Below, piece after piece: positions 1-42,364 of a stretch of DNA of 42,364 nucleotides. The notes under the pieces are model-generated. The model was not told the DNA's origin, made no database searches, and was given only the letters and a program-made list of their open reading frames with translations. The stretch is from contig JACPAM010000122.1 of NCBI GenBank assembly GCA_016180805.1, positions 1-42,364 on the forward strand, written 5' to 3'. Positions within the stretch are counted from its first letter, which is position 1, and each line of letters starts with the position of its first letter. This stretch comes from Deltaproteobacteria bacterium. Lineage in GTDB: Bacteria; Desulfobacterota; Binatia; UBA9968. The translations under genes were made by a program, and so were the position numbers.

Positions 1-1790
1 TGGCGGAACTCCACCCCGGATTCTTTCGATACCAGGAAGTAATAGAGGCCGTCCTCCGTCGGAAGGAAGATGACCAGCAACTGCCCCGGGGCGAGCCAGC
101 TTGCGGACTGCCCAAAGGTCAGCGGGCTGATGCCAGCGTACTCCGTGTAGCGGCTCCCGTACTTCTGGTTCAGCTCGTCGAGGGCCGCGAGGTAATCGCG
201 CCTGGTCTCCTCGAGTTCCCGCCGTATTCTATCGATGCGCCCCTTCGGCCCCTTGCGAAGCAGCTCCTGCTGGAGCAGGGCGCTGAGCGCAGCTTCCTTA
301 TCGAGAAGCCCTCGCGCTCCCTGGATACTTCGCTCCGCAATCTTGTCCTGGAGCTCTGGGTTCACTTTGAGGAGCTCCCGGCGCAGCATGTCCGATTTGC
401 TCTGGTCCAGATAGTTCAACGCCAGCTCGACGTCGCCGGACTTTCCCCGGCGGATGAGCGCCCTTACGAGATTTTCGTAAACCCGTTGCGCCGCCTGAGC
501 GAACTCCTTCTCCGTCTGGCCGCGAAGCGCGCCGCGGATGTTTTGCGCCAGCTCGACGGCATTCTTGTAGTCCTCGATGGCTTCATCGAGCTTCCCCGAC
601 TGGAGATACAGGTCGCCGCGGGAGGCGAGGGCCTCGCGATGCAATGCGGCGAGGCTGAACTGGCGGGCTAGTTTTACCGCCGTGTCGTACGACGCCCGAG
701 CATTGTCCCGCTGCCCGAGTTTGGCGAGCGCCCTGCCCATATTCCAGGAGATCGCGACCCTGATCAGCGGCGCCTGCGCTTTCCGCTCCAGAGCGTCGGC
801 CTCCGAGAGTTTTTGCAGGGCTTCTCGCGGGCGATCCGCTTTGAGCAACACCTCGCCCCAAGAGTCGAGGATGTTCGCCTCTAAAATGGCGTCGCCCGCT
901 TCGCGCGCCAGCCGCTGGGCCTCTTTTAGCTTGGCGACGGCATCGTCCATGCGTCCCTGCGATCCTCGCAGCCGTGCCAGGTTATTGAGAACCTGAGCCC
1001 GCAATACCGGATCGGCTCCCGCGCTTCCCTCAGCCTCGTCAAAGTCCGCCAGCGCCTCGCGGGGATTCCCCAGCTCTTGTCTGATCAGGCCGCGGTTGTT
1101 GAGAGCGCGCGCCTTCGTCTGGGGACTGGCTGAAGCCTCATCGATGGCTTTGGCGAGCCAGCTTTCCGCCTCCTGGTATTCGCCCCTGAAGTAGTAGGCG
1201 ACCGCCAGATTATTCATGGCGTTGACGCGAGGCTCCAGAGCGGCTGACACCTGTTCGCGGGCGAGAAGATCGATGGCGTCCCTATGTCTCCGCATCGCGG
1301 CCAGGAGGCTGCCCTGCCGCTGATAGACGAGGCCCAGGAAGTCCGTGGCGACGGCCTCTCGGATTTTCTGCTGTCTCTTTTGCATTTCAGCGATGATTTT
1401 TTCCAATTCGCTCACCGCTTTTTCGAATTCAGCCTCTTGATATAGGGCAAAGGCTTTATCGAGCACCGTGGCGGCGGCCGCGCCCCTCAAGGCCATCGGG
1501 CCCGACATGAGGCTCCGGTACTGCTCCGGCTCTTGGAGCGGCATGAGGCTCTGAGCGTACGTCTGGGATGGCCCCGTGCCGCGAGCCGATTCCAACTCCT
1601 CCGGCATTGCCGGAGAGGGCGCGGCCGCGGCCGGCGGCACCGGCTTCACCGGGAATGCCGGAGATGGCGCGCGCGCCGGCGGCGGCGGAAGGGGCTTCAC
1701 CTGGCTCGATGAGGCGCATGGGATCAGCAGCGCGAGAAAGATCCAGACTGTCTTCGCGGTTTTCACCGGCCGTATTGCTCTATACCGCAT
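1..1790 (-). CDS. TPR-CHAT protein, secreted, C-terminus beyond window
   Basis: The frame is open from the ATG at 1790 to the window edge (about 596 residues) with no stop. An N-terminal hydrophobic stretch (WIFLALLIPCASSS, residues 16-29) suggests a signal peptide or an atypical lipobox. A Pro/Ala-rich linker follows, then an array of tetratricopeptide repeats from about residue 120 to 430 (NNLAVAYYFRGEYQEAE, NNRGLIRQELGNPREAL and others), a charged helical region, and the beginning of a CHAT domain (LAPGQLLVIFLPTEDGLYYFLVS). CHAT domains are caspase/separase-like protease folds. The catalytic His/Cys region would lie outside the window, so activity cannot be judged. It is the last visible gene of the minus-strand series that starts with the sigma factor. 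The family call is firm; the role as a protease effector of the regulon is inference. Confidence 0.85.
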   Translation of the reverse strand, partial: MRYRAIRPVKTAKTVWIFLALLIPCASSSQVKPLPPPPARAPSPAFPVKPVPPAAAAPSPAMPEELESARGTGPSQTYAQSLMPLQEPEQYRSLMSGPMALRGAAAATVLDKAFALYQEAEFEKAVSELEKIIAEMQKRQQKIREAVATDFLGLVYQRQGSLLAAMRRHRDAIDLLAREQVSAALEPRVNAMNNLAVAYYFRGEYQEAESWLAKAIDEASASPQTKARALNNRGLIRQELGNPREALADFDEAEGSAGADPVLRAQVLNNLARLRGSQGRMDDAVAKLKEAQRLAREAGDAILEANILDSWGEVLLKADRPREALQKLSEADALERKAQAPLIRVAISWNMGRALAKLGQRDNARASYDTAVKLARQFSLAALHREALASRGDLYLQSGKLDEAIEDYKNAVELAQNIRGALRGQTEKEFAQAAQRVYENLVRALIRRGKSGDVELALNYLDQSKSDMLRRELLKVNPELQDKIAERSIQGARGLLDKEAALSALLQQELLRKGPKGRIDRIRRELEETRRDYLAALDELNQKYGSRYTEYAGISPLTFGQSASWLAPGQLLVIFLPTEDGLYYFLVSKESGVEFR

Positions 1791-1803
1791 GATTCGATCT
1801 CCC

Positions 1804-2665
1804 TTAGAGAATCTCGCCTGCCATCAGCATCTCCGCCAGCGTCGCCGTCAGCGGCAGCCCCGTCAGGTCCTCGATCCAGCCAAACTGCCCGCTGGGATTG
1901 TTCTCAAGAAAAACATAGCGGCCATCCGGTGTTAATATCATGTCTAGGGCGCTGAATGCGACCCCGAAATACTCCGAGAACTTCAAGCACTTTTCCTCGA
2001 TATCCCGAGGCAACCGATGGGCGAAATGGGGCAACTCCTCCATGTCCACTGCACGCCAATCGTGTCTCGCCTGAGGATGGTCTTGGGAATGGATCTCTGC
2101 GGCCAAAACCTTGCGGCCGATGACGGTAATACGAAGCTCGAGCCTTTTCGGGATATATTCCTGGAAAATTCCGGGCGCGTTCCTGATTAAATGAACGTTA
2201 TCGAGGTGCTCCCTAGATATAGGCGTAGTCAGCAGTCCCTTACCGGACCCTCCAAAAAAAGGCGAGCTGCAAGGCCTTGGAGGAGGCGACGCGAATCTTA
2301 TCCGGATGGTTGACCCAGAACCAATCTGCAATCCGAAACAGGCCGTGAAAGGCGGATCTGAGCTCGCCCCGGGCGAACTCTCTCTCGTCTTCGGATAAGG
2401 TCGGCGGCAGCAGGAAGGGGGTCGGCCTGCGGTACCACACGCTCCGTATACTCCTCAGGTCTATCGCTTCGCCATTAAGCCGAATGGAACCCTCGATACT
2501 TTCCCGCTCGAGCCGCAGCGTGACGGACGAATGCAGCGGGAATGAGTCGGCGTGCCAGCGAATGAAGTCGGCGCCCCTTCGGCGCAGCTCCACCACCATC
2601 ACATCGGCATGGGGATCGATCTCCTGGGTGATGATGAGGATCTTTTTTTGTGTTTGCCCAGACAT
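1804..2665 (-). pseudogene. MvdD/MvdC-like ATP-grasp peptide ligase, internally deleted and frameshifted
   Basis: Two reading frames together make one ATP-grasp protein of the family that forms omega-ester or omega-amide crosslinks in graspetides such as microviridins. The first half (ATG 2665, to about 2260) has the pre-ATP-grasp part: KKILIITQEIDPHADVM, the signature VWYRRPTPFLLPP, and NHPDKIRVASSKALQLA. The second half (from about 2265 to 1804) has GKGLLTTPIS, QEYIPKRLELRITVIGRKVL, and the Mg/ATP-binding end LDMILTPDGRYVFLENNPSGQFGW. Family members carry about 40 residues between LQLA and this second half, including the nucleotide-binding lysine. Here that segment is missing and the frame shifts next to a run of seven A (on the + strand near 2257). 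The product is probably inactive unless the assembly is wrong. It follows the precursor-like gene by 38 bp. Confidence 0.75.
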
Positions 2666-2703
2666 AAGGGTTTTTAGCTTCCGTTACGACTCCGGTTTAC
2701 GCC

Positions 2704-3159
2704 CTAATCATCGCTGATCGTATCGGATTCCCTGTCCGTGATGATCGGGCAGCAGCCGGTCGTCCTCAGGGAGGTCAGCGTGCAGGAAGTCGCTTTGCCC
2801 CTCGTCTTGATCGCTGAGTCCAGATGCTTCTTTAAATCTCCAGAGGAAATGAACGTATCTTTTCCCAGGAGGTCCGAAAGGTCCTTTTCCGAGAGAGCCT
2901 TCTCGCCCGACTTCGTCTGGGCGGCAACGAACATGGGCTGCCTCGTTTGGGCATCAAAATAGAGCTGCGATTCCGGATCGTAATAGCCGGGCGGGATCTG
3001 AAGCCGCGGCGTGTCCTGCAAAAAGAGACCCGCAAACACGCCGGCGTTCGCATGACTGCTCTCTCTTCTGAAAACAGGCCAGGCCACCAGCCCGAGCGCC
3101 GTCATGCCGAGGCACTTTAGAAAGCCCCTCCGGTTATCCCTGTTTTTTTCCTCCTTCAT
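2704..3159 (-). CDS. Tat-signal small protein, candidate graspetide-type precursor
   Basis: A 151-residue protein with a good Shine-Dalgarno (AGAAAGGA) before its ATG. It begins with a twin-arginine-like signal (NRRGFLKCLGMTALGLVAWPVF, residues 9-30, consensus RRGFLK), so export in folded form by Tat is likely. The middle (residues about 45-110) is hydrophilic, with PPGYYDPESQLYFDAQTRQP. The C-terminus has three cysteines (SCTLTSLRTTGCCPII) and ends TDRESDTISDD, where Thr/Ser residues alternate with Asp/Glu. That tail has the donor/acceptor layout of graspetide core peptides, and the next gene downstream is an MvdD-like ATP-grasp ligase. The precursor role is inference from those two facts. 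A large Tat-type leader would be unusual for a graspetide, and a non-modified Cys-rich exported protein is the main alternative. I do not recognise the family. Confidence 0.6.
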   Translation of the reverse strand: MKEEKNRDNRRGFLKCLGMTALGLVAWPVFRRESSHANAGVFAGLFLQDTPRLQIPPGYYDPESQLYFDAQTRQPMFVAAQTKSGEKALSEKDLSDLLGKDTFISSGDLKKHLDSAIKTRGKATSCTLTSLRTTGCCPIITDRESDTISDD

Positions 3160-3193
3160 ATCGATGGTCCTTTCTCTTCAAAAATTTTTTCGG

Positions 3194-5041
3194 TTACCGG
3201 TACACAAACCAGGAAGTCACTTTTGCCTCTCTTAGCGCAAAGACCAACCGCAGGTCCTCATAAACGAGATATTTGCCCGAGCCCGTTTCCTCCACCCGGT
3301 CTGGATCCCCATACTGCGCGACAATCTGTTTCGCATCGCTCCCGATTCCGATTCCCTCCGCTGTTCTTTGTTTCGAGCGGCCGTTGACCGAAACCTGATC
3401 GACACGGCTATCCCGAAGCAGCACGGTTAATCCGATGCTCTCGTAGACGCGCGCATGGATTCTTCGGTTTAGCAGCAAAGTCAACTCCCGATCCGGAAGC
3501 GCCAAGCTCTTGGCATCCTGCCCTGGCCGTATGGGGAGCGAAGAGGAAGCTCGATCTGCCCTGCCACCTCCGGCGGCCCTTTTTTCCTGAGCTAGCCCAA
3601 GCTGCTCCCGCGCCATTTGAACATATGGGCTACTTCTCTGACTGGCTAGTTTAACATACCGCTGCAGGGCGGCTCGGGACCTCTTCTTGTCGCCTCTGAG
3701 GGACCACGCTTGCGCCAAATTGAAGTGCGGATCGGCATACCCGGCATCGAGCCTCGCAGCCTCTTCCAATCTCGCGACGCCCCTGTCCCTGGCGCCGGCG
3801 AGCAGGAATACCACGCCGAGGTTGTTCTGGGCCATGGCATGGCGCGGATTCGCTTTCAGGGCCTCTTCCAGATGCGCCTGGGCAAACGTGTTTTTCCCCT
3901 GATCCAGGAGGGCGCAGCCGAGGTTCGCATAAGCAGGCCAGGAGGCCGGATTCATCTCGATCGCCTTCTTATAATGGTCGACCGCCTGGTTGAGCAGCTC
4001 TTCGAAACGCTCCCTATTTTCGCTAAGGCGGTCGGCGGCACCCCTCAGGCGCAGCCGCTCGGCCGCGCTTGTAGTTTCGAGGGCCGCGGAGCACTTTGTC
4101 TTTTTCCGCTGGGGGGGCTCGAAGTGGCTCAGGGCCAGACGATGATACGTGAGGCCCAAATTATGGTGCACTTCCGGACTCGGATAGACGCTGAGAAAGT
4201 TCCTAAAAGCGTCCAAGACGATCTCATAATCCCGCCGCATGAAATACCCGATGCCCGCGTCGAAGAGGTGCAGGCGGTCGACGATGCCCTGAACGTGCTG
4301 CGCGATCCGTCTCTTCCGTTCCTCCTTGGAGGGATGGCAGGGGCTTGGACCGTTCGTCACCAAGCGATCGAGAAGCGAATACACTGTTGACGCGTCATAG
4401 CCCGCGATCGAGGCATAGACGATCCCCGTCTCGTCGGCCTGGAGCTCTTTCTCTTTCCGTATCTCCTGGGCGGTAACGATGACCGTGCCGACTTCCCGTT
4501 TTCCTTTGACCTCCTCGCAGAGCCTGGCGGCAATTTCGGCGGCGAAGCCACGTCCCGCCGCGCCGATTTCCACCAGCCGTTTCTCCACCCGAGGGGGCAA
4601 TTCCTGCTCGATCGGTCTATCGGTCTGCCCTATAGCGATATGGGCAAGCTCGTGCGCGATGACTATCGCCAGCTCATCGTCGTTTTGCGCCAGTTCCACA
4701 AGACCTCGGGTTAGAAAAACAAAGCCCCCCGGATAGGCGCAAGCCCCTTTGACCCCCGTGTCGAGGACCTCCACGGTATAGACCACTTCCGGCCGCTTTC
4801 TCACAACCGGAAGAAGCCGAGAGGTAATGCGCTTTACCCTGTCGGCCATCGGCCCTTCTTTAATCAACCCTATCCGTTCTTTGACGTAAGCGGCCCCGTA
4901 GGCTCCTATCTCCGCCTCTGAAAGTTTTGCCGGCAATCTAGCCAGATCCTTCTCGCGCAGCCTGAAGGCGCAATCCAATCCCTCGGCGGAAGATGCGGCC
5001 AAGAGAATCATGCAGTAGACGGCGATGCCAAGACGTATCAT
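3194..5041 (-). CDS. Secreted M48-family zinc metalloprotease with TPR domain
   Basis: From ATG 5041 the protein has 615 residues with a signal peptide (MIRLGIAVYCMILLAASSAEG). The peptidase M48 domain has the zinc motif HELAH within IVIAHELAHIAIGQ (near residue 130) and the third ligand in EKELQADETG. PGGFVFLTRGLVE is typical of the BepA/YfgC-like group, which degrades or helps assemble outer-membrane proteins in the periplasm. TPRs follow (about residues 275-470). A C-terminal beta-rich module ends IGIGSDAKQIVAQYGDP ... YLVYEDLRLVFAL, a pattern often seen in periplasmic proteins. A start 57 bases upstream (5098) is possible but would overlap the anti-sigma gene; 5041 puts the signal peptide at the N-terminus. 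Only 25 bp separate it from the anti-sigma stop, so co-transcription is likely. Confidence 0.9.
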   Translation of the reverse strand: MIRLGIAVYCMILLAASSAEGLDCAFRLREKDLARLPAKLSEAEIGAYGAAYVKERIGLIKEGPMADRVKRITSRLLPVVRKRPEVVYTVEVLDTGVKGACAYPGGFVFLTRGLVELAQNDDELAIVIAHELAHIAIGQTDRPIEQELPPRVEKRLVEIGAAGRGFAAEIAARLCEEVKGKREVGTVIVTAQEIRKEKELQADETGIVYASIAGYDASTVYSLLDRLVTNGPSPCHPSKEERKRRIAQHVQGIVDRLHLFDAGIGYFMRRDYEIVLDAFRNFLSVYPSPEVHHNLGLTYHRLALSHFEPPQRKKTKCSAALETTSAAERLRLRGAADRLSENRERFEELLNQAVDHYKKAIEMNPASWPAYANLGCALLDQGKNTFAQAHLEEALKANPRHAMAQNNLGVVFLLAGARDRGVARLEEAARLDAGYADPHFNLAQAWSLRGDKKRSRAALQRYVKLASQRSSPYVQMAREQLGLAQEKRAAGGGRADRASSSLPIRPGQDAKSLALPDRELTLLLNRRIHARVYESIGLTVLLRDSRVDQVSVNGRSKQRTAEGIGIGSDAKQIVAQYGDPDRVEETGSGKYLVYEDLRLVFALREAKVTSWFVYR

Positions 5042-5066
5042 GCGAGCTTCGGGGATTTGACGCTGT

Positions 5067-5966
5067 CTAAGAGACTTCGCTGACGACAAGAATCCCATCT
5101 TTCATCACGCGAACCTTTATTTCTGCCGGCGTCTCCTTCCTGGATTCGACCCGGGTCTGAAGGCCGTGCTGGATCTCGATTTCAGTCACAGTCTCAAAGG
5201 GCATCTGTGGAGCCGCCTTTCTGAGAAGCGCCACAAGCTGCGCGCGGGATGCGTTGGTCTTTTCCCTCTCATAAGCGAGCAGACCACTTCTGAGCTCGGG
5301 AGTGAGCGCTATATTGCTCTCCGCTACAACTGTTTCTCCGGTGCCAAACGCAAAACCTTGGGGTCCCTGAGTCCGGGTGGCCCTCGGATGATCCGGTGTC
5401 TTTTGCTCCTCAAGATATTGCGGAAGGGCCATCAGAAGGGCGATGACTAAAACGGCGCAGGTGCCGACCCCCGCCAGGGCCCATCGCGGATGCGATACAA
5501 GAGGCTCCATCCACTTCCGGGCCCCTTCTTGAATCCGATAGCCAAGGCCTATCCACAAGGATGGCTTCGGAGATCCTGCCAAATTCACTGCTTGCTTAAG
5601 GAGATGAGAAGGGGTAAGCCGATAATTATCCGATAATGTCCGCGAGCGATCCGCGTCGATGAACTGATGCAAACAGGATGGACAGCGAACGAGATGCTCC
5701 TCCAAGCGCTCCCGCTCCTCGGCCGAAAGGACGCCATCCAGATAACCGGCCAACACCGTGGCATCCGGGCACTCTTGGCTCGGGACCCCGCGGCGAGTCT
5801 CGGTCTGGACGACCCTTTGCACGGCCTCATCCAGGATCTTGAGAGATTCCACCTCCCCGCGGCATTGCACGCATCCCTGAAGATGGCGGCGCACCTCTTG
5901 CATTTCACCCGGTGTCCCGTCCTCGTAAACAAAACGAGTCAGGATCTGGCTTTCGGGGCAAGGCAT
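5067..5966 (-). CDS. Membrane anti-sigma factor with two zinc-finger modules
   Basis: A 299-residue protein with two anti-sigma zinc-finger modules of H-x3-C-x2-C type: RRHLQGCVQC (about residues 26-35) and EEHLVRCPSC (about 90-99). One membrane segment (WALAGVGTCAVLVIALLMAL, about 161-180) is followed by a C-terminal domain of about 115 residues on the far side of the membrane, with no recognised family. This is the standard layout of an anti-sigma factor holding an ECF-type sigma at the membrane. The sigma gene lies directly upstream, with 19 bp between its stop and this ATG. A copy of the 12-base motif CTGTCCGTCTAA overlaps that stop codon, so this gene probably has its own promoter read by the same sigma. 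The downstream M48 protease could act on it, but that is inference. Confidence 0.85.
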   Translation of the reverse strand: MPCPESQILTRFVYEDGTPGEMQEVRRHLQGCVQCRGEVESLKILDEAVQRVVQTETRRGVPSQECPDATVLAGYLDGVLSAEERERLEEHLVRCPSCLHQFIDADRSRTLSDNYRLTPSHLLKQAVNLAGSPKPSLWIGLGYRIQEGARKWMEPLVSHPRWALAGVGTCAVLVIALLMALPQYLEEQKTPDHPRATRTQGPQGFAFGTGETVVAESNIALTPELRSGLLAYEREKTNASRAQLVALLRKAAPQMPFETVTEIEIQHGLQTRVESRKETPAEIKVRVMKDGILVVSEVS

Positions 5967-5985
5967 TTAGGAGTCCCTTCTCCTT

Positions 5986-5997
5986 TTAGACGGACAG
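5986..5997 (-). promoter_or_regulatory. Regulon motif CTGTCCGTCTAA before anti-sigma gene
   Basis: The minus-strand 12-mer CTGTCCGTCTAA overlaps the stop codon of the sigma gene and lies 19 bases before the anti-sigma ATG. It is identical to the copy at 7227-7238. The CGTC core is typical of -10 elements used by ECF-type sigma factors. An A-run (GGGAAAAC) lies about 10 bases upstream, but I see no clear GGAAC-type -35 element. Confidence 0.6.
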
Positions 5998-7077
5998 ATA
6001 CTGGGTTTTCCCAATTCCCCTGGCCTTCAGTGCCGTTCTCAAGTATGAAATCGCTTCTTGACGTATCCTGTAGATTTCTCTATCCGAGCGCCGCATCAGG
6101 TGCGCGATATCCTGGGGCGACATCGGAGGATTCGTGTAAAATCTCAGACGGACATAAAGGCCCAATTCCGCGGGCAGCTCATCCACCACCTGTTTGAGAA
6201 CTGAAAAGCCTTTCTCCAGCGACCGCTCATCCTCTGCGGCGAACAATACGGTCTCAGGGCAGTAGGTAAAATCGGGGACCTCCCATTCTTTGCCACCGCC
6301 CTGTCCGTCTTCCAAACCCAGAGAGTATTCCATGCCGGGTCTGCCGCTAGGCGAAAGCTGTCGTTTTCGCCCCGACACTGCCTCCCTTACTTGTGCCAGT
6401 GCCTGTTCGATGCGGCTTTGCGGATAACGATTCCCGCTCTCATCGCGCAAGACCTCGGAAAGATATTTTTCGCTGCACGCATTCCAGTAAATTTGCCGAT
6501 AAACTTCCTGCTCCAATGGGGGGAGCTGAAGGACGGCTTCAGGAAGGCGCCTACGGCCCTTCGATTTTCTGCGAAGATCCAAACAAAGATTGTGGATGGT
6601 TGTGAGAATATATCCGGTGAAGCTCCCGCGTCCCGCGTAGCTTAAGATCCGGCGAAAGCCATCTTCAATCAAAAGGACACGGATGTCCTGCAAAAGATCC
6701 TGGCTTTCCCTCGCAACTGCCTTAAACTCCTTTTCAAAAAAGCGCTCAAAGGCTCTCCAGGCGCGATCGGTATCTTCCTTGAAGAGCTCCAAAATCCGGC
6801 CCGCCAGCAAATCTCGGATTTTTATCGTGAGAAAGGTAGAAAGGGACGCGCGTCCATTGAAGGCGCGGAGAACGGAGAAGTCGTCGGCTCGAAGGAGGCG
6901 GACAACGTTGAGGTATTCCGCTTCCAGCTCGCGGTTGGAAAAAGCCAGGGAACAGAGCGAATAGATGAGATCGCTGTAGCGGTGTACGAATTCCTCCCAG
7001 GCCCCCTGCTCTCCCCTGATCAGGTTCTGAATCAGGGCGAGGTCAACGCTCCTCTCGTAGCCTTCCCTGACATTCAT
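5986..7077 (-). CDS. Sigma-70-family factor with two region-2-like modules
   Basis: A 363-residue protein. Residues about 12-95 look like sigma region 2 (LIRGEQGAWEEFVHRYSDLIYSL ... FNGRASLSTFLTIKIRDLLAGR). Residues about 110-185 repeat that pattern (LLQDIRVLLIEDGFRRILSY ... RGSFTGYILTTIHNLCLDLRR), and residues about 295-355 look like region 4 (MSPQDIAHLMRRSDREIYRIRQEAISYLR). Usual ECF factors have one region 2 and about 180-200 residues, so this one is long and carries an apparent duplication. The gene starts a minus-strand series with its cognate anti-sigma. A strong housekeeping-type promoter lies upstream (7130-7157), so it is probably made constitutively and controlled by the anti-sigma. 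Family call is good; which copy of region 2 binds the -10 element is unknown. Confidence 0.8.
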   Translation of the reverse strand: MNVREGYERSVDLALIQNLIRGEQGAWEEFVHRYSDLIYSLCSLAFSNRELEAEYLNVVRLLRADDFSVLRAFNGRASLSTFLTIKIRDLLAGRILELFKEDTDRAWRAFERFFEKEFKAVARESQDLLQDIRVLLIEDGFRRILSYAGRGSFTGYILTTIHNLCLDLRRKSKGRRRLPEAVLQLPPLEQEVYRQIYWNACSEKYLSEVLRDESGNRYPQSRIEQALAQVREAVSGRKRQLSPSGRPGMEYSLGLEDGQGGGKEWEVPDFTYCPETVLFAAEDERSLEKGFSVLKQVVDELPAELGLYVRLRFYTNPPMSPQDIAHLMRRSDREIYRIRQEAISYLRTALKARGIGKTQYLSV

Positions 7078-7129
7078 AGAGGGTGCCTACCTACCTTAAG
7101 GGTCGCCATACCTGTTGAAAAATCAGCCA

Positions 7130-7157
7130 ATTATAGTCCTTCAATACCTTCGGTCAA
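7130..7157 (-). promoter_or_regulatory. Sigma70-type promoter of the sigma-factor gene
   Basis: On the minus strand TTGACC (7157-7152) and TATAAT (7135-7130) are separated by 16 bases. This is a near-consensus housekeeping promoter, with about 52 bases from the -10 box to the sigma-gene ATG at 7077. It faces away from the motif-driven plus-strand genes that begin at 7227. Confidence 0.75.
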
Positions 7158-7226
7158 GCTGATTTTTATAGGCTAAAAGACTCATAACCTTGCTTCCGGA
7201 CCAAGAAAATCTTTAGAAGTCCAGAT

Positions 7227-7238
7227 CTGTCCGTCTAA
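7227..7238 (+). promoter_or_regulatory. Regulon motif CTGTCCGTCTAA before membrane M48 gene
   Basis: A 12-base motif identical to the minus-strand copy at 5986-5997. It ends 17 bases before the ATG at 7256, so if it is a -10 element the leader is very short. The spacer contains AGGAAGCAGG, a plausible ribosome-binding site. Confidence 0.6.
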
Positions 7239-7255
7239 GGAAGCAGGTAGCCAAG

Positions 7256-8440
7256 ATGGCGAGAGCCACCATTGAGATAGTTTTCTTTTGCCTGTCGATA
7301 GCTCCTCCCTGGATCCTAGCCTGGTGGGCGGAGCGCCGACTCGTAGGCGATGAAGAAGACGACCGCAACCTCTTTTATCGCGTCAAAAGCTACGCCTCTT
7401 GGATCAGCGTCGCACCATTCATCGCCCTGCTCGGCAGCCTGGTGATCCTAGAAGAGCTCCACTTCATAACCTACTTCATCTGCCTTTTTGCAGGATTGGC
7501 ACTGTTGCTTTTGATACAAGAGTTTGCCTTTAAGCACCTGCACGAAAAAATTTCTGCGAATCCGCAGGGCCTGCGAGCCATTTTTACAAGCACCTGGAGT
7601 GTGATCGTTTTAACCCTTGTCCCGCTGCTCCTTTACCTCTTAGTGGTAGAAGGCCTCTCTCTTCTTGCTAACCTTTATCTTTCCGATTCCTGGCTTGATG
7701 AGAGAAACATCTGGATCTGGATCGTCATCTTAATTGCCTTGGGTCTGTCCACCACCGCCTTTCTCACCCCCTGGGTCCTTAAAGTCCTCTATCGAGCCAA
7801 AAGAGTCCAGGAGGGACGATTCTTTAGAGCCGCTCAAAAAGCAGCGGGAATCCTCGGTACCGAGTTCGAGGGAGTCTATCTCTACCCGGATTGGCCTGCG
7901 GGGCGTGCCGTCGTGCTCACAGATCTGCATGGAAAGGTCACGGCCTCCGAAAGCCTAGAAAGGCTTTTAAATGACTGTGAATTAGAGACCATCGCCTTAC
8001 ACGAGGCCGCCCATCTTAAAAATAAGCACCTTATCTTTTTACTGGCGCTCTCTATCTCCATCGGTGTGTTTTCAGGGTTAATGATCGCCTTAGGCTTACC
8101 GCTGCTGCTCGAGCAAGCAGAAAAATCCCTGTGGATCTCTCAGCATCTGGGAAAATGGGGCTGGATTTTCATCGCACCTTCGATGGGACTTCTCGGGATG
8201 TTGGCCATCCTTGCCTTGTTCTTCTGGTCGATGAGGCAAATGGAATTCTCGGCAGACCGCTCAGCGGTCTTACACGGGGCCTCTCGAGAAGATCTCGTCT
8301 CTGCCCTCGCAAAGCTGCATCAGAAAAATTTAATAGGAAGCCGCTGGACTTGGCTCGACCGATTCTTCCAGACCCACCCCTCTCTGAACTCCCGCATCGA
8401 ACAGATCCGTAAAATCAATACCGAAGCAACTCGGCTCTAA
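7256..8440 (+). CDS. Integral-membrane M48-family metallopeptidase
   Basis: A 394-residue membrane protein. Hydrophobic segments include residues about 7-22, 54-90, 115-140, 149-175, 262-285 and 298-328. The zinc motif HEAAH (IALHEAAHLKNKH, about residues 249-253) lies before the later membrane segments. The third ligand is the Glu in MEFSADRSAVLHG (about 330), the expected second M48 motif. This is the HtpX / Ste24-like layout, with the active site at the membrane and a role in degrading misfolded membrane proteins. It is divergent from the sigma-factor gene and preceded by the regulon motif, which points to an envelope-stress role. Length and motifs suggest an intact enzyme. The regulatory link is inference from the shared motif. 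Confidence 0.88.
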   Translation: MARATIEIVFFCLSIAPPWILAWWAERRLVGDEEDDRNLFYRVKSYASWISVAPFIALLGSLVILEELHFITYFICLFAGLALLLLIQEFAFKHLHEKISANPQGLRAIFTSTWSVIVLTLVPLLLYLLVVEGLSLLANLYLSDSWLDERNIWIWIVILIALGLSTTAFLTPWVLKVLYRAKRVQEGRFFRAAQKAAGILGTEFEGVYLYPDWPAGRAVVLTDLHGKVTASESLERLLNDCELETIALHEAAHLKNKHLIFLLALSISIGVFSGLMIALGLPLLLEQAEKSLWISQHLGKWGWIFIAPSMGLLGMLAILALFFWSMRQMEFSADRSAVLHGASREDLVSALAKLHQKNLIGSRWTWLDRFFQTHPSLNSRIEQIRKINTEATRL

Positions 8441-8523
8441 GAGCTACATCACAAGCCTCTTTTTGCCGCCGTTCCAGGGTATCTCCGTCCGGCTGCAGCC
8501 TTCTGGCTCGTCAATTTCGGATG

Positions 8524-8535
8524 CCGTCCGTCATA
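8524..8535 (+). promoter_or_regulatory. Variant regulon motif CCGTCCGTCATA
   Basis: It matches the consensus CTGTCCGTCTTA at 10 of 12 bases and lies 34 bases before the lipoprotein ATG at 8570. It is the weakest of the six copies but has the same position and orientation relative to a gene start. Confidence 0.45.
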
Positions 8536-8569
8536 AGAACATGGAAGACGACAAAGGGGGGCAAAGGAA

Positions 8570-8899
8570 ATGGTTAAGAAGGCCATTGTGGTAGTTTTCG
8601 CGCTTACCTTGCTGCTCAACGGCTGCGCTGCCGGGCTTGCACCCAACCAGGAGGCACACGTCGGCTTTGTCGGAGCCGTTGGAGCTTTTGTGGGAGGAAT
8701 CCTGGGCGCTGGTCTCGGTGGTCCTCCGGGAGCACTTCTGGGAGCAGCAATAGGGGGAGGACTGACTACTACAGCAAAGGGAATGCAGTACCAGCAGTAT
8801 AACGCCTGCGTGGAGAGAGGTCTTCCCGAAGAGCACTGCTATCAGCGGACGACCAATCCTTCGGGCGAAGTGCGGGTGCACGTCTCAGGCGTCCGTTGA
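8570..8899 (+). CDS. Glycine-zipper outer-membrane-type lipoprotein
   Basis: A 109-residue protein with a lipoprotein signal: MVKKAIVVVFALTLLLNGCAAG, lipobox LLNGC with Cys19. It is followed by a glycine-zipper stretch (VGAVGAFVGGILGAGLGGPPGALLGAAIGGGL, about residues 34-65), the membrane-spanning motif seen in SlyB/OmpA-like small lipoproteins. The C-terminal third has two further cysteines (NACVERGLPEEHCYQR). The ATG is preceded by AAAGGAAA. Small glycine-zipper lipoproteins are common members of envelope-stress regulons, which agrees with the variant regulon motif upstream. Exact function unknown. Confidence 0.75.
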   Translation: MVKKAIVVVFALTLLLNGCAAGLAPNQEAHVGFVGAVGAFVGGILGAGLGGPPGALLGAAIGGGLTTTAKGMQYQQYNACVERGLPEEHCYQRTTNPSGEVRVHVSGVR

Positions 8900-8925
8900 G
8901 CAGCGCAGAGGTTAAAAATCGCCTG

Positions 8926-8937
8926 CTGTCCGTCTTA
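8926..8937 (+). promoter_or_regulatory. Regulon motif CTGTCCGTCTTA
   Basis: An exact copy of the consensus with TTA at the end, 20 bases before the ATG at 8958. An A-run (TTAAAAATC) lies about 8-14 bases upstream. The spacer carries AATAGGAGGAAAA, a strong ribosome-binding site. Confidence 0.6.
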
Positions 8938-8957
8938 GAAAAATAGGAGGAAAAACC

Positions 8958-9278
8958 ATGGAAACAAATAGGATGAAACGTATCGGAGCCGCTGCCACCC
9001 TGAGCTTTGTTCTGCTTGCCAGCGTGTCTCCAGCATTCGCCCAGGTGGATCTGAGAGACAAAAAGGGCGTCGTAGATCCACGTGATCTTAAAAAGTACGA
9101 CCCACCGGAGCGCTCTTTGCGCATTACAGAGCCTCCTCCGCCACAGACCGCCCCTAGGGACAGCAACTACGATGTTAACAGCTCCAGCGGTACCGCCCCC
9201 AGATACCCCTCAGATCAGGGAGGAACCCCTGGAAGGCGACCGATGTTTGTTCCGGGGCCGAGAGCTACTCATCGCTGA
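8958..9278 (+). CDS. Small exported proline-rich protein, unknown function
   Basis: A 106-residue protein with a clear Sec signal peptide (MKRIGAAATLSFVLLASVSPAFA, cut likely before QVDLRD). The mature part is short, charged and Pro-rich (KKYDPPERSL, TEPPPPQTAPRD) and ends RPMFVPGPRATHR. It shows no domain I recognise and no repeats. The ribosome-binding site AGGAGG sits before ATG 8958. It is preceded by an exact regulon motif and belongs to the set of short exported proteins in this region. Likely disordered outside the cytoplasm. Confidence 0.65.
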   Translation: METNRMKRIGAAATLSFVLLASVSPAFAQVDLRDKKGVVDPRDLKKYDPPERSLRITEPPPPQTAPRDSNYDVNSSSGTAPRYPSDQGGTPGRRPMFVPGPRATHR

Positions 9279-9487
9279 AACCAGAGACTGCTCTTGGGGT
9301 TACTCTCAGTTGCTGCCGGCGGTAGGTTCAAAGCGCGCGGATACAAGAATCAACTCGATAGGGCAATCCAGCAATACCGCGGTACCCGACTCAAAGAACA
9401 CTGGCGCAGGCGCAAGCCTAAGCCGGAGGGTGCACCCGGCGTTGCGGCGGTAAAGAGAGTGATTCTTGAAATGCACAGGAGGCAAAT

Positions 9488-9565
9488 ATGCGCCCTTGGA
9501 TGTTTTTGTGGATGCTGTCATTCGGTGTAGGGGCACGAAAAGTCTTGTTCAAGAAAGCGGAATGA
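9488..9565 (+). CDS. Possible 25-residue hydrophobic peptide gene
   Basis: A short frame (MRPWMFLWMLSFGVGARK...) with an exact AGGAGG five bases before its ATG. The first 15 residues are hydrophobic with two Trp; the end is basic (ARKVLFKKAE). A possible hairpin and T-run begins at its stop. Nothing else explains the good ribosome-binding site in the 508-base stretch 9279-9787. Without comparative data this may be chance; it could be a small membrane peptide. Confidence 0.3.
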   Translation: MRPWMFLWMLSFGVGARKVLFKKAE

Positions 9566-9604
9566 TCGCGAGAACAAGTCATCTTCCGCGGTCGTTTTTT
9601 TTGT
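9557..9604 (+). terminator. Possible Rho-independent terminator
   Basis: GCGGAATGA and TCATCTTCCGC can pair imperfectly (a two-base bulge), followed by GGTCG and a run of eight T. It would end transcription from the 8958 unit or the small frame at 9488, upstream of the next motif-driven gene. Confidence 0.35.
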
Positions 9605-9729
9605 TTCAATTTCTAGCCACGCCACGTCTAGCTGCTCGCTCCTCCGTCTCAAGGAAATGGAATTATTTGGATTTCTGCGGTTCTCAGATGCGGATGTCGC
9701 AGTAGCTGTACCGACAAGAAAACGGGAAA

Positions 9730-9741
9730 CTGTCCGTCTTA
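9730..9741 (+). promoter_or_regulatory. Regulon motif CTGTCCGTCTTA
   Basis: An exact copy of the 12-base motif, 55 bases before the ATG at 9797. GAAAACGGGAAA lies directly upstream. Confidence 0.6.
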
Positions 9742-9796
9742 TTGAACAGAACAAGGTGAAAAATGAGGGAGGCAACAAAGAAAGGAGGTGAAAAAA

Positions 9797-10120
9797 ATGG
9801 CAAAGCTCACTCAATCAATAGCGGTGCTGCTTGCACTGATCGTTGGCGCGTCTACCGCATCAGCCCAGGCTTTAGACCAGCTCAGGCGGGATACGGATAC
9901 CGGGACGACTTTCGATGGCAGCAGCGGCCGGAGGCCGGGAGGGCTCGATATCGATGTGGATAAGTCCGTGAGGACTCCGCCCCCGGTAAGCGGTCGCCCG
10001 GTAGACACTTCAAGCGGCACGACCGGAGGCTACAGCGTAGGCGGGTCGACCAGCACGACCGGAGGGTACAGTGTCGGCGGATCCACCGGCACCAGCCGCG
10101 GCTCGAGCTCTTCGAAGTAA
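9797..10120 (+). CDS. Exported Gly/Ser/Thr repeat protein
   Basis: From ATG 9797 the protein has 107 residues. AGGAGG ends eight bases before this ATG; a GTG at 9788 overlaps the Shine-Dalgarno and is less likely. A Sec signal (LTQSIAVLLALIVGASTASA, cut before QALDQL) is followed by an acidic part and then a low-complexity tail with a short repeated unit, TTGGYSVGGST, in two copies, ending GTSRGSSSSK. The same unit occurs in the protein at 12582-12992, so the two are paralogues. The tail is probably disordered or surface-exposed. No known domain. Confidence 0.65.
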   Translation: MAKLTQSIAVLLALIVGASTASAQALDQLRRDTDTGTTFDGSSGRRPGGLDIDVDKSVRTPPPVSGRPVDTSSGTTGGYSVGGSTSTTGGYSVGGSTGTSRGSSSSK

Positions 10121-10140
10121 ACTGTTCGATGATGCTTTTC

Positions 10141-10170
10141 GGGCCAGCGTAGAAATTTCTGCGCTGGCCC
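10141..10170 (+). other. Strong 30-base hairpin downstream of exported repeat gene
   Basis: GGGCCAGCG and CGCTGGCCC are perfect complements around the self-complementary core AGAAATTTCT. No T-run follows, so it is not a classic intrinsic terminator. It could stabilise the mRNA end or separate the two genes (9797 and 10238). Confidence 0.5.
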
Positions 10171-10237
10171 GGTTGGCTCTCTCCCAAGCCAATGGTCGAC
10201 CGCGCATTCGGAAGGAAACACGTCAGAGGATCGTAAT

Positions 10238-10897
10238 ATGCGTGACAAAGTCATTGTGACCATTTTTTTGATTGCATCTTTCGGCGCCTCGTCTGTTTAC
10301 TCGGACTCCTGGACGCTCCCGGAAACCAGAACATATTACTCCGAGAATACGGAGTTTCGTTTCACCGTGATTCCTCGGAGCCTGAGAAGCCAGCTCCACT
10401 TTTTCTCTGACAAAGTCGAAGGCCGAGAGCCGGCCGGAGCCCTTCCCGGGGGGCAGCTATTCTGCTTGGGAATTCTGTCCAGGAAGAAGGCCGATGGTTC
10501 CTATGAGCCGGTCTGGCAAGGCGCGCTGACCAACGATGTCTCTCCGGTGAGCGCGATCCTTTCTTCTTCGGGTGAATATGTGGTGACGTTCGACAACTGG
10601 CATTCCATGGGGTACGGGAAAAACGCCATCGTGATTTACGGCCCTGGGGGAAATCTGATCCGCGAACTTGCCCTGACAGATTTGATGCCGCAGGAGGAGG
10701 TGGCGAGATTGCCTCGCAGCGTCAGCTCCATCTGGTGGGGGCGGGACCATCAGATAGATAAAAGCGGAAAGTTTTTGATTGTAAAGATTTTCGCCGACAA
10801 AAATTCGCGATTCGATAGGAACCCTGAGTTCCGCATGCTCTACATCGAGCTGGCCAGCGGAAGAATTTTCAGCCCAGATGAGGTCCCCGAAGTATGA
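10238..10897 (+). CDS. Exported 'DSW' protein, paralogue A, unknown function
   Basis: A 219-residue protein with a signal peptide (VIVTIFLIASFGASSVYS, mature start DSWTLPETRTYYSENTEFRF). It is about 60-70% identical by eye to the protein at 13355-14050. Shared blocks are FRFTVIPR.LRSQL, FSDKV.GR.PAG.LPGG, SGEYVVTFDNWHSMGYG, LPR.VSSIWWGR and the end LYIELASGRIF. The pattern of short beta-like blocks with a central FDNWHSMGYG suggests a secreted beta-rich, possibly propeller-like fold; I cannot assign a family. It is the second gene of block A (9797, 10238, 10985), which is repeated in block B. It has no own regulon motif, so it may be read from the promoter before 9797. Confidence 0.65.
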   Translation: MRDKVIVTIFLIASFGASSVYSDSWTLPETRTYYSENTEFRFTVIPRSLRSQLHFFSDKVEGREPAGALPGGQLFCLGILSRKKADGSYEPVWQGALTNDVSPVSAILSSSGEYVVTFDNWHSMGYGKNAIVIYGPGGNLIRELALTDLMPQEEVARLPRSVSSIWWGRDHQIDKSGKFLIVKIFADKNSRFDRNPEFRMLYIELASGRIFSPDEVPEV

Positions 10898-10984
10898 AAT
10901 CGATCCACCGCGTTGCCGCTTTTCAAATCACCTTCCTTTATGCTAACAAGGCAATGGGAACCGTTCCGATAAAGGGGATCGGCC

Positions 10985-11221
10985 TTGTTTGAAGCAGCGG
11001 TTCTTTTTTTGATTCTCGCTGCAATCATCCTTATTCCTTCATTCTTTTCCTTAACCCTTGGCCCATTAGAGCCACGTTTCTTCCTTTGTCCGTATAACTT
11101 AACGTCTCGCTCAGCTGCCGCGGCTATAAGGTCCTACCTCTCACGGCCGCGGCCCCTTAGAAAGCCCTTCCTTAATCCGCCGCGGTCAGCTGAAGCGGTT
11201 GTTCGGCGGTGCCGTTCATGA
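10985..11221 (+). pseudogene. Remnant of small membrane protein (block A copy)
   Basis: The start (FEAAVLFLILAAIILIPSFFSL, from a TTG) resembles the N-terminal membrane segment of the protein at 14164 (LEIVVLVLIVVAIAGLVFLAP) and has the same position after a DSW gene. Beyond residue 25 the two have nothing in common and the frame runs into unrelated Arg/Pro-rich sequence. I read it as a decayed copy. The rest of 10898-11215 shows no other gene. Confidence 0.4.
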
Positions 11222-11683
11222 ACTCTGAACGCTCATGCCAACGCCCGCTCTCCGGCTCGCAGCCCGGCTGCCGTCTGGTTTTGGCGCCACCGAACGCTTT
11301 GCCAAAGGATACAGCGAAACGGCAATTCTTGCACGAAGCTTTGCGACCTCAAATAGGGTCCGGTTACGGAGTTTCCACACAAGTTGTCGGCTGCCGTCCT
11401 GCTGTTCGAATCCGATATCAAAGACCCGGTCGTCTGCGTGGTCCCAGAGCCGTCGCGCGGGCTCTGGGAGCTTCGAAATCGCGCGAACCATTTCTGTGAT
11501 CGCCGAATCGGGAGAGTTCTTCAGTGTCGAGATTTCGAACGACGCGAAAAACCTGCCCTGGAGTTTCCCCACGTAAAGGGTATGGAGTTCCGGAAACAAG
11601 GCGTCAATCAGTGGTTTGAGGTCGCGGCGGGACCGTACCTCAAGGTCCACGTTCAGGTACTCTGCGGCCGCCTTCGATTTCAT
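11216..11683 (-). CDS. Conserved-looking hypothetical protein
   Basis: From ATG 11683 the protein has 155 residues. It starts MKSKAAAEYLNVDLEVRSRR and has the blocks LKPLIDALFPELHTLYVGKLQG, ISKLPEPARRLWDHADDRVFDIGF and KLRARIAVSLYPL. This layout resembles short uncharacterised proteins that begin with a 'LNVDLE' strand and carry 'ARRLWDRA.DRVFDIG', but I have no name for the family. An upstream start (11809) would add 42 residues of unlike composition, so 11683 is preferred. The Shine-Dalgarno is weak at both. It lies on the opposite strand between the two duplicated blocks. Probably cytoplasmic; no signal peptide or membrane segment. Confidence 0.5.
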   Translation of the reverse strand: MKSKAAAEYLNVDLEVRSRRDLKPLIDALFPELHTLYVGKLQGRFFASFEISTLKNSPDSAITEMVRAISKLPEPARRLWDHADDRVFDIGFEQQDGSRQLVWKLRNRTLFEVAKLRARIAVSLYPLAKRSVAPKPDGSRAASRRAGVGMSVQSS

Positions 11684-11868
11684 GATCGATCCATGATCCG
11701 CCGAACTAGTGAGTATCTTGGTCAGCCATGTACTATTACCAAATTGGCCAAAACAGCACTGATTCTCCTGCCTTCGCAAGAACTTGTCAAGTTTGTCCTG
11801 CAGCCCCACTTAGCCCACAAACGCTGACCACGAAAGTGCCAATATACCTGTATTGGCGGTGGACGGAT

Positions 11869-12389
11869 CTCTTTTAGGAGTGAATCTGCCACATCTGGAT
11901 GCTGCAGCGCTAAAACCTTCTCCCTTATCCCCAGTGAGCGCCGAAAAAGAGGCTCTGCCTCTGCATACCGGCCTTGGGCCTCGTAAAGCCCCGCCAGGTT
12001 GTTGAGGCTCATGGCTACATGCGGGTGCTCAGGACCCAATGCTTTCTCAGCGATTGCCAGCGCACGCCGGAGAAGCGGCTCGGCCTCAGCGTACCGTCCC
12101 TGGCCTTCGTAAAGCAGAGCCAGGTTGTTGAGGATTTGAGCCACATCCGGATGGTCCGGCCCCAGCACCTTCTGTCGGATCTCTAATGCCTGTTCAAGAA
12201 GAGGCGCTGCATCCGCGAACCTATCAGCTTGGTAAAGACCAATAGCCTGTTTGTTCAGGCGGCCGCTTCAGCCAGCGCAGCTTTCTCTTCTGGAGATTGC
12301 GCCCGAACAGTTGAGGTGAAGGAAAGAAGGAGGAGAACGGAATAGAGAATTAGAGGAACAGAGAGTCTATGGCACAAGTCTGAAATCAT
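11869..12389 (-). pseudogene. Exported TPR protein (CHAT-type N-terminus), frameshifted and truncated
   Basis: ATG 12389 starts a signal peptide (VPLILYSVLLLLSFTSTVRA) followed by QSPEEKAALAEAAA and a stop. In another frame, from the same place (12264-12275), it continues as RLNKQAIGLYQADRFADAAPLLEQAL and then kinesin-light-chain-type TPRs (GPDHPDVAQILNNLALLYEGQGRYAEAEPLLRRAL). Joined, this is the normal N-terminus of exported TPR-CHAT proteins. A one-base indel within GCGGCCGCC broke it. The similarity stops near 11869 after PDVADSLLKE; an unrelated tail continues to 11722. A CHAT C-terminal fragment of matching type lies at 18970-19207, but not in collinear order. Confidence 0.65.
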
Positions 12390-12519
12390 TTTGAGGCGCT
12401 GGGGATGCCGTCCGCGCTTTTTAATTCTTCGTCGAATTTTATCACAGCAAAGAGGGCTTCCAATAGCCACCCCCTTGCCTCTCGGGACCTAGCCCCGGAA
12501 AACGATAAAATTTTAGGAC

Positions 12520-12531
12520 CTGTCCGTCTTA
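12520..12531 (+). promoter_or_regulatory. Regulon motif CTGTCCGTCTTA
   Basis: An exact copy, 50 bases before the ATG at 12582. It lies directly after the pseudogene region and probably drives the block B genes 12582, 13010 and 13355. Upstream sequence is A-rich (GGAAAACGATAAAATTTTAGG). Confidence 0.6.
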
Positions 12532-12581
12532 AGTAAAGTGAACAGGCAAGGCCCCAAGTAAAAAAATGAAGGAGGTCAAAA

Positions 12582-12992
12582 ATGAAAAAGATAACTTTTA
12601 GAGGTCTCGCCAAATTAGGCACTTACATGGCTCTGTTCTTAACCTTAACCCATCCAGGCTCAGTCTACGGCCAGCCGCGCCAGGATCAGGCTCCCGAACT
12701 CAGGCCTCCGGTAAACGCCGGAGGCACCAGGCGGACCACTCCGACCATTGTCCTCCCGGAAGGTTGGACGAACCCGGGTACAGGGCGCTCAGGTGGAGCG
12801 GTTCCAGAACCCGTTCCTGTTGCCCCCTCAACCGGAACAGTTCAGGGGCAGAGCGTTAGCCCGTCCACGGGAACCACGGGGGGCTACAGCGTAGGTCCCT
12901 CCACCGGGACAACTCGAAGCCAGAGCGGTCAGAGTTCTCCGTCATCGAGGCCAAAATCTTCAACGTCCTCTTCAACCCAAAAAAAGCGGTAG
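12582..12992 (+). CDS. Exported Ser/Thr/Gly repeat protein, block B
   Basis: A 136-residue protein with AAGGAGG before its ATG and a Sec-type signal (LGTYMALFLTLTHPGSVYGQ). The mature part is Pro-rich and ends in a low-complexity tail built from units such as PSTGTTGGYSVGPSTGTTRSQ, then a Ser-rich basic end (SSSTQKKR). The unit TTGGYSVG is shared with the protein at 9797-10120, so the two are paralogues. It is the first gene of a tight plus-strand series: 17 bp to 13010, then 42 bp to 13355. Likely disordered and outside the cytoplasm; function unknown. Confidence 0.65.
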   Translation: MKKITFRGLAKLGTYMALFLTLTHPGSVYGQPRQDQAPELRPPVNAGGTRRTTPTIVLPEGWTNPGTGRSGGAVPEPVPVAPSTGTVQGQSVSPSTGTTGGYSVGPSTGTTRSQSGQSSPSSRPKSSTSSSTQKKR

Positions 12993-13009
12993 CAGGAAAG
13001 GAGAAAGCC

Positions 13010-13312
13010 ATGCTGGATAACGAACCTATGAAGCGAGTAATGATGATCGGAACGTCAGCTCTACTTCTTTGTGTGTTTTTAGCAGCCTCCAGCCTCGCGG
13101 CCGACGTCCCGGGGACCAGACACAAGGGCAGCAGCGTGCAGGAACCTCCCGCACCTTCAAGGCCGGGAAATCCCTTCCCTCGCAACCCCGATCCGCCACT
13201 GAAAAACCCGTTAAGGGACGACAGCAGGGACCTTAATCCCCAAAACGACCCTGACGTGAGGAAGGGTATCCAGGACCACTATCGGGAATACTTGAGGAGG
13301 CAAGGGCGTTAA
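13010..13312 (+). CDS. Small exported Pro-rich protein ('ADVPGT' family)
   Basis: A 100-residue protein with a signal peptide (MIGTSALLLCVFLAASSLAADVPGT). AAAGGAGAAAGCC precedes ATG 13010; a second ATG at 13028 is possible. The mature part is Pro/Arg/Asn-rich: EPPAPSRPGNPFPRNPDPPL, then KNPLRDDSRDLNP and NDPDVRKGIQDHYREYLRRQ. A paralogue with nearly the same mature sequence lies at 18056-18313. The conserved end (PDV..GIQ.HYREYL.RQ) suggests a short helix. No named family. It lies within the motif-driven block B series. Confidence 0.7.
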   Translation: MLDNEPMKRVMMIGTSALLLCVFLAASSLAADVPGTRHKGSSVQEPPAPSRPGNPFPRNPDPPLKNPLRDDSRDLNPQNDPDVRKGIQDHYREYLRRQGR

Positions 13313-13354
13313 GACTGAAACGCCTTCTGCCCAGGACTTTAAAGGAGATACCAA

Positions 13355-14050
13355 ATGATCCACTCGGGCTTACCCAAAATAGGAATGTCGCGCCACCTGC
13401 AGCTCCATCACTGGAGCCTGTTTCTGGTTTTGGTTGTTGCCCTGCTGCTCCCTCCTGCCCCCGCTTATGCAGATAGCTGGGCTCTTCCGGTCACGCGGGA
13501 CTACTTTTCGGAAAATAGAGACTTCCGCTTCACCGTGATCCCTAGAGAATTGAGGAGCCAGCTCGGCTACTTCTCGGACAAGGTGACGGGACGCGATCCG
13601 GCCGGGCAACTCCCGGGTGGGGCATTGGCCGCTACGGGCATTCTATCCAGAAGGAGGGCCGATGGTTCTTACAATCCGGTTTGGCAAAAAACATTGAGCA
13701 ATGATGTGGCCCCAGTAAGCGCGATCGTTTCTCCATCTGGCGAATACGTGGTCACCTTCGACAACTGGCATTCTATGGGCTATGGGAGGAATGTCGTGGT
13801 CATTTATGGTCCGGACGGCATGGTCATCCGAGAATTTGGCTTGAACGATCTGCTATCGACAGACGAGACCGAAAGACTTCCCCGCACGGTAAGCTCAATC
13901 TGGTGGGGAAGAGGTCATCACTTTGATGAGAGCGGGAAATTCCTGGTCCTGCGCATAGCTGCGAACCGAAAGATGCCCAGCGATAGGGACGCTCAGTTCC
14001 GCCTACTCCACATCGAGCTGGCGACAGGGAGAGTTCTAACAACGGGGTGA
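13355..14050 (+). CDS. Exported 'DSW' protein, paralogue B
   Basis: A 231-residue protein with a signal peptide (LFLVLVVALLLPPAPAYA, mature start DSWALPVTRDYFSENRDFRF). It is clearly paralogous to 10238-10897 along its full length, with the same blocks FRFTVIPRELRSQLGYFSDKV, SGEYVVTFDNWHSMGYGRN and LPRTVSSIWWGRGHH. The two copies differ mainly in the signal peptide and C-terminus. AAAGGAGATACC lies before the ATG. A 33-base scrap of a third copy follows at 14091-14123. Function unknown. Confidence 0.68.
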   Translation: MIHSGLPKIGMSRHLQLHHWSLFLVLVVALLLPPAPAYADSWALPVTRDYFSENRDFRFTVIPRELRSQLGYFSDKVTGRDPAGQLPGGALAATGILSRRRADGSYNPVWQKTLSNDVAPVSAIVSPSGEYVVTFDNWHSMGYGRNVVVIYGPDGMVIREFGLNDLLSTDETERLPRTVSSIWWGRGHHFDESGKFLVLRIAANRKMPSDRDAQFRLLHIELATGRVLTTG

Positions 14051-14090
14051 GCTTCGAATGGCGCATACTTTGCGCTAGGGTCTCCTTGCC

Positions 14091-14123
14091 TTTGACAACT
14101 GGCACCCGCTGGGCTATGGGAGG
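14091..14123 (+). pseudogene. Scrap of a third DSW-family copy
   Basis: These 33 bases encode FDNWHPLGYGR, matching the hallmark FDNWHSMGYGR of the neighbouring gene (13760-13792 region) with most bases identical. No other part of the gene surrounds it. It is a recombination footprint from the family duplications. Confidence 0.55.
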
Positions 14124-14163
14124 ACAATTGACTTGAGGCGGCGCCGCTCGGGATGGAATAGAA

Positions 14164-14454
14164 GTGTTAGAAATAGTGGTTCTCGTTCTGATCGTTGTTG
14201 CCATCGCCGGTCTTGTTTTTCTGGCTCCAGTCTATCTCCGTAAAGGAAGAGGGCAGCCGGAGGCATCGCGCAAGGCGCAAACCGAGCTTCCTACCTGCGA
14301 CGAAGTCCAGCAGATCGAGATCTCTCACGATTCCAGCAATGCTGGTCCCTATGAACCTCCGACATCCGACTACCCACCCACCGTGAGCACGAAGGACTTT
14401 ATCGCCTCTTTCGGCAAGCTTTGGGAACAGTCCGCAGCGAGCCGGCAGGATTAA
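14164..14454 (+). CDS. Membrane-anchor protein, possibly the N-terminus of the AAA+ gene
   Basis: A 96-residue frame (GTG start at 14164) with one N-terminal membrane helix (VVLVLIVVAIAGLVFLAPVYL), a basic stop-transfer (RKGRG) and a soluble polar tail ending DFIASFGKLWEQSAASRQD. Its TAA stop at 14452-14454 is in the same frame as the AAA+ gene that follows. The bases after the stop encode AVDLDVLAAALSQLESKLRD, leading straight into the first Walker A region. This could be a separate anchor protein translated with its neighbour, or one gene split by a nonsense change. A decayed copy of the membrane segment lies at 10985. Confidence 0.55.
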   Translation: MLEIVVLVLIVVAIAGLVFLAPVYLRKGRGQPEASRKAQTELPTCDEVQQIEISHDSSNAGPYEPPTSDYPPTVSTKDFIASFGKLWEQSAASRQD

Positions 14455-14493
14455 GCTGTTGACCTAGACGTACTCGCTGCCGCTCTGAGCCAA

Positions 14494-17043
14494 TTGGAGT
14501 CCAAGTTGCGAGACGCACAATCGGTGCTGCTGGTAGGCAATCCCGGCGTGGGAAAGACCACGCTCATTCGCGCCTTAGGACAACGGCTCCTCGGGGAGGG
14601 TTGGATAGTTTTCGAAGCCAGCGCCGCAGACGTTCTGGCAGGGCAGATCTACATAGGCCAGATCGAAGAGCGGGTGCAAACCATCGCGCGGACTCTCGGC
14701 GGCCACAAGATTCTCTGGATCGTCGAGAATTTTAGCGAGCTGCTCTGGTCCGGGCGGCACCAGTTCAACCCCCAAGGCCTGCTTGGCCTCTTGCTTCCCC
14801 ACCTGGCGGATCGGACGATTCGATTGGTAGGCGAGTGCCGTCCGGACACCTATCATGCGCTCATTGAGATGCAGCCGAAAGTCGGCTCCGCCCTCGCCGC
14901 TTACCGAATGTCCCCCCTCAGCGACGAGGCGACCCTTAGCCTGGGAAGTTTCTGGGCAGCTCAACACCGCCTTTCGGATGGAGCGGAATTCGTCACTCCA
15001 TCGGTCATACGGGAGGCGCTTCATCTGGTGAAGCACTATCTTTCTGCCAAGGCCGCCCCTGGAAACCTGCTCGATTTTCTCAAACTCGTCCGCCATAGAC
15101 CCATCGAAGAGAGGGGACCCGCTCTATCTCGTGTGTCTCCGGATGACCTGCTCGCGGCGCTTTCCCACCTGACGGGCTTGCCCCGAAGTATGCTCGACGA
15201 GCGCACGACTCTCGATCTCGAGAACCTGCGCCGCTTCTTCAATCAGCGGGTTCTCGGCCAGCCCGAGGCAGTGGAGTGTCTCGTTGAACGCCTCGCGATG
15301 ATCAAAGCGGGATTGACCGACCCGACGCGGCCGCAGGGAGTCTTTCTCTTCGTAGGACCGACCGGAACCGGCAAGACCGAAATCGCCAAGGCGCTCGCGG
15401 AATTCTTGTTCGGCTCCTCTAGCCGGATGATCCGCCTCGACATGAGCGAGTTCCAATTGCCCGAATCGCTGGACCGACTCGTCGGCAATGGCGGCACGGC
15501 CCTCGTCGACGCCATCTGCAAGCAGCCATTTTCAGTAATCTTGCTGGATGAGTTCGAGAAATCTCACCCGCGCGTCTGGGATCTCTTCTTGCAGCTCTTC
15601 GACGACGGCCGGCTGACCGACCGTCATGGTCGGACGGCCGACTTCCGTCACTCGATTGCGATCATGACTTCGAACCTCGGGGCCGCCATTCCTCCGGGCA
15701 CCAACATCGGCTTTGCCCAGGGCAAGGGGACTTTCAACCCAGGCGGGGTCGAGCGGGCGGTCTCACAGATATTTCGAGCCGAATTCATAAATAGAATCGA
15801 TCGCATCGTTATTTTCCGGCCTCTGACTCAGAGCGTCATGCGGGAGCTACTGCAGAAAGAATTCACCGAGATCGTGGGACGGCGAGGTTTGCGCACGCGA
15901 CCCTGGGCCGTCGAGTGGGACCAATCAGCCATAGAATTTCTCATTGAAAAGGGTTTCACGCCAGATCTGGGCGCGCGTCCTCTCAAGCGGGCGATCGAGC
16001 GCTATGTGCTCGCGCCTTTGGCAATGGCGATCGTGAATCGGGAAGTGCCGCAAGGCGATCAGTTCTTGTTCATTCGCAGCAATGGCGAGCGCATAGAAGC
16101 GTGCTTCGTCAATCCGGATGAGCCTGAAAGCGAGCAGGCGGATACACCCGCTTTAACTCCAGCCTTTCAGCGGGTAGAGGAGCTGGTCCTTAACGCGTAT
16201 GGAACTCAAGAAGAGGTCGCGTTCTTAAAGGCCGAGTACGAACACTTGGTCGAGCAGCTTCGTGCGGACGAGTGGCAGAACCGCAAGCAGGCGGCGCTCC
16301 GCGAGATAGGGTCGCCCGGATTCTGGGATTTGCCTAATCGATACGGCGTTCTCGGCTTGGTCGAGTACATGGATCGGATCGAGGCGGGGCTTGAAACGGC
16401 AGGTTCCCTGCTTGGTCGCTTGACGCGATCCCGGCCCATATCACGGGGATCCCATATTCCGAAGGATCTGGTCCAGCATCTGGCCTGTCAAATCTATCTT
16501 CTGCGCGCCGCATATTCGGCTCTATTCGAAGGTCGACCGAGGGACGCTTTCCTGTCAGTAACGGCGCTGCGAGACGCGGGAGTGGACCGGGCTGCTAGCG
16601 ACGATTTCGCCCGGCGAATAGGGGTGATGTACAGGAACTGGGCCAAGGCCAGAAGGATGCGGTGCGAGGTTCTGGAAGAGGTAGAAGGCCAGGAATCAAC
16701 GCCGTATCGACTGGTCTTAGCCATTTCTGGCTTCGCGGCTTATTGTATCCTCGAGGCGGAATCAGGTTTGCACGTCCTTGAAACCTCGGAAAACGATGGG
16801 TCTTTAGGCCGCAGCCGGGCCCGGGTTTGCGTGGTGGCGCAACCCGATGAGCCGGCCCGGCTTGAAAACGGAAGCCTTCGCCGACAGGCAATAAGGGCCC
16901 TCGAACGGGATCGTGCTGCAAACAACGTGATTGTGAGGCGTTATCGATCGGATCCTTCTCCTCTCGTGCGTGATCGAGTGCGAGGATGGCGTACCGGCAG
17001 GCTGGATGACGTTTTGGACGGAAACTTCGACGTCATCCAATAG
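14494..17043 (+). CDS. Clp/Hsp100-like AAA+ ATPase fused to release-factor-2-like domain
   Basis: An 849-residue protein from the TTG at 14494; the frame is open back to 14455. The first ATPase module has Walker A GNPGVGKTT (15-23), but its Walker B reads ILWIVENF instead of the usual DE. The second has Walker A GPTGTGKTE (about 288-296), Walker B VILLDEFEK (about 347-355), sensor TSNLGA, and the ClpB D2 end GARPLKRAIERYVLAPLA. After about residue 560 the protein resembles RF2: a helical stretch with GSPGFWDLPNRYGVLGLVEYMDRIEAGLE, then LEAESGLHVLE, and at the end RRYRSDPSPLVRDRVRGWRTGRLDDVLDGNFD, like the RF2 tail. The GGQ motif and the stop-codon-recognition SPF motif are absent. An unfoldase acting near ribosomes is a guess. 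No Met start or good Shine-Dalgarno is visible. Confidence 0.8.
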   Translation: MESKLRDAQSVLLVGNPGVGKTTLIRALGQRLLGEGWIVFEASAADVLAGQIYIGQIEERVQTIARTLGGHKILWIVENFSELLWSGRHQFNPQGLLGLLLPHLADRTIRLVGECRPDTYHALIEMQPKVGSALAAYRMSPLSDEATLSLGSFWAAQHRLSDGAEFVTPSVIREALHLVKHYLSAKAAPGNLLDFLKLVRHRPIEERGPALSRVSPDDLLAALSHLTGLPRSMLDERTTLDLENLRRFFNQRVLGQPEAVECLVERLAMIKAGLTDPTRPQGVFLFVGPTGTGKTEIAKALAEFLFGSSSRMIRLDMSEFQLPESLDRLVGNGGTALVDAICKQPFSVILLDEFEKSHPRVWDLFLQLFDDGRLTDRHGRTADFRHSIAIMTSNLGAAIPPGTNIGFAQGKGTFNPGGVERAVSQIFRAEFINRIDRIVIFRPLTQSVMRELLQKEFTEIVGRRGLRTRPWAVEWDQSAIEFLIEKGFTPDLGARPLKRAIERYVLAPLAMAIVNREVPQGDQFLFIRSNGERIEACFVNPDEPESEQADTPALTPAFQRVEELVLNAYGTQEEVAFLKAEYEHLVEQLRADEWQNRKQAALREIGSPGFWDLPNRYGVLGLVEYMDRIEAGLETAGSLLGRLTRSRPISRGSHIPKDLVQHLACQIYLLRAAYSALFEGRPRDAFLSVTALRDAGVDRAASDDFARRIGVMYRNWAKARRMRCEVLEEVEGQESTPYRLVLAISGFAAYCILEAESGLHVLETSENDGSLGRSRARVCVVAQPDEPARLENGSLRRQAIRALERDRAANNVIVRRYRSDPSPLVRDRVRGWRTGRLDDVLDGNFDVIQ

Positions 17044-17267
17044 GGACGCTTTCCGGGAGTGCGCCTTTGCCAACACTCTGTGGTTGTCCTCTCGAAGCAG
17101 AACTGTTGCCGCATCCATATATCGCCATTGCTTTTCGTCCTCTGCTTTTGGCTGGCGGCGTTGTTTTTTCTTATCAGCGGCCATTGCATCGGCTCATGCT
17201 CAGCCGCCGGCCGACAAACCGGAAATCGTGGGGCACATCCGGGCAGGTGGATGGTTAATATACGACC

Positions 17268-17975
17268 TCAATTGGGAATCACCCGAGGCTTGTCATCCTT
17301 CTTTTGGATCAATTGCAGTTGCAATCCCATGAGCCTCCTATAAAACTCCCGGTGGTTGTGGGAGACTCTATCCAGTTTCGCTGATAGGCTGTCAAAGCGC
17401 TCTTTCGCTTCCTCGAATTGGCCCAGACGACGCTCCAATTCTCCGGCCAGGAGTTGATCTTCAAGAGACACTTCGCTTGCGTCCTTACTTGATTCGATGT
17501 GCTTCTTCAGATGACGCAAACTTGACTGAAGATATTTGTTCAATCTTTTGCTGTCCCCGGCGTTTTCCACCTGCCATGAGGCGGAAAGATAGGCATGCGC
17601 GGTTTGGTTGTTTGGCATACCGAGGTGCTCGAAGATCTTGGCCAGGAGAAAATAGGAAAGTCCGTCTTTCGCATTCTTGTACTCCGCCGATTGTACAAGC
17701 CGACGGAGCTTTGCCTTTTCTTCATCGTTGAACGTCTCTTTGAACAGGATCAAGCCATCAGTCGGGCAGACTGGTAGTGGCGGTGGTTCAGCGACCGCGC
17801 CTGTCCGTCGCATGTCCGTGCGAATGCCTGCGATAAATTGCGATGCTATCACCTCGGCCCGAAATTTGGTGCCGTCCAGGGGGCAGACGAATTCCTTCGT
17901 CATGAAGGTGAGGGCGAGCGCGCTCTGATTCAGCAACAATACGGCTAAGATGCACGAAGCGAGCGCAAAATACAT
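17268..17975 (-). CDS. DUF2225-like exported protein
   Basis: From ATG 17975 the protein has 235 residues. TAGGAG lies about 10 bases upstream, and this start puts the signal peptide (MYFALASCILAVLLLNQSALA) at the N-terminus; the alternative at 18014 adds 13 residues. The blocks EFVCPLDGTKFRAEV and VCPTDGLILFKETF, each with a C-P-x-D-G motif, are typical of the DUF2225 family. A helical, TPR-like C-terminal part follows (LEDQLLAGELERRLGQFEEAKERFDSL). In this family the paired Cys motifs may bind metal. It is convergent with the Clp-like gene, with 224 bases between them holding no gene I can support. Confidence 0.7.
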   Translation of the reverse strand: MYFALASCILAVLLLNQSALALTFMTKEFVCPLDGTKFRAEVIASQFIAGIRTDMRRTGAVAEPPPLPVCPTDGLILFKETFNDEEKAKLRRLVQSAEYKNAKDGLSYFLLAKIFEHLGMPNNQTAHAYLSASWQVENAGDSKRLNKYLQSSLRHLKKHIESSKDASEVSLEDQLLAGELERRLGQFEEAKERFDSLSAKLDRVSHNHREFYRRLMGLQLQLIQKKDDKPRVIPN

Positions 17976-18055
17976 ATCGCCAGAGCTCCTAGATGATCGC
18001 TGCGAGAAAACCACCTTCCTAACCCTCTAGACGAACCCGATACCCGATGATGATC

Positions 18056-18313
18056 CTAATGCTGTCTTTCCAAATATTCCCTGTAATGACGCTGGATGCC
18101 CCGCTGCACATCAGGATCGTTTCTCGGATTCAAGTCGCGGTTGTAATCCCTCAACGGATTTTTCAATGGGGGATCGGGGTTGCGAGGGAAGGGGTTTCCA
18201 GGTCTGGAGGGCGGTGGGGGCTCTTGAGTACTTTTACCCCTCACGCGGGTCCTCGGCACATCGGCTGCAAAAGCGGCGTCGGAGAAGAGAGCAGCTGACA
18301 TGACGGCGATCAT
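18056..18313 (-). CDS. Small exported Pro-rich protein, paralogue of 13010 gene
   Basis: An 85-residue protein from ATG 18313: a signal peptide (MIAVMSAALFSDAAFA) and a mature part nearly identical to that at 13010-13312 (ADVPRTRVRGKSTQEPP, SRPGNPFPRNPDPPLKNPLR, NDPDVQRGIQRHYREYLERQ). There is no good Shine-Dalgarno at this ATG. The frame is open upstream and joins a CHAT-domain fragment to 18748, so the present sequence is formally a CHAT-to-exported-peptide fusion. I read it as a copy whose promoter and start region were replaced by recombination. Confidence 0.55.
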   Translation of the reverse strand: MIAVMSAALFSDAAFAADVPRTRVRGKSTQEPPPPSRPGNPFPRNPDPPLKNPLRDYNRDLNPRNDPDVQRGIQRHYREYLERQH

Positions 18314-18748
18314 CAAAAAGGGGTGCCGCTCCGCGCGGCCGGGGGTGAGGCCTCGAAACGTCGAGACATCGAGGTCGTGGTCCTTGAGGCGGATGAAGTA
18401 CTCCTCAAAGCCACCGGGCACGGCGCGTATCACGCCGTGCCGGGCGAAATGGATGATGCCCTCGGGGAGATTGCTGAAGACGCGGCGCAGGCCATCGAGC
18501 CGCCCCGGCACGCGCCGGAAGCCGGGCAGGCCTTGCAACGCAGCGAGCTCGGACTTCTGCCCTTCGAGCGCTTCGCGATCCGTGTACTGTGGGGCGATCA
18601 CAAATAGCTTTTTGAGCACCACGGCCCGCGGCACGCGCTCTAGCTGCATCGCGTCCTCGCTGATGTGCCAGCGAACCACCTGAAACTCCACACCGAGGAA
18701 ATCGCGCTCGGCTGAAACCCTAGGAACAAAGGCCCGAGAAGCCAGACG
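18314..18748 (-). pseudogene. CHAT-domain fragment fused to small exported protein frame
   Basis: The frame is open from 18748 with only a GTG (18691) as a possible start. It encodes a middle part of a CHAT domain: RAFVPRVSAERDFLGVEFQV, LKKLFVIAPQYTDREALEGQ, FSNLPEGIIHFARHGVIR (where GIIHFARHG matches the catalytic-His block hHFxxHG) and FIRLKDHDLDVSTFRGLTPG. The catalytic Cys block and the C-terminus are absent; the frame runs into the signal peptide of the 18056-18313 protein instead. It is a relic of a larger gene. Confidence 0.6.
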
Positions 18749-18969
18749 TTAGACCGATTCCATGTTCCCCTATAGATGGTTTTGGAAACCCCACGATGAT
18801 TCAGAAAATCACGAGAGAAAAGACTCATTTTATCGCGGTTTCTTCTTTCGGATCGGGGTTAACTTATCCAGACCTCGGACTAGAATTTCGTCTTGACCCA
18901 CGTGGCCAGCGACTTAATGAAATAGTTATCCGCGGCAAAGAATGTGGACCATGATGGCTACGATTGGTC

Positions 18970-19207
18970 TCATTTTGTTTCGCCAGTTCCTTCCCCCACC
19001 AAGAAGAAAGCTGGCCAGACAAACGGGTGGGCAAAACAATGTGTCACCTTTCGCCTTCTCCGTCAAAGCCAGCATCCCCTGACGCAGTGCTTCTGAGCGT
19101 GGCATAGTTCTGTCTTTGGCATAAGGCTGAAAGACCTCCGTCATAAGCGCCTGCGTGGCCTTGTCCTCTACCCTCCAGTGAGAAACGAAAAGTGATCTCG
19201 CCCGACG
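18970..19207 (-). pseudogene. CHAT-domain C-terminal fragment, frameshifted
   Basis: The first part reads RRARSLFVSHWRVEDKATQA, MTEVFQPYAKDRTMPRSEAL and RQGMLALTEKAKGD. After a one-base indel near 19038 it continues in another frame as HCFAHPFVWPAFFLVGEGTGETK and a stop at 18970. This is the standard end of TPR-CHAT proteins (GARSLLVSHW ... AHPFFWAPFVLVGEG). Nothing upstream continues it. It could be the missing end of the broken TPR gene at 11869-12389 after a rearrangement, or a separate relic. Confidence 0.65.
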
Positions 19208-19618
19208 GATTCCTCTCTTCCTTTCGGTTTTGGCCAACCAAGGAAAGAGTGAATCCGTTTTTTGCGAGCAATTCCTGGGCCACCGTTATTACGTACTTTT
19301 CGAACAAGCCCAATTATTGGCAGCCGTGCGCCGTCTAGGACCACTTGCGTTGATCGCAACATGTCAAGCAGCCACGAAAATAATAAAACGCTTCATACTT
19401 TCAAAGCGCCATGCCGTGGTAGTAAGCGAAAAACACTACGAAAAACTACCATAGGAACCTCGAGGAAGGTTGACCTAACTCTGGCACAGAGGGCCCCCGG
19501 AACTCTCGGGTAACTGCGCGGGGTACCGGGTTGAGGGTAGCCGGTTTTAGCAGCCAATTATTCACTAAAGCCAAAAACGTGAAAGCTAAGAAATACAAGG
19601 AAAACAAGAGGTTAGAAG
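19208..19618. other. No gene seen
   Basis: About 410 bases between the CHAT fragment and the tRNA. Frames here have no ribosome-binding site, domain or composition that would support a gene. A minus-strand frame through 19446-19667 is read out of the tRNA sequence and is not real. Confidence 0.5.
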
Positions 19619-19695
19619 TGGTGGTCGCAGCAGGACTCGAACCTGCGACCTCTTGCATGTGAGGCAAGCGCTCTAACCAGCTGAGCTATGCGACC
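19619..19695 (-). tRNA. tRNA-Val (anticodon CAC)
   Basis: On the minus strand the acceptor stem GGTCGCA pairs with TGCGACC, followed by the discriminator A and an encoded CCA (19621-19619). The D arm contains AGCTCAGCTGGTTAGAGC, the anticodon stem-loop is CTTGC-CTCACAT-GCAAG with anticodon CAC, and the T arm has GGTTCGAGTCC. All arms pair, so it should be functional. It reads GUG valine codons. Confidence 0.95.
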
Positions 19696-19771
19696 ACCTG
19701 AAGTTTGTTACTTACCACCTTAGCTCTGGGGCTTCAAGGGAATGTTGAGGAAGAGAGCCGCGGACCGCTTG

Positions 19772-19965
19772 CCGCGACCGAGAGGAGCGCGAGCGAGGCT
19801 GCAGACGTCCGATTACAGACGGTACGACCCATGGCAGGAACCTATCGGCCGCAGCCGAGAGCGCGCTTCCCGAGGGAGCTCCCTGACGGGGACAGGCACG
19901 CAAGCGAGCCAGTCCCCTTGCCGCGGCCCGAAGACTCGGCCCCCGAGGAGCTTTCAAGAGAAGCG
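19772..19965 (+). repeat. Structured dispersed repeat, copy 1
   Basis: About 190 bases, nearly identical to 28306-28499 and partly to 40389-40485 (inverted). It contains the perfect palindrome AGGGAGCTCCCT and a hairpin GGGGACAGGC ... GCCAGTCCCC. The end GAGGAGCTTTCAAGAGAA lies about 20 bases from the stop of the minus-strand phoD-like gene. It replaces any gene in 19696-19984. Confidence 0.85.
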
Positions 19966-19984
19966 AAGGACCACGATCGCAGGC

Positions 19985-21301
19985 TTATAGGTCCGCCGCT
20001 GAGAGATCGACCTTCGTCCTGTACAGCAGGCTGTTCTTTTCATCAAAGATGCTAAGCTCCGCGACCGGAGGCCTGCCGCCGCCATCGACGGTTACAAGGC
20101 CGTAGCTGTAAGTCTGGCTCGAGAAAAACTCAAAGCGCTCCGCTACGCCTCGGGCCAACCGATTCAGCGGTGCGCCGATGGGCCCAACGATAAACTCCTT
20201 CAACCCCGGACTTCTCGGGACCCGGGTCACCGCCGCGTAATGGACATCCGCGGCGAGGAAAACCACACCGGGAACTTTCTTCTCCTCGATAAATGTCACA
20301 ATTTCCTCACTCTCCTTCGGGAAGCCGCCCCACCGGTCACTCCCCGGCGCAGTGAACGGGACCGACGTGGCGATAAATTTAAACCATGCGTCAGACGACG
20401 AAAGCCCGTGGAGCAACCACTCTTTCTGCTTCTGGCCCAACATTGTGCCTTCGTTGGGCCGACGATATTGGCGCGTATCGAGCAAAAAGAGCTCCGCAGC
20501 CCTGCCCCAGCGAAAGGAACGGTAGAGGCGATAAGGGTCCTCAGAGTCCTGCCGAACCGGCCAGTAGTCGAAAAAGGCCTTTTGGCCGACCTTTGCAAGC
20601 GGATGTTCCCCATAGTAGTCGTTCGCGACCTCGTGATCGTCCCACGTGACGTAGAGGCTGGTCTCGGCCAGTAGCCGACGCGTGGGAGGATCCTTCCGAT
20701 TGGCTTTGTACTTGGCCCAGAACTCGTTAAGCTCTGTGGCGACCCAGTCCCTGTCCGCATAAATGGTATCGCCCAAATGGATGAAAAAATCCGGCCGCGA
20801 GAGCCGAACGGAGTCCAAGATCGAGAAAGGCTGGTACCACTCCCGGCTATCGCCGCTGAAGGCAAAGCGGACCGAAGCGGTTTCCCAAGGCTTCGGCGCG
20901 GTGACGAAACGCGAGATCGGACCCGGCTTCTTGCCTGAGACGGCGCCCCGGTAAAAGTAGGCCGTCCTCGGCTCCAGCCCTTCGATGGAAATCTTGGCGG
21001 TAAAATCCGCGGTCTCCGAAACCCTCAGCGGATTCGTGGCCCGAAACGCTCGGAGCGACGGTTCCGTGCCATAATGGACCGAGACCTCGCTTTCCCCGTC
21101 TGCCCTCAGCCACACGATCGCGCCGTGTGGAGTGACATCTCCCGCGGCCATACCGAAAGGCAGACCGGCTGCATCAAAAAGCTCGGGAATTTCCGGAACA
21201 GCCGCCAGGCTTGAACCGGGGGTTCGCGCGAGCCAGGGCAAGCCCGCGAGCGAAGCTGCCGTTACTTTCAAAAACTCCCGCCGGGAAAATTCTCGCCTCA
21301 A
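19985..21301 (-). CDS. phoD: PhoD-like alkaline phosphatase / phosphodiesterase, Tat-exported
   Basis: About 438 residues from the TTG at 21301, which overlaps the methyltransferase stop (TTGA) and follows GGGGAGAAGCC; a TTG at 21316 is the alternative. The Tat signal SRREFLKVTAASLAGLPWLA is clear. An N-terminal Fn3-like domain (PFGMAAGDVTPHGAIVWLRA ... GLEPRTAYFYRG) precedes the metallophosphatase domain with FSGDSREW, FIHLGDTIYADRDW, TWDDHEVANDYYGEH, FLLDTRQYRR and FLAADVHYAAVTR, the metal-binding blocks of the PhoD family. Such enzymes hydrolyse phosphate mono- or diesters outside the cytoplasm and release phosphate. It is the last gene of an EVE / methyltransferase / phoD operon; a structured repeat lies just after the stop. 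Substrate not predictable from sequence. Confidence 0.88.
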   Translation of the reverse strand: MRREFSRREFLKVTAASLAGLPWLARTPGSSLAAVPEIPELFDAAGLPFGMAAGDVTPHGAIVWLRADGESEVSVHYGTEPSLRAFRATNPLRVSETADFTAKISIEGLEPRTAYFYRGAVSGKKPGPISRFVTAPKPWETASVRFAFSGDSREWYQPFSILDSVRLSRPDFFIHLGDTIYADRDWVATELNEFWAKYKANRKDPPTRRLLAETSLYVTWDDHEVANDYYGEHPLAKVGQKAFFDYWPVRQDSEDPYRLYRSFRWGRAAELFLLDTRQYRRPNEGTMLGQKQKEWLLHGLSSSDAWFKFIATSVPFTAPGSDRWGGFPKESEEIVTFIEEKKVPGVVFLAADVHYAAVTRVPRSPGLKEFIVGPIGAPLNRLARGVAERFEFFSSQTYSYGLVTVDGGGRPPVAELSIFDEKNSLLYRTKVDLSAADL

Positions 21302-22104
21302 GGCTTCTCCCCGCAAATCAGGGCATAAGAAAAACTGCCTTCGACGTGCACGGCTTCCCCTTTTCTTTCCCAGCGAAAATAGCGCTCCCGAAGCCGCTCG
21401 GCGAGATCGGGCGATTCTCCCTCTAGCTCCTCGGCCACCTCCAGCCAGTGGCGGCCCGTGGGAATCCCCTCCATGCCGTCCTGATCGAAAGAGTAGGTGG
21501 GAAGATCGGTGCGGGCGATGCGAAAACCTGCCTGAGTCAGAAGATTGTGGATGCCTTCGGCAGAATGAAAACGGAAATCCGCTCCGTGGGTGCGGCGAAA
21601 CACCTGATTGATACGCTCCTCCAGGCGTTGGTCCAAGGAATCCCGCGGCTCGTCCAGAACCGGGTCCAAAATAATGAACTGCCCGCCGCTCCTGAGCACG
21701 CGCAGGATCTCCCGGGCGACCAGCGCCGGCCTGCCGAAGTGGTGTAGGCTGAATGATACAAAGGCCCGATCAAACGTATCGTCTTTGAACGGCAGGGCCC
21801 CCGCCTCACCGGCGACCTGACGGTACCCCGGAACAGGGTCTTCGTGCTCGTGACCCACGCGGAGCATAGCCAGGGCCTGGTCAATGCCGATAACCCGGCC
21901 GCCTCTTATGTGTTTGGCAACGGGTCGGGCGAACCGTCCAGTGCCGGTCGCCAGATCCAGCACCAACTCCTCACCCTTAAGAGCCAGCATATCGATCAGT
22001 TTTTTTTCCAGTTCCGCCCGGATCTCTGACTTGGCCGCCCGCCGGTCGAACTCAACGGCATGTTCGTGGTCATGGAAGGGGCTTTTGCGATGCTCGTGCT
22101 TCAT
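21298..22104 (-). CDS. Class I SAM-dependent methyltransferase, His-rich N-terminus
   Basis: From ATG 22104, which overlaps the EVE stop as ATGA and has GAGAGGAT upstream, the protein has 268 residues. The N-terminus is His-rich (KHEHRKSPFHDHEHAVEFDRR), which may bind metal. Motif I is LVLDLATGTGRFARPVAKH, motif II VIGIDQALAMLRVG, then AGEAGALPFKDDTFDRAFVS and LREILRVLRSGGQFIILDPV, the UbiE/Coq5-like methyltransferase pattern. The substrate cannot be told. A start 30 bases upstream is possible but would lengthen the overlap. It is translationally coupled at both ends. Confidence 0.85.
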   Translation of the reverse strand: MKHEHRKSPFHDHEHAVEFDRRAAKSEIRAELEKKLIDMLALKGEELVLDLATGTGRFARPVAKHIRGGRVIGIDQALAMLRVGHEHEDPVPGYRQVAGEAGALPFKDDTFDRAFVSFSLHHFGRPALVAREILRVLRSGGQFIILDPVLDEPRDSLDQRLEERINQVFRRTHGADFRFHSAEGIHNLLTQAGFRIARTDLPTYSFDQDGMEGIPTGRHWLEVAEELEGESPDLAERLRERYFRWERKGEAVHVEGSFSYALICGEKP

Positions 22105-22511
22105 TTCGTCGCCATCCTCTCTATGATTTTCCATTGCTCCTCGCTTACCGGCATCACCGAGAGGCGCGGGAGCCTGAGCAGATCAAACTTTGCAAGCTTT
22201 GCACTCGCCTTCATTTCCGCCAACGGAACTGGACGCGGAAGGGGCCTGACCGGCTCTATCTCCACGACGAGCAGCTTGGGGTCTTTCTTCTGCCGGTCCG
22301 GGTAGGCTCCGCTTAAGGCCCGAGCGATACCCACAGCCGCCTTCTCATCTCCTGTGTGGTAAATAAGAATCTCGTCGCCCCTTTTGATTCCAGAGAGGTG
22401 CTTGAGTGCCAGGTTGTTCTTTACCCCGTCCCATACCGTGCGCTTCTCTTTTTGCAATTGCTGAAACGAGTAAGCACTAGGCTCGGTCTTAAATAGCCAA
22501 CGATTGGCCAT
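22101..22511 (-). CDS. EVE-domain protein
   Basis: From ATG 22511 (GGAGGG seven bases upstream) the protein has 136 residues. It is a single EVE domain: WLFKTEPSAYSFQQLQKEKR, VWDGVKNNLALKHLSGIKRG, DEILIYHTGDEKAAVGIARA and the end PRLSVMPVSEEQWKIIERMA. EVE domains belong to the PUA-like fold and are thought to bind modified bases in DNA or RNA. It leads the three-gene operon with the methyltransferase and PhoD-like genes. Confidence 0.92.
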   Translation of the reverse strand: MANRWLFKTEPSAYSFQQLQKEKRTVWDGVKNNLALKHLSGIKRGDEILIYHTGDEKAAVGIARALSGAYPDRQKKDPKLLVVEIEPVRPLPRPVPLAEMKASAKLAKFDLLRLPRLSVMPVSEEQWKIIERMATK

Positions 22512-22638
22512 AGCCTGACCCTCCACTCCGTTTTATAGACCAGTATTTCGCCCGGATACAACCTCAACGGCAGTACTTGTCCAGGGCCACCGAAGCAAAG
22601 GATCACATTTTTAGTTATAATTCGGTAACTGCCACGTG

Positions 22639-22812
22639 ATGTCTTCCTTCTCCGATTTCCGCGTCGATTTTTTTAAAGAATATTTCGAGCTTCACCCTAC
22701 CGAGGCGACCAACTATGGGGTCGAGGCGGAAATCACGGCAGGTGGAAACCTCGTCGGGCTTTTATTACTTGCCTTTCGAATCCAGAGCGCTGACCTGGAA
22801 CCGCAGATGTGA
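22639..22812 (+). pseudogene. Orphan N-terminal fragment of a DUF885 gene
   Basis: ATG 22639 begins MSSFSDFRVDFFKEYFELHP followed by TEATNYGVEA, matching the start of the intact DUF885 protein at 24227 (MPSFADFCADFFKKYFDLHP, AEAIHYGIEG). Similarity ends at about 22728; 27 unrelated codons follow before a stop. An AAA ATPase pseudogene lies between this fragment and the intact gene. The rest of 22527-22917 holds no gene. Confidence 0.75.
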
Positions 22813-22917
22813 AACAACTCATTTGAAACAGCCCCCACGTGGTCAATCCGAGGAGCCTAAGGAAAATCAGTTCCCTGGCTGGTTGATATTTTACCAATAG
22901 GTGGTAGAATTTCTACC

Positions 22918-24062
22918 ATGCTCCGCCGCCATCTCCAGGGTTTGGTCTTGGAATCGCTCGCTGACTTCCCCGTTGTCCTCATCACGGGAGCCCGACAGGT
23001 AGGCAAGTCCACACTGGCCCAAGCGCTCATCACTGCAAAATGGCCGGCAACCTACCTGACGCTCGATAACAGGACCGTTCTCGACGCCGCCCTGACCGAT
23101 CCGGATGGATTCCTTGCCGCGAACCCCGTGCCGCTGATCATTGACGAAGTCCAGCGCGCGCCCGATCTGCTCCGGGCCATCAAGCGCAGGGTGGACGGCG
23201 ATCGGAAGAGCGGCCAGTTTCTTCTTACAGGCTCGGCAAACCTGATGACCCTTCGAACCGTCAGCGAGTCCCTCGCCGGCAGAGTCGCGCTGCACCGCCT
23301 TTTTCCCTTCTCGCTTGGGGAGCGGCTGGGCCGCAACCCGGCGTCTTTCCTCCTGGGTCTGTTTGACGCTGACACCCCTTCGAGACGGCTTAAAGGAAAG
23401 TCTCAGCCACTCCACTTCGACCTCGCGGACGCCATCCTTCGAGGCGGATACCCGCCGGCCAGTCTCGCGCGCGCGCCGGCAAGCCGCCGGCGATGGTTCG
23501 ACAGCTATCGGCAAACGTACTGGCTAATCTCTCCGGTGAGCTGGGACGACCGCATATGACGGTCAGGCGCTACCTGGACCTGCTCGCCCTCACCTACCAG
23601 ATTTCGCTGGTTCCCGCCTACACCACGAACGTAGGGCTACGCCTCGTGAAGACGCCCAAGCTCTACTTCACCGACACAGGTCTTGCCTGTTACCTGAGCG
23701 GCGCATCGGACTGGAATGCGCTCGTGCGCCAGGGACGTCTGGGATCTATGCTGGAAACCTGGGTCGCCAACGAACTCGCGAAGTGGACCGCCTTACAGAA
23801 CGAAGACTTCCACGTTTACTTTTGGCGCACCCATTCCGGACAGGAGGTGGACTTTCTGCTGGCGCGGGGTGAGGAACTCATAGCGATCGAGGTCAAGGCG
23901 GCGCGGCACGTGGAACACCGCGACCTCACCGGCATTGAAGCTTGCGAGCAGGCTCTCGGGAAAAGGATTCGTTTCTCGCTGGTGCTCTATGGCGGGGGCG
24001 AGTTGGTCGCCCTGGGACCTCGTCGGCTGGCTGTCCCCTATGGGACGGCCCTCCTCGAGTAG
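22918..24062 (+). pseudogene. DUF4143-type AAA ATPase, deleted and frameshifted
   Basis: The first half (from ATG 22918) has Walker A ITGARQVGKSTLAQAL, Walker B PLIIDEVQRAPDLL, FLLTGSANLM and LFPFSLGE, and ends WFDSYRQTY. The second half, in another frame from about 23515, has TVRRYLDLLALTYQISLVPAY, KLYFTDTGLACYLSG, LLGSMLETWVANEL-like blocks and the nuclease-like HSGQEVDFLL ... IAIEVKAA. Intact members have about 35 residues between these halves (QTYLERDVRDL ... ), which are missing here, and the join is out of frame (23510-23530). Such ATPases are of unknown function and often mobile. Confidence 0.8.
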
Positions 24063-24226
24063 CGCGGCCTGATGAATCGCTTCCTCTCTCCTCTATCGCC
24101 CTACCCGGCTAAGGCATGTCAACTCTTATAAAGCGGTCAGCAATCAGCTTTCAGCCTTCTTTTCTTAGTTTCTGCCCTCTTCCCTCAAAATTGCAGTCCA
24201 ATGTGCCCCGTGATAAGGGAAAGATC

Positions 24227-25837
24227 ATGCCGTCGTTCGCGGATTTCTGCGCCGATTTCTTCAAAAAATATTTCGACCTTCATCCCGCCGAGGCGATCCA
24301 TTACGGGATCGAAGGTTACGACCATTTGCTGAATGATTTCAGTGACGAGAGCTTCGACGCCGAAAAAGCGTTTGTCCAAGCATCGCTAAAACGGCTGCGG
24401 GAGATTTCCGTCAAGGGGCTCACCAGGGACGAAACCCTCGATTATGCGCTCCTCGAAGGGCGGCTCGTGATCGATAATTACGAGCTTGCTAAAGAAGATT
24501 ATCGTCTCAGATGGCCCGAAGTTTACCTTCCGGCGCCCCACGTTTACATTCTAACCGTGCGTCCCACCAATGATCTCCTCGGCAACCTTTTAAGCCGTCT
24601 CGAACGCTCCCCCTCGGTCCTCGATTCAGGGATCGCCAACCTGAGCCGTCCACAAGCCAATCCGCCGCGCCTCTGGACCGAGATGGCGATTCAGTCAGCC
24701 AATGGCGCCCTCAGCTTTCTCGACGAACTGCCCAACATCCCCCGAATCAAGCAGGCCTTAAAGGATCCGAAACCTCTTACCGAAGCCATCGAGAAAACGA
24801 AAAATGCGATTCGGGACTTCGCCCAGTTTCTCAAACGGGACCTGCTCCCTCGAAGCCGAGGGAACTATGCCGTAGGAGACGAGCACTACCACCTGTTGCT
24901 CAAAAAACGCCACTTCCTGAGCCACGATGCCCGCGGCCTTCTCGCGCTGGGAGAGAGCCTTTTCGAAAAAACCAAAAAAGAGCTGGCCGCGCTCGCCGAG
25001 GAAATCGCGCCCGGAAAGAGCATTGAGGAGGTGGCCCGCGCAATCCAAGAGAATCATCCATCGGCGGGCGAGCTCCTTTCCGCGTACGAGAAAGCCATGG
25101 AGGAAGCGCGAAAGTTCGTTGTGGAAAAGCACCTGGTCTCTTTTCCCCAGCGCGAGGAGCTTCGCGTGGTTCCAACTCCCGCATTTCGCCGCCACGAAAT
25201 CCCGTTCGCCGCGTATCTCTCGCCTTCCCCGAAGGACACCGACCAGATCGGCTACTACTATGTTACCCCGGTCGCCGAGGACGATCTCCTGCGGGAGCAC
25301 AACTGGACGGGTTTGGAGAACACCTCCGTGCACGAGAGCTACCCCGGCCACCATCTCCAGTTTACGGTGGCAAACTCCATTGCCGAGGCCTCGACGCTGC
25401 CTCGCCTGATGAACGAATCGTCGGTTTTCTACGAAGGCTGGGCGCTTTACTGCGAGCAGCTCATGCAGGAGGAGGGTTTCCTTGAGACCAAAGAGCACCG
25501 CTTCGTCATGCTCAAGGATCGGCTGTGGCGGGCGCTGCGCATCATCATCGACGTCAACACCCAGACTCGCCAGATGACCTACGACGAAGCCGCGGATCTC
25601 ATGGTGCGGGAGCTTCACTTCCCCCGTGCCCAGGCGCAGGCCGATCTCAACTGGTACAGCCAATCGCCTTCGATCCCCATGGGTTACGCGCTCGGCTGGT
25701 CCATCATCAACCGCCTGCGCGATCGGGAAAAAGAGCGGCTCGGAGCGCGCTTTGATCTCTGTGAATTTCACGACCGGCTTCTCAGCGCCGGGAGCATTTC
25801 GCTCCCGCTGGTCGAGAAAAGACACTTTTCGGAATAG
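24227..25837 (+). CDS. DUF885-family putative metallohydrolase
   Basis: From ATG 24227 (AAGGGA upstream) the protein has 536 residues; the start is supported by the matching fragment at 22639. The family hallmark HESYPGHHLQF (in NTSVHESYPGHH) resembles a zinc site of HExxH-like type, followed by the conserved ESSVFYEGWALYCEQLMQE and the C-terminal YSQSPSIPMGYALGW. Members are mostly uncharacterised and are treated as peptidase- or carboxypeptidase-like hydrolases. There is no signal peptide, so it is cytoplasmic. It is full length and intact. Confidence 0.88.
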   Translation: MPSFADFCADFFKKYFDLHPAEAIHYGIEGYDHLLNDFSDESFDAEKAFVQASLKRLREISVKGLTRDETLDYALLEGRLVIDNYELAKEDYRLRWPEVYLPAPHVYILTVRPTNDLLGNLLSRLERSPSVLDSGIANLSRPQANPPRLWTEMAIQSANGALSFLDELPNIPRIKQALKDPKPLTEAIEKTKNAIRDFAQFLKRDLLPRSRGNYAVGDEHYHLLLKKRHFLSHDARGLLALGESLFEKTKKELAALAEEIAPGKSIEEVARAIQENHPSAGELLSAYEKAMEEARKFVVEKHLVSFPQREELRVVPTPAFRRHEIPFAAYLSPSPKDTDQIGYYYVTPVAEDDLLREHNWTGLENTSVHESYPGHHLQFTVANSIAEASTLPRLMNESSVFYEGWALYCEQLMQEEGFLETKEHRFVMLKDRLWRALRIIIDVNTQTRQMTYDEAADLMVRELHFPRAQAQADLNWYSQSPSIPMGYALGWSIINRLRDREKERLGARFDLCEFHDRLLSAGSISLPLVEKRHFSE

Positions 25838-25860
25838 GCAACAGGCATGAGACAACAAGA

Positions 25861-25897
25861 GACCGCAGACGGTCGACCGTCGACGGTCGTCGGTCGA
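25861..25897 (+). repeat. Short self-complementary repeat (GGTCGACCGTCGACGGTCG type)
   Basis: The spacer between the DUF885 and endonuclease IV genes contains ACGGTCGACCGTCGACGGTC and GTCGGTCG, an array of overlapping GGTCGACC/CGTCGACG palindromes. It can fold on either strand. It could be a small repeat element or a terminator without a T-run. Confidence 0.5.
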
Positions 25898-25974
25898 AGA
25901 GAAGGGACTCAGGCCTACTGCCCCACGCCCTGTTTCAACCTTTGAACTCTTAAACCCTGGAACCTCTACGAGGC

Positions 25975-26901
25975 ATGGCAACTAGAGCGATGGTAAAAGG
26001 CCCCTTGCTGGGCGCCCACATGTCCATCGCGGGCGGCGTGGGGAATGCTTTGCTGGACGGCAAGAAAGTCGGCTGCGACATCGTCCAGATCTTCACCAAA
26101 TCGTCGCGCCAGTGGGCTGCCCAACCTTACAGCAAGGAGGATATCGAGCGCTTTTTCCACAACCGAAAGGAGACTGGAATCAGCACAGTGATCGCCCACG
26201 ATTCCTATCTCTTGAACCTCGGCTCCCCCGACAGTGAACTGAGGAAAAAATCCGTCCGGGCTTTTATCGACGAGATGGAACGCTGCGAGACCTTATCCAT
26301 CTCCCTTTTGATCGCCCATCCGGGCGCCCACATGGGGGCCGGAGAAGCGCAGGGAATTAGAACCATCGCGGCCTCGCTCAGTGAAATTCAGACGGCCTGC
26401 GCGGGATACAAGGTGAAAATCGCCCTCGAGACCACTGCCGGTCAGGGAAGCACCCTGGGTTACCGCTTCGAACAAATACGCGCCATCATGGATACGACAA
26501 GAAATAGCGAGCGGGTTCGGGTTTGCCTTGACACCGAGCACGTCTTCGCCGCGGGCTATGACATCCGGAGCCGCGAAGGGTACGAGCGGACCTTCGACGA
26601 ATTCGACGCGATCATCGGCCTAAAATTCCTGGCGGCATTTCACCTCAACGACTCCAAGAAGGAGTTTCACTCTCGCGTGGATCGCCACGAACATATCGGC
26701 AAGGGGCACATCGGCGTGGATGCCTTCAGGCTCCTCGTGAACGACCAGCGCTTCTGGGGACTCCCTATGTCCCTGGAAACCCCAAAGGGGCCGGACCTCA
26801 ATGAAGACAGGCGAAATCTGCGGCTTCTCCGGAGCCTGATCGGCGCTGAGGCGTTTACCCTACCGGCAAAGCGATCCCGGGGAAAAAATATTGGACAGTG
26901 A
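25975..26901 (+). CDS. nfo: Deoxyribonuclease IV (endonuclease IV), base excision repair
   Basis: A 308-residue TIM-barrel AP endonuclease that cuts DNA 5' of abasic sites using three zinc ions. All zinc-ligand blocks are present: GAHMSIAGG, IAHDSYLLNLGS (His), LLIAHPGAHMG (His), IALETTAGQG (Glu), CLDTEHVFAAGYD (Asp and His), AFHLNDSK (His), DRHEHIGKGHIG (Asp, His) and SLETPKG (Glu). The usual DTCH is DTEH here, which leaves the ligands intact. A second ATG (25987) is a possible start. The last 47 bases overlap the convergent VIT1 gene. Confidence 0.93.
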   Translation: MATRAMVKGPLLGAHMSIAGGVGNALLDGKKVGCDIVQIFTKSSRQWAAQPYSKEDIERFFHNRKETGISTVIAHDSYLLNLGSPDSELRKKSVRAFIDEMERCETLSISLLIAHPGAHMGAGEAQGIRTIAASLSEIQTACAGYKVKIALETTAGQGSTLGYRFEQIRAIMDTTRNSERVRVCLDTEHVFAAGYDIRSREGYERTFDEFDAIIGLKFLAAFHLNDSKKEFHSRVDRHEHIGKGHIGVDAFRLLVNDQRFWGLPMSLETPKGPDLNEDRRNLRLLRSLIGAEAFTLPAKRSRGKNIGQ

Positions 26902-27586
26902 GTCCAATCAGGTAACCGAGAAGGGCCGCTCCCACCGCGATGAAGAAGAATTCCAGGCCGGAGAGAAAAAGAGATCTGGCCGCGAGATACCCTTTGAACA
27001 CGCCGACCGAGAAGAGGGTCATGGCTGCCAACGTAATGGAGAGATAAAGCGCCTGCATGCCGGCCAGGATCAAATACGGGAGCAGGGGAATGATCGCCCC
27101 CACGATAAAGGAAAAACCCATGACCAGCGCAGCCTGCACCGGACGGTGCAGCTCGGCGGCCCCAAGGCCGAAAACCTTCTCCTGGAAAGTCCGAAGAAAA
27201 ACCTTTTCTTCCTGCACCAGCAGCTTCACGATCCGGTAGCTCTGCTCTTTCTTGAGCCCTTCCTCGCTCAAGGCCCGGAGCAACCCCTCGGCGGCGAGAT
27301 AGGGCTCGCGCTCGGCAAGCCGCTCCGCCTCCCGCAATTCCTTATCGAAAATCTCTTTTTCTGCGCTTGAGGAAAGGTAGGAGCCCGCGGCCATCGAGAT
27401 GGCGCCGGCAAACATTGCGGTCAGGCCGGTGAGAATCACCACGGCGTTGTTCTCCGTGGCGCCTTGCACTCCCGCGAGCAAACCGACGGTGCTGATCAGA
27501 CCATCCTGAATCCCGAAAACGAATTCGCGGATGCGCGCCCGGCCCTCGATAACCTCTTTTTTCTGTTCGATGACGTCCAGAGCCAT
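26855..27586 (-). CDS. VIT1/CCC1-family iron/manganese transporter
   Basis: A 243-residue protein. Membrane segments lie at about residues 23-45, 50-72, 155-175, 180-200 and 215-238, and the first segment carries the family signature VFGIQDGLISTVGLLAGV. The cytoplasmic loop (residues about 75-150) is acidic and Glu-rich (EKEIFDKELREAERLAERE), as expected for metal capture in this family. These transporters move Fe2+ or Mn2+ out of the cytoplasm. Its 3' end overlaps the convergent nfo gene by 47 bases. Confidence 0.88.
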   Translation of the reverse strand: MALDVIEQKKEVIEGRARIREFVFGIQDGLISTVGLLAGVQGATENNAVVILTGLTAMFAGAISMAAGSYLSSSAEKEIFDKELREAERLAEREPYLAAEGLLRALSEEGLKKEQSYRIVKLLVQEEKVFLRTFQEKVFGLGAAELHRPVQAALVMGFSFIVGAIIPLLPYLILAGMQALYLSITLAAMTLFSVGVFKGYLAARSLFLSGLEFFFIAVGAALLGYLIGLTVQYFFPGIALPVG

Positions 27587-27599
27587 CCTAGCTCATTTC

Positions 27600-27690
27600 A
27601 AAATGCAAATTGTAAATTGAAAAATGAAAAATAGGAGGAAAGAAATCTGTGAATTTGACTTTTACATTTTGCAATTTGCATTTTGCATTG
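27600..27690. repeat. AT-rich inverted repeat (AAAATGCAAATTG family), copy 1
   Basis: AAAATGCAAATTGTAAATTG on one side and ACATTTTGCAATTTGCATTT on the other form an imperfect AT-rich inverted repeat with degenerate seven-to-eight-base units. It lies between the 5' end of the VIT1 gene and the 3' end of the peroxiredoxin gene. Related copies are at 30973-31054 and 35359-35440. Confidence 0.75.
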
Positions 27691-27699
27691 AGGCTCGGT

Positions 27700-28227
27700 T
27701 TAGTACTTCAGGGCGGTGTCCCCCGTCTGCTCCCCCGGCTGCCAATCCGAAGGGCAGAGCCTCTCGGTGCGCAGCGCTTTGAGCACCCGCAGCGTCTCTT
27801 CCACGCTCCGCCCCACGTTCATATGGCTTACCACCTGGTAGCTTACCACGGCGACGGGATTGATGATAAAAGTTGCGCGCTGGCTGACACCCTCCTTCTC
27901 GTCCAGGACACCATAGGCCCGGCTCACCTGTTTTTCCGCATCGCTCAGCAGCGGATAGTCCACACCTCCGAGTTCCTCGATCCACTCCCGGTGGGTCTCG
28001 ACGGAATCCACGCTGACGCCCAGGAGCTCGGCGCCTTCAGCGCGAAAATCCGCTGCAAGCTTGCTGAACCCGACAACTTCAGTCGGGCATATGAAGGTAA
28101 AATCGGCGGGATAAAAGAAAAACACCAGCCATTTGCGCCGGAAGGATTTTAGCGTGTAGTCCCCGATGCGACCCCGGTAGATCCCTTTCAAGGTGAAGTC
28201 CGGGGCGCTTTTGCCTACTGTAATCAT
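27700..28227 (-). CDS. 2-Cys peroxiredoxin (AhpC/TSA family)
   Basis: From ATG 28227 (AAGGAGAGCGGG upstream) the protein has 175 residues. The peroxidatic Cys lies in FFFYPADFTFICPTEVVGFS and the resolving Cys in ERLCPSDWQPGEQ near the C-terminus, so it is a typical 2-Cys enzyme that reduces hydrogen peroxide and organic peroxides using thioredoxin or AhpF-like donors. Other blocks include LGVSVDSVETHREW and ATFIINPVAVVSY. It has no partner reductase gene nearby. Cytoplasmic. Confidence 0.92.
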   Translation of the reverse strand: MITVGKSAPDFTLKGIYRGRIGDYTLKSFRRKWLVFFFYPADFTFICPTEVVGFSKLAADFRAEGAELLGVSVDSVETHREWIEELGGVDYPLLSDAEKQVSRAYGVLDEKEGVSQRATFIINPVAVVSYQVVSHMNVGRSVEETLRVLKALRTERLCPSDWQPGEQTGDTALKY

Positions 28228-28265
28228 CCCGCTCTCCTTCTGGTTGCTTTGGCCCACCTCTCGGA

Positions 28266-28499
28266 GGAATGGTCATGAAGGTTGACTTCGCCCTCACTGA
28301 TCAAAGCGGCGACCGAGGGGAGCGCGAGCGAGGCTGCGGACGTCCGATTACAGGCGATACGACTCATGGCACAGGCCCATCGGCCGCAGCCGAGAGCACG
28401 CTTCCCGAGGGAGCTCCCTGACGGGGACAGGCACGCAAGCGAGCCAGTCCCCTTGCCGCGGCCCGAAGACTCGGCCCCCGAGGAGCTTTCGAGGGAATC
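28266..28499 (+). repeat. Structured dispersed repeat, copy 2 (longest)
   Basis: The full copy runs from GGAATGGTCATGAA (28266-28279), also found at the far end of copy 3, to GAGCTTTCGAGGGAATC (to 28499). The core 28306-28499 is nearly identical to copy 1. The right end is two bases from the stop codon of the minus-strand tetR gene. Palindromes AGGGAGCTCCCT and GGGGACAGGC/GCCAGTCCCC are conserved. Confidence 0.88.
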
Positions 28500-28500
28500 T

Positions 28501-29181
28501 TTACGGTAGATTTTGCCACAGTGAGAATGTCTCTTCGCCGGCTTCGGAGGGTCGGGTCAACCACGGCTCTTCAACCTTGCCCCCGTTGAGGATGCCGAAG
28601 ACATAGATCCTGAGCATCTGCTCGATCAGCTCCGCGAGCGGTAGGTCGCGCTTGGGCCGGTACCAGGTATAGATCCAGTTCATCATCCCAAAAAGGGCAA
28701 AGGTCGCCACCCTGAGATCGACATTCTTGCCGCCCTCCGCCTCCTGGAGTTCGGCAATGAGATCCGTGAGGACTTTCACGTAGCGACGCTTCAAAACCAG
28801 CATCTTCTCCTGAAATTCGCCCGTGAGCGATTCATCTTCGTGCGCCATGACCTTCATCTCGTTCATATTGTGGAGAAAGAAGCTCAGGTGGTTCTCGGCA
28901 AAGATGCGGATGCGCGCGCGCACGTGGTTTTCTGTGCTCACTGCCTTCTCCCAACGCTGCAGGAGCGTGAGGAAGCACTGCTCCTGAATCAGGTAGAGAA
29001 GCTCTTCCTTGGTGCGGAAATAATAGTAAAGGCCCGCCAGGCTCATCCCCGTTGCGCGCGAGATGTCGCGCACGGAGGTCCGGTGAAAACCCTTCTCAGC
29101 GAAGATCGTCGCGGAAGTTTTTAGAATCCACTGAAGCTTTTCGTCGTAGTGACGGGTGGAGTTTTCCGTGCGGTTGGCCAT
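28501..29181 (-). CDS. TetR/AcrR-family regulator
   Basis: From ATG 29181 the protein has 226 residues. The N-terminal helix-turn-helix is typical: FAEKGFHRTSVRDISRATGM, then SLAGLYYYFRTKEELLYLI. The rest is the all-helical ligand domain. The frame stays open far upstream, but that part is antisense to the dehydrogenase gene and unlikely to be translated. It is divergent from the beta-oxidation genes at 29378-32279, which suggests control of fatty-acid or aromatic-acid degradation with an acyl-CoA ligand. That is inference from position. A possible operator lies at 29225-29298. Confidence 0.88.
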   Translation of the reverse strand: MANRTENSTRHYDEKLQWILKTSATIFAEKGFHRTSVRDISRATGMSLAGLYYYFRTKEELLYLIQEQCFLTLLQRWEKAVSTENHVRARIRIFAENHLSFFLHNMNEMKVMAHEDESLTGEFQEKMLVLKRRYVKVLTDLIAELQEAEGGKNVDLRVATFALFGMMNWIYTWYRPKRDLPLAELIEQMLRIYVFGILNGGKVEEPWLTRPSEAGEETFSLWQNLP

Positions 29182-29224
29182 CAATCGGCTTATATTGGCA
29201 AACCGACCTTGAGGTGTCAACCAC

Positions 29225-29298
29225 GTTCCTAACCCTTCTTTGAGATGGTACCAAAAATAGGACGAGGTTCCGGCGTTTTTCGACTTGAGGTTAGGAAC
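29225..29298. promoter_or_regulatory. Inverted repeat GTTCCTAACC...GGTTAGGAAC in divergent spacer
   Basis: Perfect 10-base arms at 29225-29234 and 29289-29298 are 54 bases apart, in the spacer between tetR and the dehydrogenase gene. Similarity extends outward loosely (TCAACC / GGGGTCAA). It could be paired operator half-sites or the ends of a small repeat element. Confidence 0.4.
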
Positions 29299-29377
29299 GG
29301 GGTCAACCTTGAAAAGCCGACCCACCCTAGTGTATAGGTCAGCATAGCCAGGAGCAAAAGGGGACATAAACTGGGGG

Positions 29378-30250
29378 TTGAGCGTGACCGTGAATGACTC
29401 GCTAATTGGGATTGTGGGCGCCGGCACCATGGGAGCCGGAATCGGGCAGGTTGCTGCCCAGGCCGGGTTTGAGACTCTCCTGTTCGATATTTCCCAGGAG
29501 TTCATCGACAAAGGAGCGGCCCGAGTCCGGGCCTTCCTGCAAAGGGGACGGGAGCGAGGTAAGATCAGCGCCGACGAAGAGACGCGCATTCTTTCGCGTA
29601 TAAAGCCGACGCTCGAACTCCAGGACCTTGCGGCCTGCTCGCTGGTCATCGAAGCGGCCCCCGAGAAACTGGAACTCAAGCGCGAAATCTTCCAGAAACT
29701 GGACTCCCTGTGCAGCCCCGCTGCGCTGCTCGCCACGAACACGTCCTCCTTGTCGGTCACGGCCATCGCCGGACCCACCAGGCATCCCGAGCGCGTCCTG
29801 GGCATGCACTTTTTCAACCCGCCGCCGCTGATGGCCCTGGTCGAGGTCGTTCGCGGCGAGCAGACAAGCCCCGCGACGATCGAGCAGGGATTGGACGTCG
29901 CCCGCCGCTTGGGGAAAACACCGGTGTCTGCGAAGGACACGCCCGGATTCATCGTTAACCGGGTCGCCCGCCCGTTTTACATCGAGGCGCTGCGCATCTT
30001 GACCGACGGCGACGCGGACGTCCGGACTGTCGATCGGATCATGAAGGATGGCGGCGGCTTTCCGATGGGGCCCTTCGAGCTCATGGATTTGATCGGAATC
30101 GACATCAACTTCGCCGCCACGCAGTCCCTCTATCAAGCGTTTTTTCACGATTCGCGATTCCGTCCGAGCCCGATTCAAGAGCGGATGGTCCTGGCAGGGC
30201 TCCTGGGCCGCAAAACCGGCAGAGGCTTCTACACCTATGGCGAAAAATGA
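29378..30250 (+). CDS. 3-hydroxyacyl-CoA (3-hydroxybutyryl-CoA) dehydrogenase
   Basis: A 290-residue NAD-dependent dehydrogenase. The Rossmann motif is GIVGAGTMGAGIGQVAAQAG (residues about 11-30), the CoA-binding/active region VIEAAPEKLELKREIFQKLD, and the catalytic His lies in GMHFFNPPPLMALVEVV. The C-terminal dimer domain has DTPGFIVNRVARPFYIEAL and GPFELMDLIGID. It oxidises L-3-hydroxyacyl-CoA in beta-oxidation or butanoate-type metabolism. The start is uncertain: TTG 29378 or GTG 29384, with GGGGG just upstream. It overlaps the next gene by 14 bases and is followed by a thiolase, so the unit encodes the last two steps of beta-oxidation. Confidence 0.9.
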   Translation: MSVTVNDSLIGIVGAGTMGAGIGQVAAQAGFETLLFDISQEFIDKGAARVRAFLQRGRERGKISADEETRILSRIKPTLELQDLAACSLVIEAAPEKLELKREIFQKLDSLCSPAALLATNTSSLSVTAIAGPTRHPERVLGMHFFNPPPLMALVEVVRGEQTSPATIEQGLDVARRLGKTPVSAKDTPGFIVNRVARPFYIEALRILTDGDADVRTVDRIMKDGGGFPMGPFELMDLIGIDINFAATQSLYQAFFHDSRFRPSPIQERMVLAGLLGRKTGRGFYTYGEK

Positions 30251-30965
30251 ACTGGCCGTCGTCGGCACGAGCCCTCTGGCGAAAGAGCTGGCGGAGCTCG
30301 CTCACGAAAAAGGCTTTGCCGTCAACGTCCACGACAGCGCCCGGGGCATTTCCAGCACCGTTTCTGCCATCATCGACGTTGAGGCCGGAAACGAGGAGGC
30401 AAAAAAAACCACGCTGAGAAAGCTCGATGCCGACTTCTCCCGCCTCCCCTTCGTGCTCAGCTCCTGCCTGGGTTTTAGCACCTCCCGGATCGCCTCCTGG
30501 ACGAGCCGGCCCGAGCGGGTTGTCGGGTTCGCCACGTTCTTTCCCCTCAAGGAAAAAAAAGTGATAGAGTTGAGCAGCGGGCTGAAGACCGAGGAGAAGG
30601 CCCTGAGCGAGGCCGAAGCCTTTTATCGGGCGCTGGGCAAAGAGCCCATTCGGGTAAAGGATACTCCGGGTCTTGTCTTCCCTCGCATCCTGAGCATGAT
30701 CATCAACGAGGCGGCCAGGAGCCTGGACGAAGACGTAGCCCAAGCGGAAGAGATCGACGTGGGGATGCGGCTGGGCACGAATTATCCCCGCGGGCCGCTG
30801 CGTTGGGCCGATCAAGTGGGCCTCGATGAGGTGCTGACGGTGCTCGAAGGCCTCCAGCGTGAGACCGGAGAGGACCGCTACCGGCCCGCTCCCCTGCTCA
30901 AGAAGATGGTCCTGGCAGGATGGCTGGGCGAGAAAAGTGGTAAGGGGTTCTATAGCTACAAATAA
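30237..30965 (+). CDS. 3-hydroxyacyl-CoA dehydrogenase-like protein lacking key residues
   Basis: A 242-residue protein of the same fold as its upstream neighbour but degenerate. The NAD motif GxGxxG is replaced by VVGTSPLAKELAELAHEKGF. The block expected to read HFFNP is GFATFFPLKEKKVIELSSG, so the catalytic His is Thr. The C-terminal part is better kept: VKDTPGLVFPRILSMIINEA, NYPRGPLRWADQVGLDEVL and the end GEKSGKGFYSYK. It overlaps the active gene by 14 bases, so the two are probably made together and may form a hetero-oligomer. Pseudoenzyme status is read from the motifs; the partner role is inference. Confidence 0.75.
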   Translation: MAKNELAVVGTSPLAKELAELAHEKGFAVNVHDSARGISSTVSAIIDVEAGNEEAKKTTLRKLDADFSRLPFVLSSCLGFSTSRIASWTSRPERVVGFATFFPLKEKKVIELSSGLKTEEKALSEAEAFYRALGKEPIRVKDTPGLVFPRILSMIINEAARSLDEDVAQAEEIDVGMRLGTNYPRGPLRWADQVGLDEVLTVLEGLQRETGEDRYRPAPLLKKMVLAGWLGEKSGKGFYSYK

Positions 30966-30972
30966 AGGAACC

Positions 30973-31054
30973 GCTCAATGCAAAAGCCAAAATACAAAAT
31001 GAAAAATTTAGATTTTGAAATTTGCACTTTGCAATCTGCATTCTGCATTGTGCT
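30973..31054. repeat. AT-rich inverted repeat, copy 2
   Basis: CTCAATGCAAAAGCCAAAAT and TTTGCAATCTGCATTCTGCATTG form an imperfect inverted repeat of the same AT-rich, ATGCAAA-unit family as 27600-27690. It fills the space between the dehydrogenase-like gene and the thiolase gene, so it lies inside an apparent operon. Confidence 0.7.
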
Positions 31055-31076
31055 GAAAGCGACGTAGGGAGTCGAG

Positions 31077-32279
31077 ATGAAAGAAGCAGTCATCGTTGAG
31101 GCGCTGCGCACACCCATGGGGCGCCATGGAGGCATTCTTAAGGACATCCGTCCCGACGACCTGGCAGCCCACGTCATTACCAAGCTCCTCCAGCGCACCG
31201 GCATTCCGCGGGAAGCGGTGGAGGATGTCTACCTCGGGTGCAGCAATCAAGCAGGCGAGGATTGCCGTAACGTCGCGCGCAACGCCGCTCTTCTGGCCGG
31301 GCTCCCGTATACCGTCGCTGGGGCGACCATCAATCGTCTTTGCGGCTCCGGCCTTGAGGCGATCAATCAGGCAGGGAGGGCCATTCAAACCGAGCACGGC
31401 GATCTCTTTATCGCAGGCGGCGTTGAGAGCATGACCCGCGGACCGTTGGTGATGCCCAAGGGCGAGACCGCTTTCCAGCGCGGCGACGTAACCGTCTACG
31501 ACAGCTCCTTGGGCTGGCGCTTTCCCAACCCACGCCTGGGCGAGCTCTACCCGCTGATCAGCAACGGCGAGACCGCGGAAAACGTCGCCGAGAAGTATCA
31601 CATCAACCGCGCCGACCAGGATGCCTTCGCTCTGGAGAGCCATCGCCGCTCGGTTCGGGCCACGGAACAAGGGATCTTCAAAGATGAGATCGTGCCGATC
31701 GAAATTCCACAGCGCCGGGGAGAGGCGCTGCGATACGACAAAGACGAAGGGCCGAGAGCGGATACGTCGATGGAAAAGCTCGCCGCGCTGAAACCCGTGT
31801 TCAAAGAAAACGGTACGGTGACCGCAGGGAACTCTTCTCCGATTTCCGACGGCGCAGCGGCGCTGCTCTTGGCTACGCCCGAAAAGGCCAGGGCCCTAAA
31901 GCTCAAGCCCCTAGCGCGCATCGTGGCTTCCGCCGTGGCCGGGGTCGATCCCTCCTACATGGGCATAGGACCGATCCCGGCCACACGCAAGGCGCTGGAA
32001 AGGGCCGCCATCACCGTGGACCAGATCGATCTCGTGGAGATCAACGAAGCCTTCGCTTCCCAATCCCTCGCCTGCATCAAGGAGTTGGACTTGGATCCAA
32101 AGAAAGTCAACGTCAACGGCGGGGCCATCGCCCTGGGTCACCCGCTGGGTTGCAGCGGGGCACGACTCATGACGACCTTGGTCCACGAAATGAAGAGGCG
32201 CCGCAGCCGCTACGGGCTGGCCACGATGTGCATCGGCGTCGGGCAAGGGATCGCCACGATCGTCGAGCGGGTAGACTAG
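31077..32279 (+). CDS. Acetyl-CoA C-acyltransferase (thiolase)
   Basis: A 400-residue thiolase of the degradative PcaF/FadA-like group. The nucleophile Cys lies in [17 protein letters not shown] (about residue 90), the catalytic His in [19 protein letters not shown], and the second Cys in [10 protein letters not shown]. Another conserved block is [10 protein letters not shown]. It cleaves 3-ketoacyl-CoA with CoA to acetyl-CoA plus a shortened acyl-CoA. Placed after two dehydrogenase genes it completes a short beta-oxidation set. Full length. ATG 31077 has GTAGGGAG upstream. Confidence 0.93.
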
Positions 32280-32312
32280 GGCGAACGAGGCCCGCCGACT
32301 ATTTCCTACCCC

Positions 32313-35000
32313 ATGAGGATCAGTCGTAAAGCCGTCGCTGTATTCCTGATCACCGCGGCTTGTGTCTTCGCGCTGCTCGTCGTCTCTCTGAACACGCTCA
32401 TCGGGAGGAATCACGACCGGATTCGCGAAGAGATCCAAAAGGCCCTCGGCCGTCCCCTAAAATTCAACCAGCTTCAGCTCAGCCTGTGGGGCGGGCTGGG
32501 CTTTTCCGCCACGGATTTACGCATCGCCGAAGACCCGCGCTTCGCCGCGACGCCGTTCATCCAAACTCGCGAGCTGCGCATGAAAGTGCGCTGGTTTCCG
32601 CTGCTCTTGGGGCGGGTCGCAATCAAGGAATTTACCTTGGCGCAACCGGAGATACAGATCATCAAGAGCGAAACGGGAAAGCTCAACATCTCAACCCTTT
32701 TCACCGCGGCGAGTGAGGCTCCGCCGACGAACGGAGGCAAAAAGGCCCAGCCGGACAGGGAGCCGAAGCGACGAGTTCCCGTAGCGCTGTCCGTATCCGG
32801 CCTGCGGGTGAGTCAGGGAAGGATCCATTACATCGACCGGGCGGCCAAAGAACCCTTCGAGATGCGGGTGCAAAATCTCGAGATGAGCCTCAAAGGGTCG
32901 GCGCTAACGGGAAACGCGGACCTCAAGCTGGCGGCCAGCTTATCCGAAAACCAGGGACAAAATATAAGCGTGGAAGGCCGACTCGGCCCCTACGCCGTGG
33001 AACGCGAATGGACGCAATACCCTCTCGACCTCCACGTGAGCGTCGATTCGCTCCTGATGCCGAATTTGACGCGCGCCCTTCCCTTGCTGCGGGATAAAAT
33101 TCCGTCCTACCTGGGCATCAACGGACCGCTTTCGATCAAGGCGCACCTTTCCGGGACCCTGGAGCGCCCCAAGATTCGCGATGTAAGCGTCGCCGGTGCC
33201 TTCTTCGGTGCCACCGAGAAGAACACCTCCTTGACAGGGGACGTGGATCTCTCCAGAAGCGGCGCTTGGAAAGACGCCGTGGTCAAAGGAAAGGTCGTCA
33301 TCAATCCGGTGACGCTCGACCGTCTCCGGTTGCTCCCTTTTCTCCAACCCGCCCTTCCGGCGGGGCTGTCTGCGGACGGTCCTTTGAGCGTTGCCGGCGA
33401 ACTGTCGGGTAGCCTGGAGGATCTGGAGGTGCACGCCCGGGTCAAGGCCGAAGCGAGCGCAGTTCGATTTGGCGAATGGCTGAAGAAGGATAAGGGCCTC
33501 CCGGCCCAACTGGAACTCAATCTGCGCAATCGCAAGGATCGGCTGGTCTTGGACACATCCGAGCTTACGCTTCATAACCTAAAGCTGAAATTCTCGGGCA
33601 CGCTCGACGAGTCGCCTGAGCGGGTGCTCACACTGCGCCTTCGCGTGGACCGAAGCAATCTTTCGGGCTGGGACGGACTTATCGCGCCGCTCTCTTCCTA
33701 CCAGACTCGAGGCACCCTGGAGTTCGATCTTTCGGTCAAAAAAGCCCTCGGCATGCCAAGCGGGGAACTGGAGCTGCGCGGCGGCCTAAGCCTGACAGAC
33801 GTCCAGGCCAAAGAAAAAAATAGCGGCCGCGGCTTCGACCAGTTGAACTCGAAAGTGTCATTTCTGGGCAAGCAGATCCGCGTGGAGCGCTCTTCGCTAC
33901 GCCTTGGTTCCTCCACTCTGGCTTTCGAGGCGACCGTGCCTGACCTCACCAGCCCGGCGATGCAATACACCGTGTGGTCGCCCAAGCTGAGCTTTACCGA
34001 TGTCACAGAACATCCGGCCACCCTGAGCGCGTGGATAAAGGATCTCAAAAGCACAGGCGCCCTGCAAAACGGCCGGGGACAGACGACACTCAAAGGGAAC
34101 GTCTCTGCATCCCAAGGGAGCGCGCAGGAGATCCTTTACCGCAATCTACAGGGAGAAATCTCGTGGTCGCCGGGAAGCGCGAGCGTGAAAGGACTCTCTT
34201 TCCAAGCCCTGGGCGGGACGTTTCGAGCCGACGGGATGTGGGCAAAGAGCGCACCGCGCCAGCAGCGCCTCGCCCTCAACGCCCGAGTTGATGGGATGGA
34301 CCTCAAGGCCTTGCTCACCCAGAAATTTCCCACCTTCAAAGATCACATTGCGGGGAAACTGGATCTTACGGCGAGAGTGCGGGCCGAGGGCAAGAACGGC
34401 TCCTTTTGGCAGGACAGCCTGCGCGGAGAGGGAGAAACCGAGATCCGCCAGGGCATCGTCAAAGATGTGAATTTGGTCGAGCAAGTCCTGGGCAAAGTCA
34501 CCGGCCTGCCGGGAATTTCCGATCTGTTATCGTCTGGGCTACGGGCCCGCTACCGGTCGCTGCTCCAGAACCGGGACACTGCCTTCGACAAATTGGCCGC
34601 GACCTTTACGATCGCGGACAAGCGCATCCACACCCGTGACCTCCTCCTGGCTACGCGGGACTACACCGTCAAAGGCGAGGGCTGGATCGGTTTCGACAAG
34701 ACCATGCGATGGAACGGCGAGCTGGTCATGTCGTCCCAGTTCACCCAGGAACTCGTGCGGGAGCATCGCAACGTACGCTATCTACTCGACCGCCAGGGAA
34801 GGCTTGCCGTGCCTTTTCGCCTCGAGGGGACTCTCCCCCAAGTCCAACCGAAACCGGACACTCAATGGTTAGCCGCGCAGATTCAGCGCGGCCTTTTGCA
34901 AAGAGGATTGGAGCGCGCCCTGGGCGGGGAAAAAGAAAAAAAGGGCAAAGAAAGGCAAGACTGGATTCAAAAAGGACTGGAGAAGCTATTTGGCAAATAG
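32313..35000 (+). CDS. AsmA-family envelope protein
   Basis: An 895-residue protein with one N-terminal membrane helix (AVAVFLITAACVFALLVVSL) and a long periplasmic part. The start is typical of AsmA: NHDRIREEIQKALGRPLKFN, FSATDLRIAEDPRF and LLGRVAIKEFTLAQPEIQI. Repeated beta-rich LSGTLE..P / LSVAGELSGSLED blocks follow, and the C-terminal AsmA_2 region has GEGETEIRQGIVKDVNLVEQ and YTVKGEGWIGFDKTMRWNGE. AsmA-like proteins form long hydrophobic grooves that are thought to carry phospholipids between membranes. This supports a two-membrane cell envelope. Its end is Lys/Glu-rich. Confidence 0.88.
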   Translation: MRISRKAVAVFLITAACVFALLVVSLNTLIGRNHDRIREEIQKALGRPLKFNQLQLSLWGGLGFSATDLRIAEDPRFAATPFIQTRELRMKVRWFPLLLGRVAIKEFTLAQPEIQIIKSETGKLNISTLFTAASEAPPTNGGKKAQPDREPKRRVPVALSVSGLRVSQGRIHYIDRAAKEPFEMRVQNLEMSLKGSALTGNADLKLAASLSENQGQNISVEGRLGPYAVEREWTQYPLDLHVSVDSLLMPNLTRALPLLRDKIPSYLGINGPLSIKAHLSGTLERPKIRDVSVAGAFFGATEKNTSLTGDVDLSRSGAWKDAVVKGKVVINPVTLDRLRLLPFLQPALPAGLSADGPLSVAGELSGSLEDLEVHARVKAEASAVRFGEWLKKDKGLPAQLELNLRNRKDRLVLDTSELTLHNLKLKFSGTLDESPERVLTLRLRVDRSNLSGWDGLIAPLSSYQTRGTLEFDLSVKKALGMPSGELELRGGLSLTDVQAKEKNSGRGFDQLNSKVSFLGKQIRVERSSLRLGSSTLAFEATVPDLTSPAMQYTVWSPKLSFTDVTEHPATLSAWIKDLKSTGALQNGRGQTTLKGNVSASQGSAQEILYRNLQGEISWSPGSASVKGLSFQALGGTFRADGMWAKSAPRQQRLALNARVDGMDLKALLTQKFPTFKDHIAGKLDLTARVRAEGKNGSFWQDSLRGEGETEIRQGIVKDVNLVEQVLGKVTGLPGISDLLSSGLRARYRSLLQNRDTAFDKLAATFTIADKRIHTRDLLLATRDYTVKGEGWIGFDKTMRWNGELVMSSQFTQELVREHRNVRYLLDRQGRLAVPFRLEGTLPQVQPKPDTQWLAAQIQRGLLQRGLERALGGEKEKKGKERQDWIQKGLEKLFGK

Positions 35001-35013
35001 CCTAAAGAAAAGT

Positions 35014-35097
35014 TAACCGTCAATGGTCAACAGTCAATGGAGGACCCGTCAAAACTTTCGAGCCGATTGACGATTGACCAATAACCATTGACCAACA
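35014..35097. repeat. GTCAATGG-type inverted repeat
   Basis: ACCGTCAATGGTCAACAGTC and ATTGACCAATAACCATTGAC flank a short centre; the unit GTCAATGGT / ACCATTGAC occurs several times on both strands. It fills the AsmA-DUF4911 spacer and ends at the GTG of the next gene. A different family from the ATGCAAA repeats. Confidence 0.65.
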
Positions 35098-35388
35098 GTG
35101 GACCTACACGAAATCTATTTGGCGGTCCGGCCGCAGGATATCGCTTACGTCAAGTTCGTCTTCGAATCCTACGAAGGGGTGGGCCTCATCCGCACGGTGG
35201 ACCGCAAGAAAGCCGTCATCGTGCTCCTGGTCGTGGACGATTTCCTCAACGTCGCCCGGTCGATCCTGACCTCCCTCAAGGGCGAGGTTTCGCTCTGCGA
35301 AATGGCACGCCCCGGCGAGACCGGCGAGGACTGGCTTCTAAAGGAGCTAGCCGCGGACGCTCAATGCAAAATGCAGAATGCAAAGTGA
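35098..35388 (+). CDS. DUF4911 small protein
   Basis: A 96-residue protein (GTG start) with MDLHEIYLAVRPQDIAYVKF, VFESYEGVGLIRTVDRKKAV and VDDFLNVARSILTSL, the DUF4911 pattern. The family is small, cytoplasmic and of unknown function, and is often next to genes for RNA or translation. The normal domain ends near DWLLKELAA. The last residues (AQCKMQNAK) are encoded by the AT-rich repeat that begins at 35359, so the tail is probably not functional sequence. Confidence 0.8.
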   Translation: MDLHEIYLAVRPQDIAYVKFVFESYEGVGLIRTVDRKKAVIVLLVVDDFLNVARSILTSLKGEVSLCEMARPGETGEDWLLKELAADAQCKMQNAK

Positions 35389-35440
35389 AAAATGTAAAAT
35401 GATTTTGCGTTTTGCAATTTGAAATTTGCCTTTTGCAATC
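35359..35440. repeat. AT-rich inverted repeat, copy 3, overlapping two gene ends
   Basis: CTCAATGCAAAATGCAGAATGC on the left and TTTGCAATTTGAAATTTGCC, TTTTGCAATCC on the right make the third copy of the ATGCAAA family. It encodes the last residues of the DUF4911 protein and the apparent first residues of RNase R. Confidence 0.75.
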
Positions 35441-37544
35441 CTTAAAAGAAAAGATCCTATCATTCTTCGCCACCCGTCCGCGACGGCGCTTCACCCCGCA
35501 GGAGGTCGGCAAAGGCATGGAGCTTCCGCGCGCGGAGCTTGAGGCCGTGGTCGAAAGCCTCAGAGAGCTCGCCCGAGAAGGCAAGCTTGTCCGGCTCAAA
35601 AAAAATCACTACGCCATCCCCGGCGCGCAGAACTGCGTGGTCGGAAGAGTGCAGGCCCATCCCGACGGATTCGGCTTTCTCATCCCGCGCGAGAAGAGCC
35701 GGAACGACATCTATCTCAGCCGTCGCGAAATGCGCCGCGTCATGCACGGCGATGTGGTGATGGTCCGCCTGGAAAAGAGAAGAACGGGCGATGAGGCCCA
35801 CGTGGTGCAAATCCTGGAGCGCGGCCACAAGAGAATCGTCGGAACCTATGACGAGTTCGAGGGCAAAGCCTATCTCATCCCGATGGATTTACGGATAGCG
35901 CCGGCCATCCCTCTGGCCCCGGGCGGCCCAAAGTCCGGGAAAGGGAAAGTCATCACTGCAGAGATTTCCCGCTACGGAACGGGGTTCAGCCCGCCCGAGG
36001 CCAAGCTCCTTGAGAGCCTGGGCGACCCGGATGACCCTGAAGTCCAAGCCCGCTCCATTGTATTCCGCTACGATCTGCCCACCGTCTTCTCCGCCGAGAG
36101 TCGCGCCGCGGCGACGCGATGCGTCCAGCAGCTCGACACCAGGGACTTTCGCAACCGCACGGACCTGCGTGGCCTTCCCATCGTGACGATCGATGGCGAG
36201 CAGGCGCGGGACTTCGACGACGCCGTGAGCGTGGAAAAAAAGAGCGGCCATTTTTTTCTCTATGTCTCGATCGCGGACGTCGCCCATTATGTTCGGCCCG
36301 CAACGGCCCTCGACCAGGACGCCTACCAGCGGGGAACCAGTGTCTACTTTCCCGATCGGGCCATTCCGATGATTCCGGAGGAGCTTTCCAACGGCATATG
36401 CAGCCTCAATCCGGCCGAAGCGCGGCTGACGAAGACGGTGGTTTTGGAAATCGATCCCCAAGGTCAGGTCCGGCACAGCCGCATGTTCGAGTCGGTCATC
36501 CAGAGCCGCGCGCGCATGACCTACACCGAAGTGCGCCGTATCCTGATCGATCGGGACCCCGAGTGTCTCAATCGCTATCGGGATCTGGTGGATCAGTTTC
36601 AGTTGATGGAGGAGCTGGCGCTCCTCCTTTGCGAGGACCGCAGGGAAAAGGGAAGCTTGGACTTCGATCTTCCCGAGGCGGAGATCGTGCTCGATCTTCA
36701 GGGAATGCCCGAGAACATCGCCCGGGCCGAGCGCTCCATCGCTCACCGGATCATCGAGGAGTTCATGATTGCCGCCAACGAAGCCGTGGCCCGCCACCTA
36801 AGGGAAAAGGAATTTCCGCTCCTCTATCGCGTTCACGAGGGGCCCGAGCAGGAAACCCTAGAGGCCCTTTCCCCTTTCCTTTTGAGTCTGGGCTACCGGC
36901 TCCCGCTCAGCAAGGGGAAGGTCGCGCCCAAGGACCTCCAACGGATTCTCGAGGCCTGCCGCGGAAAACCCGAGGAGAGGGTTCTGAATCGCGTCCTGCT
37001 GCGCGCGATGAAACAGGCTCGCTACGCCCCGGAAAACATCGGCCACTTCGGCCTCGCCTCCAACTGTTATACCCACTTCACTTCGCCAATCCGCCGCTAT
37101 CCGGACTTGATCGTCCACCGAATCCTCCAAGACGCTCTGGAAGGAAAGAAGCTCAAGCCCAAGGAACGCGATGATCTTGCCGCTTACCTCGAAGAGGCTG
37201 GCGAGCACACGTCGGAGCGCGAACGGATCGCGATGGATGCCGAGCGGGAAATGGTCGATCTCAAAAAGGCGCAGTTCATGCTCGGAAAGATCGGCGAGGA
37301 GTTCGACGGCTTCATCGTGAGTCTGGCAAATTTCGGCTTTTTCGTCGAGCTGAATGACTATTTCGTCGAGGGACTGGTGCGCCTCTCCGCTCTCCAAGAC
37401 GACACGTACTACTACTATGAAAAAGAGCATGTCATCAAGGGACGGCGCACCGGCCACGCCTTCCGCATGGGGGATGCCGTGCGGACCAGGGTTGTTCGAG
37501 TCAATGCATTCCGTGGCGAAATCGACTTCGAACTCACCCATTAG
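35433..37544 (+). CDS. rnr: Ribonuclease R (RNB-family 3'-5' exoribonuclease)
   Basis: About 703 residues from the TTG at 35433 (the open frame extends to 35412). The order is a winged-helix domain (RFTPQEVGKGMELPRAELEA), cold-shock domains (VGRVQAHPDGFGFLIPREKS, then NDIYLSRREMRRVMHGDVV), the RNB catalytic domain with IDGEQARDFDDAVSVEK (the metal-binding Asp cluster) and HFGLASNCYTHFTSPIRRYPDL, and a C-terminal S1 domain (GEEFDGFIVSLANFGFFVEL). It degrades structured RNA in the cytoplasm. It lacks the usual Lys-rich tail. No Met or Shine-Dalgarno is found at the start because an AT-rich repeat occupies it, so the true start is uncertain. Confidence 0.92.
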   Translation: MQSLKEKILSFFATRPRRRFTPQEVGKGMELPRAELEAVVESLRELAREGKLVRLKKNHYAIPGAQNCVVGRVQAHPDGFGFLIPREKSRNDIYLSRREMRRVMHGDVVMVRLEKRRTGDEAHVVQILERGHKRIVGTYDEFEGKAYLIPMDLRIAPAIPLAPGGPKSGKGKVITAEISRYGTGFSPPEAKLLESLGDPDDPEVQARSIVFRYDLPTVFSAESRAAATRCVQQLDTRDFRNRTDLRGLPIVTIDGEQARDFDDAVSVEKKSGHFFLYVSIADVAHYVRPATALDQDAYQRGTSVYFPDRAIPMIPEELSNGICSLNPAEARLTKTVVLEIDPQGQVRHSRMFESVIQSRARMTYTEVRRILIDRDPECLNRYRDLVDQFQLMEELALLLCEDRREKGSLDFDLPEAEIVLDLQGMPENIARAERSIAHRIIEEFMIAANEAVARHLREKEFPLLYRVHEGPEQETLEALSPFLLSLGYRLPLSKGKVAPKDLQRILEACRGKPEERVLNRVLLRAMKQARYAPENIGHFGLASNCYTHFTSPIRRYPDLIVHRILQDALEGKKLKPKERDDLAAYLEEAGEHTSERERIAMDAEREMVDLKKAQFMLGKIGEEFDGFIVSLANFGFFVELNDYFVEGLVRLSALQDDTYYYYEKEHVIKGRRTGHAFRMGDAVRTRVVRVNAFRGEIDFELTH

Positions 37545-37590
37545 CGTCTTCTCCTTGGTCCACGATTTCCGAAGCAGAGCCGGACTATTC

Positions 37591-37619
37591 TTGACAGAAG
37601 ATGCGCTGTTCTTCATACT
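37591..37619 (+). promoter_or_regulatory. Sigma70-type promoter of the toxin-antitoxin operon
   Basis: TTGACA (37591-37596) and CATACT (37614-37619) are 17 bases apart, 33 bases before the antitoxin ATG. Confidence 0.65.
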
Positions 37620-37631
37620 GAGGGAAGAATC

Positions 37632-37651
37632 GGTATGAATGAGGTATGAAT
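37632..37651 (+). promoter_or_regulatory. Direct repeats GGTATGAAT, likely antitoxin operator
   Basis: GGTATGAAT occurs at 37632-37640 and 37643-37651, centre-to-centre 11 bases (one helical turn), just after the promoter and before the ATG. RHH repressors commonly bind such repeats to control their own operon. Confidence 0.5.
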
Positions 37652-37652
37652 C

Positions 37653-37919
37653 ATGGCTGTCGCTAAAGTCGCACTAAGCCTGCCTGGACCCCTTGTCACT
37701 CAGATTGACCGGTTGGCGAAGAAGGCTGGTCTCTCCCGAAGTGCCTTCGTGCGCCAAGCCGTTGAGCGAACCCTCCAGGAATCCGCCGAGACTCGCTCGC
37801 TTCGAACGGCCTACCAGATCTATGCTGAGATCGGTGAAGAGGACCGTCAATTGTCAGAAAGGTTTCTCCCCCTGGCAGCCGAGACCCTACCGCGGCAAAT
37901 CAAGCGGAGGAGCCGTTAG
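37653..37919 (+). CDS. Ribbon-helix-helix antitoxin
   Basis: An 88-residue protein. The N-terminal ribbon-helix-helix reads VAKVALSLPGPLVTQIDRLA, then KKAGLSRSAFVRQAVERTLQ, the CopG/MetJ-like DNA-binding fold. The C-terminal half (SLRTAYQIYAEIGEEDRQLS ...) would wrap the toxin. The stop TAG directly precedes the toxin ATG, so the two are translationally coupled. It likely neutralises the MazF-type toxin and represses the operon through the repeats at 37632-37651. Confidence 0.85.
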   Translation: MAVAKVALSLPGPLVTQIDRLAKKAGLSRSAFVRQAVERTLQESAETRSLRTAYQIYAEIGEEDRQLSERFLPLAAETLPRQIKRRSR

Positions 37920-38291
37920 ATGGACTTTCCACGGAGAGGCGAGATCTATTTTATCGATTTCCCTGTGACTGGGGCTGGTGAGATGGCTGGACCTCATCCA
38001 GCGCTGATCGTTCAAAATGATGTGGGGAACCGAGCGAGCCGGTTGACCATTGTGGCGGCTATCACGAGTAATCTCCGAGTGGCCCGCCTTCCGGTGGGAG
38101 TCCAGATTTCTCCGAAGGAATCCGGCTTGCCGAGGCTATCGGTAGTTCATCTTGGCCATCTCTACACTATTGACAAGCGCCGCCTGGGACGCCGTGTGGG
38201 CAGTCTCCCTTCAGCTCGACTTCGGGAAGTGGACCGTGCCGCCCAAGTAAGCCTTGGGCTCAGGCCTTTTGTCATTAACCGCGCTCCTTAA
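37920..38291 (+). CDS. MazF/PemK-family endoribonuclease toxin
   Basis: A 123-residue protein with the MazF fold: FPRRGEIYFIDFPVTGAGEM, AGPHPALIVQNDVGNRASRL, TIVAAITSNLR and the C-terminal VVHLGHLYTIDKRRLGRRVG. The RGEIY start and RP/HPALIVQN block are the family signature; these toxins cut mRNA at short sequences and stop growth until the antitoxin recovers. The expected active-site regions are all present, so it is probably functional. Confidence 0.88.
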   Translation: MDFPRRGEIYFIDFPVTGAGEMAGPHPALIVQNDVGNRASRLTIVAAITSNLRVARLPVGVQISPKESGLPRLSVVHLGHLYTIDKRRLGRRVGSLPSARLREVDRAAQVSLGLRPFVINRAP

Positions 38292-38368
38292 GAAGACCAT
38301 CATCACAGGACGGAGCACCTGCCGCGCTTTCCGCAGCAAAATCGACTTTCAATTACGGGATTCTCTTT

Positions 38369-38896
38369 TTAACCGGAGATCTTCACCCCGAAGAGGCGGG
38401 AAAGAGCCTCCATGATCGGCGGGGTAGCCAGCCCGATCAAAACCGGGGCCAGCACGGCCGCCAGCAGTCGGGAAAAAACGAATTTGGGTCCCAGGAACGG
38501 GAGCTCCCAGATCAGAGTCCGGTGGACAGGGATGAGTCCCCAAGCGGTCAGGTAGGCAGCCAGGGGACCGAAGCCAGCGCCGCTGTGTTGTAGGGCTGCA
38601 ATGATAGGAAAATTCACGAACGGTCCACCGGGGGTTATGGCCCCGGCGGCCGTGCCCACCAGAATCCCACGCAGCCCCGCCCCCGCTCCCATCCAGCGCG
38701 CGATGACTTCTGCGGGGATGACCACCTGGACCATGCCCGCCATAAGCAAGCCCAGGATCAGACGGAGCCAGACGGTTTCCAGCATGTGTCCCGATAGGCG
38801 CAGGCCGGACAAGACCATAGGCCACCCCTCGATCAGGTAAGCCAACACAACCAGTACCGCCACGATTACGCCCATCACGAGAAGAGAGAGGTCCAT
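38369..38896 (-). CDS. Half-size permease (DUF318/ArsP-like)
   Basis: From ATG 38896 (AAGGGAAG upstream) the protein has 175 residues with about five membrane helices. The block MGAGAGLRGILVGTAAGAITPGGPFVNFPII carries the Gly-rich TPGGPF signature of the DUF318/ArsP permease family, which usually has two such halves in about 300 residues. Only one half is present, as in known split forms that work as dimers. The substrate is unknown (arsenicals in ArsP). There is no partner gene nearby. Confidence 0.75.
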   Translation of the reverse strand: MDLSLLVMGVIVAVLVVLAYLIEGWPMVLSGLRLSGHMLETVWLRLILGLLMAGMVQVVIPAEVIARWMGAGAGLRGILVGTAAGAITPGGPFVNFPIIAALQHSGAGFGPLAAYLTAWGLIPVHRTLIWELPFLGPKFVFSRLLAAVLAPVLIGLATPPIMEALSRLFGVKISG

Positions 38897-39297
38897 CTTT
38901 TTCTTCCCTTTTTTCCGAAATCGTCCAGTCATCGAGAGAGCCTGTACATCTCCTGCTGCGTGTCCACCAACTCCCGGTGGGCTTCAGGGGTAGGGTATAT
39001 AAGCGATAACGGGCTGTTATGTCAACCGAGGTTGGCGCGCAAACAGACCTGGACATCTCCTGTTTCGGAAGAGTGGCGAGGAATTCGAAGCCTCTTAAGA
39101 TCCAATGACAGTAGCCTACGCTTCTTGACATGGAGGTGAGTCAAGGCGTATAGGGGACGGCTGCAAGGAACAGAGCAAGAGAAACCAGATACAACAGCGC
39201 CGCGCCGGATGCTCAGGGTTGGCTCCAGGCCATGGATCGAGGAGAAGCAGAAATTGCCATCCTCCACGCCAATAGGACCGAATAGAAGGAGGGAACC
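38897..39297. other. Spacer with no gene seen
   Basis: About 400 bases between the divergent permease and first TAXI gene. I see no coding sequence, no regulon motif and no repeat that I can support. GGAGGGAACC just before the GTG at 39298 is the ribosome-binding site. Confidence 0.4.
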
Positions 39298-40350
39298 GTG
39301 AGAAGGGGAACTGCGACAAGCCACATTTCATGGGTTTCAGTGGCGGTTTTGATTCTAGCGCTGAGCTTTTTCCTCGGGGGCGCCGCTCCGCCGAAGCTAC
39401 CCAGGGACTTGGTCATAGGCACCCTGACTCCGGGCACGACCCACTACTTAGGGGCCAGCGGCGTAGCGAAGATAGTTGGTGCCGCTACCCCCATGCGGGT
39501 CACCGTCGAGGCGACCCGGGGACCGGCCGTATGGTTACCCCGCATGGTGGAGGGAACGGTAGACCTTGGGACCTTTTCCACCATCGACGGCTATTACGCT
39601 GCGCGTGGTCTCCCGCCTCTCTATAAAAAACCGCTCCCCTGGCTACGGACCCTTCAGGCCGTTCCGATCTTCAACACGGGAATCATCGTCCGAAAAACCT
39701 CTAACATGTCTACGCTCTCAGACCTCAAAGGGAAGCGCATCGCGTGGGGATATGCCGGCATCCCTGCCTCCATGTTTAATGTGGAGGCCATGCTCCGCAG
39801 CGCTGGGCTCACCTCGAAGGATTTGGATACCAGGGTTTCCGTCCCAGGGTTTGACGACGGTCTTACGGCCTTTGCCGACGGGCGCGTAGACGCTACCTTC
39901 GCCGGCTCTCCTGCGGTAGCCCGCCTGAGAGAGCTCGACGCTGCCTTTGGCATTCGCTATCTCCAAGGAGATTGCTCTGCGGAAGGAAAGAAGAGAGTAG
40001 AAGATTTTATCCCTGGGGTGACGATGATGAAGCAACCGGCAGGCTACGGCGTCCTCAAGGAGGAGACGTGCATTCTCGCGATGTACATGAATCTTGCCGT
40101 ATCTAAAGATATGTCTGATGATGCGGCCTACGCGATCACAAAAGGCCTGTGGGAGCACATGGAGGAGACCCATCCGATCCATGCCGACTTCAAGAGGCTT
40201 TGGAAAAGAGAAAATGTAGTGGTGGGCCAGTCGATCCCTTACCATCCTGGAGCGGTTCGCTTTTACAAAGAGGCGGGCGTATGGGCACCCGCGCTCGAGC
40301 AGCACCAGCAGAGGATGCTGAAGGAGCTGGCGGCGTTGGAGCACAAGTGA
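39298..40350 (+). CDS. TAXI-type TRAP transporter solute-binding protein, copy 1
   Basis: 350 residues from a GTG with GGAGGGAACC upstream. A signal peptide (VSVAVLILALSFFLGGAAPP) leads to LPRDLVIGTLTPGTTHYLGA, VTVEATRGPAVWLPRMVEGT, VDLGTFSTIDGYYAARG, SDLKGKRIAWGYAGIPASMF and DFIPGVTMMKQPAGYGVLKE, the TAXI (TRAP-associated extracytoplasmic immunogenic) receptor pattern. It catches a small organic acid in the periplasm for a DctM-type membrane unit, which is not in the window. Two more copies follow. Confidence 0.85.
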   Translation: MRRGTATSHISWVSVAVLILALSFFLGGAAPPKLPRDLVIGTLTPGTTHYLGASGVAKIVGAATPMRVTVEATRGPAVWLPRMVEGTVDLGTFSTIDGYYAARGLPPLYKKPLPWLRTLQAVPIFNTGIIVRKTSNMSTLSDLKGKRIAWGYAGIPASMFNVEAMLRSAGLTSKDLDTRVSVPGFDDGLTAFADGRVDATFAGSPAVARLRELDAAFGIRYLQGDCSAEGKKRVEDFIPGVTMMKQPAGYGVLKEETCILAMYMNLAVSKDMSDDAAYAITKGLWEHMEETHPIHADFKRLWKRENVVVGQSIPYHPGAVRFYKEAGVWAPALEQHQQRMLKELAALEHK

Positions 40351-40388
40351 CCGAGGTTTCCCCGCGCTTAAGTAAAAAACTCTCTATG

Positions 40389-40586
40389 GATTCTCTCGAA
40401 AGCTCCTCGGGGGCCGCGCCATCAGGCCGCGGCCGATGGGTCTGTGCCATGAGTCGTACCGTTTGTAATCGGACGTCCGCGGCCTTCCTTCTCGCCCCCC
40501 TCGGGCTTCAAAGGGAAAGTGTGCCGGTGGAAGGGGCATCTCGGGCCTTTCATATGCAAGGGCGAAAACTGTTTCATGACCATTCC
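40389..40586 (-). repeat. Structured dispersed repeat, copy 3 (inverted, internally deleted)
   Basis: The reverse complement reads from GGAATGGTCATGAA (40586-40573) to GAGCTTTCGAGAGAATC (40405-40389). It shares GCGGACGTCCGATTACA and TACGACTCATGGCACAG with copies 1 and 2 but lacks about 90 bases containing the main hairpins. It lies 39 bases after the stop of TAXI copy 1, with the same end towards the gene's 3' end as in the other copies. Confidence 0.8.
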
Positions 40587-40599
40587 TAAGGAGGCAGGC

Positions 40600-41652
40600 A
40601 TGATAGTCGCGGCTACTACCAAGCGTTCGCGATCGGTTTTAGTGGGATTTCTGACCTTAGCTCTCGGCTCTTTGTCAGGAGGCGCCGCTGCGCCTAAGCT
40701 TCCCAGGGACCTGGTGATCGGTACCGCGCAAACCGGCACGACCCATTACCTGGGCAGTAGTGCTGTGGCCAAGATAGTTGGGTCCGCCACGCCGATGCGA
40801 GTCACTGTCGAGGCGACCCGCGGGCCTGCTGTATGGTTACCTCGGATGGACCAGGGGACAGTCGACCTTGGGACTTTATCCACTATCGACGGTTACTATG
40901 CCGCCCGAGGACTGGCACCGCTTTATGATAAGCCGCGTCCCTGGCTACGGACTCTCCAGCCCGTTCCTCTTTTCAACACGGGCACCATCGTCCGCCAGGC
41001 TTCCAACCTGTTGACTCTTTCGGACTTAAAGGGAAAACGCATCGCGTGGGGATATGCGGGCATCCCAGTCGCCATGATCAATGTAGAAGCCATGCTCCGA
41101 AGCGCTGGGCTCACCTCCAAGGATTTGGACACGAGGGTTAGCGTGCCAGGCACCGACGAGGGCATGACGGCATTTGCCGAGGGGCGGGTGGAAGCGACAT
41201 TCCCGGGCGCTCCAACGGTTGCCCGTCTAAGGGAACTGGATGCCGCTTTTGGCATACGCTTTCTCCAGGGAGATTGCTCACCGGAAGGAAAAAAGAGAGT
41301 AGAGGAGTTTATCCCGGGGGTGACGATGGCGGTCTACCCGGCAGGTTACGGCGTGCTCAAGGAGGACACGTGTCTTCTTGCCCACTACATGAACCTCGCC
41401 GTATCGAAAAATATGCTTGATGATGTGGCCTATGCCGTCACCAAAGCGGTGTGGGAGAAGATGGAGGAGACCCATGCCGTTCACGCTGACTTTAAAAGGT
41501 ACTGGAAAAGAGAGAGCGTAGTGGTGCCACAATCGATTCCTTACCATCCCGGGGCGGTTCGCTTTTACAAGGAGGCGGGCGCGTGGAAACCAGCGCTCGA
41601 GCAGTACCAGCAGAAGATGCTCAAGGAGCTAGCGGCGTGGGAGCGTAAGTGA
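40600..41652 (+). CDS. TAXI-type solute-binding protein, copy 2
   Basis: 350 residues from ATG 40600, which has AAGGAGGC upstream; a longer frame from 40519 starts inside the repeat and is unlikely. The signal peptide (SVLVGFLTLALGSLSGGAAA) and whole receptor are about 80% identical by eye to copy 1, with the same block order (LVIGTAQTGTTHYLGS, VTVEATRGPAVWLPRM, LKGKRIAWGYAGIPVAM). Differences cluster in a few positions (TAQTGTT for TLTPGTT; MAVYPAGYG for MMKQPAGYG), which may change ligand preference. Confidence 0.85.
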   Translation: MIVAATTKRSRSVLVGFLTLALGSLSGGAAAPKLPRDLVIGTAQTGTTHYLGSSAVAKIVGSATPMRVTVEATRGPAVWLPRMDQGTVDLGTLSTIDGYYAARGLAPLYDKPRPWLRTLQPVPLFNTGTIVRQASNLLTLSDLKGKRIAWGYAGIPVAMINVEAMLRSAGLTSKDLDTRVSVPGTDEGMTAFAEGRVEATFPGAPTVARLRELDAAFGIRFLQGDCSPEGKKRVEEFIPGVTMAVYPAGYGVLKEDTCLLAHYMNLAVSKNMLDDVAYAVTKAVWEKMEETHAVHADFKRYWKRESVVVPQSIPYHPGAVRFYKEAGAWKPALEQYQQKMLKELAAWERK

Positions 41653-41707
41653 TCGAGGTTTTCCTGCGCCCAAATAAAAAAGACTCTAGGGTTCCAAGGA
41701 GGCAGCC

Positions 41708-42364
41708 ATGAGAGGCGCAACGACGACGAATCGCGGTTCATGGGTTTTAGTAGCGTTTTTGATTTTAGCTCTCGCCTTTTTGGCCGGAGGTGCTGCTGCG
41801 CCGAGGCTTCCCAGGGACTTGGTGATCGGTACCGGTGCGGCCACTGGGCTTCATTATCTGGGGAGTAACGCTGTGGCCAAGATAGTTGGTGCCGTCACCC
41901 CTATGCGAGTGACCGTCGAAGCAACGCGGGGACCTGTCGTGTGGCTGCCTCGCATGGAGCAGGGGACGATAGATCTCGGGACATTATCCACTATCGATGC
42001 TTATTACGCTGCGCGGGGCCTCGCGCCTCTTTATGATAAGCCGCGCCCGTGGCTTCGAACCCTGCAGCCCGTTCCGATTTTTCACACCGGCGTCATCGTT
42101 CGGAGGGCTTCCAACCTGTTGACTCTCTCGGACTTGAAGGGAAAGCGGATCGCGTGGGGCTATGCCGGCATCCCAGTCATCATGATCAACGTAGAGGCCG
42201 CGCTCCGGAGTGTGGGCCTTACATCGAAAGATCTGGGCACACGGGTGGCCGTTCCCGGGTTTGATGAGGGCCTTACAGCTTTCGCCGAAGGTCGCGCGGA
42301 TGCCACGTTCGGCGGCGCCCCGACGGTACCTCGCCTAAGAGAACTGGATGCTGCCTTTGGCGTG
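41708..42364 (+). CDS. TAXI-type solute-binding protein, copy 3, cut by window end
   Basis: The frame is open from ATG 41708 (AAGGAGGCAGCC upstream) to the last base, 219 residues. Signal peptide VLVAFLILALAFLAGGAAAP, then LVIGTGAATGLHYLGSNAVA, VTVEATRGPVVWLPRMEQGT, LGTLSTIDAYYAARGLAPLY and LKGKRIAWGYAGIPVIMINV. It matches copy 2 more closely than copy 1. The C-terminal third is outside the window. Confidence 0.85.
   Translation, partial: MRGATTTNRGSWVLVAFLILALAFLAGGAAAPRLPRDLVIGTGAATGLHYLGSNAVAKIVGAVTPMRVTVEATRGPVVWLPRMEQGTIDLGTLSTIDAYYAARGLAPLYDKPRPWLRTLQPVPIFHTGVIVRRASNLLTLSDLKGKRIAWGYAGIPVIMINVEAALRSVGLTSKDLGTRVAVPGFDEGLTAFAEGRADATFGGAPTVPRLRELDAAFGV

Follow-up and report, generated by a model that had tools for sequence, protein, structure and literature searches.

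We analyzed a 42,364-nucleotide stretch of a Deltaproteobacteria contig (the window) and found that a putative graspetide precursor is followed by one ATP-grasp ligase and one exported TPR-CHAT protein. This three-gene cassette is real and is conserved in two classes. It is intact in one Syntrophaceae MAG (isolate L.E.D.62, JACAEX010000078.1; hereafter G226) and apparently decaying in the window genome. Judged from the sequences, it is most likely a twin-arginine (Tat)-fronted graspetide system with a CHAT protease, in which Tat use, the cross-links and the role of the CHAT protein are predicted. We consider it fairly probable that the cassette is of graspetide type and that its precursor has a Tat signal placed ahead of a graspetide leader that is ordinary in other respects, followed by a variable spacer and by the core at the C-terminus.

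The source genome is a draft of 4.46 Mb in 339 contigs, and the window starts at the first base of contig C65. The genes are arranged on the minus strand in the order sigma factor, anti-sigma factor, M48-TPR peptidase, precursor, ATP-grasp ligase and TPR protein. As calculated from the coordinates, the intergenic gaps around the precursor and ligase are 34, 38 and 13 nt in size; due to these short gaps, the genes were read as one directon. An AAAGGA site was located by eye upstream of the precursor ATG. The features are as follows.

5986..7077, minus strand: sigma-70/ECF-type sigma factor, same directon as the precursor (TIGR02937, 46.6 bits, above the cut-off)
5067..5966, minus strand: zf-HC2 anti-sigma factor, same directon as the precursor (PF13490, E 2e-14)
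3194..5098, minus strand: exported M48 metallopeptidase with TPR, same directon, 34 nt upstream of the precursor (PF01435, E 5e-15)
2704..3159, minus strand: putative graspetide precursor P0001, 151 aa (ORF; the G226 homologue is 57% identical and is followed by an intact ATP-grasp)
2240..2665, minus strand: ATP-grasp ligase, N-terminal part (MvdD pre-ATP-grasp domain), after which the frame is lost (PF21068, E 4e-15; 62% identical to G226 ligase residues 8-142)
1804..2331, minus strand: ATP-grasp ligase, C-terminal part, in another frame (TIGR04184, E 1e-37; 75% identical to G226 ligase residues 181-331; DNA alignment)
3..1790, minus strand: exported TPR-CHAT protein, of which the contig start leaves only the N-terminal 596 aa (TPR part) (TPR match; 39-42% identical to G226 TPR-CHAT)

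Elsewhere in the window, a PhoD-like protein (19985-21316) has the N-terminus SRREFLK, which hints at a Tat system in this organism. Positions 39298-42364 contain three tandem, closely similar solute-binding proteins, which appear TAXI/TRAP-like (naming and likeness by eye).

Among 395 genomes of the phylum, one full-length precursor homologue was identified, that of G226, which belongs to another class. It is 150 aa in length (57% identity, E 5e-51) and is encoded at positions 31224-31676 of its contig, and the gene order precursor, ATP-grasp, TPR-CHAT is the same in both genomes. The initial annotation had paired the precursor with an MvdD-like ATP-grasp. The pair is kept in the second class with an intact ligase; that the ligase always follows rests on two of two cases, since only one full homologue was found (full family members, n = 2), and G375, a relative that shares the leader only, has no such ligase. 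In 148 genomes of the window class, the precursor is present in the window genome alone, apart from weak matches in G027, G029, G139 and G011 (E 2.5e-4 to 7e-3); those in G027 and G029 were dropped because the ORFs there have no comparable signal or tail. Two weak matches from the phylum search were also dropped, G470, which has an in-frame stop, and G345. In the ORF lists, none of the other ATP-grasps of the class (G102, G131, G132 and G144) adjoins a P0001-like protein. A profile built from the two precursors matched G226 and, weakly, G375; the 23 genomes of G226's class added nothing further, and the 29 of G375's class yielded G375 alone. No precursor relative was detected in viral contigs or plasmids, and when genome contigs were scanned with the G226 ligase, the only matches were in G226 and Pseudonocardia acaciae. 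In G375 (99% complete), the match is a 96-aa ORF (L019 8694-8984) with the leader-like stretch RIFAVQFLEKGPELKVPGGHYDPIQQVYIRD, which covers profile positions 37-80 (E 3e-5). The G375 genome has no TIGR04187 (MvdC/D-type) ligase at E 1e-3, and the ORF has no relative beyond G226 in 287 genomes. It may be a relic, it may rely on another enzyme, or the leader stretch may not be ligase-specific. The sporadic presence of the cassette suggests horizontal transfer.

The ligase that adjoins the precursor is of the MvdC/MvdD/TgmB type in both genomes. In G226 it is intact, in agreement with the initial proposal that intact relatives could exist, and is 332 aa in length. It matches over its full length the solved structures 5ig8 (E 5e-50) and 5ig9 (E 6e-48), which we take to be MdnB/MdnC-type. 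Its score is 287.8 bits against TIGR04187 (TgmB/SAV_5884) versus 44.8 bits against rimK_fam; it lies below the TIGR04187 cut-off of 350 bits, and also below that of the MvdD equivalog TIGR04184 (236.8 versus 475 bits). The window ligase had been described as broken, and it is: its two parts lie in different frames, residues 143-180 of the G226 enzyme (about 38 residues) are missing between them, and at 862 nt the gene falls 116 nt short of its G226 counterpart (978 nt). The missing residues and the shorter gene mark this as a frame-breaking deletion, not a single miscalled base. The missing stretch holds RGQMIYKALN, the Lys of which aligns with a Lys of 5ig8 that is presumably ATP-binding. No second TIGR04187 ligase was found in the window genome at E<=1e-3. 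In a draft MAG, such a break could have occurred in the living cell or could be an assembly error.

The third gene of the cassette, which the initial annotation did not mention, encodes the TPR-CHAT protein. The G226 protein is 946 aa in length (PF12770, E 2e-55); by eye, it contains ATHA and SACQT motifs (His/Cys dyad) and an N-terminal hydrophobic signal. Across 621 aligned columns, the window TPR protein shares 39% identity with it. A CHAT part that corresponds to G226 residues 632-803 (49%) and 807-946 (64%) stands at the start of contig C143 (L055) of the window genome; it is probably the continuation of the window TPR gene, with the junction itself lying outside the sequence. On C143, one exact 13-nt direct duplication shifts the CHAT frame just before the HGIL motif, and the CHAT His and Cys regions sit behind this frame break. 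The CHAT gene of the window genome therefore seems to be broken, like the ligase gene, though it could be an assembly error in this draft MAG. Right behind the signal sequence, the G226 protein (L018 10847-13687) has four VAPSDF repeats, and the window protein has a Pro-rich stretch there. Behind its CHAT fragment, C143 (L055 1138-2657) encodes two further exported proteins, one of 155 aa and the other an HtrA-like serine protease (TIGR02037, E 1e-24). With PADLOC, the G226 TPR-CHAT protein matched TPR and Csx1/Csm6 only weakly, and its partner ligase had no match. CHAT relatives with E<=1e-30 are present in 11 of 148 genomes of the window class and 2 of 23 of G226's class (window and G226 included); since they mostly occur without the precursor, CHAT is not bound to the cassette.

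Whether the locus has decayed in the window genome, with the precursor as a remnant and the broken ligase as the mark of a dead cassette, is in our judgement an even call, and decay here would be compatible with a working graspetide system elsewhere. The internal deletion of the ligase, the 13-nt duplication in CHAT and the lack of a second ligase in the genome all favour decay. However, the precursor frame is open and its leader and core are conserved, G226 has an intact three-gene copy, and both breaks, being in a draft MAG, may stem from the assembly.

Compared over 150 codons, the window and G226 precursors differ 50/35/90 times at the three codon positions, as for a constrained coding gene. 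The precursor was divided into the following parts.

3043..3159, minus strand: predicted Tat signal peptide, residues 1-39, with N-R-R-G-F-L-K, R31 R32 in the c-region and A37-x-A39 before G40 (by eye; conserved in G226)
2920..3042, minus strand: predicted ligase-binding leader, residues 40-80, GVFAGLFLQDTPRLQIPPGYYDPESQLYFD... (28/41 identical to G226; leader matrix)
2707..2799, minus strand: predicted core, residues 121-151, ...TTGCCPIITDRESDTISDD (21/31 identical to G226)

Residues 40-80 are GVFAGLFLQDTPRLQIPPGYYDPESQLYFDAQTRQPMFVAA, and residues 81-120 form the spacer. Identities between the two precursors are 18/39 in the signal, 28/41 in the leader, 18/40 in the spacer and 21/31 in the core, the boundaries having been set by predicted function with the alignment already in view; leader and core are thus better conserved than signal and spacer. 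By eye, a hydrophobic stretch follows N-R-R-G-F-L-K within residues 1-39; the twin Arg, the c-region RR and the AxA alanines are common to both precursors in the pairwise alignment. The Tat model TIGR01409 scored the window precursor at 11.6 bits (E 0.28), below its cut-off of 16.7, and gave no match in the G226 precursor. The leader had been called unusual for its Tat signal and its body of more than 100 residues; a predicted Tat signal is indeed placed in front, whereas the long body is mostly ordinary leader and variable spacer.

The acidic and hydroxyl-rich tail TDRESDTISDD, on which the graspetide idea was partly based, stands out. Nine of its 11 residues are T/S/D/E, the richest among 395 distinct ORFs of at least 140 aa in the DNA compared, and the next four ORFs reach 7/11. 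As for its conservation, CCPIITDxxSDxIxDD is present in both precursors and D146, D150 and D151 are kept, but E144, T147 and S149 are not conserved in G226. Within the last 25 residues, T/S/D/E positions are conserved in 11 of 14 cases versus 7 of 11 for the others (by eye), which is not clearly higher. Structure prediction with AlphaFold2 from the two aligned sequences reached pLDDT 45 and pTM 0.37, and the model was set aside. EF-hand matches in Pfam were judged to be chance. The string CTLTS in the window tail, which we take to be mersacidin-like, is STYTS in G226, and the cassette has no lanthipeptide enzyme; this reading was rejected.

For the leader, 20 precursors adjoining other ATP-grasps, none from the window family, were gathered, and 19 of them entered a matrix with anchors chosen by eye. 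The Croceicoccus precursor, which carries LPGYYNPSIQLWVIE, was left out because its anchor is YN rather than Y[DS]; the microviridin (Nostoc) and G144 proteins were left out because they do not have the motif. Many of the collected precursors share the element P-[GA]-x(1,2)-Y-[DSN]-x3-[QLDG]. One of them adjoins the G338 ligase (38% identical to the G226 ligase); it is a multi-core precursor with LPGRYDNEL in the leader and RESDD in the cores. With the 19-precursor matrix, the window precursor ranks first of 125 window ORFs of at least 60 aa, and the score was reached by 2/5000 shuffles for the window, 11/5000 for G226 and 1/5000 for G375. Leader HMMs did not reach significance: the window protein has E 36 and rank 42 of 2419 with an HMM from 11 precursors, and E 0.41 and rank 2 of 1487, with one shuffle on top, when six precursors were used. 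The precursor models TIGR04186, PF14404 and PF14408 did not match the window or G226 protein even at E 10; actinobacterial controls do match the curated graspetide-precursor models. Because the matrix supports the likeness, the HMMs are not significant and the curated models are silent, the resemblance of the window leader to other graspetide leaders is suggestive, not proven.

Based on these features, we propose one four-step pathway. In the cytoplasm, the ligase would bind the leader through P-[GA]-x-Y-D-x3-Q and would join Thr/Ser hydroxyls of TSLxTTxCCPIIT to D142, D146, D150 and D151 by ester bonds, as the enzyme family and the conserved residues suggest. Tat carries folded proteins; the precursor, already folded by virtue of its cross-links, would exit through this route, to which RRxFLK and the c-region RR point. 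Signal peptidase would then cleave after A39, leaving leader, spacer and core outside the inner membrane. Finally, the exported caspase-like TPR-CHAT protein would remove leader and spacer, or would itself be the protease restrained by the product, as the gene order suggests. In the window genome, the ligase and CHAT steps are probably lost. Taken as a whole, the proposal is of a RiPP exported by Tat: after cytoplasmic cross-linking, it would pass the inner membrane in folded form, leader included, and a dedicated periplasmic caspase-like TPR-CHAT protease would mature it or be under its control. Ester cross-linking and a caspase-type protease would then make up one extracytoplasmic control module. 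We regard this tentative proposal as doubtful.

One overlapping possibility, slightly more doubtful still, is that the graspetide product acts on CHAT as a regulated inhibitor or serves it as a substrate (bait), in which case the cassette would be a periplasmic stress or conflict module and not the source of a secreted natural product. All graspetides characterised so far are protease inhibitors, according to PMC8939145. CHAT follows in both family members, and the window directon contains the M48 peptidase, anti-sigma factor and sigma factor. However, these three genes do not adjoin the G226 cassette, as judged from the inspected upstream ORFs, and CHAT occurs without the cassette. Furthermore, the targets known for graspetides are serine proteases rather than cysteine proteases. 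It is quite unlikely that the precursor is a secreted protein other than a RiPP, to the acidic tail of which the ATP-grasp adds amino acids in RimK-like manner, or in which, as a stable periplasmic protein that stays whole, it makes one structural cross-link. In favour of this reading, the body is conserved beyond leader and core (spacer 18/40), no GG cleavage site is obvious by eye, the window and G226 cassettes have no transporter gene, and a weak OCRE-like Pfam match was seen at YYDPESQLYFDAQ (E 0.0027), but the full-length ligase is closest to graspetide synthetases in both bit scores and PDB matches, the precursor has a leader-like motif, and the OCRE match is below cut-off, absent in G226 and was judged to be chance.

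The favoured reading, a Tat-fronted graspetide cassette, was compared with known systems. Like TgmA/TgmB of actinomycetes (TIGR04186/TIGR04187), the cassette has one ATP-grasp right after the precursor, a YD-x3-Q leader element and an Asp-rich C-terminal core, and ligases of the window/G226 type score best against TIGR04187. On the other side, TgmA lacks a signal peptide, and a methyltransferase often comes after it; TIGR04186 matches neither the window precursor nor that of G226, and the ligase stays below the TIGR04187 cut-off. Microviridins and marinostatins (MvdC/MvdD, MdnB/MdnC) share the ligase fold, with full-length similarity to MdnB/MdnC-type structures, but they use two ligases, a PFFARFL leader and an ABC/HlyD exporter (Nostoc L036), none of which was seen in the window/G226 cassette. 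Multi-core loci (G338, Agrobacterium, Sinorhizobium, Croceicoccus and a Pseudomonas plasmid) have a PGxY[DSN] leader, acidic ESDD cores and one ligase as well; unlike the window precursor, theirs have repeated cores and no Tat signal, and a small membrane protein takes the place of TPR-CHAT as the third gene. Bufferins, which are MNIO-modified RiPPs, also carry a general export signal without a dedicated transporter; as described in PMC12452194, they differ in using Sec, MNIO enzymes and Cys chemistry, and their signal replaces the leader, whereas it precedes the leader in the window precursor. TPR-CHAT proteases such as Csx29 (PMC10028731) share the TPR plus CHAT architecture, but the window/G226 protein would be exported by its predicted signal sequence and has no CRISPR neighbour in the stretches read.

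Several related loci were observed in passing. In one recurrent cassette of unrelated bacteria, a multi-core graspetide precursor bearing TKTxVxQESDD-like repeats is accompanied by one ATP-grasp and by a membrane protein of 217-296 aa, SLATT-like by eye (L060 1545-3765; L063 1117-3113; L062 about 960-3161; L064 1123-3109; L024 1089-3095). Its membrane protein in G338 gave a weak PADLOC PycTM match (E 5e-4), and the cassette could be a peptide plus membrane-effector system. G370 and G182 (L030 6971-8852 and L031 7994-5931) encode 67-72 aa precursors that end in ETGED[QR]KGE and have a YD-x3-GYWI leader element, together with an ATP-grasp and a membrane protein; they are short versions of the same multi-core precursor, ATP-grasp and membrane-protein idea. 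In G102 and Burkholderia stagnalis (L006 1447-3915 and L065 2-2445), an MvdC/D-type ATP-grasp is fused to, or located just after, a secreted zinc-metalloprotease-like protein (HEVGHWL/HEIGHWL, by eye).

PMC8939145 describes Phhx(1,2)h in graspetide leaders, a variety of peptidases, and TPR neighbours whose role is unclear; in 2022 it listed the enzyme that releases the graspetide leader as unknown, and 'Tat' and 'caspase' have no match in it. Groups up to 43, several with proteases, are mentioned in PMC13097080, in the main text of which neither Tat nor signal peptide nor CHAT has a match. PMC12452194, in which Tat likewise finds no match, calls it highly unusual for a RiPP precursor to carry a Sec signal, and Sec use in the natural host has been shown for bufferins only. 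In the literature covered, no paper was found joining graspetide with twin-arginine, graspetide with CHAT, or CHAT with ATP-grasp and caspase. If the proposal is true, the Tat signal on the precursor would allow a macrocyclised product to be exported with no transporter of its own; it would account for the passage of a rigid, cross-linked peptide through the membrane, and the cassette would name a candidate protease. The intact Syntrophaceae locus makes every proposed step directly testable.

What the first reader, a model, noticed from the sequence alone, without database searches (positions are those of the whole stretch)
14494..17043. Clp-like AAA+ protein fused to a release-factor-2-like region without GGQ
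After a complete Clp D2 module, residues about 560-849 match RF2 in order: a helical start with SPGFWDLPNRYGVLGLVEYMDRIE, LEAESGLHVLE in the middle, and the C-terminal RRYRSDP...VRDRVRGWRTGRLDDVLDGNFD. The catalytic GGQ and the codon-reading SPF are absent. An unfoldase carrying a ribosome-A-site-like domain could act on stalled ribosomes or nascent chains. The first AAA module has a degenerate Walker B (VEN), so only the second is likely to hydrolyse ATP.
Basis: partly seen in the sequence, partly recalled or inferred. Interest (0 to 1): 0.78.

Follow-up and report, generated by a model that had tools for sequence, protein, structure and literature searches.

The report
Clp ATPase fused to GGQ-less RF2
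A bacterial gene joins a protein-remodelling ATPase (Clp type) to a cut-down copy of release factor 2, the protein that ends protein synthesis, from which the part that cuts the new protein free is missing, so a termination factor seems to have been turned into a docking part of an ATP-driven machine; what it docks to is not known.

Summary
ORF 14494-17043 (849 aa) is a divergent two-ring Clp/Hsp100 ATPase (AAA_2 1e-40) followed by a release-factor-2-derived region: PCRF E=3.8e-7, prfB model 8e-10. An RF2 profile with the GGQ domain cut out scores 58.8 bits, against a best of 4.5 in 1000 shuffles. Domain 3 is deleted outright, all three codon-reading elements are lost, and RF2 domain 1 is weak by sequence. 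A model (pLDDT 78, made with RF2 rows in its alignment) matches E. coli RF2 at Z 18.9; without RF2 rows prediction failed. D1 lost its Walker B Asp and Arg finger; D2 keeps its ATPase motifs but lost the GYVG pore loop. New: an upstream ORF with a membrane helix lies in the same frame, split off by one TAA; a groundwater MAG has the same anchor joined directly to the RF2-like domain in one ORF, without Clp, dN/dS about 0.23. Among 148 genomes of the class and 395 sampled across the phylum only these two carry it. Most likely a membrane-tethered AAA+ remodeller with a catalytically dead RF2 module as docking part. Ribosome binding is plausible (Balon precedent) but unshown.

The parts
14164..14454 (+). 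upstream ORF (96 aa): one membrane helix (residues 2-20) with N-out/C-in charge pattern (inferred), acidic/Pro linker, SFGKLW motif; ends in TAA 14452-14454
   Evidence: aligns with the N-terminus of the G178 relative (score 60, best of 2000 shuffles 53)
14455..14493 (+). 13 codons between the TAA and the TTG start, open in the frame of both ORFs; sits where Clp proteins have the lead-in to D1
14494..17043 (+). main ORF: AAA+ D1 - AAA+ D2 - RF2-derived C-terminus, 849 aa
14515..15093 (+). D1 AAA+ module, degenerate: Walker A 14536-14559 intact, Walker B 14710-14733 with Asp to Val, aromatic pore loop 14641-14658 kept, Arg finger 14884-14904 lost
15124..16062 (+). D2 AAA+ module: Walker A 15355-15381, Walker B 15535-15561, sensor 1 15664-15681, Arg finger 15784-15804, sensor 2 15970-15990 intact; pore loop GYVG deleted at 15475-15504; IGF (ClpP-loop-like) 15703-15723
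16201..16530 (+). helical region resembling RF2 domain 1 (SPGFWD at 16312-16329)
   Evidence: (24 of 1000 shuffles); helices aligned to RF2 in the model
16540..16872 (+). RF2 domain 2 core (PCRF match 16594-16779); GGTE, SPF and RRHTSF codon-reading elements replaced
16873..17040 (+). short stretch in place of GGQ domain 3, then the RF2 domain 4 tail (RRYRSDPSPLVRDRV...VLDGNFD)

Best explanation
The gene encodes a divergent Clp/Hsp100-type AAA+ ATPase whose C-terminal domain descends from release factor 2 by clean loss of the GGQ domain and of the codon-reading elements; in the ancestral form it was probably tethered to the inner membrane by an N-terminal helix. Shown: domain content, homology to RF2, motif losses, same-frame upstream anchor, one relative in which anchor and RF2 domain are one polypeptide. 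Inferred: D2 hydrolyses ATP in a ring while D1 only binds nucleotide; the RF2-derived module is a docking domain, not an enzyme, that brings the ATPase ring to its target; that target is most likely a translation complex (stalled or hibernating ribosome, or a protein partner of release factors), so the machine would remodel or extract partners or nascent chains at the membrane, possibly handing them to ClpP through the IGF loop.
For: RF2 homology; fold match Z 18.9, rmsd 5.3 over 263 residues to E. coli RF2, Foldseek E 2.7e-13 to ribosome-bound RF2. D2 ATPase motifs kept, IGF loop kept; a full ClpP is present in the genome. Anchor plus RF2 domain in one ORF in G178, with purifying selection on the RF2 part, dN 0.38, dS 1.70. 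Precedent: Balon, an aeRF1-family protein without GGQ or NIKS, still binds the bacterial A site (PMC10901736).
Against: All elements that contact the stop codon are gone and so is domain 3, so A-site docking has no motif-level support. The G178 relative has no Clp part and lacks most of domain 1. D2 pore loop is deleted, which argues against threading. The in-frame TAA separates the anchor in this genome. The fusion is known from one MAG. No neighbouring gene points to translation.
Confidence: 0.42

Rival explanations
1. The RF2 fold has been exapted as a general protein-protein module with no link to the ribosome; the AAA+ ring acts as an ATP-driven switch or remodeller for a membrane client.
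For: Loss of GGTE, SPF, RRHTSF and domain 3; a Clp-less anchored form exists; neighbours are secreted proteins, M48 peptidases and a sigma/anti-sigma pair, none of them translation genes.
Against: The 2/4 superdomain is kept in full and recognisably RF2-like; the neighbour set is not shared with the relative's locus, so context is weak evidence.
Confidence: 0.36
2. A decaying or broken gene: the TAA splits anchor from ATPase, D1 is degenerate and D2 has lost its pore loop, so the reading frame is a remnant without a function; or the stop is an assembly error.
For: In-frame TAA at 14452; motif losses in D1 and the D2 pore loop; a remnant of the neighbouring secreted-protein gene at 14089-14124 and an ATP-grasp gene in two frames at 1804-2665 show disturbance in the contig.
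Against: 862 open codons without a stop, coding GC pattern throughout, D2 catalytic motifs all intact, dN/dS about 0.23 for the RF2 part against the G178 relative (dS near saturation, 81 codons).
Confidence: 0.17
3. An active or regulatory release factor: the region still terminates translation or stands in for RF2, since no prfB was found in this assembly.
For: No prfB above cut-off in the assembly while UGA stops are in use.
Against: No GGQ domain and no codon-reading elements; the assembly is only 91% complete, so prfB may simply be missing.
Confidence: 0.02

Closest known systems
Release factor 2 (prfB, TIGR00020; PCRF PF03462)
   Same: domain 2 core, domain 4 tail and, more weakly, domain 1, in order; predicted fold of the 2/4 superdomain
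   Different: GGQ domain 3 deleted, SPF, GGTE and RRHTSF replaced; C-terminal part of a much larger ATPase; 38 bits against a 370-bit cut-off
ClpA/ClpB/ClpC (Hsp100 class 1 AAA+)
   Same: two AAA modules, D2 Walker A/B, sensors, Arg finger, ClpB_D2-small; IGF loop as in ClpA
   Different: no Clp N-domain, no M-domain, degenerate D1, D2 pore loop deleted, RF2-like C-terminus, in-frame upstream membrane anchor; longest branch of the small Clp tree made here
Jumbo-phage Clp-like 'ATP-dependent protease' (phrog_4871)
   Same: best profile match to the D1-D2 part (455 bits, 8.8e-136)
   Different: about 30% identity, no RF2 domain in the matches
Balon hibernation factor (aeRF1 family)
   Same: release-factor homologue without GGQ and codon motif; works-like analogy only
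   Different: unrelated aeRF1 fold, keeps a middle domain reaching the peptidyl-transferase centre, no ATPase
PrfH / RFH
   Same: RF1/RF2 family member altered in its codon-reading region, without domain 1
   Different: keeps GGQ and domain 3, stand-alone, paired with an upstream gene (PMC1586002)

Membership tests
class-I bacterial release factor (RF2) | GGQ catalytic domain 3 | tested here: not met
   (domain 3 profile, 622 of 1000 shuffles as good)
class-I bacterial release factor (RF2) | codon-reading SPF, GGTE and RRHTSF elements | tested here: not met
class-I bacterial release factor (RF2) | 2/4 superdomain sequence and fold (PCRF) | tested here: met
   fold, with RF2 rows in the alignment
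class-I bacterial release factor (RF2) | domain 1 | tested here: inconclusive
   24 of 1000 shuffles; SPGFWD in register
Clp/Hsp100 class 1 AAA+ | two AAA+ modules with D2-small domain | tested here: met
Clp/Hsp100 class 1 AAA+ | hydrolysis-competent D1 (Walker B Asp-Glu, Arg finger) | tested here: not met
Clp/Hsp100 class 1 AAA+ | D2 pore loop 1 (GYVG) for threading | tested here: not met
ClpP-partner unfoldase | [LIVMP]-G-[FL] ClpP-docking loop and a ClpP in the genome | tested here: met
   IGF aligned with the LGF of ClpA; ClpP 4e-85
ClpP-partner unfoldase | physical binding to ClpP | not testable with these tools
   needs pull-down or a structure
ribosome A-site binding factor | binds ribosomes | not testable with these tools
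   needs co-sedimentation or cryo-EM

The most novel reading that the evidence does not exclude
A membrane-anchored AAA+ machine that uses a catalytically dead release factor 2 to recognise stalled or idle ribosomes and remodels, extracts or degrades what it finds there: a bacterial ribosome-associated quality-control system in which an RF2 derivative is the targeting part of a Clp ATPase.
Probability: 0.2. Interest if true: 0.85.

Novelty: new variant of a known kind. Interest (0 to 1): 0.6.

Why it matters
A release factor stripped of its catalytic domain and built into a Clp ATPase would link translation termination factors directly to ATP-driven protein quality control, which in bacteria is otherwise known through tmRNA tagging and RqcH tailing (own knowledge). 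Even if the ribosome is not the target, it is a rare case of the RF2 fold taking up another job, and the anchored Clp-free relative gives a small, testable version of the domain.

Tried and rejected
Scans of genome contigs with the C-terminus (none) and with a two-row alignment (only the G178 contig); of viral contigs (none); plasmids and phages by tblastn (only ordinary Clp and RF proteins, no fusion). Some of the longest Clp reading frames in other genomes of the phylum (826-1167 aa) were fetched and carry no RF2-like part. A structure prediction without RF2 rows gave pLDDT 41.5 and was not used. The Clp tree could not place the window's protein (end branch 6.16). PADLOC matches (DolB, 5e-29) cover only the AAA core and do not make it a defence protein. 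No paper describing a Clp-PCRF fusion was found in the open-access library; that library is partial and other phyla could not be searched with sensitive profiles, so absence elsewhere is not shown. The idea that the ORF is an assembly chimera of a ClpB and a working RF2 gene was rejected because the RF2 part is highly divergent, lacks domain 3 in a continuous frame and has its own relative in G178.

Full report
What was claimed.

Checking it. The ORF is there, 849 aa from a TTG start, ending in TAG. Pfam gives AAA_2 (1e-40), ClpB_D2-small (1.7e-14) and PCRF (3.8e-7, 30.5 bits against a cut-off of 24). NCBIfam gives ClpB and ClpA models for the front and prfB (8.2e-10, positions 115-191) for the back. 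A phmmer search of the PDB with the C-terminus returns RF2 of E. coli at 6e-9, aligned from domain 1 through domain 2. To test the blocks separately, 22 RF2 proteins from loci of the same phylum were aligned and split into domains. Domain 2 scored 43.8 bits and the domain 4 tail 15.3 bits, neither reached by any of 1000 shuffles; domain 1 scored 1.3 bits (24 of 1000 as good); the GGQ domain was no better than chance. The RF2 profile with domain 3 cut out scored 58.8 bits, the best shuffle 4.5, and the alignment runs through the place where domain 3 is missing. So the C-terminus derives from RF2 by deletion of domain 3. In the alignment the GGTE turn, SPF and RRHTSF have no counterpart in the window protein.

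Structure. AlphaFold2 with RF2 rows in the alignment gave pLDDT 78; Foldseek's 50 listed PDB matches are all release factors; VIA-align gives Z 18.9, rmsd 5.3 over 263 residues to free E. coli RF2, and Z 17-18 with rmsd 3.3-3.7 over about 145-155 residues of the 2/4 superdomain to several RF1/RF2 structures. The model is not independent, since RF2 rows were used; without them prediction failed (pLDDT 41.5). The fold is therefore supported mainly by sequence.

The ATPase part. Aligned with ClpA and ClpB of the same genome, D1 keeps Walker A and an aromatic pore residue, but the Walker B Asp is Val and the Arg finger is gone. D2 keeps Walker A, Walker B, sensor 1, Arg finger and sensor 2, but the pore loop GAPPGYVG is deleted. 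An IGF triplet stands where ClpA has its ClpP-docking loop. There is no Clp N-domain in the ORF and no M-domain. The protein has no close Clp relative (end branch 6.16); the best profile is a jumbo-phage Clp-like family, phrog_4871, 455 bits, at about 30% identity.

The gene is probably larger. Upstream, ORF 14164-14454 encodes a membrane helix (mean hydropathy 3.2 over 19 residues), a Pro-rich linker and SFGKLW, and ends in a TAA that is in the same frame as the AAA+ ORF; 13 codons separate the TAA from the TTG. In a groundwater MAG of the same phylum (G178, JACPFL010000052.1, labelled Deltaproteobacteria) a single ORF carries the same kind of anchor, linker and SFGRVW, joined directly to the RF2-like core (50-57% identical over the shared 81-106 residues) with no Clp part; it is cut by the contig end. 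The two N-termini align with score 60, above all of 2000 shuffles (45 without the helix, 11 of 2000). Over 81 codons dN is 0.38 and dS 1.70, so the RF2-like core has been under purifying selection since the two lines parted. This relative suggests that anchor and RF2 domain belong together and that the domain can be kept without the ATPase.

Distribution. Of 148 genomes of the class only the window's has the region; of 395 sampled from the phylum only the window's and G178's. The neighbouring secreted protein 13355-14050 is similarly rare and also present in G178, on another contig. The genome has ClpA, ClpB and ClpP and RF1, but no prfB above cut-off in an assembly that is 91% complete.

How it most likely works. 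The ATPase motifs point to a ring driven by D2. The RF2 part cannot be expected to hydrolyse peptidyl-tRNA or read stop codons, so it should act by binding. The simplest reading is a docking domain; the ancestral partner of the fold is the ribosome, and Balon shows that a release-factor homologue without its motifs can still sit in the A site. But the contacts that RF2 uses there are mostly gone here, and an exapted interaction module fits almost as well. The internal TAA and the D2 pore-loop loss leave decay as a real rival in this genome.

Verdict. A real, rare architecture with a well-supported origin and an open function.

Noticed in passing
1804-2665 (-), 2704-3159 (-): MvdD-type ATP-grasp ligase (PF21068) read in two overlapping frames, next to a small protein with a TAT-like leader ending CTLTSLRTTGCCPIITDRESDTISDD: possible graspetide cluster with a frameshift.
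   Followed up: partly
5067-7077 (-): zf-HC2 anti-sigma and a very divergent sigma factor (Sigma70_r2 only 0.0014) between two M48 peptidase genes.
   Followed up: partly
10238-10897 and 13355-14050 (+), 14089-14124: Paralogous secreted proteins (64% identical) without any family, plus a remnant of a third copy; relatives only in G178 (66%) and G387 (42%, with ankyrin-like repeats).
   Followed up: partly
13010-13312 (+) and 18056-18350 (-): Inverted copies of a small Pro-rich secreted protein flank the Clp-RF2 gene (198 nt, 72%).
   Followed up: no
whole assembly of the window's genome (G000): No prfB found although UGA stops are used; probably an assembly gap.
   Followed up: partly
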